In this document: one piece after another, positions 1-64,000 of the stretch
How positions within the stretch are numbered: the first letter of the stretch is position 1
Layout of the letters: every line of letters starts with the position of its first letter
Assembly (NCBI GenBank): GCA_028715055.1
Contig: JAQTLE010000001.1
Coordinates: 62,001 to 126,000, forward strand
Source: Sulfurovaceae bacterium
GTDB lineage: Bacteria; Campylobacterota; Campylobacteria; Campylobacterales; Sulfurovaceae
Reading direction: 5' to 3'
DNA: 64,000 nt
Program-made: the position numbers and the translations under genes
Notes under the pieces: generated by a model
Database searches by the model: none
Seen by the model: the letters and a program-made list of their open reading frames with translations, nothing else
What the model was told of the DNA's origin: nothing

Positions 1-147
1 TAAAGTCTCGGAGCGTTCCAAGTCGCATTGAGAACAGTCAGGAAGCATTGGTTTTGCCTTCTCTTCTAACAACTTTATCTGCTTTTTTAGAGCCTCAATA
101 TCTGATATGATCTGTTCTTTTATAATGATTTTGTCTGTCTCGTCCAT
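1..147 (-). CDS. TraR/DksA-like small protein (partial, C-terminus outside window)
   Basis: An open frame reads leftward from an ATG at 147 and runs off the window edge, giving 49 residues. It starts MDETDKIIIKEQII, continues as a charged helix likely to form a coiled coil, and reaches a KPMLPDCSQCDLER stretch. That stretch resembles the KPIxPDxxxGxLxRxE segment that follows the coiled coil of short TraR/DksA-family proteins, which bind RNA polymerase through the secondary channel. The two cysteines are suggestive, but the zinc-finger region is outside the window. The gene is divergent from the DUF309 gene. The family call is an inference from a short pattern. Confidence 0.45.
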   Translation of the reverse strand, partial: MDETDKIIIKEQIISDIEALKKQIKLLEEKAKPMLPDCSQCDLERSETL

Positions 148-202
148 AATTATGCCTTGAAATGTTATAAAATATTGTATCATAAAAGTAAAAAGTGAAA
201 CT

Positions 203-520
203 ATGAATATAGACGATGTTTTGCAAAAATTTATAATACTTCTTGATAACAAAGAATATTTTCAAGCTCACAGCGTGCTTGAAGAGGTTTGGCGTAAAAT
301 GAAAAGTGAACACTATCCATGTGTCAATCTAGTTCGCGGGCTTATAAATGCGGCTGTAGCATTTGAGCATATCAAAAGAGATACGCCAAGAGCAATAATA
401 AAAGCACATAAAACATTTGCAGGATATGTCAAATATCGTAATTTATGCCAAACGTGTGACGATAATCTCAAAAAAGCATGCCGAAAAGTGGACGAGATAG
501 CTTCAAAAGCAGGATTATAA
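203..520 (+). CDS. DUF309 family protein
   Basis: This 105-residue protein carries the DUF309 signature: a helix with FQAHSVLEEVWRKMK (F-x-A-H-x-x-x-E-x-x-W) at about residues 20-34, followed by LVRGLINAAVAFEHIKR at about 47-63. The family is all-helical, small and widespread in bacteria and archaea; its biochemical role is not established to my knowledge. It is a single gene with a start close to the divergent TraR-like gene, so both probably share the AT-rich region 148-202. The family assignment is good but a function cannot be given. Confidence 0.8.
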   Translation: MNIDDVLQKFIILLDNKEYFQAHSVLEEVWRKMKSEHYPCVNLVRGLINAAVAFEHIKRDTPRAIIKAHKTFAGYVKYRNLCQTCDDNLKKACRKVDEIASKAGL

Positions 521-568
521 AGTTTTTGATATCCTGTTTTTGTTTTTATAGATATTTGGACGAGAATC

Positions 569-2596
569 TCAATGCATATGATGGTGATGATTCATCTCGT
601 GTTTTTGCATGGGCTTTACTTTTTTTAGCAGTTGAGCATTAAGTGCAACAATGATAGTGCTTGCAGACATCATTATAGCTCCAACCGCAGGATTTATGAG
701 TATTCCCCATTTTGCCAAAATACCCGCGGCCAGAGGAATAGCAATGATATTATAACCGCTTGCCCACCAAATATTTTCCACCATTTTTCTGTATGTTTGA
801 CTTGAGAGTGTTATTGCATCAACGACTCCTAAAAGATCGCTTTTTGTCAAGATAATATCCGCACTTTCTATGGCAATATCAGTTCCGGCACCAATTGCAA
901 TGCCGATATCTGCACCTATAAGCGCAGGTGCATCATTGATGCCGTCGCCTACCATGGCAACTATTTTGCCGCTTTCTTTTAGCGCTTGTATCTTGTGCAG
1001 CTTTGTATCGGGAAGCAATCCGGCTTCATAATGATCTATACCCGCTTTTTTTGCTATATCTGCTGCTACTTCGTTGTTGTCTCCTGTGAACATATATGTT
1101 TTGATCCCTCTTGATCTAATGGCTTCGATCGCTTCGGCTGAATTTGGGCGTATAGTATCAGTTAACAAAATGACACCCTCAATGGATCCATCGATAGCTA
1201 TCCATACTTTGGTCGCCTCATGGCGCTCATAAGTAAGTAGTTTTTGAGGGATCTGCAATGATTCTTTTGTCAAAAGTTGTGTGCCGCCCAATATGATAGT
1301 ATGCCCATCCACTTTGGCTTTAGCGCCTATTCCTGGCATAGCATTAAATTCATCTGCTTTGCCAGGAAGAATTCCTTTATTTTGGGCATAATGCAAGATC
1401 GTCTTGGCAATACTGTGTTCAGAATGCTGTTCTAGTGAAGCTGCGAAATAAAGCAGATCTTTTCCATCTTTAATAGCAGCTATTTCGCTGACGGCAAGTT
1501 TGCCTTCAGTTATGGTTCCGGTTTTGTCAAAACAGATGATATCGATCTTGTGTAATTTTTCAAATGCATCCCTGTTACGTATCAGGATGCCGTTCTTGGC
1601 CGCTATTGAGGTTGATATGGCAATTACAAGAGGTACTGCTAATCCTAATGCATGAGGGCATGCGATCACTAGGACGGTGACCGTTTGGAGTACTGCATTT
1701 TCAAAAGAAGAAAATATTGACCAAACCAATAAAGTAACAGCACCGGCGATAAGAGCAGCATAAAATAGCCATCCTGCCGCACGGTTGGCAAGATCTTGAG
1801 TGTGAGACCTACTTGTCTGCAATTCTTTGACAAGATTGATAATTTGTGCTAGATAGCTGTTTTCACCGCTTTTTGTGATGCGGACACGAAGCGAACCGTC
1901 AATATTTGTACTTCCCATGAATACGAATGCATGCGGACTTTTGTAAAGCGGCTTTGATTCACCGTTGAGCAAAGCTTCATCTACCATGCTTTCGCCTTTT
2001 ACTACTTCGCCGTCAGCAGGGATATTTTCTCCGGGATGGATCAAGATATTATCGCCGATTTTAAGTTGACTTACATCGACTTCTTCCAATGATTCCCCAG
2101 CAGTAAAACGCATTGCTTTTTTTGGGATAAGTCGTACCAGTTCTTCTAATGTATTTGAAGCACCCAGTATGCTTTTGGTTTCGATATAATGTCCTATAAG
2201 CATGATATCAATTAGTGTTGCCAGCTCCCAAAAAAAAGATTTTTCTTCTGAAATAAAGAGCGTAATAGAAGAATAAAAATATGCTACGCTGATCGCCATA
2301 GAGATAAGCGTCATCATTCCCGGTTTTTTAGCTTTTATCTCTCCTGCCATCATTGTCAAAAATGGCCAGCCTCCATAAAAATATATCAAGGTAGAAAGAA
2401 TAAATGTTATAAAGTCTCTATAAGGAAAATCTATAACAAAACCAAACCAAGACTGCATCATTGGAGAAAAAAGTAAAATAGGTACGGTTAAAATAACAGA
2501 AATTATGAAGCGGCGTTTTAGCTCATCCATATGATGTGTATGTTCAAGGTCATGATGTTCGTGATCTGCATGGTTGTGAGACATTTGTGCTTGCAT
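569..2596 (-). CDS. copB: Copper-translocating P1B-type ATPase, CPH (CopB-like) class
   Basis: This is a 675-residue heavy-metal P-type ATPase. The order is a His-rich N-terminus (about residues 7-22), membrane helices, an actuator domain with LNGES in place of the usual TGES (about 210-214), the transmembrane CPH motif (CPHALG at 313-318), the phosphorylated Asp in DKTGT (about 357), GDGINDAPAL near 570, and a His-rich C-terminus. There is no cysteine-type (CxxC) metal-binding domain. In the P1B family a CPH motif with His-rich tails marks the CopB-like class, which exports copper from the cytoplasm. The start at 2596 has AAAGGATAACTG before the ATG. The exact metal (Cu+, Cu2+ or Ag+) is inferred from the class. 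Confidence 0.88.
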   Translation of the reverse strand: MQAQMSHNHADHEHHDLEHTHHMDELKRRFIISVILTVPILLFSPMMQSWFGFVIDFPYRDFITFILSTLIYFYGGWPFLTMMAGEIKAKKPGMMTLISMAISVAYFYSSITLFISEEKSFFWELATLIDIMLIGHYIETKSILGASNTLEELVRLIPKKAMRFTAGESLEEVDVSQLKIGDNILIHPGENIPADGEVVKGESMVDEALLNGESKPLYKSPHAFVFMGSTNIDGSLRVRITKSGENSYLAQIINLVKELQTSRSHTQDLANRAAGWLFYAALIAGAVTLLVWSIFSSFENAVLQTVTVLVIACPHALGLAVPLVIAISTSIAAKNGILIRNRDAFEKLHKIDIICFDKTGTITEGKLAVSEIAAIKDGKDLLYFAASLEQHSEHSIAKTILHYAQNKGILPGKADEFNAMPGIGAKAKVDGHTIILGGTQLLTKESLQIPQKLLTYERHEATKVWIAIDGSIEGVILLTDTIRPNSAEAIEAIRSRGIKTYMFTGDNNEVAADIAKKAGIDHYEAGLLPDTKLHKIQALKESGKIVAMVGDGINDAPALIGADIGIAIGAGTDIAIESADIILTKSDLLGVVDAITLSSQTYRKMVENIWWASGYNIIAIPLAAGILAKWGILINPAVGAIMMSASTIIVALNAQLLKKVKPMQKHEMNHHHHMH

Positions 2597-2667
2597 CAGT
2601 TATCCTTTGATTTCATTTTGTATAGTATACATCAATAAATGTGCAAGCAATGTGGAGGAAATGTGTA

Positions 2668-2997
2668 TTACTTTTTCATTCCATAGCCCAGCTTTGTTAG
2701 TTGATCTTTAAGTTTATCGGTTACTTCGCCTTGGAATTCCAGCACATCATCTTTGAGCGTCCCGCCTGTGGCAAGTGACTTTTTGAGTTTGGTTAGCAAC
2801 TTTTGCATATCCTCATCGCTTAGACTAAACGGCTTGACTATGGTAACTATTTTGCCGTTTCGTTTTTCACGCGCAAAATGCAGTTTGTGTTTGTCCGGTG
2901 ATTTTATTTCACCTATAGTTTTTTGTTCTTTTGTTTTGTTGTCGCTGTTCCAACTGCTATCCCAGTTAGTACCCATCTCAAATAGATTCTTTTTCAT
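2668..2997 (-). CDS. SUI1/YciH-like translation initiation factor family protein
   Basis: This 109-residue protein has a variable, charged N-terminal 40 residues and a C-terminal SUI1 (eIF1-like) fold. It shows FAREKRNGKIVTIVKPF, then LKKSLATGGTLKDDVLEFQG (positive-charged loop with the conserved TGGT/GG pattern), ending in LGYGMKK. Bacterial members (YciH in E. coli) are thought to affect start-codon fidelity. Its ATG at 2997 directly follows the YaaA stop codon, so the two are translationally adjacent in one operon. The role is inferred from the family. Confidence 0.85.
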   Translation of the reverse strand: MKKNLFEMGTNWDSSWNSDNKTKEQKTIGEIKSPDKHKLHFAREKRNGKIVTIVKPFSLSDEDMQKLLTKLKKSLATGGTLKDDVLEFQGEVTDKLKDQLTKLGYGMKK

Positions 2998-3729
2998 TTA
3001 TGCTCCTATAGTGTATATGATCTCTGTTTTGTTTTTGCGGGTTTGCATCTCTATAAGACTAAGCTCTTCTAGAGGTAAAGCCATGAAATCTTTCATAGTA
3101 TTTATATGATTTGTGGCTATTTCTCTAAGCACTTTACCACGATATGCTTTAGCCCAGTGGCTGACCACTTTGCCGTCTTTGATGAACTTGAGCGTCGTGT
3201 AAGGCTTTGATGGTATATAAAATCTATCATAATATCCGGCACGGATGTCTAATATCTCTTCATTCTCTAAATACTCATCCAGAAATTTTGTGCTGTTTGC
3301 ATGGTAATATTTATCTACTTCAAGTTCACCTACTTTGGCTCCTTGAGCCAATCTGTATTCCGGGATAAGCTCACCTGCCATGATAGGACCGAAAAGATTA
3401 GAAAATATAATGACATTTTCATCTATGTATTTTTGTGATATTCCATCAAGTGAGTTATAATCCAGATAATCAAATGCCACACCTGTGTATCTCTCTACTG
3501 CTTTTGTAGCAAGAGAATGTAATCCAACACTTCTATAATATTCTATCTCACCGGGTTTTTTGAGACCAAACATTTGTTTTGATCTGATATCATCTTTTAA
3601 TTCTTCTAGATAAATTTGTGTTAATTCTGATCTAGCTTTATGTAAGTTTTTATTCCATAAATTTGATAGATCAAACAATGCAGATCCGCCGGTTGATTTT
3701 GTTTCGCTTGGAGCTAGAAGGATTTTCAT
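2998..3729 (-). CDS. yaaA: Peroxide stress protein YaaA (DUF328/UPF0246)
   Basis: This 243-residue protein begins MKILLAPSETKSTGG, the signature N-terminus of the YaaA/DUF328 family (MxxLxSPAKxL in E. coli, LAPSETK in many others). It retains the RSKQMFGLKKP and IIFSNLFGPIMAGELIPEYRL segments (about 50 and 108). E. coli YaaA lowers intracellular unincorporated iron during peroxide stress and binds DNA with a helix-hairpin-helix-like fold. Length is normal for the family. It is the first gene of a two-gene unit with the SUI1-like gene. A link to the neighbouring copper ATPase is not shown by the sequence. Confidence 0.88.
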   Translation of the reverse strand: MKILLAPSETKSTGGSALFDLSNLWNKNLHKARSELTQIYLEELKDDIRSKQMFGLKKPGEIEYYRSVGLHSLATKAVERYTGVAFDYLDYNSLDGISQKYIDENVIIFSNLFGPIMAGELIPEYRLAQGAKVGELEVDKYYHANSTKFLDEYLENEEILDIRAGYYDRFYIPSKPYTTLKFIKDGKVVSHWAKAYRGKVLREIATNHINTMKDFMALPLEELSLIEMQTRKNKTEIIYTIGA

Positions 3730-3797
3730 AATTGCCTGTTTTTGGTGAAATTATAACACAAGAAGGATGAAGGCATTTAAGTATAAATAATGTCTCC

Positions 3798-3867
3798 GAA
3801 TGACAAGATATTGTCATTCCGTGCCACGACACGGAATCCATGGATACCGAATCAAGTCCGGTATGAC
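3798..3867. repeat. Dispersed repeat family A, copy 1, preceded by an inverted repeat
   Basis: Positions 3813-3867 match, in inverted orientation, the elements at 37447-37509 and 39214-39276. The shared parts are GTCATTCCGTG at one end and CGGTATGAC at the other, with CCATGGATACCGAATCAAG in the middle. Each half can fold into a hairpin. Just upstream, 3798-3806 and 3811-3819 form a perfect inverted repeat (GAATGACAA / TTGTCATTC, loop GATA). It lies 41 bases past the metE stop. Confidence 0.75.
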
Positions 3868-3907
3868 AAAATTTTACACATTTAGACGGCAGTATTTCAT
3901 GATATTG

Positions 3908-6166
3908 CTATCTAAATGAAATCGCCGCTTTAACCATATTCTCCAAGCTTGGAATAACCTCTTCCCATTTTCTAGTTTTCAGACCGCAATCCGGATTGAT
4001 CCATAGCTGCTCTTTTGGCAATACTTCTAATAGCAATGTTATTTGAGTTTTTATCTCTTCAACTGTTGGTATCCTAGGAGAGTGGATATCATATACGCCG
4101 GGTCCTACCTCTTTGGTATATCCTACTTTTTTGAAAATCTTTAGCAGGCTATTGCCGCTTTTAGCAGTTTCAATAGTGATGACATCGGCATCCATATCTT
4201 CGATCGTGTGGATAATATCATTAAACTCACTATAACACATATGTGTATGTATTTGTGTCTCTTTGTATGCACTACTGACTGATAATTTGAAGCTGTCAAC
4301 AGCCCATTTTTCGTAGGATGCTCTATTTTCATCTCTCAAAGGATACCCTTCTTTGAATGCTGCTTCATCAACCTGAATTATCTTTATGCCGTTTGATTGC
4401 AGATCGTCTATCTCGTCAGCCAATGCAAGAGCTATTTGGGTAGCCACTTCGCTGCGAGGTATATCTTCTCTTACAAATGACCAATTTATCATCGTCACAG
4501 GGCCTGTGAGCATACCTTTGACTATTTTAGATGTTAAGCTTTGAGCATAAAGTATCCATTGCAGGGTCATTGGAACTTCGCGGCTCACGTCCCCGTACAA
4601 TAGAGGCGGCTTGACACATCTAGCACCATAACTTTGCACCCATCCGTTGGAGCTGAATGCAAATCCATCTAACAATTCTCCAAAATATTCGACCATGTCA
4701 TTTCTCTCCGGTTCTCCGTGCACTAGTACATCAAGACCGATACGCTCTTGGATAGCGATTGTCTCGCGGATATAATTTTTGATAAATACTTCATACTCCT
4801 CGTGTGAGATCTTGCCATTTTTGAAATCTCTTCTGGTGATCCTAAGTTCTGGAGTTTGAGGAAATGAACCTATGGTTGTAGTAGCTAGATCAGGATATCC
4901 CAGTTTAGCTTTTTGTAGAACTATACGTTCATCAAATTCTCCATCTCTTGACCATTTTGAAATCTTGTTTACTCTATCTTGCACAGCTTCGTTGTGTATA
5001 AGCTTTGAATTTTTTAGTTTATTTATACTCGCTCCGTTTTCTTTTAGCTTTTCATCGTCTTCATCGTTTGATATACCAAAAAATATACGGCTAGTTATAG
5101 TCAGCTCATTTAGTTTTTCGTTGGCAAAACTTAGTGAGTCTTTAATGGTGTTATCAAGTTTATCTTCATTTTCTAAACTATAAGGCACATGCAAAAGCGA
5201 ACACGATGTAGATACTATTAATCTCTCTTTTGAAATAGTGGTTGATATTTTTTCAAGCAATTCTTTGGTTTTTAAGATATCGTTTTTCCATACATTTCTT
5301 CCATTAATAACTCCGGCAGCCAAAACCTTATCACTTTTTGCGATCTCTTCAAGAGATTCTATATTTTTGGCCCCTGCTACGAAATCAAGCCCCAATCCCC
5401 ATATCTGAGTTAATACTAAAACTTTGGTAGCTTCATTTGAGTGTTCAAAATATGTGGTAGCTATAACCTTGATATTTGATGATACATTGCATAGTCTGTC
5501 GTAGCAAGGCTTTATGAGACTTAGAAGCTTTGGCTCGATATCTATAGCAAATATAGCGTCATCTAGCTGCACTATGATTTCATCATCCAACTTTCCTATT
5601 TGTATAAAAAGCTCTTCATAAACTCTCAGCAACTTATCAAATAACAAAAATTGATCACTACCGTCCGTGGTTACACTAAGGGCAAGAAATGTTATTGGTG
5701 AGATGAGATTGATCTTGGTTTTGATGCCAAGAGCCGCCGCTTCTTTATATTCGTTGATTACCTTCGTGCTGTCAAGTTTAAACACTTCGTCGCCGGTTAG
5801 TTCTGGTATGATATAGTGATAGTTCGTATTGAACCATTTTCTCATAGCCATGGCTACACCGTTTTCATATCCTCTTGCCATAGCAAAGTATTTGGCTGTT
5901 TTATCGTCTATAGATTTGAATCTAGCCGGCACGGCACCGACAAGTATCATGGTATCGAGCATTTGATCATAATATGAAAAGTCATTCGAGCTGATGATAT
6001 CTACTCCTGCATTTTTTTGTGTGATCCATGCTTTGGCTCTTAAACTTTTGGCTACATCTTCAACGGCTTGAAAATCACTTTTTCCACCCCAAAAGCTTTC
6101 TAGAGCAAACTTCAGCTCTCTATGTTCGCCTATACGAGGGTATCCTGTTACTAAATTTTTTGACAT
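3908..6166 (-). CDS. metE: Cobalamin-independent methionine synthase MetE
   Basis: This 752-residue protein is a full-length MetE. It transfers the methyl group of 5-methyltetrahydropteroyl-triglutamate to homocysteine in the cytoplasm, giving methionine. The N-terminal half begins SKNLVTGYPRIGEHRELKFA. The C-terminal catalytic half contains TTIGSFPQTPELR, the loop VHGEPERNDMVEYFGE, and the zinc ligands in HTHMCYSEF, the conserved Glu further on and NPDCGLKTR near the end. The ATG at 6166 has AAAGGATAATT just upstream. It stands alone. No B12 or SAM riboswitch could be recognised in the roughly 100 bases upstream. Confidence 0.97.
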   Translation of the reverse strand: MSKNLVTGYPRIGEHRELKFALESFWGGKSDFQAVEDVAKSLRAKAWITQKNAGVDIISSNDFSYYDQMLDTMILVGAVPARFKSIDDKTAKYFAMARGYENGVAMAMRKWFNTNYHYIIPELTGDEVFKLDSTKVINEYKEAAALGIKTKINLISPITFLALSVTTDGSDQFLLFDKLLRVYEELFIQIGKLDDEIIVQLDDAIFAIDIEPKLLSLIKPCYDRLCNVSSNIKVIATTYFEHSNEATKVLVLTQIWGLGLDFVAGAKNIESLEEIAKSDKVLAAGVINGRNVWKNDILKTKELLEKISTTISKERLIVSTSCSLLHVPYSLENEDKLDNTIKDSLSFANEKLNELTITSRIFFGISNDEDDEKLKENGASINKLKNSKLIHNEAVQDRVNKISKWSRDGEFDERIVLQKAKLGYPDLATTTIGSFPQTPELRITRRDFKNGKISHEEYEVFIKNYIRETIAIQERIGLDVLVHGEPERNDMVEYFGELLDGFAFSSNGWVQSYGARCVKPPLLYGDVSREVPMTLQWILYAQSLTSKIVKGMLTGPVTMINWSFVREDIPRSEVATQIALALADEIDDLQSNGIKIIQVDEAAFKEGYPLRDENRASYEKWAVDSFKLSVSSAYKETQIHTHMCYSEFNDIIHTIEDMDADVITIETAKSGNSLLKIFKKVGYTKEVGPGVYDIHSPRIPTVEEIKTQITLLLEVLPKEQLWINPDCGLKTRKWEEVIPSLENMVKAAISFR

Positions 6167-6268
6167 AATTATCCTTTTTTTGTCTATATATTATTGGTTG
6201 TTTGGTTTTGAAAAAATATAAACACTAAGGTTGATATTCTTTTAAGTCTGTACCGATTTATAAAATTA

Positions 6269-6613
6269 TTAATAATTGAAAAAAGATAGCGGAGGATGTG
6301 TCCCGCTTCTGCGGAAACTAAAATAGCGGCAATTACAGTTCGATTTTTTTATTTGTTTTGCGCAAAGCAAAGCTTGTTTGGCAATCCTTGTGAAAATACA
6401 ATTACATAGAGTGGGATTTTGCAGTAATAATATACACCGGGTTTGGCTAAGTATCGGCAGATCTTCTTCTGTGGCATCGTTAGAAAAATAGGCATAAAAA
6501 ATTGAAGAGATCTGTGCACGGCTCTTTTGAAGCTTAACAAAAACAGTATGTGCCAATATAGAAGCAAGCGTAAAATATTTCTTGCCAAATCCACATGGTG
6601 ATTTCAATGCCAA
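6269..6613 (-). other. Unrecognised open frame in the metE-tRNA gap, possible remnant
   Basis: The 574 bases between metE and the tRNA cluster contain one long minus-strand frame of 114 codons that would need a TTG start (MALKSPCGFGKKYFTLASIL...). I do not recognise the protein, see no Shine-Dalgarno sequence, and a second overlapping frame at 6349-6594 is also open. It could be a decayed gene, a tail cut off from its start, or chance. The rest of the gap holds the metE upstream region and the tRNA promoter at 6676-6704. Confidence 0.2.
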
Positions 6614-6675
6614 ACCCGCTTATTATTATTTATTTTATGATTGTATCAAAAAAATAAAAAAAATACAAAAATCCC

Positions 6676-6704
6676 TTGACTTTTTATTTTATTTTGCCTA
6701 TAAT
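6676..6704 (+). promoter_or_regulatory. Sigma-70 promoter of the tRNA cluster
   Basis: TTGACT at 6676-6681 and TATAAT at 6699-6704 are separated by exactly 17 bases, a near-perfect housekeeping promoter. It lies 37 bases before the first tRNA. Most other promoters in this window lack such a -35, so this is probably a very strong stable-RNA promoter. Confidence 0.85.
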
Positions 6705-6740
6705 TGCGTTCCATTTTTAGTCACTAGGAATGCAAAAGGT

Positions 6741-6817
6741 GCTGGTGTAGCTCAGTTGGCTAGAGCAGCTGATTTGTAATCAGCAGGTCGCGGGTTCGAG
6801 TCCCATCACCAGCTCCA
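6741..6817 (+). tRNA. tRNA-Thr (anticodon TGT)
   Basis: A complete cloverleaf is visible. The acceptor stem is GCTGGTG/CACCAGC, with the D-arm TAGCTCAGTTGGCTAGAGC, the anticodon loop TTTGTAA (TGT, reading ACA) and the T-arm GCGGGTTCGAGTCCC. The CCA end is encoded. It is the first of four tRNAs upstream of tuf. Confidence 0.95.
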
Positions 6818-6859
6818 TAAATTTAAATTATCAGTGTTTGACCAGTAAAAACAATACAA

Positions 6860-6944
<85 letters not shown>

Positions 6945-6976
6945 TAAGTGTTGTAAATTTAACAAAATAAAGTGAT

Positions 6977-7053
6977 GCGGGAGTAGCTCAGTTGGCTAGA
7001 GCATCAGCCTTCCAAGCTGAGGGTCGCGGGTTCGAGTCCCGTCTCCCGCTCCA
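6977..7053 (+). tRNA. tRNA-Gly (anticodon TCC)
   Basis: The acceptor is GCGGGAG/CTCCCGC, the anticodon loop is CTTCCAA (TCC) and the T-loop is TTCGAGT, with CCA encoded. It is the third tRNA of the cluster. Confidence 0.95.
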
Positions 7054-7185
7054 TAAAACTGGGAGCTGTGTGAATTACTTATTTTTTTATCTCTTTCACA
7101 TATAAAGCTTCATAATATTATTTTCTTAAATCACAACACAAAATATGTAATCGATATGTCACATCAATTACAATTGGTCAAATAC

Positions 7186-7260
7186 GCCCAGATAGCTCAG
7201 TGGCAGAGCACTTCCTTGGTAAGGAAGAGGTCGGCGGTTCAATCCCGCTTCTGGGCTCCA
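7186..7260 (+). tRNA. tRNA-Thr (anticodon GGT)
   Basis: The acceptor is GCCCAGA/TCTGGGC, the anticodon stem is CTTCC/GGAAG with loop TTGGTAA (GGT), and CCA is encoded. The spacer after it (7261-7341) leads to the tuf promoter. Confidence 0.95.
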
Positions 7261-7341
7261 CGCCGTTCATATGGACAAAAGTATTACCTTGTGGTAACAG
7301 TTTTGTCCATATTATGGGTATGGGGTCTAAGTAAATTCTGA

Positions 7342-7347
7342 TATAAT
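7342..7347 (+). promoter_or_regulatory. -10 box of the tuf promoter
   Basis: A TATAAT sits 41 bases before the tuf ATG with the Shine-Dalgarno AGGAGA between them. No -35 is evident. It probably allows tuf to be transcribed independently of the upstream tRNAs. Confidence 0.6.
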
Positions 7348-7382
7348 ATCAGCCGAATTTTCAAATTAATTAGGAGAAACAG

Positions 7383-8591
7383 ATGGCAAAAGAAAAGTTT
7401 GCAAGAAATAAGCCGCATGTTAACATCGGTACAATCGGTCACGTTGACCATGGTAAAACTACATTAACAGCAGCAATCACTGCAGTTTTGGCTACTAAAA
7501 ATAACTCTGCATTTATGGATTATGATCAAATTGACAATGCTCCTGAAGAAAGAGAAAGAGGTATCACGATCGCTACTTCTCACGTAGAGTACGAAACTGA
7601 CAATAGACACTATGCTCACGTTGACTGCCCAGGGCATGCTGACTATGTTAAAAACATGATTACTGGTGCTGCACAAATGGATGGTGCGATCCTTGTTATC
7701 GCTGCAACTGATGGTCCAATGGCACAAACTAGAGAGCATATCCTTCTTTCTAAACAAGTAGGTGTTCCATATATAGTTGTTTTCTTGAATAAAGAAGATC
7801 AACTTGATGACGAAGACAGAGAAGAGATGCTTGAGCTTGTTGATATGGAAGTTAGAGAGCTTTTGAGCTATTATGATTTCCCAGGTGATGATACACCAAT
7901 CATCGCTGGTTCTGCTTATCAAGCACTTGAAGAAGCAAAAGCTGGCGCACTTGGCAAATGGTCAGATAAAATCTTGGAGCTTATGGCTGCTGTTGATGCA
8001 TATATTCCTGAGCCTGTACGTGAAACAGATAAAGATTTCTTGATGCCAATCGAAGATATCTTCTCTATCCAAGGTCGTGGTACTGTTGTAACTGGTAAAA
8101 TCGAAAGAGGTAAAGTTTGCGTTGGTGATCAAATCGAAATCGTTGGTATCAAAGATTTGCAAACTACTACTGTAACTGGCGTTGAAATGTTCAGAAAAGA
8201 AATGGATTGTGGTGAAGCTGGTGACAACTGTGGTGTTCTTATCAGAGGTATCGATAAAAACAACGTTCAAAGAGGTATGGTTCTTTGTAAACCAAAATCA
8301 ATCACTCCTCACACTAAATTTGAAGCAGAAGTTTACGTTCTAACAAAAGAAGAGGGTGGTAGACATACTCCATTCTTCAATAACTATAGACCACAATTCT
8401 ATGTAAGAACAACTGACGTTACAGGTTCTGTTCAACTTCAAGAAGGTACAGAGATGGTTATGCCAGGTGATAACGTAAAAGTTAACATTGAGCTTATCGC
8501 TCCAATCGCACTAGAAGATGGTACAAGATTCGCTATCCGTGAGGGTGGTAGAACTGTTGGCGCAGGCGTTGTTACAAAAATTATCGCGTAA
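7383..8591 (+). CDS. tuf: Elongation factor Tu
   Basis: This 402-residue GTPase delivers aminoacyl-tRNA to the ribosome. The G domain shows GHVDHGKT (about residues 18-25), the effector segment [13 protein letters not shown] and NKED, followed by the two beta-barrel domains ending in [19 protein letters not shown]. Length fits Campylobacterota EF-Tu (about 399-402). The start has TAGGAGAAACAG before the ATG. It has its own -10 box and a UUCG-loop terminator downstream. Only one tuf copy is in the window. Confidence 0.99.
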
Positions 8592-8596
8592 TTTAT

Positions 8597-8630
8597 TTGC
8601 TCTTAATGCTTCGGCATAAGAGCAATCTTT
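8597..8630 (+). terminator. Terminator after tuf
   Basis: A strong stem (TTGCTCTTAATGC with GCATAAGAGCAA, one bulged A) is closed by a TTCG tetraloop and followed by TCTTTT. It begins 5 bases past the tuf stop and probably lowers expression of rpmG-secE-nusG relative to tuf. Confidence 0.8.
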
Positions 8631-8648
8631 TAAACGCTCGGAGAAAAC

Positions 8649-8801
8649 ATGAGAGAAAATATTCACTTAGGTTGTGAAAAATGCACAAGACGCAATTATC
8701 ACACTACAAAAAATAAAAAAAATACGACAGAAAAACTTGCATTAAAAAAATATTGCAAATGGTGCAAAGAGCACACTGTTCACAAAGAGATGAAGCTGTA
8801 A
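8649..8801 (+). CDS. rpmG: Ribosomal protein L33 (bL33)
   Basis: A 50-residue protein starts at the ATG after GGAGAAAAC. It has two CxxC pairs, CEKC (residues 9-12) and CKWC (about 37-40), and a KNKKNT basic stretch, so it is the zinc-binding (C+) form of L33. It belongs to the large ribosomal subunit. It sits between the tuf terminator and tRNA-Trp, the standard place in this group. Confidence 0.95.
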
Positions 8802-8824
8802 GCTTCTACTCGCAAAGAGATTAT

Positions 8825-8900
8825 AGGCCTATAGCTCAGTTGGTAGAGCACTGGTCTCCAAAACCAGGTGTCGGGGGTTCGAGTCCCTCTGGGCCTGCCA
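8825..8900 (+). tRNA. tRNA-Trp (anticodon CCA)
   Basis: The acceptor is AGGCCTA/TGGGCCT, the anticodon stem-loop is CTGGTCTCCAAAACCAG (CCA), the discriminator is G and CCA is encoded. It sits between rpmG and secE. Confidence 0.95.
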
Positions 8901-8920
8901 TATATTAAGGTAATTAGATC

Positions 8921-9100
8921 ATGAAAAAAATTTCAACATTTATTGCTCATGCAAAAGAGGAATTATATAAAGTTATATTTCCAACTAAAGTCCAAGTTAG
9001 ACAGGCATTTTTTGCTGTAATTCTTGTTGTTGTAGCCATCGCTCTTTTTTTAGCATTGGTAGATTTTATCATGTCATCAATTGTCTCATCAGTTATATAG
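8921..9100 (+). CDS. secE: Preprotein translocase subunit SecE
   Basis: This 59-residue protein has an amphipathic N-terminal helix with the conserved KEELYKVIFPTKVQVRQ segment. One transmembrane helix (about residues 33-55, FFAVILVVVAIALFLALVDFI) follows. This is the minimal single-helix SecE that clamps SecY in the Sec translocon. It starts at an ATG 21 bases after tRNA-Trp and is followed by nusG after 9 bases. Confidence 0.95.
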   Translation: MKKISTFIAHAKEELYKVIFPTKVQVRQAFFAVILVVVAIALFLALVDFIMSSIVSSVI

Positions 9101-9109
9101 GAACAACAA

Positions 9110-9640
9110 ATGGCTTATCAATGGTACGCAATACAAACTTATGCTGGTAGCGAACAAGCAGTTAAGCGAGCAATAGAACAATTGTCAATCGATTATGGTC
9201 TACAAAATCAAATTGAACAAATAGTCGTTCCAACAGAAGAAGTCATCGAAGTCAAAAATGGCGTTAAAAAGATTACAGAGCGATCACTTTATCCAGGATA
9301 TGCTTTTGCACATATAGATCTGGATACTGATCTTTGGCATAAGATACAAAGTTTACCAAAAGTATCTAGATTTATCGGTGAACAAAAGACACCAACACCA
9401 CTTAGCGAAGCGGATATCAATTTGATCTTGAGCAAACTTGAAAAAAGATCTGCTCCAAGACCAAAAGTCGACTTCGAAACTGGTGAAATGGTGCGCATCG
9501 TCGATGGACCGTTTGCGAACTTTACAGGAATGGTTGAGGAGTATGACCTAGATCATGGCAAACTCAAACTAAATGTTTCTATTTTCGGAAGAAATACACC
9601 TGTAGAAATCTTGTACACTCAAGTCGAAAAAATTATATAG
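9110..9640 (+). CDS. nusG: Transcription elongation/antitermination factor NusG
   Basis: This 176-residue protein has the NGN domain (QWYAIQTYAGSEQAVKRAIE at the start, RSLYPGYAFAHIDL near 65) and a C-terminal KOW domain (VRIVDGPFANFTGMVEEYD). NusG binds the clamp of RNA polymerase, reduces pausing and links polymerase to the ribosome or Rho. It follows secE in the usual pair. Length is normal and start AACAACAAATGGC is unambiguous. Confidence 0.98.
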   Translation: MAYQWYAIQTYAGSEQAVKRAIEQLSIDYGLQNQIEQIVVPTEEVIEVKNGVKKITERSLYPGYAFAHIDLDTDLWHKIQSLPKVSRFIGEQKTPTPLSEADINLILSKLEKRSAPRPKVDFETGEMVRIVDGPFANFTGMVEEYDLDHGKLKLNVSIFGRNTPVEILYTQVEKII

Positions 9641-9674
9641 CAATCGCTTTAATCAATAAAGAAGGAAAAACACA

Positions 9675-10100
9675 ATGGCAAAAAAGATACAAAGTAAATT
9701 TAAGCTGATTATCCCTGCTGGTGCAGCTAACCCGTCACCACCTATTGGTCCTGCATGTGGACAAAGAGGCGTAAATATTATGGAATTTTGTAAAGCTTTT
9801 AATGAGAAAACAAAAGACAAAGCAGGATTCAAAATACCTGTAATAGTTACTGTTTATTCAGATAAAACTTTTACATTTGAAACAAAACAGCCGCCAGCGA
9901 CTGATTTGATCATGCGTGCAGCAAATATCAAAAAAGGAACAAGTAATCCTATTTTGAATAAAGTTGGAAGCATAACAAAAGCTAAATTAGATGAGATCGT
10001 AGATCAAAAAATCGCTGATCTTAATACAGACGATAGAGAAATGGCAGCAAAAATTATTGCCGGTTCATGCAGAAGCATGGGAGTTGAAATCGTAGATTAA
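9675..10100 (+). CDS. rplK: Ribosomal protein L11 (uL11)
   Basis: This 141-residue protein has the N-terminal domain with the Pro-rich [22 protein letters not shown] segment that binds factors. Its C-terminal domain ends [14 protein letters not shown] and binds the GTPase-associated centre of 23S rRNA. A clear GAAGGAAAAACAC precedes the ATG. It is part of the rplK-rplA unit. Confidence 0.99.
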
Positions 10101-10155
10101 TCTTTCACCACAGAGATTCAAAAGATTGTGGGAGCAAAATAAGCGGAGAAAAATA

Positions 10156-10860
10156 ATGGCAAAGAAACAAACAAAGAGAGCAGAAGGTCTGCTAGCTAAA
10201 ATCGATAAAACAAAAACATATAGTGTTGAAGAAGCTGTAAATCTTTTGGGCGATTTAAAATCAGCTAAATTTGATGAGACAGTTGAAGTTGCACTTAACC
10301 TAAATGTTGACCCTAGACATGCTGATCAAATGATTAGAGGTTCAGTTGTACTTCCAAACGGTACCGGTAAAGACGTACGTGTTGCAGTATTTGCAAAAGA
10401 TATCAAAGCCGACGAAGCAAGAGCTGCTGGGGCTGATCTTGTTGGAAGCGATGATTTAATTGAGCAAATCCAAAGTGGCGTTATAAACTTCGATATGGTT
10501 ATTTCGACTCCTGATATGATGGGTGTACTTGGTAAAGTTGCTAGAGTTTTGGGACCAAAAGGTCTTATGCCGAATCCAAAAACAGGCACAGTTACTATGG
10601 ATGTAACAACTGCAGTTAAAAATGCCAAAAACGGTCAAGTGAACTTCAGAGTTGATAAAAAAGGTAATATTCATGCAGGTATTGGTAAAGTTAGCTTTGA
10701 TAAACAAAAAATCAAAGAAAACCTTATTGCCTTTGTAGAAACTATCAACAAAGCAAAACCGGCAGCAGCAAAAGGTAAATATATTACTAATGCCGCTGTA
10801 TCATTAACTATGAGCCCATCAGTTAAGCTTAACACGCTTGAACTAATGGATATCAAATAA
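10156..10860 (+). CDS. rplA: Ribosomal protein L1 (uL1)
   Basis: This 234-residue protein begins [16 protein letters not shown], and the ATG at 10156 is preceded by GCGGAGAAAAATA. The frame is open further upstream to 10126, but the extra codons (WEQNKRRKI) do not match L1. Family landmarks are [31 protein letters not shown] and [14 protein letters not shown]1 forms the ribosomal L1 stalk, and in many bacteria it represses its own operon. Confidence 0.98.
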
Positions 10861-10898
10861 TAACGCACCATTAATTAGCGTTTATCTTAGGTCTAAGA

Positions 10899-10973
10899 AT
10901 ATAGGGGCTAATGAAGCTTAATTAAAATCAAGAAAATCTTTCTTGAACATTTCCTTTTTGGAAAACCCTATAT
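10899..10973 (+). ncRNA. Probable ribosomal L10 leader RNA
   Basis: The 5' leader of rplJ can fold as a closed multibranch structure. ATATAGGG (10899-10906) pairs with CCCTATAT (10966-10973). Inside lie a perfect 8-bp hairpin (TCAAGAAA/TTTCTTGA, 10928-10946) and a TTTCC/GGAAA hairpin (10950-10964). The position and layout match the L10(L12)4-binding autoregulatory leader known upstream of rplJ in many bacteria. The pairing is read by eye and has not been tested against a covariance model. Confidence 0.55.
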
Positions 10974-10992
10974 GAGGTCGAAAGGAGAAAAG

Positions 10993-11478
10993 ATGACTAA
11001 AGCAGAAAAACAACAACTTGTTGCTGAATTAACTGGTGAGTTTAAAGATGCTAGTGCCATTATAGTTTGTGACTATAAAGGTATGACTGTTTTTGAACTT
11101 GAAAGTATCAGAAAAAATGCAAGAGAAATTGATGCTAAAGTTAAAGTTGTCAAGAACACTCTAGCTTCTATTGCACTTAAAAATGCGGAACAAGAAGAGC
11201 TTGAGCTTGTCAACACAAACTTGGTAATCTGGGGAAGCGATCAGCTTGCTACTTGTAAAATTGCCGATAAAGCAGCAACAGCGTTTAAAGACAAGTTTTC
11301 AGTAAAATCTGGTTTGTTAGAAGGCAAAGTAGCAGATGCAGCAACAATTACAGCTATGGCGAAACTTCCAGGCAGAGAAGAGCTTCTTGGTATGTTGCTT
11401 AATGTTTGGAACGGTCCGGCTAGAAGCATAGCTATCGGACTTCAAGCATTGGCTACAAAAAGAGCCGAAGAAGCTTAA
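10993..11478 (+). CDS. rplJ: Ribosomal protein L10 (uL10)
   Basis: This 161-residue protein starts at the ATG after AAAGGAGAAAAG (MTKAEKQQLVAELTGEF). It contains the rRNA-binding YKGMTVFELESIRKNARE and VKVVKNTLASIAL segments, and a C-terminal helix that binds L7/L12 dimers. The frame is open a little upstream (from 10972), but the strong ribosome-binding site decides this start. It is co-transcribed with rplL and is probably autoregulated through the structured leader. Confidence 0.97.
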   Translation: MTKAEKQQLVAELTGEFKDASAIIVCDYKGMTVFELESIRKNAREIDAKVKVVKNTLASIALKNAEQEELELVNTNLVIWGSDQLATCKIADKAATAFKDKFSVKSGLLEGKVADAATITAMAKLPGREELLGMLLNVWNGPARSIAIGLQALATKRAEEA

Positions 11479-11539
11479 TTGGTGGTATGGAGCAAATGCT
11501 CCTAGTTAAAGATTGAATATTCGTATGAAAGGAATTAAA

Positions 11540-11911
11540 ATGGCAATCACAAAAGAAGATGTAATAGAATTTATCTCTAACATGACTGTTTTAGAGTTAA
11601 GCGAACTTGTAAAAGAATTCGAAGAGAAATTTGGCGTATCAGCTCAAGCAACTGTAGTTGCTGGTGGCGGTGCAGTAGCAGCTGAAGCTGTAGAAGAAAA
11701 AACTGAGTTTAACGTAGTACTTACAAGCAGCGGTGAGAAAAAAATCAACGTAATTAAAGTTGTAAGAGAAGTTACTGGTCTTGGTCTTAAAGAGGCTAAA
11801 GATGCAGTTGAAAATGCACCAACAGTACTTAAAGAAGGTGCAAGCAAAGCAGAAGCAGAAGACATCAAGAAAAAACTTGAAGAAGCTGGCGCTTCTTGCG
11901 AACTCAAATAA
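11540..11911 (+). CDS. rplL: Ribosomal protein L7/L12 (bL12)
   Basis: This 123-residue acidic stalk protein starts at ATG 11540 after GAAAGGAATTAAA ([15 protein letters not shown]). It has an N-terminal dimerisation region, an Ala-rich hinge ([14 protein letters not shown]) and the conserved C-terminal domain ([20 protein letters not shown], ending in GASCELK), which recruits translation GTPases. The upstream in-frame codons (NIRMKGIK) overlap the ribosome-binding site and are not part of the protein. Confidence 0.98.
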
Positions 11912-11921
11912 TTCGTTTTTC

Positions 11922-11952
11922 AGAGAAAACCTTTTGGTTTTCTCTAATATCC
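11922..11952 (+). terminator. rplL-rpoB intergenic hairpin (terminator or attenuator)
   Basis: A perfect 10-bp stem (AGAGAAAACC/GGTTTTCTCT, 11922-11945, TTTT loop) is followed by AATATCCTTTTTT. It lies 10 bases past the rplL stop and 134 bases before rpoB. In other bacteria this spacer holds a partial terminator that sets the ratio of L7/L12 to polymerase subunits. Confidence 0.75.
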
Positions 11953-12070
11953 TTTTTTAAATCTTGGAGATAGCGATAAACTATTCGGAGACATTTTCAT
12001 ACCCTACTAATAGTTTTTTTGTATGTCCTTTAATAACGCAACAAATAAATCACAATAAAAAACAACATAA

Positions 12071-20759
<8,689 letters not shown>

Positions 20760-20782
20760 TAAGTATTTGATTTAGGGTTTTT

Positions 20783-20808
20783 CTATTTTCTGGATATCCA
20801 GAAAATAG
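20783..20808. terminator. Perfect 26-bp palindrome after rpoC
   Basis: CTATTTTCTGGAT is followed directly by its reverse complement, 24 bases past the rpoC stop. There is no run of T after it, so a Rho-independent role is uncertain; it may stabilise the mRNA end. Confidence 0.5.
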
Positions 20809-20880
20809 ATCCTACTGCTCATTAAAACATTCCAAATATAGCAATATTTTAGAGGTAAGCTCAATTAAAGCTATTTTTGG

Positions 20881-20886
20881 TAAAAT
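20881..20886 (+). promoter_or_regulatory. -10 box of the rpsL-rpsG-fusA promoter
   Basis: GGTAAAATATG fits the group's gnTAnAAT-type -10 box. A transcript starting near 20893 would have a leader of about 100 bases, containing the hairpin at 20911-20946. No -35 is visible. Confidence 0.5.
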
Positions 20887-20910
20887 ATGCTCCATTTTTC
20901 TGAATTTTAT

Positions 20911-20946
20911 GCCACGGAAAGCTATTTATAGATAGTTTTCCGTGGC
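20911..20946 (+). promoter_or_regulatory. Long leader hairpin upstream of rpsL
   Basis: GCCACGGAAA (20911-20920) pairs perfectly with TTTCCGTGGC (20937-20946), and inner CTAT/ATAG pairs extend it. There is no T-run, so it is not a standard terminator. It ends 48 bases before the rpsL start and could be a binding site for an autoregulatory ribosomal protein (S7 in E. coli regulates this operon) or an mRNA-stabilising hairpin. Confidence 0.55.
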
Positions 20947-20994
20947 GTAACCACACAGATTCAATTCAAACTATAAAACACGAAAGGAAATAAA

Positions 20995-21372
20995 TTGCCA
21001 ACCATTAATCAGTTGATTCGCAAAGAGCGAAAAAAAGTGGTGAAAAAATCAAAATCACCGGCACTCGTTAAATGTCCTCAAAGAAGAGGTGTATGTACAA
21101 GGGTTTATACTACAACTCCTAAAAAACCTAACTCAGCACTTAGAAAAGTTGCTAAAGTAAGACTTACAAGCGGATTTGAAGTAATCTCTTATATCGGGGG
21201 AGAAGGCCACAACCTTCAAGAACACTCAATCGTTCTAGTTAGAGGCGGAAGAGTAAAAGACTTACCAGGTGTTAAATACCATATCGTACGTGGTGCATTG
21301 GATACAGCTGGTGTTGCAAAACGTACAGTATCTCGTTCTAAATACGGTGCAAAAAGACCAAAAGCTAAATAA
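20995..21372 (+). CDS. rpsL: Ribosomal protein S12 (uS12)
   Basis: This 125-residue protein begins (M)[14 protein letters not shown], exactly the family N-terminus. The start codon is therefore TTG at 20995, preceded by GAAAGGAAATAAA. It carries [25 protein letters not shown] and [14 protein letters not shown], the segments where streptomycin-resistance substitutions arise; the residues look wild type. S12 lies in the decoding centre. It leads the rpsL-rpsG-fusA operon. Confidence 0.98.
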
Positions 21373-21441
21373 ATAAGTTTGTCATAAGACTAAATAGCAC
21401 AGGTGTTGTCGATAATCCTTTATGGGGCAATGCTTGAGTAA

Positions 21442-21942
<501 letters not shown>

Positions 21943-21951
21943 GGAAAATTT

Positions 21952-24033
21952 ATGGCAAGATCACATCCACTTGAAAAAGTAAGAAATATTGGGATTGCAG
22001 CACACATTGATGCTGGTAAAACTACAACCACAGAGAGAATCTTGTTTTATACAGGAGTTTCACATAAAATCGGTGAAGTACATGATGGTGCTGCGACAAT
22101 GGACTGGATGGAGCAAGAGCAAGAAAGAGGTATTACCATTACCTCTGCTGCTACAACTTGTGAATGGAAAGGTACTCAGATTAATATCATAGACACTCCG
22201 GGCCACGTTGACTTTACTATCGAAGTTGAGAGATCAATGCGTGTACTTGACGGTGCAGTAGCTGTATTTTGTTCTGTTGGCGGCGTTCAGCCTCAATCAG
22301 AAACTGTATGGAGACAAGCTAACAAATACGGTGTTCCTAGAATGGTATTTGTTAATAAAATGGACAGAACCGGTGCGGATTTTTACGAAGTAGAAAGACA
22401 AATCAATGATAGACTAAAATCAAACGCTGTTCCTATTCAACTTCCAATCGGTGCTGAAGAGAATTTCAAAGGTATTATTGACCTAGTTACCATGAAAGCA
22501 ACGATCTGGGATGATGACCAAACAAAAATGGGTCAAGAATTCCAAGTAGTAGATATTCCAGCTGATATGGTCGAAAAAGCAGAAGCTTACCGCGAGAAAC
22601 TAATTGAAGCAATTTCTGAATTCGATGAAACACTTCTTGAAAAATTCATGGAAGGTATAGCTCTCACTGAAGAAGAGATCAAAGCGGGTATCAAAAAAGC
22701 TACATTGGCTATTTCTATGATCCCAATGACTTGTGGAACAGCTTTTAAAAACAAAGGTGTTCAAACTCTTCTTGACGCTGTAATTGATTATCTTCCAGCT
22801 CCTACTGAAGTAGCAGAGATGAAAGGTCAATATGAGGATGGAGACGAAGTTGTAGTAGAATCTACCGATGATGGTGTTGTTGCTGCTCTTGCATTTAAAG
22901 TAATGACAGATAAATTTGTTGGTCAGCTTACTTTCGTACGTGTTTATCGTGGTGTTCTTGAGTCTGGCTCATATGTATATAACACAACAAAAGATAAAAA
23001 AGAACGAGTTGGAAGACTTGTTAAAATGCACGCAAACAAAAGAGAAGAAATCACTGCATTATATGCTGGTGAGATAGGTGCAGTTGTAGGACTTCAATCA
23101 ACTCTTACAGGCGATACGTTGGCTGGCGATAAAGACAGAGTTATTTTGGAAAAAATGGAATTCCCTGCTCCGGTTATATCTGTTGCGGTTGAGCCAAAAA
23201 CAAAAGCTGACCAAGAAAAAATGGGTATTGCTCTTGGTAAACTTGCCGGAGAAGATCCATCATTCAGAGTTTCTACAGATGAAGAGTCTGGCCAAACACT
23301 GATCGCTGGTATGGGTGAATTACACCTTGAGATCATCGTTGATCGTATGAAAAGAGAATTCGGTGTTGAAGCAGAAGTTGGTGCTCCACAAGTTGCTTAC
23401 AGAGAAACTATCAGAAGTGCTGTAAACAAAGAGTACAAATATGCTAAACAATCAGGTGGTCGTGGACAATTTGGACATGTTTACCTCAAAATCGAGCCTC
23501 AAGAGCCAGGCAGCGGGTATACGTTTGTCGACGAGATCAAAGGTGGCGTAATTCCAAAAGAATATGTTCCTGCAGTTGACAAAGGTATCCAAGAAGCTAT
23601 GACTAGAGGTATCCAAGCTGGTTATCCGGTAGAAGATATCAAAGTTACACTTTATGATGGAAGCTACCATGAAGTTGACTCATCTGAAATGGCATTTAAA
23701 CTTGCCGGTTCTATGGGCTTTAGAGAAGGTGCAAGAGCTGCAAACCCTGTGATCTTAGAGCCTATCATGAAAGTTGAAGTAGAAGTACCAGAAGATTTCA
23801 TGGGTGATGTTATCGGCGATATTTCTAAACGTCGTGGCCAAGTAAACGGAATGAACGAAAGAAGCGGTAATAAAATTGTTGATGCTTTCGTGCCGCTCTC
23901 AGAGATGTTTGGTTACTCAACTGACCTTAGATCTATGACACAAGGCCGTGCTACGTATGCTATGGAATTCGATCACTATGAAGAAGTTCCAAACAATATC
24001 TCAAAAGAGATCATTGCAAAAAGAAACGGATAA
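21952..24033 (+). CDS. fusA: Elongation factor G
   Basis: This 693-residue translocase has the G domain motifs [23 protein letters not shown] and [10 protein letters not shown], then the domain II-V segments ending [20 protein letters not shown]. It catalyses GTP-dependent translocation on the ribosome. It is the last gene of the rpsL operon and is followed by a clear terminator. A single copy is seen here. Confidence 0.99.
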
Positions 24034-24059
24034 TTCTACAATAATCCACATATTTTAAA

Positions 24060-24106
24060 AGTATCTGCCTAGTTTTATACTAGCAGATACTCTCTTCCTC
24101 TTTTTC
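24060..24106 (+). terminator. Terminator after fusA
   Basis: AGTATCTG...CAGATACT encloses an inner CTAGT/ACTAG stem (24060-24091), and the T-rich tail CTCTTCCTCTTTTTC follows. It is 26 bases past the fusA stop and ends the long expression block. Confidence 0.85.
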
Positions 24107-24151
24107 TACACAATAAAATAATATAATTTATTCAAATATCGTAAAATAAGA

Positions 24152-24157
24152 TATAAT
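24152..24157 (+). promoter_or_regulatory. -10 box upstream of the glycoside hydrolase gene
   Basis: TATAAT (in AAGATATAATACG) lies 43 bases before the start codon, and AGGGG follows near 24188. The pair of genes at 24200-26230 is probably transcribed from here. Confidence 0.55.
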
Positions 24158-24199
24158 ACGCATTAATAAAATTAGTTTCAAAAAATAGGGGTATCTAAT

Positions 24200-25450
24200 A
24201 TGATAAATTCAAGTAGACATTTTACCCTAGGAAAAGTGAAACTTGCAGCCATCGTTTTTATGGTAAGTATAACAACGGTTTGGAGTTCAATGCTAACAGG
24301 GGTTGTGCTTGATAAAACTAATGCCAAACCGATCTCTTCAGCCATTATCACAGCAAATGGAAAGGAATATCGTACGGATGTCAATGGATTCTTTAGCGTT
24401 CCATCATCAGGTATTATAGGAGTGCGTGCAATAGGGCATGAACGCAAATTTTACCAAAGTGGTGGGAAAATATATTTAAATCCTGTTACGCCAAAAGCAC
24501 TTTATCTGTCAAGTTTCGGCGCCACTAGCGGTAAAATTATGAAGAATGCAAAATATCTTATTAATAACACAGAATTAAATGCGTTAGTTATCGATATTAA
24601 AATGGATCGTGGCCAAATAGCCTACAAAACTTCGAATTATTATGCTAACAATATCGGTGCTCAAAAGATGATTTTATTTAAAGATCTAAAACAATACGTG
24701 GCTAATCTAAAAAAAGATGGTATTTATACAATTGCACGCATAGTATCATTTAAGGATGCGCCGTTTGTCACAGCTTATCCACAGTATGGAGTGAAAAACA
24801 GTGATGGCTCATTGTTTAAAGACAGAGAAGGGCTATATTGGATTGATCCATCTCAAAAAAAATCATGGGAATATATAACAGCAATAGCAAAAGAGAGTGC
24901 AGAAGCAGGTTTTGATGAAATACAGTTTGATTACGTTCGCTTTCCTGACCGCAAAGGACTTCGATTTTCAGTTCAAAATACACAATCAGAACGTGTGAAA
25001 ACAATCGGTGAATTTTTGAGATATGCAAGAAGCCAATTGATTCCATACAATGTTTTTGTTTCTGCTGATATTTTTGGTTATACGAGTTGGAATGAAGGCG
25101 ATCTTGCAATAGGCCAACGATTAGATGAGATTATAAAGTATGTTGATTATATATCGCCGATGTTGTATCCAAGCGGTTTTCAATACGGAATACCTGGTTA
25201 TAAAATTCCTGTTAATGCTAATTATGAAATTGTAAATCATTCACTCAATAATGCATTGAAAAAATCCGGCGGCTCGCCATTATCATATCGTCCATGGTTG
25301 CAAGCATTTCGTGATTATGCGTTTGGCGGGCGTAACTACGGCGACAAAGAGATAAGAGATCAAATTCGTGCCAGTAAAGATTTTGGAAGCGACGGATGGA
25401 TGCTATGGAATCCACGTAATGTTTATAGTTCTGATGGACTTTCTAGGTAA
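24200..25450 (+). CDS. Exported putative glycoside hydrolase (DUF4015-type) with N-terminal carboxypeptidase-regulatory-like domain
   Basis: This is a 416-residue protein. An N-terminal hydrophobic segment (KVKLAAIVFMVSITTVWSSM, about residues 14-33) is a signal peptide or anchor. A small beta domain (TGVVLDKTNAKPISSAIITA ... VNGFFSVPSSG, about 35-90) resembles the CarboxypepD_reg/Ig-like fold. The rest matches the DUF4015 putative glycoside hydrolase barrel: LNALVIDIKMDRGQIAY, AGFDEIQFDYVRFPD, FVSADIFGYTSW, YVDYISPMLYPSGF and GSDGWMLWNPRN. Acidic residues at strand ends (DEIQFDYVRFPD) are candidate catalytic groups. The deacetylase starts 9 bases downstream, so a polysaccharide substrate outside the cytoplasm is likely; which one is unknown. 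Confidence 0.8.
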   Translation: MINSSRHFTLGKVKLAAIVFMVSITTVWSSMLTGVVLDKTNAKPISSAIITANGKEYRTDVNGFFSVPSSGIIGVRAIGHERKFYQSGGKIYLNPVTPKALYLSSFGATSGKIMKNAKYLINNTELNALVIDIKMDRGQIAYKTSNYYANNIGAQKMILFKDLKQYVANLKKDGIYTIARIVSFKDAPFVTAYPQYGVKNSDGSLFKDREGLYWIDPSQKKSWEYITAIAKESAEAGFDEIQFDYVRFPDRKGLRFSVQNTQSERVKTIGEFLRYARSQLIPYNVFVSADIFGYTSWNEGDLAIGQRLDEIIKYVDYISPMLYPSGFQYGIPGYKIPVNANYEIVNHSLNNALKKSGGSPLSYRPWLQAFRDYAFGGRNYGDKEIRDQIRASKDFGSDGWMLWNPRNVYSSDGLSR

Positions 25451-25459
25451 GGTATGTAA

Positions 25460-26230
25460 ATGTTAAAAATAGTTTTTCGTTTTATTATTGCAATTTTATT
25501 ATTTGATAGTTTTTTGTTTGGTGCAGGAGTTGAGAAAAAAATCTCTATTTTATGTTATCATCGTTTTAGCGATAATGTGCTTGATTCTATGACGATAAAA
25601 ACATCAGAATTCGCCAAGCAGTTAGCATGGCTAAAAGCTAGTGGCTATACAGTTATTCCTCTTGATAATGCGGTAAGATATTTGAAAGGTGAGATTAAAA
25701 ATATCCCTGCCAAGTCAGTTGTAATTACTGCAGACGATGGCCATAAAAGCATATATACCGATATGGCGCCGCTTGTGAAACAATATCATATTCCTGTCAC
25801 TCTTTTTATTTATCCAAGTGCAATTTCTAATGCCGATTATGCTATGACATGGAAACAACTGCATGAACTTGAAGCTACAAAGCTTTTTATTGTCGAATCC
25901 CATACATATTGGCATCCAAATTTTAAAGTTGAAAAGAAAAGACTATCACCTGAGGAATATTCAAAATTCGTAGATAAGCAGCTGATAGGATCTAAAAAAG
26001 TTTTGGAAGAAAAAATGGGCCATGAAATAAAATATCTTGCTTGGACATTTGGGATATATGATAATGAACTTGAAGCTAAAGCGTCACAATCAGGCTATAA
26101 TGCTGCGTTGACGATCGAGAGACGGCAAGCAACTTCGCATGATGCAATAATGGCATTGCCTCGTTATATGATAGTGAGTATATATGATATCACAGCGTTT
26201 AAGAAGATTGTGAGCGGGAATATAAAATAA
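25460..26230 (+). CDS. Exported polysaccharide deacetylase (CE4/NodB-like)
   Basis: This 256-residue protein has an N-terminal signal peptide (FIIAILLFDSFLFGAG). It then has a NodB-homology domain: ISILCYHRFSD, the metal-binding motif ITADDGHKS (a TFDDG variant with Ala in place of Phe) and the zinc His pair in SHTYWHP (SHxxxHP). AWTFGIYDN follows near 192. Such enzymes remove acetyl groups from GlcNAc-type polymers. It follows the glycoside hydrolase gene by 9 bases. Deacetylase plus GH barrel is the domain pair of PgaB, here split in two genes in the reverse order. Confidence 0.85.
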   Translation: MLKIVFRFIIAILLFDSFLFGAGVEKKISILCYHRFSDNVLDSMTIKTSEFAKQLAWLKASGYTVIPLDNAVRYLKGEIKNIPAKSVVITADDGHKSIYTDMAPLVKQYHIPVTLFIYPSAISNADYAMTWKQLHELEATKLFIVESHTYWHPNFKVEKKRLSPEEYSKFVDKQLIGSKKVLEEKMGHEIKYLAWTFGIYDNELEAKASQSGYNAALTIERRQATSHDAIMALPRYMIVSIYDITAFKKIVSGNIK

Positions 26231-26297
26231 TACGTAGACATAAAATCGTTTTTATTTAGCGTATTATGTATTTCCTGTAAATAACAAGAAAATTGAT

Positions 26298-26585
26298 CTA
26301 TCCAAGCATAGATTTTTTTTGGAATTGTTTTGTAATAATTTCATAAAAAATTGCTCTGTATTTATTTCTATTATTTCTTCCTATTTTTCTGCAGGCTGCC
26401 TTGAAAGCGGCATCCATTTCACAATCACTAATATTTACTTCATACTTTTTTATTAAAAAATTGGTCTCCAAAATGTTTTTAGGACATATTTGTGTTTGGT
26501 TATCGATATTGTACATAATCGAACTAAGTCCAAATTCTGCGGTATTTGCAATGTGCAGAGTAATATTTTCTTCTTTTTCACCCAT
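26298..26585 (-). CDS. Hypothetical protein, 95 residues
   Basis: I do not recognise this protein. The ATG at 26585 is preceded by AAAGGAATTTACA, a good ribosome-binding site. The product is soluble, with two cysteines in the last half and a basic helical C-terminal region (CRKIGRNNRNKYRAIFYEI). It contains no signal peptide or membrane segment. It is convergent with the deacetylase gene and upstream of nothing obvious. Coding is likely from the ribosome-binding site and residue make-up; the function is unknown. Confidence 0.5.
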   Translation of the reverse strand: MGEKEENITLHIANTAEFGLSSIMYNIDNQTQICPKNILETNFLIKKYEVNISDCEMDAAFKAACRKIGRNNRNKYRAIFYEIITKQFQKKSMLG

Positions 26586-26676
26586 TGTAAATTCCTTTGA
26601 TTAAAATGTTAAGATTATTATATCATATTCTAAATTTTATTTATAGTAATTTTTAAGCATTACTTATGATATATGT

Positions 26677-26910
26677 TTAAAACTTATCATTATCATTATT
26701 GCCAAACAATATCCAATCCATATTTTCATTATTTTTATGCGAAAAATATGCGATTGCTTCAAATGGAATTTTCTTTCTTTTTTTAATCACGGCGAAGTAT
26801 TGCGGATCAAGATCAAGTGCTATGGCAATGTCTTTGTCGTATACCTTTTTTGTTTCCACGTCGCGGGATATTATTTCTTTTAATCTTCCTATAATTTCTT
26901 CAAATTGCAT
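26677..26910 (-). CDS. Small helix-turn-helix protein, phage CI repressor-like
   Basis: A 77-residue protein has the pattern of the phage CI-repressor helix-turn-helix family: FEEIIGRLKEIIS, DKDIAIALDLDPQYFAVIKKR (helix-turn-helix, about residues 25-45), KIPFEAIAYFSHKNNENMDWILFG. This end corresponds to the DNA-binding domain only; there is no peptidase or dimerisation domain. Proteins like this are common stand-alone regulators in Campylobacterota. No other phage genes are nearby. Its targets are unknown, and the adjacent queF operon is only a candidate. Confidence 0.7.
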   Translation of the reverse strand: MQFEEIIGRLKEIISRDVETKKVYDKDIAIALDLDPQYFAVIKKRKKIPFEAIAYFSHKNNENMDWILFGNNDNDKF

Positions 26911-26968
26911 AATTTATTTCTTTTTTATTTGGTTAAAGAAATAATAATTTAAAAAAGTGAAAGATGCC

Positions 26969-26995
26969 AAAATCATGACAAAATGTCATGATTTT
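26969..26995. terminator. Terminator hairpin at the queF end
   Basis: A perfect 12-bp stem (AAAATCATGACA/TGTCATGATTTT) with an AAA loop begins at the queF stop codon. It reads into T-rich sequence in the queF direction. It would end the gyrB-EAL-queF transcript. Confidence 0.65.
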
Positions 26996-27372
26996 TAGAA
27001 ATCAGCACTATCGATAGCAATGATTGTGTGCACATTACCTCTAGGATTGAAATCAGCCGTTAGCTTCATCCACTTAGGCGACAAATTCTTATATAATGCG
27101 TCAAAAATCTCATTTGCTGAATTTTCATGAGAGATATGACGATTCATAAATGAGTTAATATATAATTTAAGTGCTTTGAGTTCTATTACTTTGTCATTGG
27201 GCTGATATTCTAATGTGAGTTTAGCAAAATCAGGATATCCTGAACGTGGGCACTTACACATAAATTCCGGCAGTTCAATAGATATAATATAGTTTTTTTT
27301 ATGCTCATTCGGCCAATAGTTTTCGTCATTTTGAATATCAAAATCTACAATTTCTTTTTCACCATATTTCAT
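26995..27372 (-). CDS. queF: NADPH-dependent 7-cyano-7-deazaguanine reductase QueF
   Basis: This 125-residue protein is the short (type I, unimodular) form of QueF. It reduces preQ0 to preQ1 in queuosine tRNA modification. It shows the substrate-thioimide cysteine region [16 protein letters not shown] and the QueF signature [20 protein letters not shown], followed by [14 protein letters not shown]. Its ATG overlaps the end of the EAL-domain gene by 4 bases, which makes co-translation likely. Other queuosine genes are not in the window. Confidence 0.95.
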
Positions 27373-28838
27373 ATTTTTCCTCCAGTAGTGTAGTGTTTTG
27401 CAAGCAGTTCATCTTCATATAATGGTTTATGTACTGTGAACCCTTGGATATAATCAACACCTAGTTCTTCTAGTTTATATTTTTGTTTTTCGGTGTCAAC
27501 CCATTTGGCTACTGTTAGAATTCTATTTTCTTTGGACATATCAATCATGCTGCGTAATATCATATTTGATTGATTATCTTGGATGTTTGCTATATAATCT
27601 CGATCAAATTGAAGCATATCGAACTTGAAATGTCTCATATAGTCCATGGAAGCATTTGATGATCCGAAATTATCAATACAGATACGAACGCCCTCGTCTC
27701 TAAGAGCTTCAAGAGTTTTGAGATATCCACTAAGATCATGGTGTGTTTTTCTTTCATATAGTTGTATGATGACTCTGGAAGCTAAGACACCGCTTGATTT
27801 GAGAGTTCTAAAAAAATGTTTTTGAAAAAGTGGATCTCTAAGTGAAAATGGGGACAGATTAAACGCAAGAGATATGTTTTCATCTAGTTCTTTAAGAAGT
27901 TTAAATACATGTTTTACTATGGTTAGGTCATATTCTCTGCTTAGTCCTAAACGATTTAAAATCGGTAGATATACTCTAGGAAGCAATTCTTCTGTGTCGT
28001 TTGATTTTAGCTTGACAAAAACCTCATAAATATCTATTTGTTTTGTTTTTAAACGAAATAGCGGACGGAATGTAAATAGTAAATTCTTATGTTGAAGAGC
28101 ATCGATACTTGTTTGTTCTATTTTTTCAATTTCAATTTCATATATATTTTTAGTTTGATCAATATCTGCAGTAGGAGAGAGTATACTTTGTTTATCATCA
28201 TTGTTTTCTTGGATTCTTAGTAGATCTTTTAGGTGCAGCAAGATCTTTTCATAAGATTCGTGTCCATCAACCACTGCAAAAGCGTAATCTATATCAATAT
28301 TTTGTACTGTTTTGTATATTTCAATAAATGATCGCATGTTATCTATGAAAGCATCTTTTGAGTAGTTTTTAATAGCTATAATAAATTCACCGTTATAACG
28401 CCGGCCAATTATTGGCGATATAGATTTATCTTTTTTTAGAAAGTTATTTAATGTGAGGATGAGATATTGCAACAATTTTTCTTTTGCATCAATTCCGTAT
28501 TGTTCTTCGATTGTTTCAATATTTTGAATATTTAAAATTGCTACAAAACTTGCTTTATATGACAGTAATTTTGACATAAATGCTTTTTCATTGAAACTAC
28601 GTGTGGTTTGATCCAATAAAGTTTCTGCGGCACTTAACTCTATTAAAAAGAATATAAAATATACTGTTACAAATATTATTCCGACAAGTAATACAGAATT
28701 TTCAACCGTCATTGCTATAAAAATATTTTTTAGAATAACAGCATATAAAACGAGTCCTATAAAGGCCAAAATAGGCAAACCTGCTCTAAGGGCTAATTTG
28801 AATCTTCGTTCCCTTTCTATAATTTCAGATAGCAACAT
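27369..28838 (-). CDS. Membrane protein with degenerate GGDEF and EAL domains
   Basis: This 489-residue protein has two N-terminal membrane helices (about residues 19-37 and 42-65). A GGDEF-like domain (about 75-230) has RYNGEF at the expected GGDEF site. An EAL-like domain (about 240-485) follows. Key positions are altered: EVF stands where EAL is expected, and [13 protein letters not shown] replaces the DDFG motif of active phosphodiesterases. The later AKWVDTEKQ stands in the AEGVET place, and YIQGF is kept. Both activities are therefore probably lost, and the protein may act as a c-di-GMP receptor or scaffold. It lies between gyrB and queF, 2 bases from gyrB and overlapping queF by 4. Confidence 0.85.
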
Positions 28839-28840
28839 TG

Positions 28841-31156
28841 CTATACATCCAAATGTTTTACATCTTTGGCATGTTCTTCTATATAATTTCTGCGAGGTTC
28901 TACTTCATCTCCCATAAATAGAGTAAATACTTCACTTGCAGTTTCAACATCATCTATCTTAACTTGAAGCAATCTACGATTATCAGGTATCATGGTAGTT
29001 TCCCAGAGTTGTTCCGGATTCATTTCGCCTAGACCTTTATAACGTTGAATATACGCACCTTTTTTAGCACTAGCTTCAACTTCTGCTAGAATAGCCAGCA
29101 TGTCTTTACCTTCGAACTCTTCAGTCATATGCTCTTTGATTTTTTTATGGATATACAAAGCTTCGTTATAATGAGGATTGCTAAAAAGCTGATCATTTAC
29201 GATAAGTTCTTCAAGACCATCGCTTGTTTGAACAAACAGATGAATAGATTCTTCGTTCACCGAGTGGCTTAGTATATTATATCCTAAGCTGCCGATGTAA
29301 GTTTGCAATGTTTTAAAGAGTGTTTTATTATCACTTATGATATCAGGATTTTCTATCATATATCTAAGAACTTCAGGCAGTGCAAAACGTTTTTCTACTT
29401 CTTTTAGTGTCATTTTATAATAAGAAACGAGTTTGAAAAGATCTACTAGATCATTATGTCCCATGGTTTGAGATTCTATCTCAGAAATACCATTTTCTAT
29501 CAAAAAGTCACCTAGTGCTTTATCATCTTTTAGATAAGTTTCATTTTTGCCTTTTTTATAACGATAAAGAGGTGGTTGTGCTAGATATAAATATCCTTTT
29601 TCTATAATAGGACGCAAGAATCGGAAGAAAAATGTCATAAGAAGTGTTTGAATATGACTACCGTCTACATCGGCATCTGTCATGATTATTATCTTATGGT
29701 ATCTTAGTTTATCTTCGTTGAATTCATCGCCTATTCCACACCCAAGAGCCGTGATCATATTTTTGATCTCATCAGATTGAAGTACTTTTTCCAATCTAGC
29801 CTTTTCAACGTTTAGGATTTTACCTTTTAGAGGAAGAATAGCTTGAAATACTCTATCTCGTCCTTGCTTGGCTGAACCGCCTGCAGAATCTCCTTCCACT
29901 AGATATAGTTCGGAGATCGAAGGATCTTTACTTTGACAATCTGCTAATTTACCGGGCAATGTACCTACGCTCATAGATTCTTTTCTTTTGACTAGATCTT
30001 TTGCTCTTTTGGCAGCGTCTCTACCTCTGGCAGCCAATAATACATGAGCCATGATCTCTTTTGCTTCCAGCGGTACTTCTTCCATATAGCGGTTAAAATT
30101 CTCAGAAAAGAATTTTTGCACCAATGGTCTGACATAGCTCGAGCCTAGTTTACCTTTGGTTTGTCCTTCAAACTGTGGTTCAGGAACACGTACTGATATA
30201 ATAGCCACCAAGCCTTCTGCCGTATCATCGCCTGTGATTTTTGTATTTTTTTCTTTCGCATTTGCGTTTTTTGCAATGTAACTAGAAAGAGATCTGGTAA
30301 GTCCGGCTCTAAACCCGGCTTCATGCGTACCGCCATCCGGGGTTTTGATATTATTGACAAATGAAAGTACTTGATCGGTATCGTTATCGCAATACATGAT
30401 AGCTATATCCATCTCTATATCTTCGTCTTTGCCTTGAAAAAATTGCACGGTTGATAGAGGTCTTTTTTTGTTCATATCTTCTACAAATTGTTTTAGACCG
30501 CCTTCGAAATGAAATATATCGCTGCTTCCGTCCCTCTCATCAGTAAACATAATAGAGATTTTAGGATTGAGGTATGCCAGTTCTTTGAATCTTTTTCTTA
30601 GTATAGATGCATCAAATGTTACACCTTCAGTAAATATGGTCTCGTCGGGCCAAAATTCAATTTTTGTACCTCTTTTTTTGCTATTCCCGGTTACGCTGAG
30701 AACATCTTGAGGTATTCCTTTCGCAAAAGATTGTTCATATATACTACCATCTCTAGTTACTGTCAGCTTAAGTTCTTTTGATAATGCATTAACAACAGAT
30801 ACACCGACACCATGCAAACCACCACTTACTTTATATGTGTCTTTGTCAAATTTTCCACCTGCATGAAGAACGGTCAAAACCACAGTGGCTGCAGAGATTT
30901 TTTCAGTCGGATGTTCAGCTACAGGTATACCTCTACCATTGTCTTCGACTATAGCAGAACCAGCGGTTGTAAGAGTTACTTTTATAGTATCGCAGTAGCC
31001 CGCCATAGCTTCATCTATAGAGTTATCGACAACCTCATACACTAGATGATGAAGACCTTTTGTAGATGTATCACCTATATACATCCCAGGACGTTTTCGT
31101 ACTGCTTCTAATCCTTTGAGGACTTTGATATTACTGGCTCCATAGCTATTTTCCAT
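28841..31156 (-). CDS. gyrB: DNA gyrase subunit B
   Basis: This 771-residue protein is full length. The ATPase domain shows VRKRPGMYIGD, EVVDNSIDEAMAGYCD, DNGRGIPV and GGLHGVGVSVVNALS. The Toprim part shows YLVEGDSAGGSAKQGRDR and DADVDGSHIQTLL, and the C-terminal part shows YIQRYKGLGEMNPEQLWETTM. With GyrA it introduces negative supercoils. The start at 31156 follows GGAGATACTAGC. It is the first gene of the gyrB-EAL-queF run. Confidence 0.99.
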   Translation of the reverse strand: MENSYGASNIKVLKGLEAVRKRPGMYIGDTSTKGLHHLVYEVVDNSIDEAMAGYCDTIKVTLTTAGSAIVEDNGRGIPVAEHPTEKISAATVVLTVLHAGGKFDKDTYKVSGGLHGVGVSVVNALSKELKLTVTRDGSIYEQSFAKGIPQDVLSVTGNSKKRGTKIEFWPDETIFTEGVTFDASILRKRFKELAYLNPKISIMFTDERDGSSDIFHFEGGLKQFVEDMNKKRPLSTVQFFQGKDEDIEMDIAIMYCDNDTDQVLSFVNNIKTPDGGTHEAGFRAGLTRSLSSYIAKNANAKEKNTKITGDDTAEGLVAIISVRVPEPQFEGQTKGKLGSSYVRPLVQKFFSENFNRYMEEVPLEAKEIMAHVLLAARGRDAAKRAKDLVKRKESMSVGTLPGKLADCQSKDPSISELYLVEGDSAGGSAKQGRDRVFQAILPLKGKILNVEKARLEKVLQSDEIKNMITALGCGIGDEFNEDKLRYHKIIIMTDADVDGSHIQTLLMTFFFRFLRPIIEKGYLYLAQPPLYRYKKGKNETYLKDDKALGDFLIENGISEIESQTMGHNDLVDLFKLVSYYKMTLKEVEKRFALPEVLRYMIENPDIISDNKTLFKTLQTYIGSLGYNILSHSVNEESIHLFVQTSDGLEELIVNDQLFSNPHYNEALYIHKKIKEHMTEEFEGKDMLAILAEVEASAKKGAYIQRYKGLGEMNPEQLWETTMIPDNRRLLQVKIDDVETASEVFTLFMGDEVEPRRNYIEEHAKDVKHLDV

Positions 31157-31290
31157 GCTAGTATCTCCGTATATTAATTTATACTATCTATCGATTCCCA
31201 AATTTTTGACTTTGTAAAAAATCAGGTCTTCGAAATGATGGTTTTTCCGCGATCAATCGCTTTGATTGAGATAAATCCCAATTATGATTT

Positions 31291-31296
31291 ATTATA
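31291..31296 (-). promoter_or_regulatory. Candidate -10 box for gyrB
   Basis: On the minus strand GAGATATAATAAATC contains a TATAAT 135 bases before the gyrB start. The spacer 31157-31331 between gyrB and tsaD also holds an imperfect inverted repeat (TCAATC/GATTGA near 31252-31268). No other gene is seen here. Confidence 0.4.
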
Positions 31297-31331
31297 TCTC
31301 AAGATACCTTATTTAGGGCTTTTGCACTATT

Positions 31332-32339
31332 TTATAGCAGTGTGCCTGCGATATGTTTTTGCGTAGGCAGTGTTTGGATATCGTTTGAAAATAGATTGTT
31401 CTTGAAAGCATCTACTGCATACCTGCCTACCATTGCCGCATTATCCGAACAATAAGCAAGCGGCGTGCTATGAAGTCTTTTGTTGTAGGTTTTGCATAAA
31501 CCCTCAAATGCATTTGCTATTGATCTATTGGCAGCCGCTCCTCCAACTATAGCTACGTCGCGTATAGGTTCATTAGCAAATATTTTTTTACTTTTTTGCA
31601 ATAGATGTGATATGACTGCTTTTTGGAAACAAGCTGCCACATCACATTTATCTTGTTCGCTCATTATATTTGCCCCGCCTAAAGCTTCTACTTGCAATCT
31701 AACTGCATTTTTAAGTCCAGATAAGGAAAAGGCAATAAGCGGAGAATTAGATAGAGGTACCGGGAATGAAAACCGATTGGCATCTCCGCTTAGAGCCAAT
31801 CTTTCTATAATAGGTCCGCCGGGATAGCCAAGATCCATCATTTTGGCACATTTATCGAAGCTCTCACCTATGCTATCATCCAAGGTCGTAGCCAGGATCT
31901 GCATATTTTCAAAGCTTTTTACTCTCACTATCATAGTATGACCACCTGAAATGAGAAGAGCCAATATAGGGAAAATAGTTTCTTTTTCTATAAATAAAGA
32001 GTATATATGGGCTTTTAGGTGATTGACTGCGATCAGCGGAATATCTAGCATGGATGAGAGAGTTTTTGCCATTGCGATCCCTTCCATTAGGGTCACTCCA
32101 AGTCCGGGTTGGTTGGTAACTGCAATAGCTCTTAGTTTTGGAAAATATTCTTTTGTTTTGACGAGTATTTTTGGCAATGCAACGGCATGCAGCCTGGAAG
32201 CAAGTTCCGGTACAACTCCGCCATATATAGAATGTTCTTTCTCTTGTGATATTTTTTCATGAAAAACAAGTTTCTTTGTCTCGATTTCCGTAATAGCTAT
32301 TGAACTGTCATCGCAACTACTCTCTATACTAAGTATCAT
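31332..32339 (-). CDS. tsaD: tRNA N6-adenosine threonylcarbamoyltransferase TsaD
   Basis: This 335-residue protein of the Kae1/Gcp family transfers threonylcarbamoyl to A37 of ANN-decoding tRNAs. It begins [16 protein letters not shown]. It has the metal-binding [10 protein letters not shown] (HxxxH) segment near 108, the nucleotide-binding [11 protein letters not shown] and [13 protein letters not shown]. The N-terminus overlaps the upstream hydrolase gene by 4 bases. It is the last gene of the cdsA-dxr-hydrolase-tsaD operon. Confidence 0.97.
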
Positions 32340-32896
32340 ATATTATCCTGCGCAGTAACTAACTCTAAAACATGTTCCCATTTACCAAACCCGCTATCGC
32401 TATTTATATGTCCGGCTTGGTGTAATATTTCGAGTTGTATATTATATTTTCTTGCCATCTCTTTTGCTTCGTCAATACCCATATATATATCATTATTTGA
32501 AACTATAAGATCTATTTTTGATGCGCAAAGCGAAGGCGGAATAGGATACGGAAAAAAACTCTTGATAGTGTCTATATTTGTATTTGTACTCGGAGGAGCT
32601 ACTAGTATCAAGTGTTTGACATGAAATATATTTTCACTTGCCAGCCAAAACCAAAGTACACATCCTAAAGAATGGCATACCACAGTATCTGGTTTGAAAT
32701 CATTTAAAATCTGTTTTGTTTGCGATACCCATCTATTTTTATTTGGAAAGTGAGGGTTGTCCAGGATAGGAAAGGATACAGTGCCGTAGTTTGAGGCCAA
32801 TTTGCAAGCTAACCATGCCTGCCAATGAGGAGCATCGCTTCCTCCCCATCCATGCAAAATAAGTGTTTTAGCTTTTGACATATTTGCGAACTTCAT
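32336..32896 (-). CDS. RBBP9/YdeN-type serine hydrolase
   Basis: This 186-residue alpha/beta hydrolase shows [19 protein letters not shown] near the start. The nucleophile elbow is CHSLGC (Ser near residue 75), an acidic residue lies in VSNNDIY and the catalytic His is probably in [15 protein letters not shown]. These features define the RBBP9/YdeN (DUF1234-like) family of small serine hydrolases. The natural substrate is unknown. The listed start overlaps dxr by 29 bases; the internal ATG at 32881 (MSKAKTLIL) would also fit. It overlaps tsaD by 4 bases, so translation is coupled. Confidence 0.85.
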
Positions 32897-33938
32897 TATT
32901 TATTTGCACTATGTCTTCTATTGTTTGCGGTTGTACATTCTCAAAATATTTGTATGCTTTTAGAACTATATCACTCATGCCAAAAAATGAACAATGATTG
33001 TTTTTAAAAGCTGTTATGGCTTCTTCGTTAGCTGCATTTACTACAACCCCCAAGTGAGGATTATTCAAAAGATGGTCTTTGATCTGCCATATGGGATAGC
33101 GATCGCTTTTTATAGGTAAAAATTCAATTGTACCCATGCCCAGAATATCAATAGGTTTTAAAATCTCCTCACTTATTTCGCCTTTTAACGCAAAAGCTAT
33201 AGGTAACTTCATATCCACATTTGCTATGTGCGCAGTAGTAGAACCATCACGAAATTCTGCCAATGCATGGACTATGGATTTTTTTTCGATCACCGCGTCT
33301 ATATTATTTGTATCAAACAACCATTTCGCTTCTAATAGTTCAAAAAGTTTATTTGTCATTGTAGCGCTATCAATTGTGATCTTGTCGCCCATGGACCAAG
33401 TAGGATGTTTGAGCGCATCTGCAAAAGAAGCTTTCTCGATCTTGTCAAGCTCCCAATCGCGAAATGCGCCACCGCTTGCAGTAATATATAACTTATTAAA
33501 TGGTCGGTGATTTAATAAGTACCAAAGTCCAAAATGTTCACTATCGATAGGTGTAATGCATGAAATATCTAACAAATGACCGGCTACAACAAGAGATTCT
33601 TTATTCGCAAGTGCTACTTTTTTACCGAGTTTTATTGATTCTAAAGTCGGTCTTAATCCGGCATATCCAACCAGCGCATTTACTATGATCTGGCTTTGAC
33701 AGAGTGATAAAAGCTCTATTATGCCGTCTTCGCCACAAAAAACTTTTGTATGATCGACCTTATGACGATCCTGGCATGATCCTATGGCTACAAATTTTGG
33801 TTTATAAGCGGCTATTTGTTTGTTGAGCAGATCAACATTATTTCCAGCAACGAGAGCTTCTATTTTGATATCAAAACGAGAAGCAATTTGTAATGTATTG
33901 ACTCCTATTGAGCCCGTTGAACCTAAGATTACTATCAT
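32868..33938 (-). CDS. dxr: 1-deoxy-D-xylulose 5-phosphate reductoisomerase
   Basis: This 356-residue enzyme is the second step of the MEP isoprenoid pathway and makes 2-C-methyl-D-erythritol 4-phosphate. It begins MIVILGSTGSIGVNTLQIA (NADPH-binding GSTGSIG) and has LANKESLVVAG, PIDSEHFGLWYLL (metal ligands), TASGGAFRDW, HPTWSMGDKITIDSATMTNK and VVNAANEEAI. It starts directly after the cdsA stop. The IspA prenyltransferase at 58834 acts further down the same route. Confidence 0.98.
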   Translation of the reverse strand: MIVILGSTGSIGVNTLQIASRFDIKIEALVAGNNVDLLNKQIAAYKPKFVAIGSCQDRHKVDHTKVFCGEDGIIELLSLCQSQIIVNALVGYAGLRPTLESIKLGKKVALANKESLVVAGHLLDISCITPIDSEHFGLWYLLNHRPFNKLYITASGGAFRDWELDKIEKASFADALKHPTWSMGDKITIDSATMTNKLFELLEAKWLFDTNNIDAVIEKKSIVHALAEFRDGSTTAHIANVDMKLPIAFALKGEISEEILKPIDILGMGTIEFLPIKSDRYPIWQIKDHLLNNPHLGVVVNAANEEAITAFKNNHCSFFGMSDIVLKAYKYFENVQPQTIEDIVQINNEVRKYVKS

Positions 33939-34700
33939 TTATGAAGGTAATGCACGAAGAGATATTATCATCATGACTACACCAAATAAGTAGCCATCGA
34001 TTCTATCTAAAATGCCTCCATGACCAGGCAGAAGATTGCCGCTATCTTTTACTCCGGCTTCTCGCTTAAGGTAGCTTTCAAACAGATCTCCGTAAACAGC
34101 TGCTACAGATATGAAAAATGATGTCAATATTGCTTTTGATAGATTATAATCTCTCAATCCAAAAAAAGCACCAATAGCAGTAGCTATTACAACACCACCT
34201 ATTACACCTTCTATAGTTTTATTTGGCGAAGTAGGCGAAAATTGTGTTTTGCCTATGGTCTTGCCGACAAAAAATGCACCAATATCAGTTAAGGCTACAG
34301 TTACCAAAAGCCATAACATTGACCAAATGCCAAAATCATTATAAAGGGTCAAGAAAAACAGTATACCTATAGTAGGATACAAAAACGGCAATAAAATACG
34401 TTTGTCAAAATTGTGAAAATATGCCAGAGAACCGGCAAATATAATAGCTATAAAAAAGAAAAGATCATCCGGACTTGGATAAAAATAGGCAATCAGCCAA
34501 AGAAATGCTGCCCAAAAATAAGCAGATGGGGCTTCAATACCATATAGTTTCATGGCTTCATAAAACGCAAACATATAAACTATGCCTAAAAATACCCACA
34601 TAACAGGAAAACTATCGAGCCAACCAATAAGAGTTACTATCACAAACAGAACAATGCCTGTCATCCATCTTTCTTGGTAATCTGTAAAAAGGTGTTTCAT
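33939..34700 (-). CDS. cdsA: Phosphatidate cytidylyltransferase
   Basis: This 253-residue membrane protein has several hydrophobic helices. The family signature near the C-terminus is DSGNLLPGHGGILDRIDGYLF (Asp pair in GHGGILDRID). VALTDIGAFFVGKTIGKTQFSPTSPNKTIEG precedes it. It makes CDP-diacylglycerol for phospholipid synthesis at the inner membrane. It heads the cdsA-dxr-hydrolase-tsaD operon, an arrangement that pairs cdsA and dxr as in many bacteria. Confidence 0.96.
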   Translation of the reverse strand: MKHLFTDYQERWMTGIVLFVIVTLIGWLDSFPVMWVFLGIVYMFAFYEAMKLYGIEAPSAYFWAAFLWLIAYFYPSPDDLFFFIAIIFAGSLAYFHNFDKRILLPFLYPTIGILFFLTLYNDFGIWSMLWLLVTVALTDIGAFFVGKTIGKTQFSPTSPNKTIEGVIGGVVIATAIGAFFGLRDYNLSKAILTSFFISVAAVYGDLFESYLKREAGVKDSGNLLPGHGGILDRIDGYLFGVVMMIISLRALPS

Positions 34701-34750
34701 CGAGTAATTATCCTTTTGGTATCTTTGTAATTATTATATCATAGATTGCG

Positions 34751-36091
34751 TTAACTTCTTATTTCTATACCTTCTTTGGTGACGATGATTGTTTCATAAT
34801 TTGTATAAAATACATTGGCTTCTTCTTGCGGTTTGACAAATTTTCTTTTTGTAAAATCCACTTTGTATTCTCCTGCTTTATCGGTAGAAAAATCTACGCA
34901 AAGCTTAGCCGCATCTCTTATTACGCTTTGAGGGATAGATTGTTTGTCTGTTTTGATAATTACATGAGACGATGGGATCCCTTGTATATGCATCCATATA
35001 TCATTTGCTTTTGCCAGGGTCAAAAGTTTTTTATTTTCTTTTTTGTTGCGCCCTATTAGGACCTTGTACCCTTCGATCCATACTATTTGTGCATCATCTG
35101 ATTTTTTCTTTTCTTTTTTTTGTTGTGATTTTTGAGGCATGAAAGGCATCAGTTGTTCTGTGGATGTGGCATTATTGATAAGCCCTAGTAATGTTTTATA
35201 AAATGAGACCTTGCTTTCAAGATTTTCTCTTTCTATATGTATATGGATGGCTTTGTTTTTGGCTTTTTTTGACATTGTAAAAAAGTAATCACCGATTCGG
35301 TTTGTAGAGATATGTTTTGGCAAATCTATTACTATGTTGTTGCCTTCGAAATCTAGAGTTTTTATCTCCGTATCGTAAGCCTTAATATTATGCAAATTTG
35401 CCAAAATGATCGAACCGTAAAGGTTGTATTTTTCGCACTCTTCTTGTAGGGCGGTTTCGCTTGGTAGTGAGGATAATAACTTGTATAGTTTGTTATATTT
35501 TTTTTCTGTGCTACCGATAAGATTTTGCTTGATATTGCTAAGTGCTTGTGTTTGTATGGCTCGATAATTTTTTTCTAGGATTTCTTCTATGTTCTCATCA
35601 TCAGAAGTCATATTTTGTTTGCGAGGTGGTAAGCCAAGAAGCTCTACCCCAGGCCTGATGACCCTAAAAGATTTGCCGGCATCAATGTGTCTCAGTGCTT
35701 CAATGATAATTTCATTTTCATCCAATAAAATTACATTGGTATGACGACCTGTAAATTCAAATTGAAGAGTGATAGTTTGTGTTTTATAGCTATTTTTAGT
35801 TTGTAAAACCATACGCAATACTCTATCGTTGGGCAGAACGTTTATATCTATGATTTTACTATATGAGACAAGTGATTCAAGCAGATTGTCAAAAGGTGCA
35901 TTATAGTTTTGTGAATATGGTGTTTGCTTGGCTCTGTAGACCATACTTTCGCCCCTAGTCATCATAAAACCATATTCAAATTCTTTGTCAAATCGAAGAG
36001 AAATTATGTTGTCTCCGATGCGTTTGGCTTTGAAAATAGTATCAAATTGCATAAGATGTTTTTGTAAGGCTATAAGCTCTCCATATTTCAC
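34751..36091 (-). CDS. NFACT-family protein (fibronectin-binding A/DUF814, RqcH-like)
   Basis: This 446-residue protein starts best at GTG 36091 (VKYGELIALQKHL), which has GAGGAG five bases upstream. The frame is open to 36352, but that extension lies in leuC. It has an N-terminal FbpA-like region (RGESMVYRAKQTPYS ... ALRHIDAGKSFRVIRPG), a long coiled-coil middle, and a C-terminal NFACT-R/DUF814 domain (WIEGYKVLIGRNKKENKKL, DIWMHIQGIPSSHVIIKT). Relatives (RqcH/Rqc2) add C-terminal Ala tails to stalled nascent chains on 50S ribosomes. The family is clear; the role here is inferred. Confidence 0.88.
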   Translation of the reverse strand: MKYGELIALQKHLMQFDTIFKAKRIGDNIISLRFDKEFEYGFMMTRGESMVYRAKQTPYSQNYNAPFDNLLESLVSYSKIIDINVLPNDRVLRMVLQTKNSYKTQTITLQFEFTGRHTNVILLDENEIIIEALRHIDAGKSFRVIRPGVELLGLPPRKQNMTSDDENIEEILEKNYRAIQTQALSNIKQNLIGSTEKKYNKLYKLLSSLPSETALQEECEKYNLYGSIILANLHNIKAYDTEIKTLDFEGNNIVIDLPKHISTNRIGDYFFTMSKKAKNKAIHIHIERENLESKVSFYKTLLGLINNATSTEQLMPFMPQKSQQKKEKKKSDDAQIVWIEGYKVLIGRNKKENKKLLTLAKANDIWMHIQGIPSSHVIIKTDKQSIPQSVIRDAAKLCVDFSTDKAGEYKVDFTKRKFVKPQEEANVFYTNYETIIVTKEGIEIRS

Positions 36092-36164
36092 GCGGACTCC
36101 TCGAGTTGAGGCGTATTTTACCATAATATGATATAATTGCCCAATTTTATGCAAGGAACTAGTT

Positions 36165-37439
36165 ATGGGACAAACCATTACAGAGAAGATTTTTTCAGCG
36201 CATGCGGGGCGTGATGTAAAGGCTGGAGAGATAGTAAGAGTAGATATAGATATGATCATAGGGAATGACATTACAACGCCTATTTCTATCAGAGCTTTTG
36301 AAGAGAGCGGAGCTACGAAATTAGCCAAACCGGACAACTTTTGTATCGTCATGGACCACTATATACCAGCTAAGGATATAGCTTCGGCAAATCAAGCTAA
36401 GATCAGTAGAGATTTTGCTTATAAGCATGACATGAAATACTTTTTTGATGAAAAAGATATGGGTATAGAACATGCACTTTTGCCTGAAAAAGGATTGGTG
36501 ATCCCGGGCGATGTCATCATTGGAGCAGATTCTCATACATGTACGCATGGAGCATTGGGCGCTTTTAGTACAGGCATGGGAAGTACCGATCTGGCATTTG
36601 GTATGATAACCGGTGGCAATTGGTTCAAAGTACCAGAATCCATCAAAGTCGAACTAATTGGTAAACCAGCCAAGCACATATATGGCAAAGATATTATCTT
36701 AGAACTTATCCGCATGATAGGCGTAGATGGAGCATTGTATCAAGCTCTTGAATTCACAGGAGATGCAATAGCATATCTTGGCATGGAGGATAGATTTTCT
36801 ATCTGTAATATGGCTATCGAAGCAGGAGCAAAAAGCGGTATTATCGCTGTTGACGATATCACCTTGGCTTATTTGGAAGACAGACGTAAAGCAAATAATG
36901 GCTTGAGAGCCGAGCCAAAGATCTATCATTCAGATAGCGACGCAGTTTATTCGCAAGTAATTACTATTGATGTAAGCAAGCTTTCTCCGGTTATCGCTTA
37001 TCCATTCTTGCCGTCAAACGGCAAGAGCATAGAACAAGCAGTTGCTGATGATCTTAAAATAGATCAAGTAATGATAGGAAGCTGCACGAACGGAAGAATC
37101 GAAGATCTAAGGATCGCTGCTGAAATTATGAAAGGCAAAAGAGTAGCTCGCCATACTAGAATGATAGTCACTCCTGCTACTCAAAAGATATTGCTTCAAG
37201 CACAACATGAAGGGCTTATCGACATACTTATAGAAGCCGGAGCAGTCGTGAGTAATCCAACCTGTGGTGCATGTCTTGGCGGATACATGGGAATCTTGGG
37301 AGATGGTGAGCGATGCGTAGCTACGACAAATAGAAATTTCGTAGGACGCATGGGAGCAAGAACAAGTGAGATCTATTTGGCTAATTCTGCTGTAGCCGCT
37401 GCCTCTGCAATAGCCGGGAAGATCGTAGATCCAAGATAA
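36165..37439 (+). CDS. leuC: 3-isopropylmalate dehydratase large subunit (LeuC, short archaeal-type)
   Basis: This 424-residue aconitase-family protein begins MGQTITEKIFSAHAGRDVKAGEIV. It contains GADSHTCTHGALGAFSTGMGS, IGSCTNGRIEDLR and NPTCGACLGGYMG, which supply the three cysteine ligands of the 4Fe-4S cluster. The length (about 420, against about 466 in E. coli) places it in the archaeal-type LeuC/homoaconitase subfamily. With LeuD it isomerises isopropylmalate in leucine synthesis. No leuD follows it; the next genes are unrelated surface proteins, so leuD must be elsewhere. It is divergent from the NFACT gene. Confidence 0.93.
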   Translation: MGQTITEKIFSAHAGRDVKAGEIVRVDIDMIIGNDITTPISIRAFEESGATKLAKPDNFCIVMDHYIPAKDIASANQAKISRDFAYKHDMKYFFDEKDMGIEHALLPEKGLVIPGDVIIGADSHTCTHGALGAFSTGMGSTDLAFGMITGGNWFKVPESIKVELIGKPAKHIYGKDIILELIRMIGVDGALYQALEFTGDAIAYLGMEDRFSICNMAIEAGAKSGIIAVDDITLAYLEDRRKANNGLRAEPKIYHSDSDAVYSQVITIDVSKLSPVIAYPFLPSNGKSIEQAVADDLKIDQVMIGSCTNGRIEDLRIAAEIMKGKRVARHTRMIVTPATQKILLQAQHEGLIDILIEAGAVVSNPTCGACLGGYMGILGDGERCVATTNRNFVGRMGARTSEIYLANSAVAAASAIAGKIVDPR

Positions 37440-37446
37440 TTTTTTT

Positions 37447-37509
37447 GTCATACCGTACTTGATACGGTATCCATAGATTATCACGAATACTCCGTATTCT
37501 CAGAATGAC
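37447..37509. repeat. Dispersed repeat family A, copy 2
   Basis: This 63-base element starts GTCATACCGTACTTGATACG and ends in AGAATGAC. It matches the element at 39214-39276 in length, ends and orientation. Its first half folds (ATACCGT/ACGGTAT). It starts 8 bases past the leuC stop and could also act as the transcript end of leuC. Confidence 0.75.
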
Positions 37510-37604
37510 GTGAGTTGTCATAGTGATGGCTTTAGCCCGTAATCATCTATTCTAGCGCTTACCCTCTAATTTTTTTTATTTTTTTCAGTTTCTATCTAAT
37601 AATA

Positions 37605-37613
37605 TGTTATAAT
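37605..37613 (+). promoter_or_regulatory. Extended -10 promoter of the DUF11 surface-protein cluster
   Basis: TGTTATAAT (TGnTATAAT) lies 24 bases before the start codon of the first gene, with the ribosome-binding sequence GAGGG between them. It implies a very short leader. No other comparable -10 box was noted up to 44532. Confidence 0.6.
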
Positions 37614-37636
37614 ATAAAAAACTCGAGGGTTAAAGT

Positions 37637-38599
37637 ATGAAAAACATAGTATTTTCAGCTTTTTTGTGGATGCTTTTTGGGATAACCCTTCTCTTGGCCA
37701 AGGGTGTTTCAGCAGGTACTGAAATTATCAATACAGCTACGCTCGAATATCAAATCAACAGTGTCCAATATAGCGCAACAAGTAATGCTACCCTTGATAA
37801 AGTAGATCAAATCATCGATGTAAGTGTTGTTTGGAATGATACATCCCCGATAATTGTAGCCAGCGGAGAAATTAATCGGGCACTTACATTCAAAATTACC
37901 AACACAGGCAATGGAAACGACACATTTAATCTTACTTATGATATAGCAAATCCTTCTTCCGATTTTATAGTAACTAATCCACGAATTTTCATAGATACCA
38001 ACAATAATGGGGTATTTGATATATCGGTAGATCATGAGGCATATAGCATCACATTGGCAGCCGATGCCTCTTCCACAATTTTTTTAGTTTCAGACATGCC
38101 TACAAGCTCATACATATCCGGAAGCATTTCAAGCAATGCCATAGAAGCCAAATCTACTATTGGTGGCTCCGGAGCCCCAGGAACTATATATCCAGGAAAA
38201 GGTACGAACGGTGTTTTTGCAGTTGATGGGATGAGTGGAGGAGTGAGTAAAGCATGGGGAGAGTATAAGATGAGCAACAACCTTGGAGTTAAACTTACCA
38301 AAAGTGCTACACACAGTGGCACCGAAGTAACTACTGGCACAATTGTGAGTTATAATATAGTTGTAGAACTTCAAGCAAATGGGAGTGCGGACAATCTGAT
38401 CATCACAGATGCCATACCAGTAGGTACTACTTATGTGGCAGGGTCACTAAAGCTTGATAGTGTCAGCTTAACTGATGCAAGTGATAGCGACAGCGGTAAA
38501 TTTACCGGCAGCGGTATAGAAGTAAATTTGGGTACAGTTACGCAAACGACAGGAAATCCGTATATGAAAAATATCTCATTTGAGGTAATGATAAGTTAG
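37637..38599 (+). CDS. Exported DUF11-type Ig-like surface protein (cluster gene 1)
   Basis: This 320-residue protein has a signal peptide (FLWMLFGITLLLAKGVSA, cut near residue 26). An N-terminal strand module follows, GTEIINTATLEYQINSVQYS, which recurs in two other cluster proteins. Next is a beta domain with FIDTNNNGVFD, a DxNxxGxxD loop typical of calcium binding. The C-terminal DUF11-like Ig domain (about 215-320) has LTKSATHSGTEVTTGTIVSY and DAIPVGTTYVAGS. The last strand, ISFEVMIS, ends the protein. No membrane anchor or sorting motif is visible. DUF11 domains are mostly found in large surface or secreted proteins; the function here is unknown. Confidence 0.8.
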   Translation: MKNIVFSAFLWMLFGITLLLAKGVSAGTEIINTATLEYQINSVQYSATSNATLDKVDQIIDVSVVWNDTSPIIVASGEINRALTFKITNTGNGNDTFNLTYDIANPSSDFIVTNPRIFIDTNNNGVFDISVDHEAYSITLAADASSTIFLVSDMPTSSYISGSISSNAIEAKSTIGGSGAPGTIYPGKGTNGVFAVDGMSGGVSKAWGEYKMSNNLGVKLTKSATHSGTEVTTGTIVSYNIVVELQANGSADNLIITDAIPVGTTYVAGSLKLDSVSLTDASDSDSGKFTGSGIEVNLGTVTQTTGNPYMKNISFEVMIS

Positions 38600-38600
38600 G

Positions 38601-38642
38601 CAGTCTCTCCCAGTCTTGTATACAAGATTGCGAGAGGTTGCT
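38601..38642 (+). promoter_or_regulatory. Intergenic hairpin between cluster genes 1 and 2
   Basis: CTCTC and GAGAG flank a palindromic core TCTTGTATACAAGA, so the spacer can form a stem of about 15 pairs. No T-run follows. Such a structure could limit transcript read-through or protect the upstream mRNA. Confidence 0.5.
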
Positions 38643-38698
38643 TAAACAATCTTGCTAGCTATTTGCTAATTAGTTGGTATTTTAAACAAGGAGTAGGA

Positions 38699-39145
38699 AT
38701 GAAAAAAGGCTTTTTATCGGTTTTACTGATCTTTACTTTATCGGCATATGCCAACGTAGAAATCAAATCAGAATCGTTTCAAGAAAAAATCATAAATAAG
38801 CAGAATACATGGGTGAAAGCTGCTAGAGTAATACCCGGAACTAAAGTCAGATATATCAATACCATAAGCAATAATGGAGCTGATACGGCTGAAAATTTAG
38901 TGATCACAAATCCTGTACCAAATCACATGCGATATGTAGAAGGAAGTGCGAAATGTTCAGGAGCATGCATTATCACTTATTCTCTTAATGGCAAGTTTTT
39001 TGATATGCCGGCAAAGCTTTTTATGATAGAAAACGGTCAAAAAAGAGTAGCCAAAGCTACGGAATATAAAGCCATAAGATGGGTTGTGCAAACATTAGGC
39101 GCAAAGCAAAACAGCAGCGTACAATTTGACGCTACTTTAGAATAA
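38699..39145 (+). CDS. Small exported DUF11-like protein (cluster gene 2)
   Basis: This 148-residue protein starts at ATG 38699, which has AAGGAGTAGG upstream (the frame is open to 38663). A signal peptide (KKGFLSVLLIFTLSAYA, cut near 19) leads into a single Ig-like domain. That domain contains IPGTKVRYINTISNNGADTAENLVI and NPVPNHMRYVEGS, the DUF11 pattern of N-x-G followed by a V-P-x-x-x-x-Y-V-x-G-S turn. One close cysteine pair (CSGAC) may form a disulfide. The final strand SSVQFDATLE ends the protein. It may be a minor subunit or adaptor of the cluster. Confidence 0.7.
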   Translation: MKKGFLSVLLIFTLSAYANVEIKSESFQEKIINKQNTWVKAARVIPGTKVRYINTISNNGADTAENLVITNPVPNHMRYVEGSAKCSGACIITYSLNGKFFDMPAKLFMIENGQKRVAKATEYKAIRWVVQTLGAKQNSSVQFDATLE

Positions 39146-39157
39146 AAGAAGGTTTTG

Positions 39158-39300
39158 CAACCCTTGAAGAGAGTTTTTACAGTCATTGTAATGAATGAAG
39201 CAATCTGTTTCTCGTCATACCGAACTTGATTCGGTATCCACTCTTTTATGGATTCCGGCTCAAAGCACGGAATGACTGTAAAAACTCTCTTCAAGGGTTG
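39158..39300. repeat. 143-bp structure bounded by 30-bp perfect inverted repeats
   Basis: Positions 39158-39187 and 39271-39300 are perfect reverse complements over 30 bases, and the pairing continues imperfectly outward (GGTTTTG against AAAGCC). The interior of 83 bases holds most of the family A copy (39214-39276). No coding frame is present. It resembles a miniature inverted-repeat element or a very strong hairpin, in the spacer between cluster genes 2 and 3. Confidence 0.8.
39214..39276. repeat. Dispersed repeat family A, copy 3
   Basis: This 63-base element starts GTCATACCGAACTTGATTCG and ends in CACGGAATGAC, in the same orientation as 37447-37509 and inverted relative to 3813-3867. Its last 6 bases lie inside the right arm of the 30-bp inverted repeat. 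Confidence 0.8.
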
Positions 39301-39342
39301 AAAGCCTAGGCGTCCAAATGGACAAAAACAAAGGAGGATATA

Positions 39343-40407
39343 ATGAAAAAGATTTTAGTCATAGCATCCATGATGCTATTAGGATTCAGTGGGGCATACG
39401 CTGTAGGCACTGTAGCAGGAACACAAGTACAAAATAGTGTTACATTGAATTATACAGTAGGTGGCATAGGTCAAACAGCTATCAATGCAAATGATGGTGC
39501 TGGATTTTTGGTGGACGATAAAGTAGATTTTACAGTTGCAAATAATGATGGTGCCCAAATAACTGTAACACCAGGCAGCACAGGCCAAATTACCAATTGG
39601 ACATTGGCCAATACCGGCAATGCTGCACAATTTTTTAAGCTAGCAGCAACTAACCTGACAGGTGGAGAAATTGTTTATGGCAATGCAGATACAGCCGATA
39701 CAAGTACGCCTTATACTATAACATATAGTACCGATGGAGGAACTACCTATAATCCATATACTCCTGGTACAGCATTCTCGGTGGCAATAGGTGCATCAGT
39801 ACTTATCAGAGTGGCGGCTGATATACCTCTTAGTGTTACAAATGGCCAAGTAATGAACATTCAGTTAGAGGCAACTGCTGCTGTTGATGCTGGAGGTACA
39901 ACATTGACTGCGACAAGCGGTCCTGATAATATAGGAAGTGTTGATATAGTACTAGCAGAAGGTACGGGTATAACTACTCAAGGCAATACTCCATTTGATG
40001 GCAAATTTTCTGCATGGGGCGGATATATAGTTCAATCTGCAGCTTTAGCAGTGACCAAAACTTCATGTGTTATAAGCGATCCTGTAAATGGTACGACTAA
40101 TCCTAAACGTATTCCAGGTGCAGTTCTTCGTTACCAGATACAAGTTGCCAATACAGGTACTTCCGGCGCAACAAGTGTTACCGTAGCAGATGCAATCCCA
40201 ACCGAATTTGGTACTTCTGCCGCAAATCTAGATGTACGATCGGCTGTGTGTCCTGCAATATCTTCCGGTGTGTGTGGTGCCAAAACAGGTACTGTAGAAA
40301 CCAATGCCGGTACTACCGGTGCTGGAACTTCTAGCGTAACGCTTGATTATGCTGCTGTCGCTGCAGGCGACACTAATTGTGGATATATCGAAGTGACGAT
40401 CCAGTAG
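39343..40407 (+). CDS. Exported DUF11-type surface protein with paired cysteines (cluster gene 3)
   Basis: This 354-residue protein starts after AAAGGAGGATATA, the strongest ribosome-binding site of the cluster. A signal peptide (KILVIASMMLLGFSGAYA) is followed by the shared N-terminal module GTVAGTQVQNSVTLNYTV. A Thr/Ala/Gly-rich beta region comes next. The C-terminal DUF11 module begins VTKTSCVISDPVNGTTNPKR and ends CGYIEVTIQ at the stop codon. The same module occurs in cluster gene 5. Four cysteines lie in this module, which suggests disulfides outside the cytoplasm. The strong translation signal and low-complexity make-up suit an abundant structural subunit. Confidence 0.8.
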   Translation: MKKILVIASMMLLGFSGAYAVGTVAGTQVQNSVTLNYTVGGIGQTAINANDGAGFLVDDKVDFTVANNDGAQITVTPGSTGQITNWTLANTGNAAQFFKLAATNLTGGEIVYGNADTADTSTPYTITYSTDGGTTYNPYTPGTAFSVAIGASVLIRVAADIPLSVTNGQVMNIQLEATAAVDAGGTTLTATSGPDNIGSVDIVLAEGTGITTQGNTPFDGKFSAWGGYIVQSAALAVTKTSCVISDPVNGTTNPKRIPGAVLRYQIQVANTGTSGATSVTVADAIPTEFGTSAANLDVRSAVCPAISSGVCGAKTGTVETNAGTTGAGTSSVTLDYAAVAAGDTNCGYIEVTIQ

Positions 40408-40504
40408 CTAAAACCCTTGAGAGATCAAGCGATTTTCCTCCTCTTCTTGTCGGCTTCCAGGCGAGTCGCAAGAGGTTTATGGTCTGTGAAAGCCGTTTAT
40501 GTTG

Positions 40505-40523
40505 ATCACAAAAAGTTTGTGAT
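40505..40523 (+). promoter_or_regulatory. Hairpin covering the start of cluster gene 4
   Basis: ATCACAAA and TTTGTGAT form a perfect 8-bp stem with a 3-base loop, and the right arm includes the first two bases of the ATG at 40522. No good Shine-Dalgarno precedes that ATG. A folded mRNA would hide this start, which suggests low or controlled translation. Confidence 0.5.
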
Positions 40524-43500
40524 GAGCATAAGAGGTTTGTTGCCCACACTTTTATTTGGCACTCTCTTATTCGGTACTTTCTCCTGGGGGGCAAATGTCG
40601 GTGATGTTATCAAAAATACAGCCAATGCCACATATACTGTTAATGGTACGACTAAAAGTGCAGTCTCAAATGAGGTTGACGTCAGGGTCACAGCCCAAGA
40701 ACAAAGCAATATCTGGGTAGAAAAAAGCGTTGATAAATCACTAGTAGGCATCGGCGAGCTGGTCCGCTATACAATCAAAGTACACAATGCCGGCGCCACT
40801 GCGGCCAGTAATGTCACATTATATGACCTTTTACCTCTAGGCGTGAAGTACGAAGCCGGTACATTCAAAGTAAATGGAATGAGCGTTACACCAACCCTGT
40901 CAATTGATGGCACAGAACTCTCAACTACTATATCCACTATAGCGTCACAGGGTCAAGTTGAGATCACATTTATAGCAGTAATAGGTGCCGGTATCGGCAC
41001 TAAAGAAGCGGTAAATCAAGCCTGGGCGATCAATTCATCATTGGTCAAATCAAATATAGCAACTGCCTCATTAATGGTCAAGGAGGAACTATTTCGCTCC
41101 ACAGGAACCATAATAGGCCAAGTATATGACGCACCATATAAAAATGATAAAAAAGGGCATGGCATCGCAGGCGTGAGACTTTATCTGGAGGACGGCACAT
41201 ATGTAATCACAGATAAAGACGGCAAATATCACCTTGAAGGAATCAAAGCAGGCACGCATACAGTGCAGGTGGATGAAGATCTTCTTCCGCGCGGATATGC
41301 TATGGCTCAGTGTCAAGAAAATGCACGATTTGGGAACCGTGCATTTTCTCAGTTTGTGGATCTTGGACAAGGAGCATTAAAGAGAGCAGACTTTTGTCTC
41401 AAGAAAACAGATATGAATGCTACAAACAATACCCAGGAAGTCAAAGAATCAAAAAATCCAAAACCATATGAGATATCTAAGACAGAAGAGAAGATGCCTA
41501 TCTATAATGAAAGCGATCTTCAAATCAATAAAACAGAGATATTGTGGCCGCCGCTAAACTATGTGCCTTCCATACCATCTACTAAAATAGCAGTACGATA
41601 CCCGAAAACTGATAAAGCAGAAGTATGGCTCAATGGTGCAAGAGTAAGTATGCTTAATTATGACGGCAAAAATAGTTCACCGAATCAAAATATGGCAATA
41701 GACATATATAGGGGTGTGGACTTGCTAAACGGCGAGAACAAAATAGAGATAAGACTATATGATATATCAGGCAAAGTTCACGATATCCTCAAAAGAGAGA
41801 TATATGTAGCCAATACACCTGCTAAAATACTATATATGCCCAAACTTTCAAATCCTGTAGCAGACGGTATCAACCCATGTATCATAGCAGTCAAGTTTCT
41901 AGATAGCGCAAATAAACCATTACGACAAGGCATGATGGGAAGTTTTTCGGTTAATGCGCCATATCGTTCTATGAGCAGCATAGAGGAATTCAAAAATAAT
42001 CCGCTTGCCACCCAACAGTCAACCAATGCATATACTGTGGGTCCCGATGGTATAGCATATATTGCATTGCAGCCTACCACGCAAACCGGAGAAGCGACAC
42101 TCAGCTTCAAACTGGAGTACAAAGAAGATAATATCAAAGTATGGCTCAAGCCCAGCATGCGTAAATGGATCATGGTAGGATTTGCAGAGGGAAGTGTAGG
42201 ATACAATACACTTAAAAAACATCAAGAATCATTGCATGATACAAAAGAAGGAGTGGTACAAGAAGGGCAAATTTCATTTTTTGCCAAAGGTAGTATAAAA
42301 GCAAATTGGCTACTTACCATGGCATATGATACCAGCAGAGATACCAAAAATTCTAGATATTTCGGCACTATTGATCCGAATACCTATTATACTATCTACA
42401 ACGACGATACAACACAGGCATATGATGCCGCTAGTCGCAAAAAACTTTATATCAAGCTAGAAAATGATGAATTCAATATCCTCTTTGGAGATTTCAATAC
42501 AGACCTGAGTGCCACAAAGCTCACACAATATACCCGCACATTCACAGGGGTCAAAAGTGAATATAATAGTGAACATTTGGAAGCCAAAACATTTGCTGCT
42601 TATACTGATCAGGTTTTTCAAAGAGATGAATTTAGAGGCGATGGCACATCGGGGTATTATTATCTTAAAAGTAAACCGGTCATAACAAACTCAGAAAAAA
42701 TATCTATTGAAGTCAGAGACAGATATAGAAATGAGATAATTGTGAGCACAAAAGAGCTGCAAAGATTTAGAGATTATGATATAGATTATAATTTAGGCAG
42801 ATTGTATTTCAAAGAACCTGTATATAGCGTGGATGAAAACTTCAACCCTATATACATAGTAGCACAGTATGAAATCGATGGAGATGGCTCAAAACACCTT
42901 ACTTATGGTGGTAGAGGTGCTGTGAAATTGAACGACGGAAACGTAGAAGTAGGCAGTACCTATGTGTCTGAAGATATGGGAACCCAAAAAAACGAGATGA
43001 TGGGTGCAGATACGACGGTTAAGCTTGGGGCAGATACAACGCTTAAAGCCGAGTATGCCAAAAGTAAAACCAACAAAGATGGTGAGGTCATTAGAGGAGA
43101 CGCCAAATTAGCAGAGATAGAACATCTCTCAAACGGGCTTTATACGAGAGGGTATTACAGAGAACAGGATAACTCTTTTGGACTTGGACAACTCTCAAAT
43201 GATTTGAGCGGTACGCGTAAAATAGGTATGGATGCTGTAAAAACATTTGACAATCGTGCCAACTTAAAAGTCACAGCTTATAGAGATACAGATACACTGA
43301 CAGACAAAAATCATGATGTAGCAGAATCGAGACTTCAAATAGACGAAACATTATGGAGCGCTTATTTTGGGTATAGATATGCAGATGCCAGCGATACGGA
43401 CGCGGTCAATCAAATTCTACTAGGAGGTTCATATTCGTTGCTTAACCAAAGACTCAAACTCCTGGTGTCACACGATAGATCACTAGGAGCAAATGAAGAT

Positions 43501-44538
43501 GTGATGTTCCCTACTAAGACGATATTGGGAATTGATTATGCGCTTAATCCATCAGCAGATATATTTGGGTCCTATGAATGGGGGCAAAATGATAACCGAG
43601 ATTATAACGCAGGTCGAGTGGGCACAAGGGTAACACCATGGAGTGGTATGACAGTCGAGAATACAACCTTGAGCGAATCAAAAAACGACACCACTAGATT
43701 ATACAATACTACAGGTTTGCTCCAAAGCTATCAAGTCACTCCAAATATCTGGGTAAGTGGCGGATATGAAAATGGAGTGCTTTTAGATGGCAATGCTACC
43801 AAACAAAATGATAAGTTCGATGCATATAGAGTAGGCGGTGCGTACCGTAATGATCTGTTTTCTGCGATACTTAACGGCGAATACAGAAATGGCACTTTTG
43901 ATAACAAACAAAATGTTTCATTTGGAGTATATACACAGCCTAATGATGATCTAGGACTAGCAGCAAGCAGTTTATATAATTATGAATATGATGATGTAAA
44001 CAGCACAAAAAACATAGATACCAGATTGGCTTTGGCATATAGACCACAACAAACAGACTGGACAGTGTTAAATAAATTAGAATATATCAATACAGATGAA
44101 AAGAGAGATATAGAAAATAAAACCCAAAAACTCATCAATAATATTCAAGCCAATTATAATCCAACTGATGCATTTGAGCTATCATTGCAGTATGGTATAA
44201 AATATGTGTTTGATTCATTAGATGATTACGACCATAAAGGCTGGGTTCATCTAGGAGGTATAGATGCCAGATATGATCTCACAAAAAAGATAGACATAGG
44301 ATTTCAAACCAGTGCTTTATTTGCACAAAGTGCGGGTAATTTTGATTATGGAGCAGGAGTATATGTAGGGTATAATCTAATTGATACCATGTGGCTATCC
44401 CTCGGATATAATTGGGATGGTCTTGGTGATAATGATTTTGATCTGCAAACATATCGCACAGAGGGTCCTTATGTGAAGTTTCGCATGAGGTTCGATCAAA
44501 AAACTTTAGGTGAAACAGCAAAGGCGCTATCATGGTAA
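40522..44538 (+). CDS. Large outer-membrane beta-barrel protein with DUF11 and SdrD-B-like domains (cluster gene 4)
   Basis: This 1338-residue protein starts best at ATG 40522, which gives a signal peptide (SIRGLLPTLLFGTLLFGTFSWGA). In order come the shared N-terminal module (VGDVIKNTANATYTVNGTTK), a DUF11 domain (about residues 55-170), an SdrD-B/Cna-B-like domain (GTIIGQVYDA ... TDKDGKYHLEGIKAGTHTV, about 190-260), and Ig-like and linker regions. A conserved segment has LFGDFNTDLSATKLTQYTRT, RDEFRGDGTSGYYYL and RDYDIDYNLGRLYF. About 500 residues of alternating strands ending in W form the predicted barrel. The last gene overlaps it by 7 bases. It may anchor, export or assemble the smaller DUF11 proteins. 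Alternative starts are a TTG at 40417 and a TTG just downstream with AAGAGG before it. Confidence 0.8.
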   Translation: MSIRGLLPTLLFGTLLFGTFSWGANVGDVIKNTANATYTVNGTTKSAVSNEVDVRVTAQEQSNIWVEKSVDKSLVGIGELVRYTIKVHNAGATAASNVTLYDLLPLGVKYEAGTFKVNGMSVTPTLSIDGTELSTTISTIASQGQVEITFIAVIGAGIGTKEAVNQAWAINSSLVKSNIATASLMVKEELFRSTGTIIGQVYDAPYKNDKKGHGIAGVRLYLEDGTYVITDKDGKYHLEGIKAGTHTVQVDEDLLPRGYAMAQCQENARFGNRAFSQFVDLGQGALKRADFCLKKTDMNATNNTQEVKESKNPKPYEISKTEEKMPIYNESDLQINKTEILWPPLNYVPSIPSTKIAVRYPKTDKAEVWLNGARVSMLNYDGKNSSPNQNMAIDIYRGVDLLNGENKIEIRLYDISGKVHDILKREIYVANTPAKILYMPKLSNPVADGINPCIIAVKFLDSANKPLRQGMMGSFSVNAPYRSMSSIEEFKNNPLATQQSTNAYTVGPDGIAYIALQPTTQTGEATLSFKLEYKEDNIKVWLKPSMRKWIMVGFAEGSVGYNTLKKHQESLHDTKEGVVQEGQISFFAKGSIKANWLLTMAYDTSRDTKNSRYFGTIDPNTYYTIYNDDTTQAYDAASRKKLYIKLENDEFNILFGDFNTDLSATKLTQYTRTFTGVKSEYNSEHLEAKTFAAYTDQVFQRDEFRGDGTSGYYYLKSKPVITNSEKISIEVRDRYRNEIIVSTKELQRFRDYDIDYNLGRLYFKEPVYSVDENFNPIYIVAQYEIDGDGSKHLTYGGRGAVKLNDGNVEVGSTYVSEDMGTQKNEMMGADTTVKLGADTTLKAEYAKSKTNKDGEVIRGDAKLAEIEHLSNGLYTRGYYREQDNSFGLGQLSNDLSGTRKIGMDAVKTFDNRANLKVTAYRDTDTLTDKNHDVAESRLQIDETLWSAYFGYRYADASDTDAVNQILLGGSYSLLNQRLKLLVSHDRSLGANEDVMFPTKTILGIDYALNPSADIFGSYEWGQNDNRDYNAGRVGTRVTPWSGMTVENTTLSESKNDTTRLYNTTGLLQSYQVTPNIWVSGGYENGVLLDGNATKQNDKFDAYRVGGAYRNDLFSAILNGEYRNGTFDNKQNVSFGVYTQPNDDLGLAASSLYNYEYDDVNSTKNIDTRLALAYRPQQTDWTVLNKLEYINTDEKRDIENKTQKLINNIQANYNPTDAFELSLQYGIKYVFDSLDDYDHKGWVHLGGIDARYDLTKKIDIGFQTSALFAQSAGNFDYGAGVYVGYNLIDTMWLSLGYNWDGLGDNDFDLQTYRTEGPYVKFRMRFDQKTLGETAKALSW

Positions 44539-45569
44539 TAAAAATTATTTTGATCTGGATGGTATTGTTTGCCAATAGTTATGCGGCTTTGCAATATCTG
44601 ACACGCACTACTCCAACGGCAACCGCGCTTGATTCTACAAGTGGAGCAACAACATGGAGTAATCCCCCGGATGACGGATCATTGCTGGTAAATATAGGTT
44701 TTAGCTTTCCTTTTAATGGTACGACATATACTCAAGTAAGAATCACTACCAATGGTATGCTTAATTTTGGAGCATCGTACACATCTGGAGCAAACGCTGC
44801 TCTTCCAAATACAAATGCCGCAGCCGCTCAGAGTCTTTACCCATATTGGGATAATTTGGATCCAAATGCGCTAATAAACTTAGGAGGAAGCGGATCAATT
44901 AAATATCAAACATTAGGCAGCGGTGACAGCCAAAGATTTGTAGTTACATATACAACCATTCCTAAATGTGCGCTTTATGTGTTAGGCCTATGCGTTACAA
45001 ATGGCGGTAATTTTTCATTTCAAGCAGTACTGTACAAAAACGGCGATATCAGGTTTCGCTATCCCAATACAGGATCAAATGATGCTAATGGCGCAAGTGC
45101 TACTATAGGCGCACAAGAAAATACGACTTATTATGATCAGTTTTCAAACAATACAGTCTCAATAAATCAGACATTTGATATATTGTATTCATATTTGCCT
45201 TCTATATCGGTTTCTAAAACTTCTTGTGTTATCTACGATCCGGTTAACAACATTACCAACCCAAAACGCATCCCCGGAGGTACCATACGCTACGCAATAC
45301 AAGTAAGCAATAGCACATATGGAACGGCCTCAAATGTATTTGCTACTGATACAGTGGACAGCGGCAAGCTTGATACTAGTACGATCAAATATCTGCAGAT
45401 ACAAAGCGGGGCATGCAATTGCACAGGAGTGAGCAGTGCAAATAATAATGGCCCTGGAGGATCAGCAGATGGTGTAAATCCTGTTATTTTGGACTATGGG
45501 AGTATAACAGGCGTAGTAGGAGGTGTTCCTGTACAGAAGTGCGGGTATTTTGAGGTGAATGTAAAGTGA
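44532..45569 (+). CDS. Exported protein with nidogen-like jelly-roll region and cysteine DUF11 module (cluster gene 5)
   Basis: This 345-residue protein starts within the end of cluster gene 4 (7-base overlap), so translation is coupled. A signal peptide (VIKIILIWMVLFANSYA) leads into a jelly-roll-like domain of about 190 residues: TTNGMLNFGA, LYPYWDNLDP, RFVVTYTTIP, FQAVLYKNGDIRFRY and GASATIGAQEN. This is the pattern seen in nidogen-like and similar extracellular domains. The C-terminal module, VSKTSCVIYDPVNNITNPKR to CGYFEVNVK at the stop, is closely similar to the end of cluster gene 3. It could be a tip or adhesive component of the system; this is an inference from the architecture. Confidence 0.75.
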   Translation: MVIKIILIWMVLFANSYAALQYLTRTTPTATALDSTSGATTWSNPPDDGSLLVNIGFSFPFNGTTYTQVRITTNGMLNFGASYTSGANAALPNTNAAAAQSLYPYWDNLDPNALINLGGSGSIKYQTLGSGDSQRFVVTYTTIPKCALYVLGLCVTNGGNFSFQAVLYKNGDIRFRYPNTGSNDANGASATIGAQENTTYYDQFSNNTVSINQTFDILYSYLPSISVSKTSCVIYDPVNNITNPKRIPGGTIRYAIQVSNSTYGTASNVFATDTVDSGKLDTSTIKYLQIQSGACNCTGVSSANNNGPGGSADGVNPVILDYGSITGVVGGVPVQKCGYFEVNVK

Positions 45570-45583
45570 GTTAAAGTTATTTA

Positions 45584-45610
45584 TACTTTTCTTTTTAGTA
45601 AAGAAAAGTA
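45584..45610. terminator. AT-rich hairpin between convergent genes
   Basis: TACTTTTCTTT and AAAGAAAAGTA pair perfectly over 11 bases, 15 bases after the end of cluster gene 5. It is low in GC but placed where two convergent transcripts end, and it joins directly to the family B repeat. Confidence 0.45.
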
Positions 45611-45617
45611 ACAAAAG

Positions 45618-45709
45618 AAAAGCGTCACCACTCACGAACCGCGACGCACTATTTTTGCGACATATGCTCAAAATAGTGCTGCTTTTCGAGCGCTCGGGTG
45701 ACATTATTT
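45618..45709. repeat. Dispersed repeat family B, copy 1
   Basis: This roughly 90-base element runs from AAAAGCGTCACCACTCACGA to GGGTGACATTATTT. It is nearly identical to the reverse complement of 52660-52749 and similar to 54391-54470. Its end supplies the stop codon of the MHS transporter gene on the minus strand. Confidence 0.85.
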
Positions 45710-46942
45710 GATTTCTATTTTCCTCAACGCCCACCATCCAAGTATTGCAAATACAGCTATTAAAAATGCAGGAGATAGAGGTTGTCCGGTTATTTTGGTT
45801 ATAGTTGTCATCAGAGCAGGCGTAACTCCTCCTACAATCCCAGCCGCACTTCCTAGTATCACGGCAGTAAAAGAAGCTCTGTACTCATGAGAGGAAATAG
45901 CATTGACTGTTGCAGCAAATACCGGAGCTTGGAAAGCACAAAGAAGTATGGACATAACGGATATGGCTATTAATGTTACATATATATTCTGTGTTGTCAT
46001 GAGCATAAAAATCGGTATGATAGATATGGCTGTGACGATAGCGCTTATACGCATGAGCATTATGGAACCGATACGGTCGGCTACCATTGCCATAATTGGA
46101 ATGAATACAACGCCTAGTATGATGGAGTAAGTATTGATATAAGATGAGGTGGCCTTGTCAAATCCGCCATAAGTCTGAAGCCATACCGGCATATATACAA
46201 AAAGAGTATAATACAATATCCAAATAGCAGAAGCAAGAGCTAAAAATAGCCAAAATTCACGGCGGTGATTACGGAGTATTTCCAGCAGTGGTATTTTTGT
46301 GCTTTCATCTGGTATATATTCATCTGTCAAATGACGACGCAGATATACTCCGACCAAGGCAAGAACCATACTGCTCCAAAATGGAATTCTCCAGCCCCAC
46401 TCCATCATCCCATTTTCACCTAGATACCCAAGTAATATGCCGCAAAATCCGGCACCGATCGCCATTCCGAGTTTCGCGCCCAGTGAAACAAAAGAGCCGT
46501 AAAGATTGGTATGGCCTTTAGGGGATTCTTCTACTAAATAGACTATGGAACTGGCATATTCTCCGCCTACAGAAAAGCCCTGCATCATTCTAAGCACTAT
46601 CAATATGATAGGAGCTAATATACCTATTTGAGCATAAGTAGGCAAAAATCCTATGATAAAAGTAGGCAATGCCATCATGACAAGTGAGCCAATGAGTGCA
46701 TACCGTCTGCCTATCTTATCTCCTAGGTGACCGAAAAATATAGCACCAATGGGACGCATTACCATACCGGCTGCAAATGCCCCAAAAGAACCTAGGAGTG
46801 ATAAAAATGGATCGTGTGACGGGAAAAACAGTTGACCGATTATAACAGCCAAAAATCCTATGATAGCGAAGTCATAATACTCTATTACGTTTCCTATGAT
46901 CCCTGCAGCTATTATGCGCCATTTGGCAAGATGGATAAACAT
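45704..46942 (-). CDS. MHS-family (metabolite:H+ symporter) MFS transporter
   Basis: This 412-residue protein has about 12 membrane helices. The MHS subfamily pattern is clear: IIGNVIEYYDFAIIGFLA near the start, GAFAAGMVMRPIGAIFFGHLGDKIGRRYAL (GHLGDxxGRR) and RMMQGFSVGGEYASSIVYLVEE. Members (KgtP, ProP, ShiA) import dicarboxylates, compatible solutes or shikimate with protons. It lies 18 bases downstream of the succinate dehydrogenase/fumarate reductase pair, so a C4-dicarboxylate is a reasonable guess for the substrate but is not shown by the sequence. Confidence 0.85.
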   Translation of the reverse strand: MFIHLAKWRIIAAGIIGNVIEYYDFAIIGFLAVIIGQLFFPSHDPFLSLLGSFGAFAAGMVMRPIGAIFFGHLGDKIGRRYALIGSLVMMALPTFIIGFLPTYAQIGILAPIILIVLRMMQGFSVGGEYASSIVYLVEESPKGHTNLYGSFVSLGAKLGMAIGAGFCGILLGYLGENGMMEWGWRIPFWSSMVLALVGVYLRRHLTDEYIPDESTKIPLLEILRNHRREFWLFLALASAIWILYYTLFVYMPVWLQTYGGFDKATSSYINTYSIILGVVFIPIMAMVADRIGSIMLMRISAIVTAISIIPIFMLMTTQNIYVTLIAISVMSILLCAFQAPVFAATVNAISSHEYRASFTAVILGSAAGIVGGVTPALMTTITKITGQPLSPAFLIAVFAILGWWALRKIEIK

Positions 46943-46960
46943 TCGTGTCCCCCCTTCTGG

Positions 46961-47671
46961 TTAAAATCCTTGTGTGAAATCAAATCCGAAACTCATATTG
47001 GCTAGAGTAGGGTCATCAAATCCGTTTTGTACGCTTTTACTTCTCATGTTCATAATATCCATTTTTGGGTCTATGCCTTGTGGACAAACCGCAGTACATT
47101 CTCCGCACAAAGTACAATCCCAAACACCGTTTTGTTGGATAGCCGTAAGCGTATCAAGAGGTTGCAATTCTAACGAATCAGTGGTATATCTCAAAGCTCT
47201 TGTGAGTGCAAATGGTCCCAAGAAATCACTATTGACTGCCATCACCGGACAAGATGCGAAACAGCTGCTGCACAAGATGCAGTTGCTTTGTCTTTCTATG
47301 CGGTGTAAGTTTTGAGTATCCCTAGGTATGTTATTAGTTTTATGGATCCATGTCTGGGCTTGGTTTAGAGTATGCAAGGCTTTGGTTTTATCTACTATCA
47401 AATCCCTCTTGACAGGATGATAATCTAATGGCTCTATAAGATCCCCACTTTTTGGAGTATAGCTGCAAGCTAGAGTTGGTTTGCCATTTACCATCACGCT
47501 GCAGCTCCCGCATACTCCTGAGCGGCATACCCCAGTGAAACTAAGAGAAGGATCAAGAGTACTTTTGAGCTTATAAAAGAGTGCGAGCAGGTTTAGCCCC
47601 TCAGTTATAGGGTATTCCATAGTAACAGAGTTCGGCTCTTTTTTGCGGTCAAATCTTTTGATCTTGATCAT
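46961..47671 (-). CDS. sdhB: Succinate dehydrogenase/fumarate reductase iron-sulfur subunit
   Basis: This 236-residue protein starts at ATG 47671 (MIKIKRFDRKKEPNSVTMEY), preceded by GAGGAGGCAAA; the frame is open 8 codons further. The 2Fe-2S site is CRSGVCGSCSVMVNGKPTLAC. The two remaining cluster sites are CILCSSCFASCPVMA and CTLCGECTAVCPQG. It passes electrons between the flavoprotein and the quinone-side subunit. Its ATG overlaps the stop of the flavoprotein gene (ATGA). Confidence 0.9.
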   Translation of the reverse strand: MIKIKRFDRKKEPNSVTMEYPITEGLNLLALFYKLKSTLDPSLSFTGVCRSGVCGSCSVMVNGKPTLACSYTPKSGDLIEPLDYHPVKRDLIVDKTKALHTLNQAQTWIHKTNNIPRDTQNLHRIERQSNCILCSSCFASCPVMAVNSDFLGPFALTRALRYTTDSLELQPLDTLTAIQQNGVWDCTLCGECTAVCPQGIDPKMDIMNMRSKSVQNGFDDPTLANMSFGFDFTQGF

Positions 47672-49266
47672 TTTGCCTCCTCGAACGAAGCACACAACAC
47701 TCCGTCTTCTTTCCAGAACATACTATGAGATCTGAATGTCTCGTTTTCACTGTTAAAATCTTCTCTATAGTGTGCGCCACGGCTCTCAGTCCTGTGTAGT
47801 GCTCCCACAAGCAACATCTCTACAACTTCAAGGGTATTACCGAATTCTATGAATTCTACCAGATTTGTATTGTTGTCCTTGCTTTTATCACTTATACCCA
47901 TGAATGTGAACTCTTTTTGCATTTGACGTACCGCGGCCAGTACTCCTTTTAGTCCTATTTCATTACGTATCACTCCGGCATTATGATAGAGTATTTTGCC
48001 CAGAAATTCTCTCTTTTCATAGAAGTTTATCTGATTTGTAAAGTTGTAAACCCCTGATATGAAATGTTTGTCTTTTAGTAATTGTTCTTGATTTTTAGCG
48101 GTAGTTTTGGGCTCAAATTTAGATGCATTAATTCCTGCCATCCGTCCAAGTGCTATTATCTCCAATAGAGAATTCCCGCCCAAACGATTGGCTCCGTGCA
48201 CATGAGCGTTGCTGCATTCTCCCACGGCAAAACATCCTTTGATGTCCCTTGTTTCAAGTGAGTCATTTACCTCTATGCCACCCATTGTGTAATGAGCTGC
48301 CGGTTTGATAGGTATAAGTTCGGTTGCCATATCGATACCTTCATGCAACCTGCATAGTTTCATCTCTTGAGGCAATAATTCTGTCAGCTTTTCTCTTCTT
48401 AGGTGACGAAGGTCTAAAAAAACGCCTTTGCCGTTGTTTATCTCTCTTGTTATCGCTCTTGCTACTTCATCGCGCGGGGCAAGTTCATTCACAAATCTCT
48501 CACCCTCACTATTGACTAGATACCCGCCTTCACCACGTGCAGCTTCACTGACCAAAATAGAAGATTTTTTAAGAGCAGTTGGATGAAATTGCACAAACTC
48601 TAAATCACTAGCTACGCCACCGGCTCTGATAATGGATGCTATGCCATCACCCGTGCTTCCAATCCCATTGGTGGTAAATCCATGATATACTGTGCTATAT
48701 CCTCCTGTAGCTATGACTACGCTTTTGGCATATATCGCTTCTATTTCTCCTGTGGTGATATCTAGAAATGTTGCACCTTGTACTGTTTTGTCTTGTACGA
48801 TGAGATTGAGGAGTAGTCGTTCATTTTTGAAGATGACACCATTTTTGAGACAATTATCATATAGCGTATGAAGTATTTTAAGTCCTGTGTAGTCCTGAGC
48901 ATAATAAGTTCGTTTTTGACTGGCTCCACCCATAAATCTTTTGGCCAAGTTATCTTTTTCGTCTAGAGAAAATGGCACTCCAATTGAGGCAAGCCACTCT
49001 ATAGCAATAGCGGAATTTTCACACATAGTACGAGTCATTTGCTCGCTTCCAAGTCCATGAGATGAGCGAAGAGTATCTGAGATATGGGTATCTATCTCAT
49101 TGATATCAAAGGAGGCGTTTATACCGCCTTGTGCCATGCAAGTTTGAGCATTATTGGGCAAACTCTTGCATGCTACTATGACATCAGCTCCTTGTTCTTT
49201 AGCACTGAGTGCTGCGCTTAGCCCGGCTCCGCCACTACCGATTATTAAAACATCTGTAGTCAACAT
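47668..49266 (-). CDS. sdhA: Succinate dehydrogenase/fumarate reductase flavoprotein subunit
   Basis: This 532-residue protein starts best at ATG 49266 (MLTTDVLIIGSGGAGLSAAL) with AAAGGAAAA upstream. The frame is open to 49314, but those codons lie in repeat family B. It has the FAD-binding GSGGAGLS, the substrate segment FVQFHPTALKKSSILVSEAARGEGG with the active Arg/His region, AAHYTMGGIEV and GGNSLLEIIALGRMAG. It has no Tat signal, so it faces the cytoplasm. No cytochrome b or SdhE-like anchor gene is adjacent. L-aspartate oxidase is similar in fold, but the neighbouring iron-sulfur subunit favours this call. Confidence 0.88.
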   Translation of the reverse strand: MLTTDVLIIGSGGAGLSAALSAKEQGADVIVACKSLPNNAQTCMAQGGINASFDINEIDTHISDTLRSSHGLGSEQMTRTMCENSAIAIEWLASIGVPFSLDEKDNLAKRFMGGASQKRTYYAQDYTGLKILHTLYDNCLKNGVIFKNERLLLNLIVQDKTVQGATFLDITTGEIEAIYAKSVVIATGGYSTVYHGFTTNGIGSTGDGIASIIRAGGVASDLEFVQFHPTALKKSSILVSEAARGEGGYLVNSEGERFVNELAPRDEVARAITREINNGKGVFLDLRHLRREKLTELLPQEMKLCRLHEGIDMATELIPIKPAAHYTMGGIEVNDSLETRDIKGCFAVGECSNAHVHGANRLGGNSLLEIIALGRMAGINASKFEPKTTAKNQEQLLKDKHFISGVYNFTNQINFYEKREFLGKILYHNAGVIRNEIGLKGVLAAVRQMQKEFTFMGISDKSKDNNTNLVEFIEFGNTLEVVEMLLVGALHRTESRGAHYREDFNSENETFRSHSMFWKEDGVLCASFEEAK

Positions 49267-49281
49267 TTTTCCTTTTTCAAA

Positions 49282-49370
49282 AATAATGTCATCCGAACGC
49301 TCCTTGAAAGCCATGCTTGTGGCAGTAGTGCATACACAAGCATGAAGCGATTCGAGAGGATGACGCTTTT
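49282..49370. repeat. Dispersed repeat family B, copy 4 (diverged)
   Basis: It starts AATAATGTCATCCGAACGCT and ends GGATGACGCTTTT, matching the two ends of family B. The middle is different. It overlaps the open frame upstream of sdhA but not the chosen start. Confidence 0.5.
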
Positions 49371-49412
49371 GGTGCTACCTTTTCTAAAAAGGTAGTAAAA
49401 ACAGTAAAATTA

Positions 49413-49439
49413 GAGATCCTAAAACGAGTTCAGGATGAC
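49413..49439. repeat. Half-element related to family A
   Basis: TCCTAAAACGAGTTCAGGAT followed by GAC has the same shape as the family A half (direct inverted arms, ending in TGAC). It lies between purT and sdhA, 11 bases from the purT stop. A single weak copy. Confidence 0.35.
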
Positions 49440-49449
49440 AATATTTATA

Positions 49450-50613
49450 CTATTTATCACTTATTTGATCGACTATAGCCAAAGCCTTTGCTTTAGCCTT
49501 TTCTACTTCATCTAACACAAGTGCTACAGCCATTCTGCGACCGACGTGAGATTCCGGCTTTCCAAAAACTCTCACGAAGCTATTATCAGTAAATGCACTG
49601 CTTGGTACTTCTATGATAGGATCGTGGCTCTCGTTTGATGCTTTGTATGCAGCACTTGCTCCTGCACCGTAAAATGTATAGTTAAGAGGCAAGCCTAGTA
49701 CTGCTCGCACATGAAGAGCAAATTCGCTTTGGCTTTGAGTAATGAGAGTAACCATGCCTGTATCATGTGGGCGTGGAGAGAGTTCAGAGAAATACACATC
49801 CTCGCCTTTGACGAAAAACTCAACCCCAAAAATTCCTCTGCCACCCAAGCCATCAGTGACAGCTTTGGCTATATCTTGAGCTTTAAGCAGAGCTTCACTA
49901 CTCATCGCCATTGGCTGCCATGAGAGTATATAATCTCCGTCTTTTTGTACATGACCGATCGGTTCGCAAAATACGGTTCCTGTCTCATTTCTAGCTGTGA
50001 GTAGTGTGATCTCATAATCAAACGGTACAAACTCTTCTACTATAAGTTCGCTTGCATCACCTCTAGCTTCTTTTGCTATCTCCCAAGATCTTTCTATGTC
50101 TTCCGGGCTTCTAGCTATGCTTTGACCATGCCCCGAACTGCTCATAACAGGTTTTATTACACAAGGGAATCCAAGTCTCTCGCCTGCTGCTTTTAATCCT
50201 TCTAGAGTAGTAACAAATTCATATTTGCTGGTTTTAAGTCCCAGATCTTCGGCGGCAAATTTTCTTATGTTTTTGCGGTTCATGGTTTTGTTGACAGCTT
50301 CTGCGTTCGGGATGACATGGAAGCCGCGTTTTTCAGCTTCAAAAAGAGCTGCTATGCTGATGGCCTCAACTTCGGGCAATATATATGTAGGTTTTTCTTT
50401 TTCTATGATAGCCAAGACAGCATCTTTGTCTTGCATATTAATTGCATAGCTTCTATTTGCTACAAGGTGTGCGGGGGCATTCTCGTACTTATCTACAGCT
50501 ACTACCTCAAGTCCAAGTCTCTGAGCTTCGATGGCTACTTCTTTGCCAAGTTCTCCAGAGCCTAAAAGCATGATTTTTATAGCATTTGATTGTAATGGTG
50601 CAGTAAATTGCAT
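49450..50613 (-). CDS. purT: Formate-dependent phosphoribosylglycinamide formyltransferase PurT
   Basis: This 387-residue ATP-grasp enzyme adds formyl to GAR using formate and ATP, in purine synthesis. It begins with [23 protein letters not shown], then [35 protein letters not shown], and [25 protein letters not shown]. Length is normal. Another GAR formyltransferase, PurN, is encoded at 52878. The start follows AAGGATACTCCT-type sequence and is unambiguous. Confidence 0.97.
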
Positions 50614-50704
50614 AGGAGTATCCTTAGGTATTATATATTAAGATTGTATCAAAAAGTTTATGAAAAGTAGAAATAGTTAGATATATGATAGCGTGTCTAT
50701 TATA

Positions 50705-50786
50705 AAGAGCACCTAGGTGCGAGAGCCCACTGCTGAAGTGAACATAGCGTTAGCGTAGGCAAGATGGGCTTTGCCCATTTGCCGTA
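50705..50786 (-). terminator. Hairpins downstream of rpsU
   Basis: ATGGGC and GCCCAT (near 50763-50777) form a short stem with a TTT loop in the rpsU direction. GCACCTAGGTGC near 50708 forms another palindrome. They lie 20-90 bases after the rpsU stop; the assignment as its terminator is tentative. Confidence 0.4.
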
Positions 50787-50799
50787 CCATAATGATAGA

Positions 50800-51012
50800 T
50801 TAGAGTCTTGACTCGTATCTTCTAAGCATGTAGATTTTTTTAAGAATTTTCTTGCGAGTAGCAATTTTTTCTTTTTTGCGCTTTTCAGTTTCAGTTTCGT
50901 GATACTGTCTAGCTCTTGCTTCTGTGACGATAAGGTTTCTGTCACATTGTCTCTTGAATTTGCGGTAAGCATCATCAAAAGAATCTCTTGAATTAACAAT
51001 AATTCCTGGCAT
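50800..51012 (-). CDS. rpsU: Ribosomal protein S21 (bS21)
   Basis: This 70-residue basic protein starts at ATG 51012 ([20 protein letters not shown]), preceded by the very strong AAGGGGGTGA. The frame is open three codons upstream, which are not part of the protein. The rest is [20 protein letters not shown] and a Lys/Arg-rich C-terminus ending in [10 protein letters not shown]21 helps 30S bind mRNA. It has its own -10 box at 51146-51151. Confidence 0.96.
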
Positions 51013-51145
51013 AAAAATCACCCCCTTTCTTTTATAGATTGTCTTCTTGCCTCAAAGCAAAGCTTCTCGTGCAATTCATCTCACTAAAGCTTCACCCTTG
51101 GTTCAGAAAACCATTTTGGATTAGCTTTTGCGTTTTAATTTTTGG

Positions 51146-51151
51146 ATTATA
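51146..51151 (-). promoter_or_regulatory. -10 box of the rpsU promoter
   Basis: On the minus strand TATAAT (in CGGTATAATCC) lies 134 bases before the rpsU ATG, giving a leader of about 125 bases. It points away from the nnrD promoter 60 bases further. Confidence 0.5.
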
Positions 51152-51211
51152 CCGAAATAAGTTTAGAGCTAGCTGACGCGTATTTTTGCTAACAAGGAGT
51201 GCAAAATTTGC

Positions 51212-51217
51212 TATAAT
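51212..51217 (+). promoter_or_regulatory. -10 box of the nnrD promoter
   Basis: TATAAT in TTGCTATAATTATC lies 30 bases before the nnrD ATG, with AAAGGC as ribosome-binding site. Confidence 0.55.
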
Positions 51218-51247
51218 TATCCCAATAGCTATTACTAAAGGCAATTT

Positions 51248-52657
51248 ATGCAAAAAGTATTTCATCATTGCGGCGATATGGACAAGAGATGTTATGAAAA
51301 GTATCATTTGAGCGAAGAGATACTTATGGAGCATGCAGCACTTGGTATGGATAGAATCATCCGAGATAGATTTAATGTAGGCAGTAGTGTGCTTATAGTG
51401 TCCGGTAAAGGCAATAATGGAGCTGACGGCATAGCTTTGGCCAGACTGCTTTATGGCGATTATGAGGTAAGGCTCTATATTCCACTCGAAGTCAAAAGCG
51501 AGATGGCACAGCTTCAATTGGTTAGAGCCTTAGCTATAGGTATAAAAACAGTTGATGAGATGAGAGATGCTGATGTGGTAGTAGATGCTCTCTTGGGTTC
51601 CGGAGTAGAAGGCGAACTTGGCAGTGAAATATTAGAATTAATAGAACAATTAAATGCCCTTAATGGATACAAAATAGCTTGCGATATGCCTACTGGCATC
51701 AGTATAGACGGGCGGGTTTTGTCAAACGCTTTTGCGGCAGATATGACAGTAACTATGGGAGCTTATAAAGAAGCATTGTTTTTAGATGAAGCCAAAGATT
51801 TTGTAGGCAAAATTGTACGAACAGATCTGGGCTTGCACGCATCTCTTTATGAAGACGAAAGCGATATGTTCGTGCTAGAAAAAAGTGACCTATCTCTGCC
51901 ATTACGTAAAAAACTTTCCACTCACAAAGGCACGTTCGGACACGCAGCGATCTTTTGCGGAGAGAAAGAAGGAGCCTCTGTGATATCCGGAGAGGCAGCA
52001 TTGCGATTTGGAGCCGGATTGGTCACATTGGTCATGCAGCAAAAATATTTTATACCTCCATATATCATGCATAGTTCGACATTACCCAAAAATACCACGG
52101 CGATCGCTCTTGGCATGGGTCTTGGCCATGATTTTGAAGAGAGTTTTTTGGATAAGTATGTATTGGCAAACTCATTGCCTTTGGTTCTTGATGCAGACGC
52201 ATTGCATTCGCCGAAACTTTTATCTTTGCTCAAACAAAATGGTCGCTCTATTGTGGTGACCCCACATCCTAGGGAGTTTGTCGTGATGTGGAAAATTTTG
52301 ACAGGAGAAGAGATATCTGTTTTAGATCTTCAATCCTATCGCTTTGAGTATGCCAAAAGATTTTCTTATTTATATCCAAACGCTGTATTGTTACTTAAAG
52401 GAGCCAATATACTCATAGCTCACAAAGGATATGTATACATCAATCCGCTAGGATGTTCAAATCTCAGCAAGGGCGGGAGCGGCGATGTGCTCAGTGGCCT
52501 TATCGTAGCTCTTTTGGCACAAGGATATGATGCATTACATTCAGCAGTGCAGGGCTCATTGGCTTTGACACTTGCTTCACAAAAATATGACGGAGCCAAT
52601 TATGCTATGACAAGTATGGATGTTGTAAACAATTTGGCGTATTTGGAAGACCTATAA
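51248..52657 (+). CDS. nnrD: Bifunctional NAD(P)H-hydrate epimerase / ADP-dependent dehydratase
   Basis: This 469-residue protein repairs NAD(P)H hydrates. The N-terminal epimerase domain (YjeF_N) has VLIVSGKGNNGADGIALARLL and VDALLGSGVEGEL. The C-terminal dehydratase domain (carbohydrate-kinase fold) has HKGTFGHAAIFCG, ALGMGLGHDF, LPLVLDADALHS, VVTPHPREF, and the GSGDVLSGLI anion-hole motif near 408. The two-domain length matches the E. coli NnrD (YjeF) type. Family B repeat copy 2 follows 2 bases past the stop. Confidence 0.95.
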   Translation: MQKVFHHCGDMDKRCYEKYHLSEEILMEHAALGMDRIIRDRFNVGSSVLIVSGKGNNGADGIALARLLYGDYEVRLYIPLEVKSEMAQLQLVRALAIGIKTVDEMRDADVVVDALLGSGVEGELGSEILELIEQLNALNGYKIACDMPTGISIDGRVLSNAFAADMTVTMGAYKEALFLDEAKDFVGKIVRTDLGLHASLYEDESDMFVLEKSDLSLPLRKKLSTHKGTFGHAAIFCGEKEGASVISGEAALRFGAGLVTLVMQQKYFIPPYIMHSSTLPKNTTAIALGMGLGHDFEESFLDKYVLANSLPLVLDADALHSPKLLSLLKQNGRSIVVTPHPREFVVMWKILTGEEISVLDLQSYRFEYAKRFSYLYPNAVLLLKGANILIAHKGYVYINPLGCSNLSKGGSGDVLSGLIVALLAQGYDALHSAVQGSLALTLASQKYDGANYAMTSMDVVNNLAYLEDL

Positions 52658-52659
52658 GA

Positions 52660-52749
52660 TAATGTCACCCGAACGCTCGAAAAGCAGTTAGATTTTGAGC
52701 ATATGCCGCAAAAATCTTGCGTCGCGGTTCGTGAGTGGTGACGCTTTTC
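52660..52749. repeat. Dispersed repeat family B, copy 2
   Basis: It runs from AATGTCACCCGAACGCTCGA to GTGGTGACGCTTTT and is the inverse of 45618-45709 with only a few differences. Sequence similarity continues about 20 bases past the right end (AAAGAAAAG-type tract). It begins 3 bases after the nnrD stop. Confidence 0.85.
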
Positions 52750-52864
52750 TTTGGTTAACTTTCTTTTCTCTTGTGCTTGCACTCTCTGTGAGAAAAAGAA
52801 AGGTGATAAAAAGAGCTATACAAATAAAATTTAAGTAGGAATATTTTATTTACATAATTTTTGC

Positions 52865-52870
52865 TACAAT
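52865..52870 (+). promoter_or_regulatory. -10 box of purN, suggesting a leaderless mRNA
   Basis: TACAAT in TTTTTGCTACAATGCG lies 8 bases before the purN ATG at 52878. A start site about 7 bases downstream of the box falls on or next to that ATG. No Shine-Dalgarno is visible. Confidence 0.45.
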
Positions 52871-52877
52871 GCGACCT

Positions 52878-53423
52878 ATGAAAAAGATAGCAGTTTTATT
52901 TAGCGGCAAGGGCACAAACTTCGCTCATTTGGCAGACACAATGAAAGGCGATATAGAGATAGCTTTTGCTATTACCAATAATCCAAATGCGGGTGGCATA
53001 GAAATTGCCAAGGCTCACAATATCCCATTAGATATCATAGATTCTACAAATTTTGAGAACAGAGAAGCATTCGATGAAGCACTCGTGAGAACTATCAAAG
53101 AGATAGATGTGGAGTTGGTGGTATTGGCCGGATTTATGAGGATATTAACTCCTGTTTTTACAGATAATGTCAAAGCCATCAATCTGCATCCGTCACTTCT
53201 TCCTAGACACAAAGGTGTTGATGCTATAAGACGCAGTTTTGATGATGAGTATCTTGAGGGTGGAGTGAGCGTACATTGGGTAAGCAGTGAGCTTGACGGC
53301 GGAGAGATGATATTGCAGCGTAGTATTGACAAGGCAGGTCTTGATTTCGAAGCATATGACAATGCCATTAGAACATTAGAAAAAGAAGTGCTGAGTGATG
53401 CCATAAGAGTAGTTTTAAGTTAG
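52878..53423 (+). CDS. purN: Phosphoribosylglycinamide formyltransferase PurN
   Basis: This 181-residue enzyme (184 with the ATG at 52869) transfers formyl from 10-formyl-tetrahydrofolate to GAR. It has KKIAVLFSGKGTNFAHL, NNPNAGGIEIA, AGFMRILTPVF, and the catalytic NLHPSLLPRHKGVDA with SVHWVSSELDGGEMI (Asn, His, Asp). I prefer ATG 52878 because that matches the family N-terminus (MKKIAVLFSG), though an in-frame ATG also lies at 52869. thiG follows after 42 bases. Confidence 0.93.
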   Translation: MKKIAVLFSGKGTNFAHLADTMKGDIEIAFAITNNPNAGGIEIAKAHNIPLDIIDSTNFENREAFDEALVRTIKEIDVELVVLAGFMRILTPVFTDNVKAINLHPSLLPRHKGVDAIRRSFDDEYLEGGVSVHWVSSELDGGEMILQRSIDKAGLDFEAYDNAIRTLEKEVLSDAIRVVLS

Positions 53424-53465
53424 GTGTGTTATAACATAAATAATTAATGGATATAGGGGATAATA

Positions 53466-54242
53466 ATGCAAGATATATTAAAAATCGGGAAATATGAATT
53501 AAATAGCAGACTAATAGTTGGAAGCGGTAAATATGATAGTTTTCAGACTACTTTGGATGCTACGCTGGCTAGTGGCAGCGAGCTTATCACTGTAGCAGTA
53601 CGAAGAGTCAATATTACCAATCCGGAACAAGAAAACCTCATGGATTATTTCCGTGATACAAATGTAAAGTTTCTTCCAAATTCTGCCGGATGTACAACTG
53701 CTGAGGAGGCGATAACGCTTTTTAGATTGACTAGAGAAGCTACAGGTATTGATCTTATCAAACTAGAAGTCATAGGCGATACTGCCAAGACTCTATATCC
53801 GGATGTCATAGAAACTATTAAGGCTTGTGAAGTATTGGCAAAAGACGGATTTACGATCATGGCATATACTAGTGATGATCCTATTATGGCAAAAAGACTC
53901 GAAGATGCCGGAGCGCATGCTGTGATGCCACTAGCATCCCCCATAGGTTCAGGACTCGGTATCCAAAACAAGTTCAATATCCATTTCATACGCGAAGCTA
54001 TCAGTGTGCCAGTCATTGTAGATGCCGGTATAGGTTGTGCAAGCGATGCGAGTATAGCGATGGAGCTTGGAGCTGATGGAGTACTTACCAATACTGCTAT
54101 CGCACAAGCCAAAGATCCTATACTTATGGCAACTGCTATGAAACACGCAGTAATGGCAGGGCGCATGAGTTATTTGGCGGGCAGAATACCAAAACGTCCG
54201 TTTGCCACCGCTTCTTCCCCGGTAGGCGGAATGATCTTTTAA
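53466..54242 (+). CDS. thiG: Thiazole synthase ThiG
   Basis: This 258-residue TIM-barrel enzyme builds the thiazole phosphate ring of thiamin. It begins [20 protein letters not shown] and has [24 protein letters not shown], the Schiff-base Lys in [29 protein letters not shown] and [10 protein letters not shown], then [20 protein letters not shown]. No thiS, thiF or thiH gene is adjacent. The ATG follows AGGGGATAATA. Confidence 0.96.
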
Positions 54243-54390
54243 TATTTTGCACCATATCATGCCATAAAGCTTTCTCTTCCTCGGTCACTTGCAGGGAGCA
54301 AGCTCCTTCGTCAGAAAAAACTTTCTGACGTAATCTGGTAAAAATCTCTACAAATTTTATTTTTTTATACTCAAAACTTTCAAACAAATC

Positions 54391-54470
54391 TCACACAAAC
54401 CGCTACGCAAGATTTTTGTGGCATATGCTCAAAATCCCGCTGCTTTTCGAGCGTTCGGGTGACATTATTT
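54391..54470. repeat. Dispersed repeat family B, copy 3
   Basis: It covers the right two thirds of family B, from CGCTACGCAAGATTTTTGTG to GGGTGACATTATTT, in the orientation of copy 1. It reaches the stop codon of thpR at 54469-54471 (minus strand). Confidence 0.8.
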
Positions 54471-54984
54471 AAATAGATTTTTTAGCCACGTTTCCGATAT
54501 CAAATTTCCGCTCATACAATGAGCCTTTTTCACCAATTGTGCTTTGATATAGTGAGATCTCAGGCAGTATGGTTCCAAGCCGCTTTTCTTTATATATTTT
54601 TAGAGTTTCTTTGTAGGCTTTATAGTCGTTTATAGTTTCTATGCGGCAAAGCGTAATATGCGGTTTGAAGCGGTATAGATCAAATCCTGCATTTTTGAAT
54701 TCTCTAGCCTTATCGTATAGCAGCTTTTCCTCGGCTTTGGCAAAAAATATCTTCGGTGGTCTTCCGAAGTATCCAAGCTCGGCAATGCTCGTTTCGCTTT
54801 CCATAGGAGTAATGTTGCTTAGTTTATAAACGATAGGCCCAATTTCTTTAACCTCGCCCAAGAAAACCCATGTCAGATGCAAGTGATCTTCTTCTACCCA
54901 TTTGCCATCTATGATGCCACTGAAATCTTCTTTGATGGAAGCGTAGTCATCTAGCACAATAGGAGATGCGATGAAGAGTCTCAC
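54469..54984 (-). CDS. thpR: RNA 2',3'-cyclic phosphodiesterase ThpR (LigT family)
   Basis: This 171-residue protein is of the 2H phosphoesterase family. It starts MRLFIASPIVL and carries two HxT motifs, HLTW (about residues 36-38) and HITL (about 108-110), at the usual spacing. Members open 2',3'-cyclic phosphates on RNA, and E. coli ThpR also ligates tRNA halves in vitro. Its stop abuts family B repeat copy 3. It is divergent from the response-regulator gene. Confidence 0.92.
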   Translation of the reverse strand: MRLFIASPIVLDDYASIKEDFSGIIDGKWVEEDHLHLTWVFLGEVKEIGPIVYKLSNITPMESETSIAELGYFGRPPKIFFAKAEEKLLYDKAREFKNAGFDLYRFKPHITLCRIETINDYKAYKETLKIYKEKRLGTILPEISLYQSTIGEKGSLYERKFDIGNVAKKSI

Positions 54985-55094
54985 GGATCAAGGCCTTTTT
55001 TATGATTATACATTACTTTTGACATATTTTTTGCTTACTTTCGTTTTTGATCATGATATGCCAAGATTGTTAAATATTGATATTGATAGCCGTA

Positions 55095-55103
55095 TGGTAT
55101 AAT
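55095..55103 (+). promoter_or_regulatory. Extended -10 promoter of the two-component system
   Basis: TGGTATAAT (TGnTATAAT) lies 104 bases before the response-regulator start. An inverted repeat, GCCAA...TTGGC at 55104-55122, follows directly and could be an operator or an mRNA hairpin. Confidence 0.5.
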
Positions 55104-55206
55104 GCCAAATAGTTTGATTGGCAATATTTTGGGGAGACTGATAAGATTGTTGTTTTTGCGGAGCTGATATCGTTTGTAAAACCTAAAAGTATTATAAGGC
55201 AGATAT

Positions 55207-55899
55207 ATGCAAATAAAAAGAAATAAATTCGGAACAAAAATTTTGCTCCTAGAAGACGATTATACTCTAAATGAGATCATTACGGAATTTTTAGAAGAAC
55301 GTGGTTTTATAGTAATTTCAGCATATGATGGCGAAGAAGTATTTGATATAATATATGAAAATGCATTTGATATATTTTTATTTGATGTCAAGGTTCCTAT
55401 ACAAAACGGTTTTGATATATTAAAGGAACTTAGAAAAACAGGCATTGATACACCAACGATATTTATTACTTCGCTTTTTGGCATCAATGATGTATCAACA
55501 GCTTTCGAGATAGGCTGTGATGATTATTTGCGCAAGCCGTTTGAACTCCAAGAGTTATATCTTCGCATCAATAGTATATTAAAACGTAATTTTGATAAAT
55601 ATAATCAACAGATCGAGATATCACATATCGTATCGTTTGATTTTAAAAATGGTAAACTTTTAATGAAAGACGCAGAAGAAATTATATTGCAAGCAAAAGA
55701 AGCAAATATACTCAAAACACTTTTGCAAAATTCAAACAATATAGTTACAAATGAAATATTGATCAAATCAGCATGGAGCTTTGATGAAACAGCAACAGAA
55801 GATAGTCTACGTACTCATATAAAAAATTTGAGAAAATATATAGGTAAAGAATATATTCAAAATATCAGAGGTAGAGGGTATATGCTTGTCAAAAACTGA
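55207..55899 (+). CDS. OmpR/PhoB-family response regulator
   Basis: This 230-residue protein has a receiver domain with the acid pocket ILLLEDD, the phospho-acceptor Asp in FDVKVPIQNG (about residue 60), FITSLFG (Thr) and YLRKPFE (Lys). A C-terminal winged helix has EANILKTLLQNSNNIVTNEIL, DSLRTHIKNLRKYIG and IRGRGYMLV. It binds DNA when phosphorylated, presumably by the kinase encoded just downstream (overlap 14 bases). The stimulus is unknown. Confidence 0.95.
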   Translation: MQIKRNKFGTKILLLEDDYTLNEIITEFLEERGFIVISAYDGEEVFDIIYENAFDIFLFDVKVPIQNGFDILKELRKTGIDTPTIFITSLFGINDVSTAFEIGCDDYLRKPFELQELYLRINSILKRNFDKYNQQIEISHIVSFDFKNGKLLMKDAEEIILQAKEANILKTLLQNSNNIVTNEILIKSAWSFDETATEDSLRTHIKNLRKYIGKEYIQNIRGRGYMLVKN

Positions 55900-57055
55900 A
55901 AAAATTGCATTTTTTAGATTCATATCTGTTTTTATAATATTTAATTTTATTTTTGTGATAATATCTTCTAGATTGTATTTGGACTATCAAAAAAGTATTT
56001 ATAAAGATTTTTCAAAAGAATCTATGATGACATATGCCAATAAAGTAGCCAATAAAATATACAAAGAAAATAATGCAACGAATATCTACAATACCATACC
56101 AAGAGATAAGAGATTTAATGTATTTTTGATCTCAAATAATAATATTGTATTTAGAACTGACAAGAAGATCAATGATATAAAATTCAATGAAGGATTTTAT
56201 AAATCCAACGATACTTTGATATACGGCGAAAAGATATACATACATTCGCTTCCAACTATCGATCATATCGTGATCACTAATAATCAAGAAAATCTAATTA
56301 TAAAAAGAATCGAGCATTCATTGTATGTATTTCTAATTTTTGCTTTTATATTTTTATCTTTATTGGCTACCACACTTGCATTTCTTTTTTTGAAGCCTAT
56401 TAGGGATTATATAACCAAACTCAATATTTTCATTAGAGACACAGGACATGAACTAAACACGCCTTTATCGATAATAACAATGGCAATAGAGAGAATGGAC
56501 AAGCAATCACTAAGCCAACATAACAACAAACAGTTAGACAGGATACTCATAGCTTCCAAAACAATATCAAGCTTGTATAATGATCTGGCCTTTTTGCTGC
56601 AATATCAAAATATCAAAAATAATATAGAAACTTTGCAAATAGATGATATCGTGAGAGAAAGAATAAGATATTTTACAGAATTAGCCGAGGTAAAAAAAAT
56701 AACAATAATTTCCCATATTAAGCCAAAAGTTCTTGATATAGATAGAACCAAAATTACAAAAATTATAGATAATCTTATATCAAACGCCATCAAATATAAC
56801 AAATATCGAGGCGGTATACAAATTACGCTGGAAGATAAATTTATATCAGTAAAAGATACAGGCATCGGTATAGCACAGGAAAATATGAAAGACATATTTA
56901 AGCCTTATACCCGTTTTGATGATACCAATGGCGGATTTGGGATCGGTTTAAATCTAGTCAAAATTATTTGCAATGAATATAAATTTCATATAAAAATAGA
57001 TTCTCAGGTAAATGGCGGTACGGATTTTAGAATATATTTTAATGATAAAAAATAA
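55886..57055 (+). CDS. Membrane sensor histidine kinase
   Basis: This 389-residue kinase has two membrane helices (about residues 10-32 and 143-170) around a small periplasmic domain of about 110 residues. It then has an HisKA domain with the phospho-acceptor His in DTGHELNTPL (His about 188). The HATPase domain has the N box IDNLISNAIKYNKY and DTGIGIAQEN with GGFGIGLNLVK. There is no clear HAMP domain. The start is TTG at 55886 (GAGGG upstream); the first ATG is only at residue 47, after the first helix. It pairs with the upstream regulator. Confidence 0.93.
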   Translation: MSKTEKIAFFRFISVFIIFNFIFVIISSRLYLDYQKSIYKDFSKESMMTYANKVANKIYKENNATNIYNTIPRDKRFNVFLISNNNIVFRTDKKINDIKFNEGFYKSNDTLIYGEKIYIHSLPTIDHIVITNNQENLIIKRIEHSLYVFLIFAFIFLSLLATTLAFLFLKPIRDYITKLNIFIRDTGHELNTPLSIITMAIERMDKQSLSQHNNKQLDRILIASKTISSLYNDLAFLLQYQNIKNNIETLQIDDIVRERIRYFTELAEVKKITIISHIKPKVLDIDRTKITKIIDNLISNAIKYNKYRGGIQITLEDKFISVKDTGIGIAQENMKDIFKPYTRFDDTNGGFGIGLNLVKIICNEYKFHIKIDSQVNGGTDFRIYFNDKK

Positions 57056-57077
57056 TTTCATAGAGTTCATGCTCACT

Positions 57078-57119
57078 TCACACTAAAATGTGATAATTAC
57101 ACTGATACATTATGTATCA
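57078..57119. promoter_or_regulatory. Two palindromes upstream of the small secreted peptide gene
   Basis: TCACA...TGTGA lies at 57078-57093 and TGATACATTATGTATCA, a perfect 17-base palindrome, at 57103-57119. They lie 29-70 bases before the ATG at 57149, in the short gap after the kinase gene. Such spacing fits operator sites, possibly for the adjacent response regulator. TGATAAT at 57091-57097 is a possible -10. Confidence 0.5.
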
Positions 57120-57148
57120 AATTTTAATCTACACAAGGAACAAACAGA

Positions 57149-57259
57149 ATGAAAAAAGCTTTAGCTTTATTCATGATTGTATGTCTTGCTGTGGTTTCCT
57201 CGGCTAACGCTGCAAATGCAACTGCAAAAAAAGCCGAAACGAAAAAAGTCGCAGCATAA
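57149..57259 (+). CDS. Small exported peptide, 36 residues
   Basis: This reading frame is below the usual size cut-off. It starts at ATG 57149 after AAGGAACAAACAG. Its 36 residues consist of a signal peptide (KKALALFMIVCLAVVSSANA, likely cut after residue 21) and a mature part of about 15 residues rich in Lys and Ala, beginning with ANATAKKAETKK. It is followed by a strong hairpin. I do not recognise a family. Its place right after the two-component genes, behind two palindromes, suggests a regulated periplasmic peptide; this is an inference. Confidence 0.6.
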   Translation: MKKALALFMIVCLAVVSSANAANATAKKAETKKVAA

Positions 57260-57320
57260 GCTATAAAGCTCCGCAATTTAGTCTTTAGTCCTTGATCAAA
57301 AAACTCCCTTCAAACAGCTT

Positions 57321-57346
57321 AAATATCGCGTCCCAACGCGATATTT
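57321..57346. terminator. Hairpin after the small peptide gene
   Basis: AAATATCGCGT and ACGCGATATTT form a perfect 11-bp stem with a CCCA loop, 62 bases past the peptide stop. No T-run follows on the plus strand, so its strength as a terminator is uncertain. Confidence 0.6.
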
Positions 57347-57477
57347 AACATTCAGCTCATAATAAATCTAATTTAAAATTTATAAAATAATTTAAAATAT
57401 CTAAATGCATTATCTGTTGTATCGTCGTCCAAATAAAACATATGATATAATTTATTAGATTTAAAAAGAGAAGATAA

Positions 57478-58011
57478 ATGGATAAAAATATAATTTTGAT
57501 AGGCTTCATGGGTGTAGGCAAGGGTACGACAGCTCGTGCATTTGCCAAGAAATACGGAGTATATAACATAGATACAGATGACCTCATAGAGTCTAAAGAA
57601 AAAAAAGAAGTCAAAAAGATCTTTGAAAAATATGGCGAAGAGTATTTTAGAGCCGCTGAACAAGTGACCGCAAACTGGATAGAAAGCAGCGTTAAAGGTA
57701 CACTCATTAGTTGTGGAGGTGGATTTTATAAGGTAAATAATCTCAAAAAATTAGGTACGGTGGTACTTCTTGATGCTTCATTTGAATGGATACATCGCAG
57801 ACTCAAAAATGCCAAAAATTCCAAGGCAAAACTCGCCAAACGACCATTGTTTGCCAAAGAAAGAGAGGCGAAAAAACTCTATAATGAGAGAGCCGACATA
57901 TACAGACAAATAGCAGATGTCATCATAGATGTGGAGAAAAACAGCTCACAAGAAGTGGTGGAACTAATAGCAAAAGCAGGGAGTATAAACAAAAATGTCA
58001 TACAAAAGTAA
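57478..58011 (+). CDS. aroK: Shikimate kinase
   Basis: This 177-residue P-loop kinase phosphorylates shikimate in aromatic amino acid synthesis. It has IILIGFMGVGKGTTARAFAK (Walker A GVGKGT), the substrate-binding NIDTDDLIE, EEYFRAAE and SCGGGFYK, and the lid region around KRPLFAKE. The CAP-domain gene starts 17 bases before its stop, so translation is probably coupled. Confidence 0.93.
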   Translation: MDKNIILIGFMGVGKGTTARAFAKKYGVYNIDTDDLIESKEKKEVKKIFEKYGEEYFRAAEQVTANWIESSVKGTLISCGGGFYKVNNLKKLGTVVLLDASFEWIHRRLKNAKNSKAKLAKRPLFAKEREAKKLYNERADIYRQIADVIIDVEKNSSQEVVELIAKAGSINKNVIQK

Positions 58012-58522
58012 ATTAGTATTTATTATAGTATTTATTTTTTCCAATATCCAAGTTTATGCTTTAGATGATCAAGAACGAACTGAAATATTAGCCGCACATA
58101 ACAAATTGCGTGACAAGTTGCATCTGCCTCGCTTGAAGTGGTCAAATGAATTAGCCGGCATGGCAAAAGATTGGGTTTATACACTTCAAGAAAATTATGA
58201 ATGTCGAATGGCTCATAGTCATATACCTGATCTGGGTGAAAATTTATATTGGGGTAGTTCGGTTAGATATCCATATGGCAGGAGAGAGATACAAAATGTG
58301 CGTCCTATAGATGTTGTTGATGCTTGGGCCGAAGAAAGACATTATTATAACCATAATGAAAATCGTTGTGCTTATGGAAAGGTATGCGGCCATTATACTC
58401 AATTGATATGGAGGGATACTCGAGAAGTGGGATGTGCGAAGATAATATGTCCGGATAAATCACAAGTGTGGTCATGCAATTATAATCCACCGGGCAATTA
58501 TATAGGTCAAAGACCATATTGA
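57995..58522 (+). CDS. Exported CAP/PR-1 (SCP-like) domain protein
   Basis: This 175-residue protein has a signal peptide (KLVFIIVFIFSNIQVYA, cut near 22). The rest is a single CAP domain: ILAAHNKLRDKLHLPRLKWS, CRMAHSHIPDLGENLYWGSS, VVDAWAEERHYY, CGHYTQLIWRDTREVGCAKI and YNPPGNYIGQRPY. The two His and two Glu of the central CAP cavity (HNKLR, GEN, EERHYY, GHYTQ) are present, as are six cysteines that could pair. It is close in pattern to eukaryotic PR-1 proteins. It overlaps aroK. The function is unknown in bacteria. Confidence 0.9.
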   Translation: MSYKSKLVFIIVFIFSNIQVYALDDQERTEILAAHNKLRDKLHLPRLKWSNELAGMAKDWVYTLQENYECRMAHSHIPDLGENLYWGSSVRYPYGRREIQNVRPIDVVDAWAEERHYYNHNENRCAYGKVCGHYTQLIWRDTREVGCAKIICPDKSQVWSCNYNPPGNYIGQRPY

Positions 58523-58545
58523 ATTTCAATTCATAATAATACCAG

Positions 58546-58758
58546 TTACTGCTTTTCCCACCATTCCAAAGCTTTATATATGAGTGAAAGTATTCCGAAA
58601 ATTGTCATGGTGGAGATTATGCAATAAGGTGCCTGCTCCATAAATGGTGCTTTGCTACCGGCAATATTAAATATAAGTACTATCCAAATAACGATCATTA
58701 AAACTGTGATAATTCGTTTGGACCAAGCGGCTATAATAGATTTGTGAGAATTGTTCAT
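58546..58758 (-). CDS. Small membrane protein, 70 residues
   Basis: This is a 70-residue frame with two hydrophobic helices (about residues 16-33, ITVLMIVIWIVLIFNI, and 44-62, YCIISTMTIFGILSLIYKAL). The N-terminus is basic and the C-terminus EWWEKQ. I do not recognise a family. A weak AGGAT lies 12 bases before the ATG. It is convergent with the CAP gene and divergent from ispA. Coding is plausible but not certain. Confidence 0.45.
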   Translation of the reverse strand: MNNSHKSIIAAWSKRIITVLMIVIWIVLIFNIAGSKAPFMEQAPYCIISTMTIFGILSLIYKALEWWEKQ

Positions 58759-58782
58759 GGGTATTATTTTATCCTATTTGGC

Positions 58783-58788
58783 TATAAT
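58783..58788 (+). promoter_or_regulatory. -10 box upstream of ispA
   Basis: TATAAT in TTGGCTATAATTTTAG lies 46 bases before the ispA ATG. It could drive ispA and tkt. Confidence 0.5.
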
Positions 58789-58833
58789 TTTAGCATCATT
58801 TACCTAGTGTGGTAATAAAACTTAGGATAAATA

Positions 58834-59685
58834 ATGCAACGATTTGAAACATATCTTAAATCCCATCTATTGCGAGTATCAAGCTTTCATCCTTGTTACG
58901 AAGATGCACTTAGTGCCATGCTGGATGCCGGTGGCAAACGCTTCCGTCCGCAATTATTGCTAGGAATTGTCGAGGCTCATGAGCCGTTACTTTACAATTC
59001 TGCACTCCCGGTGGCGTTGGCTCTCGAGGCATTTCATACGTACTCACTCATCCATGATGATCTGCCCGCTATGGATAATGCATATCTGCGCAGGGGGATG
59101 GAGACTTTGCATGTGAGGTATGATGAAGCGACAGCTGTGTTGGTTGGAGACGCACTTAATACGGATGCTTTTTTATTGATAGCCAAAGCTCCCTTAAGAG
59201 CAGATGTCAAAGTAAAGCTCATTGAGATATTAGCAACAAATGGCGGATCGGCTGGTATGGTGCTGGGGCAAGCTTTGGATTGTTATTTTGAAAATCAATC
59301 TTTGAGCTTGGAGCAAGTAGAGATATTGCACCAAAACAAAACAGCCAAACTCATAGCTGCAAGTTTGCAAATGGGAGCTGTGATAGTAGGACTACCCATT
59401 GATGTCCAAAATGCACTTTATGATTTTGGACTTGATCTGGGTCTTTTGTTTCAAGTACAAGATGATATCATAGATGTAACTCAAAGCTCTGATGAAGCCG
59501 GTAAAACGACGCAAAACGATGAGAGTAAAAATAGTTTCGTGACACTTTTGGGATTGGAAAAAAGCCTTGAGTATGCTAATGATCTAGCCAAAAAACTAGA
59601 AATTGCCCTAAGTGCTTTCGATGAGATCATGAAAGAGGCTGTTAGTAATAGCGTAGCACATTATTTGTGGCGACATAACAATTAA
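58834..59685 (+). CDS. ispA: Polyprenyl (farnesyl/geranyl) diphosphate synthase
   Basis: This 283-residue enzyme joins isopentenyl diphosphate units to allylic substrates. It has GGKRFRPQLLLG, the first Asp-rich motif LIHDDLPAMDNA (DDxxxxD) and the second FQVQDDIIDVT. It also has the GQALDCYF and KTAKLIAASLQMGAVI segments. The length and the short two-residue insert in the first Asp-rich motif fit farnesyl diphosphate synthase of the IspA type. tkt follows after 18 bases. Confidence 0.93.
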   Translation: MQRFETYLKSHLLRVSSFHPCYEDALSAMLDAGGKRFRPQLLLGIVEAHEPLLYNSALPVALALEAFHTYSLIHDDLPAMDNAYLRRGMETLHVRYDEATAVLVGDALNTDAFLLIAKAPLRADVKVKLIEILATNGGSAGMVLGQALDCYFENQSLSLEQVEILHQNKTAKLIAASLQMGAVIVGLPIDVQNALYDFGLDLGLLFQVQDDIIDVTQSSDEAGKTTQNDESKNSFVTLLGLEKSLEYANDLAKKLEIALSAFDEIMKEAVSNSVAHYLWRHNN

Positions 59686-59703
59686 ATTATAATAAGGACA
59701 AAA

Positions 59704-61656
59704 ATGCCAAATACATCGGAAAACATCATGCGAAAGAAGATGGCAAATACCATCAGATTTCTAGCTGCTGATATGGTACAGCAAGCCAATAGCGGACATC
59801 CGGGCGCTCCTATGGGGTTAGCAGATATTGCGGTAGTTCTTGGTGAACATCTACACCATAATCCAAGCAATCCATTATGGCTCAATCGCGATAGACTTAT
59901 ATTTTCCGGCGGACATGGTTCTGCGCTGATATATTCATTGCTTCACCTTTGGGGATATGATGTAAGTTTAGAAGATCTAAAAAGTTTCAGACAGCTTGAT
60001 AGCAAAACTCCGGGACATCCTGAATACGGACATACTCCCGGTGTGGAGATGACCACTGGACCTCTAGGACAGGGAATTGCGAACGCAGTAGGGTTTGCTA
60101 TGGCAGCAACTTATACAGCAGGGCAAGTTAATTCTGAGACATGTTCATTTATAGACCACAAAGTTTATTGCTTGTGCGGTGATGGGGATTTGCAAGAAGG
60201 TATCAGCTACGAAGCTTGTGCATTGGCAGGACATTTGAAACTAAAAGATCTGATACTTATCTATGACAGTAATTCTATAACAATTGAAGGCGATACCTCT
60301 ATAGCATGGAGTGAGAATGTAGAGCAAAGATTTATTGCTCAAAATTGGAATGTCATGAAGATAAACGGGCATTGCTACAATGAGATAGATAAAGCTATAA
60401 GCGAAGCCAAAAGTGCACCTAAGCCGACCATTATCATAGCAAATACTATAATCGGACGTGGGGCCGAAGGGTTAGAAGGCAGCCATGAGACTCATGGGGC
60501 ACCGCTTGGCAAAGATGTCATAGCTTCGTCCAAAGCTAAAGAGGGATTTGATCCTGATAAATTTTTTGATATACCAGAAGATGTGCTAGTACGTTTTAGA
60601 TGTGCAGTCGAAAAGGGCGAAATGTATGAAAAAGAGTGGCTGCACCGTCAGAAAGAAGCTCCTCTAATAGAGCAAAACGAAGTACTTTCTCGTCTTCTTA
60701 ATCCTGACCTTAATTCTATTGAATATCCAGATTTTAGCGGTGAGTCAGGAGTAGCCACTAGAGACAGTAACGGTAAGATACTCAATGCAATTGCAAAAGC
60801 TATCCCTTCGTTTTTGGGCGGCTCAGCGGATCTCGCACCATCAAACAAAACAGAGCTAAAAGGCTTTGGAGATTTTCCAAAAGGAAAAAACATCCATTTT
60901 GGTATTCGCGAACATTCAATGGCGGCTATTACAAATGCGATGGCGATTTATGGCACAATAATCCCATTTAATGCTACATTTTTTGTATTTAGTGACTATC
61001 TTAAACCAAGTGTTAGAATAGCAGCGTTGACAAGCATCCAAAACTTCTTTATCTGGACGCATGATAGTATAGGAGTAGGCGAAGATGGTCCTACACATGA
61101 GCCTATTGAGCATTTGAGCCAATTTAGAGCATTGCCAAACTTTTATGTATGGAGACCATGCGATGCTACTGAGAATGTAGAAGCTTGGAAAAAAGCTCTA
61201 AGCATGAAAGTTCCTCATGGATTTGTACTTAGCAGACAAAAATTGCCGATGGTTAGTGCTAACAAGGCTTTTGGTGATGTGAACAATGGAGCGTATCTTC
61301 TTAAAGAGAGTGAGAATGCGAGAATTACACTTATGGCCAGCGGCAGCGAAGTGGGTATTGCTTTAGATGCTGCAAAGGCATTGGAGAGCGAAGGAATAGC
61401 TGCAAATGTGGTGTCTGTGCCATGTTTGGATCTATTTAATGAACAAGAAAGCGGGTATAAAGCTAGAGTTATTAATACGAATACAAAAGTACTAGCTATT
61501 GAGGCAGCAACAGCAACTGAATACTACAGATATGCTGACGATGTGCTTGGCATGGAGAGTTTCGGTGCTTCTGCTCCAGCTGAATTGCTGTTCGAGAAGT
61601 TTGGATTTACTGTTCCGAATATTATGAAAAGAGTTTCTAAACTATTAGGCATATAG
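59704..61656 (+). CDS. tkt: Transketolase
   Basis: This 650-residue thiamin diphosphate enzyme exchanges two-carbon units in the pentose phosphate pathway. It has SGHPGAPMGLADIA, the ThDP-binding GDGDLQEGISYEACALAG, DSNSITIEG, GAEGLEGSHETHG, GIREHSMAAITNAMA and THDSIGVGEDGPTHEP. It ends in LLFEKFGFTVPNIMKRVSKLL. The length is normal. It is 18 bases after ispA, so co-transcription is likely. Confidence 0.98.
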   Translation: MPNTSENIMRKKMANTIRFLAADMVQQANSGHPGAPMGLADIAVVLGEHLHHNPSNPLWLNRDRLIFSGGHGSALIYSLLHLWGYDVSLEDLKSFRQLDSKTPGHPEYGHTPGVEMTTGPLGQGIANAVGFAMAATYTAGQVNSETCSFIDHKVYCLCGDGDLQEGISYEACALAGHLKLKDLILIYDSNSITIEGDTSIAWSENVEQRFIAQNWNVMKINGHCYNEIDKAISEAKSAPKPTIIIANTIIGRGAEGLEGSHETHGAPLGKDVIASSKAKEGFDPDKFFDIPEDVLVRFRCAVEKGEMYEKEWLHRQKEAPLIEQNEVLSRLLNPDLNSIEYPDFSGESGVATRDSNGKILNAIAKAIPSFLGGSADLAPSNKTELKGFGDFPKGKNIHFGIREHSMAAITNAMAIYGTIIPFNATFFVFSDYLKPSVRIAALTSIQNFFIWTHDSIGVGEDGPTHEPIEHLSQFRALPNFYVWRPCDATENVEAWKKALSMKVPHGFVLSRQKLPMVSANKAFGDVNNGAYLLKESENARITLMASGSEVGIALDAAKALESEGIAANVVSVPCLDLFNEQESGYKARVINTNTKVLAIEAATATEYYRYADDVLGMESFGASAPAELLFEKFGFTVPNIMKRVSKLLGI

Positions 61657-61730
61657 TATAAATAAGTAAATGCGGCAAAGTGCCGACTTTGGCAGGATGC
61701 GATTATTTGCCTTTCGATGAAAAGATGATG

Positions 61731-61736
61731 TATAAT
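61731..61736 (+). promoter_or_regulatory. -10 box upstream of the HdeD-like gene
   Basis: TATAAT in GATGATGTATAATATAAAC lies 71 bases before the start of the HdeD-like gene. AAAAAGGAAAATCGC follows as ribosome-binding region. Confidence 0.45.
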
Positions 61737-61806
61737 ATAAACAACCCAAAACAAATAAATTTATATTTTACGTTTTGAGAACTTTTCATTCAAAAAGGAA
61801 AATCGC

Positions 61807-62352
61807 ATGTGGAAATATCCGTCAGAATCAGAGTTGTTTGTAAAATTTGGCAAATATGCGAAAATAACCGGTGTTATCTTCTTTATTTTAGGATTAGCAG
61901 GAATTTTTGCTCCGGTATTTATGACAATGATAACTGTTGCGTTTGTGGCATGGCTGATGCTTTTTGCAGGAATTTTTGCCGGGTATTTTACTTGGCTTAG
62001 TGATAGAAGCAGTTGGATTGGATGGTTTAAAAGTTTTGTTCTTGTGTTTGTGTCGCTTTTCATGATCTTTTCACCATTGGGCGGAGCAGCGACATTAGGA
62101 ATGCTTTTGGCTGTTTATTTTTTTACTGATTCTTTTTCAAGTTTTGCCATGACATCAATGCAATATCCCAACAAGACATGGTGGATATGGCTGATCAATG
62201 GTTTGCTCTCTTTTGCTTTGGGTATAGTTCTAGTCGTAGGTTGGCCGTTTAGCTCACTTTATCTTGTTGGTCTATTTATAGGGGTCAGTTTATTTTTTGA
62301 TGGGATCGCACTTTTCTTTACGGGTTCTTTTTTGAACAAGATAGGAAAATAA
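61807..62352 (+). CDS. HdeD-like membrane protein (DUF308)
   Basis: This 181-residue protein has about six membrane helices, in two sets of three, as in the HdeD/DUF308 family. Segments are ITGVIFFILGLAGIFAPVFM, FAGIFAGYF and WWIWLINGLLSFALGIVLVV. E. coli HdeD is associated with acid resistance at high cell density; the function of most members is unknown. It begins MWKYPSESELFVKFGKYA, and its frame is clearly coding. It stands alone and is convergent with the transporter gene. Confidence 0.8.
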   Translation: MWKYPSESELFVKFGKYAKITGVIFFILGLAGIFAPVFMTMITVAFVAWLMLFAGIFAGYFTWLSDRSSWIGWFKSFVLVFVSLFMIFSPLGGAATLGMLLAVYFFTDSFSSFAMTSMQYPNKTWWIWLINGLLSFALGIVLVVGWPFSSLYLVGLFIGVSLFFDGIALFFTGSFLNKIGK

Positions 62353-62400
62353 TGATTGTATTTGGCCTATCGCATATAGTGCGATAGGAAGTTTACAAGA

Positions 62401-63732
62401 TCAGCCGAGTAACCCTTTTATTTCATCTTCGTTGATCAAATCTTTTTCGTATTTGACTACACCTTTATTTTCAGTCTCGTTTATATAAACTTCAAATACA
62501 GCTTCATGATTATTCAAGTCCATGATCTTGATCCTATCATACTCATTAAGTGATAGATAAACATTGGCTCTGGCACTCGGGTTTTGCATTTTAACGATCC
62601 AAATAAACCAAGCGATACACAATATGATAACAACAATAGCAAGAGTAGCTCTGTCAAAACTTTGCATCATCCATCCACCGAATATCCCACCTAAAAAGAT
62701 CCCTACATATGCAAATGTATTTGCTACCCCAAGAGCAGCACCTTTTTGATGTATTTTGGCATATTTACTAACAAAGCTTTGCAAAAGAGGCTCGAACATA
62801 TTGAAGCCTATAAAAAACAATGTAACCCCTACTATAAATACCCAAGGATTTTGGCTAAAGCCCATAGCTGCAAACCCGATCATAATAGCAACAATTGAGA
62901 TCATAAATATCAATTTTCCTTTGCCATGCTTTTCACCAAATACAGCGGCCGGCCCCATGGATAAAAGACCGAAAACTACAGCAGGCAGATAAACTTTCCA
63001 AAGTTCTTTTTTGGCCCATCCAAATCCTCCGTGATTTGCGCCGTGCGTCATTACGATAGGGATCATAAAAAATGCCATTGTCATAATAGATGAATGAAAT
63101 AAAAATGTTATGTACATTTGCACTAGTGCTTTATCTTGAAACACATCTTTGGTTTTAACCGCAACATTATCATAGCTATGCGATATTTTTGGAGGTTCCG
63201 GTACAAGAGTAAATAGTATAATAATTGCTCCGATACTAAGGATAGTAGTCAGCCAAAACAGGTTATGGATCCCCCAAGTGCCACCAACTATCGGAGCAAT
63301 TATCATAGCCGTTGAAAAGCTTATAGCTATTGTGCCACCCATAATGGCCATTGCATGAGATCTCTCTTCTTCATTGACCAGATCACTTATCATCGCAGTA
63401 ACTACCGCTCCAATTGATCCAGCCCCTTGCAAGGAACGGCCCAATATCAGTGTATATATATCAGTGCTCAATGCGCATACAACTGAACCTATTATAAATA
63501 TGATCAATCCAAATAGAAGTGTTTTTTTGCGTCCTATGCGGTCGCTCATAGTACCGAATGGTACTTGAAAAATAATTTGAGTCAGAGCATAAGTTCCCAT
63601 AACCGCACCGGCTAGCAATGGTGTTGCTCCATTCATTTGCAATGCATATATAGAGAGTACCGGCAGGACTACGAATAGTCCAAAAAATCTAAGTCCAATG
63701 ATAAGACTTAGAGGAAAAACACGTTTTAACAT
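62401..63732 (-). CDS. YajR-like MFS transporter with C-terminal YAM-type domain
   Basis: This 443-residue protein has 12 predicted membrane helices. It has the MFS motif GTMSDRIGRKKTLLFG between helices 2 and 3, GRSLQGAGSIGAVVTAMISD and VVGGTW-like segments in helix 5. It ends in a soluble domain of about 60 residues (NVYLSLNEYDRIKIMD ... AVFEVYINETENKGVVKYEKD), the ferredoxin-like YAM-type domain of E. coli YajR. The substrate is unknown. The start at 63732 has AAGGTAAC upstream and lies next to a palindrome shared with the divergent rdgB gene. Confidence 0.85.
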   Translation of the reverse strand: MLKRVFPLSLIIGLRFFGLFVVLPVLSIYALQMNGATPLLAGAVMGTYALTQIIFQVPFGTMSDRIGRKKTLLFGLIIFIIGSVVCALSTDIYTLILGRSLQGAGSIGAVVTAMISDLVNEEERSHAMAIMGGTIAISFSTAMIIAPIVGGTWGIHNLFWLTTILSIGAIIILFTLVPEPPKISHSYDNVAVKTKDVFQDKALVQMYITFLFHSSIMTMAFFMIPIVMTHGANHGGFGWAKKELWKVYLPAVVFGLLSMGPAAVFGEKHGKGKLIFMISIVAIMIGFAAMGFSQNPWVFIVGVTLFFIGFNMFEPLLQSFVSKYAKIHQKGAALGVANTFAYVGIFLGGIFGGWMMQSFDRATLAIVVIILCIAWFIWIVKMQNPSARANVYLSLNEYDRIKIMDLNNHEAVFEVYINETENKGVVKYEKDLINEDEIKGLLG

Positions 63733-63744
63733 ATTTGTTACCTT

Positions 63745-63769
63745 AATTTGGATAAAATTTATCCAAATT
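63745..63769. promoter_or_regulatory. 25-bp palindrome between divergent genes
   Basis: AATTTGGATAAA and TTTATCCAAATT flank a central A in a perfect palindrome, 13 bases from the transporter start. It ends at the first base of TATAAT (63769-63774), the likely -10 of the rdgB-like gene. It fits a repressor operator affecting one or both genes. Confidence 0.6.
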
Positions 63770-63801
63770 ATAATCAGAAATTATTAAAAAAGGTTAAAAA
63801 A

Positions 63802-64000
63802 GTGCAATTAGTTTTAGCTACATCAAATCAAGGCAAATTAAGAGAATTTAGTCAATTTTTTGGTGAAAAATTATTGCCATATAGTGATATAATCCCTTCT
63901 TTTGAAATAGTAGAAGATGGGGATAGTTTCGCTGCAAATGCTCTCATCAAAGCCAGAGCTATATATGATAGACTTGACAAGGATGCTGTTGTCATCGCAG
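63802..64000 (+). CDS. rdgB: XTP/dITP diphosphatase (RdgB/HAM1 family), partial
   Basis: The frame starts at GTG 63802 (AAAAAGGTTAAAAAA upstream) and runs off the window after 66 residues. It begins VQLVLATSNQGKLREFSQFF (the family's ATxNxGKxxEF), then EIVEDGDSFAANALIKARAI (ExxxTFxxNAxxKA pattern). Members hydrolyse non-canonical purine nucleotides such as dITP and XTP to keep them out of DNA. The C-terminal two thirds lie outside the window. Confidence 0.93.
   Translation, partial: MQLVLATSNQGKLREFSQFFGEKLLPYSDIIPSFEIVEDGDSFAANALIKARAIYDRLDKDAVVIA

Follow-up and report, generated by a model that had tools for sequence, protein, structure and literature searches.

What do five consecutive genes, all encoding exported and beta-rich proteins, do together? 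The question is raised by positions 37637-45569 of the window, a stretch of 64,000 nucleotides of DNA from a Sulfurovum-like bacterium that was analysed as a whole. The cluster probably encodes an outer-membrane-anchored fibre, in which a split DUF11 domain (CLIPPER, CnaA-like) would be exchanged between subunits as a donor strand, with predicted isopeptide-locked joints.

The genes and their conservation

The five open reading frames (P1 to P5, Table 1) lie on the + strand, with exactly 7 bases (44532-44538) shared by P4 and P5, as described in the initial annotation. By eye, five of five N-termini resemble Sec signal peptides, also in agreement with it; judged by these signal peptides, the small proteins would not be cytoplasmic, the location that the initial annotation would have taken as a refutation. 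A TTG start gives a longer reading of P2, 160 aa. It is plausible that the cluster is read as one transcript. The extended -10 motif proposed as its promoter is present, however a promoter scan scored it no better than shuffled sequences. The gap between P2 and P3 is 197 bp long and contains a palindromic repeat.

Some of the domains proposed earlier hold and others are weaker. DUF11 is found above the curated NCBIfam cut-off (TIGR01451) in P1, P2, P3 and P4 and below threshold in P5. In P4 the DUF11 domain and the barrel are retained, while SdrD_B/CarboxypepD_reg is sub-threshold in Pfam, and the sole basis for a jelly roll in P5 is a weak NIDO match (E 0.017). All DUF11 domains detected in this genome are inside the cluster.

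Table 1. Features of the cluster, in positions of the window.
Feature	Positions	Strand	Remarks
Extended -10 TGtTATAAT, candidate promoter 5' of P1	37605-37613	+	by eye, from sequence
P1	37637-38599	+	320 aa; donor + acceptor subunit; curated DUF11 match
P1 mature N-terminal donor hairpin GTEIINTATLEY...	37715-37807	+	donor HMM, conservation; Asn32 codon 37730-37732
P1 C-terminal incomplete DUF11, acceptor	38276-38596	+	Lys222, Asp258; end ...ISFEVMIS
P2	38699-39145	+	148 aa from ATG; small single incomplete DUF11, acceptor only
REP-like palindrome, P2-P3 gap	39217-39239	+	second copy at 37450-37472
P3	39343-40407	+	354 aa; donor + acceptor subunit
P3 mature N-terminal donor hairpin VGTVAGTQVQNSVTLNY...	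39403-39513	+	donor HMM; Asn31 codon 39433-39435
P3 C-terminal incomplete DUF11, acceptor	40042-40404	+	Lys239, Asp283; end ...CGYIEVTIQ
P4	40522-44538	+	1338 aa from ATG; outer-membrane barrel protein, donor only
P4 mature N-terminal donor hairpin ANVGDVIKNTANATY...	40591-40692	+	HMM from P1/P3 N-termini only
P4 complete DUF11 (CLIPPER) domain	40714-41091	+	E 2e-10; own Lys-Asp-Asn triad and tail
P4 SdrD_B / CarboxypepD_reg-like domain	41134-41316	+	sub-threshold
P4 two Ig-like domains, akin to GH2 beta-galactosidase C-terminal domains and invasin	41584-42114	+	profile search, E 1e-9
P4 outer-membrane beta-barrel, about 38-40 predicted strands	42169-44496	+	AF2, Foldseek
P4 most conserved stretch, IEVRDRxRxE...DYxIDYxxG	42637-42849	+	folded insert between barrel strands
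P5	44532-45569	+	345 aa; acceptor only, N-terminal domain variable
P5 C-terminal incomplete DUF11	45201-45566	+	Lys and Asp retained; end CGYFEVNVK

Among congeners the cluster is kept as a unit, in one of them at another site, and in sister genomes the leuC/MFS junction is empty. Chance clustering is ruled out by the synteny, the relocation and the empty site. The genes are conserved together in relatives, a point on which the first reading had been made to depend, and chance open reading frames are therefore untenable. P4 co-occurs with small DUF11 neighbours in Campylobacterota and also in alpha-, beta-, gamma- and deltaproteobacteria, Nitrospirota, Latescibacterota and cyanobacteria; the occurrence in many Gram-negative phyla rules out a system limited to Campylobacterota. 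Over 81 loci the gene grammar comprises 77 donor and acceptor, 49 small acceptor-only, 37 large acceptor-only and 47 donor-only proteins. Of the 55 loci that extend 4 kb or more upstream, 44 have a P2-type gene.

DUF11 ends and the missing tail

The C-termini of P1, P2, P3 and P5 stop within a DUF11 domain, without the Asn-bearing tail. Their homologues end ahead of the Asn column of the complete domain in 26/28 (P1), 49/49 (P2), 47/50 (P3) and 14/14 (P5) cases. In the large acceptor-only proteins the tail is kept by nearly all DUF11 domains inside the chain and is missing from the C-terminal one; in L081 the internal domains follow this pattern in 8/8 cases. The companion proteins share a similar terminal strand, [FY]xVxV[KN], and the background of the C-end pattern is 46/790 non-DUF11 ORFs.

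The mature N-termini of P1, P3 and P4 correspond to the tail that the acceptors miss. A donor HMM built from P1 and P3 N-termini only, with no P4, matches 40 P4 N-termini. It also matches 27/31 P1, 40/52 P3, 1/49 P2 and 0/14 P5 proteins, and none of 473 unrelated non-adjacent ORFs. A small control, the few scored DUF11 domains that Campylobacterota carry outside full P4 clusters, gave no donor matches and has little weight. The donor Asn is usually 10 residues past the AxA cleavage motif, and the donor profile aligns with the DUF11 profile exactly at the tail Asn (P 0.019).

In a solved CLIPPER domain the triad is Lys715-Asp748-Asn806, with one more strand after the Asn (PMC12617251). P4 carries the triad within a single domain. 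In P1 and P3 it is divided, Lys and Asp being in the acceptor domain and Asn in the donor tail at the opposite chain end. These residues are conserved in 22/22 homologues each for P1 (N32, K222, D258), and for P3 in 33/34 (N31), 34/34 (K239) and 34/34 (D283). P2 is an acceptor without the isopeptide Lys/Asp, and cyanobacterial acceptors are without Lys, which counts against a covalent fibre. When acceptor and donor were rejoined in silico the DUF11 score went clearly up for P1, weakly up for P3 and did not rise for P5, and in Pfam two pairs from the window gained no score; we count this mixed outcome as weak evidence.

Judging from the sequences, the central point overlooked by the initial annotation is that the DUF11 ends are incomplete and that the missing tail appears at the mature N-termini of P1, P3 and P4. 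The apparent splitting of a DUF11 (CLIPPER) domain between proteins is what is new here. The split tail therefore suggests a specific strand-exchange mechanism, possibly a covalent one.

P4 and the proposed fibre

The AlphaFold2 model of P4 (pLDDT 86) contains a large outer-membrane barrel of about 38-40 strands, which bears out the earlier prediction of a barrel. Foldseek returns generic fold matches for it, with TM-scores mostly below 0.3, those to PapC/FimD being at most 0.28. We rejected P4 as an usher or SprA homologue, given these generic fold matches and a sequence profile that detects nothing but Ig domains of the GH2/invasin type; homologues of P4 have Invasin_D3/Big_1 matches. According to the model, the most conserved stretch is plug-like and may act as a plug. 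Some homologues (L052, L054, L057, L063, L071) carry an OmpA domain before the barrel. This domain counts in favour of the fibre model, but the periplasmic N-terminal arm that it implies weighs against it as regards the outward connection of the fibre base.

In the proposed fibre, P1 and P3 would join head to tail, which is possible because each chain combines a C-terminal DUF11 without a tail and a tail near the N-terminus, after the signal-peptide cleavage site. The orientation we infer places P5 at the tip, since it is an acceptor with no donor and has an adhesin-like head. P4 would end the chain at the cell, because it offers a donor but lacks an open acceptor, and its N-terminal hairpin would complete the last subunit. 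Its giant barrel would anchor the fibre and probably also be its exit. The initial annotation had suggested that the barrel serves the small proteins as an anchor, exporter or platform, a role that is now better supported. Since Lys and the catalytic Asp belong to the acceptor and Asn to the donor, the joints are predicted to be self-locking, probably through an autocatalytic Lys-Asn isopeptide bond.

P3 is the probable repeating stalk subunit. Sequence searches of the PDB with P2 and P3 gave no matches, and Foldseek with P3 found generic multi-Ig proteins only, e.g. integrins. P5-type proteins are candidate tip adhesins; their N-termini are variable PA14/GLEYA/NIDO/CBM-like heads, often carbohydrate-binding-like, and have no donor. 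P2 is probably a reversible partner, a candidate chaperone or cap.

If the fibre model is right, it accounts for the clusters of small exported DUF11 proteins, gives Gram-negative bacteria a natural way of polymerising proteins covalently without an enzyme, and opens the function of a very large conserved barrel family to direct tests. The broader proposal is a widespread undescribed Gram-negative fibre pathway: between its subunits a split CnaA-like domain would be completed and covalently sealed by an autocatalytic Lys-Asn isopeptide bond, assembly and export would pass through an exceptionally large single-chain outer-membrane barrel, and P4 would be the last covalent link. We put it forward tentatively, as somewhat short of an even chance. 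Such a surface-fibre pathway would be masked in many Gram-negative phyla by annotation of its members as 'DUF11 domain-containing protein' or 'TonB-dependent receptor'.

Other readings and known systems

A strand-exchange fibre could also do without cross-links, with non-covalent joints as in chaperone-usher pili and the Lys-Asp-Asn triad as a remnant. The acceptors that lack Lys, P2 and the cyanobacterial ones, mean that this residue is dispensable for the system in some lineages, and isopeptide bonds are absent from many DUF11 domains (PMC12617251). However, a remnant would drift, while Lys, Asp and Asn are (near-)invariant at opposite chain ends of P1 and P3, and we consider this reading unlikely. 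It is very unlikely that the hairpin instead completes the C-terminal domain of its own P1 or P3 chain, with P4 displaying or secreting closed monomers and no fibre. The single-chain AlphaFold2 model of P3 (pLDDT 85) places residues 21-60 confidently, so its hairpin may dock within its own chain, but AlphaFold2 tends to self-dock true strand-exchange pilins. Moreover, P4 is donor-only and P5 and P2 are acceptor-only, and these must therefore pair between chains.

P4 might be a secretion channel, SprA-like or two-partner-like, for single soluble DUF11 adhesins that form no polymer, the shared C-terminal strand being a sorting signal. The similar terminal strand of all companions, the size of the barrel and the presence of SprA among its weak fold matches agree with this. 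A simple C-terminal sorting signal leaves the N-terminal donor hairpins of P1, P3 and P4 and their invariant Asn unexplained, and no T9SS CTD-type or TPS-type domains were seen in the cluster proteins; we find such a channel rather improbable. An ordinary accessory set of separate, co-regulated fibrillar adhesins with a porin-like or receptor-like P4 would fit DUF11 as a generic stalk domain (PMC12617251) and the names 'DUF11 domain-containing' and 'TonB-dependent receptor' that public annotation gives to relatives of P4. Against the fixed gene grammar across phyla, the transfer as a unit and the split domain it is highly improbable.

There is a close likeness to chaperone-usher pili (FimD/PapC), which also combine an outer-membrane barrel, a plug-like insert among its early strands, Ig-like subunits and a donor-less two-domain tip adhesin, of which P5 would be the analogue; by sequence, a donor strand at the N-terminus together with a C-terminal Ig domain left incomplete is a further analogous trait. 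Here, in contrast, the fold is DUF11, P4 has its own donor, the barrel is far above 24 strands and the joints are predicted to be isopeptide-linked. The usher family PF00577 has no match in the Pfam or PDB profile search of P4, Pfam finds no PapD-like chaperone among the cluster proteins, P2 included, and the examined neighbourhoods hold only DUF11-type partners and no dedicated chaperone gene. The strand arrangement is thus present and usher and chaperone are not, and the cluster falls outside these systems.

Type V pili (FimA/Mfa, Bacteroidota) are likewise strand-exchange fibres with no chaperone-usher pair, and to our knowledge their cluster has no barrel. They differ in their lipoprotein precursors and protease-triggered exchange (PMC9715654). 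The archaeal thread (Saci_0406) shares head-to-tail donor-strand complementation and proposed inter-subunit isopeptide bonds; however, its Asn57 bonds the N-terminal amine of subunit n+2, in place of the Lys-Asn bond predicted here, no DUF11 is mentioned, and it has neither outer membrane nor barrel (PMC9715654). CLIPPER/DUF11 fibrillar adhesins have the same domain and Lys-Asp-Asn triad and are Gram-negative and OmpA-anchored, but their bond forms within one chain of tandem repeats and not in a domain split between chains (PMC12617251). In grappling hooks (GhlA) DUF11 beads also make surface filaments, although a single giant chain spans the filament and there is no polymer of small subunits (PMC13319060).

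SprA, the type 9 translocon, is also a very large single-chain outer-membrane barrel and a weak fold match to P4, but the cluster is without T9SS partners and the PDB profile search of P4 gives no SprA sequence match. No autotransporter Pfam match was found in the cluster proteins, and the C-terminal barrel of P4, at about 38-40 predicted strands, is not the 12-strand translocator of Type V secretion. The chains end at a beta-strand with no tail and no LPXTG-type sorting signal, and no sortase-like partner recurs in the examined neighbourhoods.

The subset of open-access literature that was searched yields no published description of this gene set, in line with the earlier impression that no such system was described, and none of its papers reports a fibre system that combines DUF11 and donor strands. 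As predicted, the split acceptor/donor joint would be a natural counterpart of SpyTag/SpyCatcher, and if the fibre model is right it offers pre-split ligation pairs usable in protein engineering.

The P1-P5 genes and the P4 barrel

The initial annotation described five same-strand genes, and all of them are found on the plus strand, with ORF coordinates that bear out the 7-base overlap between P4 and P5. The proposed DUF11 modules were recovered by domain search in P1, P2, P3 and P4 (DUF11/TIGR01451 matches), but only below threshold in P5. No DUF11 domain was detected in the genome besides those of the cluster. The suggested promoter is present as an extended -10 ahead of P1, but the promoter scan scores it not much above shuffled sequences. 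Because of this score, and of a palindromic repeat in the P2-P3 gap, a single transcript for P1-P5 is likely but unproven.

Features in the window
Feature	Position	Strand	Remark
Two adjacent very long ORFs	12074-20759		rpoB/rpoC-sized, different frames, 50-base overlap
REP-like palindrome ATACCGnACTTGATnCGGTATCC	3842-3864	-	
REP-like palindrome ATACCGnACTTGATnCGGTATCC	37450-37472	+	with the next copy, brackets P1-P2
Extended -10 TGtTATAAT	37605-37613	+	upstream of P1
P1	37637-38599	+	ORF
P2	38699-39145	+	ORF
REP-like palindrome ATACCGnACTTGATnCGGTATCC	39217-39239	+	in P2-P3 gap
P3	39343-40407	+	ORF
P4	40522-44538	+	ORF
P5	44532-45569	+	ORF

Shuffling predicts none of the three palindrome copies. 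The genes rpoB and rpoC are fused in some relatives.

The claimed outer-membrane barrel of P4 is predicted by AlphaFold2 (residues 312-1338, 60 homologues, pLDDT 86.2, pTM 0.81). The model starts with two Ig-like domains and continues as a long series of beta-strands. A hand count on the DSSP string gives about 38-40 of them, and a conserved folded insert comes after roughly the eighth. Foldseek matches are mostly outer-membrane barrels (Deinococcus SlpA, SprA, LptD, PapC, FimD), at TM-scores of about 0.3 or lower; in the PDB, the sequence profile has no matches other than GH2/invasin-like Ig domains. In five P4 homologues from other phyla (L052, L054, L057, L063, L071) an OmpA peptidoglycan-binding domain, absent from L046 and from the P4 of the window, separates the SdrD_B-like domain from the barrel. 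This favours a periplasmic location of the part that precedes the barrel, at least in these homologues.

A DUF11 domain split between proteins

A complete DUF11 domain, e.g. within P4, closes with a strand bearing the Asn and then one last strand. In the solved DUF11 (CLIPPER) domain a Lys715-Asn806 isopeptide bond adjoins Asp748, and the last strand comes after Asn806 (PMC12617251). The hand-counted spacings in P4 are 34 (Lys-Asp) and 63 (Asp-Asn) residues, similar to the 33 and 58 of the solved structure. The C-terminal DUF11 of the acceptors ends at the strand before the Asn in 26/28 P1, 49/49 P2, 47/50 P3 and 14/14 P5 proteins. Long acceptor-only relatives keep the tail in their internal domains (e.g. 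8/8 in a 1590-aa protein of L081) and miss it in the C-terminal one.

P1 (GTEIINTATLEY), P3 (GTQVQNSVTLNY) and P4 (GDVIKNTANATY), the donors, carry the missing tail at the N-terminus of the mature protein. An HMM trained on P1 and P3 N-termini only recovered 40 P4 N-termini. It matched 27/31 P1, 40/52 P3, 1/49 P2 and 0/14 P5 proteins; among unrelated, non-adjacent ORFs in the same loci it matched 0/473. The donor Asn lies exactly 10 residues past the AxA cleavage motif in 32/66, the commonest spacing, and the tail Asn is where the short donor profile aligns with that of DUF11 (P 0.019). When acceptor and donor were joined in silico, the DUF11 score of P1 rose clearly (median about 2-5.5 bits, versus 0.3 for shuffled donors); the gain was weak for P3, absent for P5, and absent in Pfam for two pairs from the window.

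The Lys-Asp-Asn triad is conserved across the two halves, in P3 (Lys239 34/34, Asp283 34/34, Asn31 33/34 of diverse proteins) and in P1 (Asn32, Lys222 and Asp258 invariant, n=22). P5-type acceptors retain Lys and Asp. P2 has no Lys and mostly Asn at the Asp position, and cyanobacterial acceptors also lack the Lys.

A proposed strand-exchange fibre

The best reading of P1-P5 is a donor-strand-exchange fibre. P5 would form the tip, P3 and P1 the stalk and adaptor, and P4 the anchor, its own N-terminal strand completing the last subunit. At the joints, subunits are probably locked together by autocatalytic Lys-Asn bonds. We infer that the fibre could be exported through the P4 barrel, which is attractive because the barrel is large and has a plug-like insert. 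P2 may be a reversible protector of donors or a fibre cap. The 81 loci hold 77 donor+acceptor, 49 small acceptor-only, 37 large acceptor-only and 47 donor-only proteins, and these classes are those that a chain with tip, stalk subunits and anchor would need.

Alternatively, the N-terminal donor of P3 may dock within its own chain, since the AlphaFold2 monomer model places residues 21-60 confidently; however, P4, P5 and P2 are incapable of such self-pairing.

The proposed fibre would work like chaperone-usher pili but shows no chaperone or usher homology. It would share strand complementation with archaeal threads, where this is combined with an unusual n/n+2 isopeptide (PMC9715654). CLIPPER adhesins use the chemistry proposed here, but within one chain, and each DUF11 grappling hook consists of one giant chain (PMC13319060). 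In the open-access literature we found no paper on a fibre that combines DUF11 and strand exchange, and we file P1-P5 as a new version of the strand-exchange fibre idea, outside every named family.

Conservation and spread

Three congeners (L029, L030, L031) have the identical gene set and order; more distant Campylobacterota have parts of it. The set occupies the same interval, between leuC and an MFS transporter gene, in two congeners and lies elsewhere in the third (G010). In G001, G003, G009 and at the leuC site of G010, leuC directly abuts the MFS gene; therefore, the set is transferred or lost as one unit. Where at least 4 kb of sequence precedes P4 (55 loci), relatives of P2 are found at 44, of P3 at 33 and of P1 at 28.

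The identity of the P4 barrel region is 32-57% in other Campylobacterota and falls to about 22% in the most distant relatives. P4 relatives with DUF11 neighbours occur in Campylobacterota, alpha-, beta-, gamma- and deltaproteobacteria, Nitrospirota, Ignavibacteria, Latescibacterota, Cetobacterium and cyanobacteria. Some copies of the cluster are plasmid-borne, e.g. on a mobilizable plasmid of Acinetobacter haemolyticus (L167, 3860-16225), where an additional OmpA-family gene follows P4. In cyanobacteria (L100-L118) P4 is two adjacent genes, one for the N-terminal part (DUF11 and SdrD_B) and one for the barrel, and the stalk-like subunit has about 800-880 aa.

The heads of P5-type proteins vary (PA14/GLEYA, NIDO, CBM-like, beta-helix, MAM-like), while the last 120 residues of these proteins show strong conservation in Campylobacterota. 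The P3 of L030 (7490-8548) is 43% identical to that of the window, versus 72-82% for the neighbouring proteins, which suggests that an exposed subunit has changed quickly or been replaced. In L037 (71-12879), from the same genome as L036, a 3100-aa surface-protein-like gene is followed by a second P4-like barrel gene, a distant one of 1169 aa.
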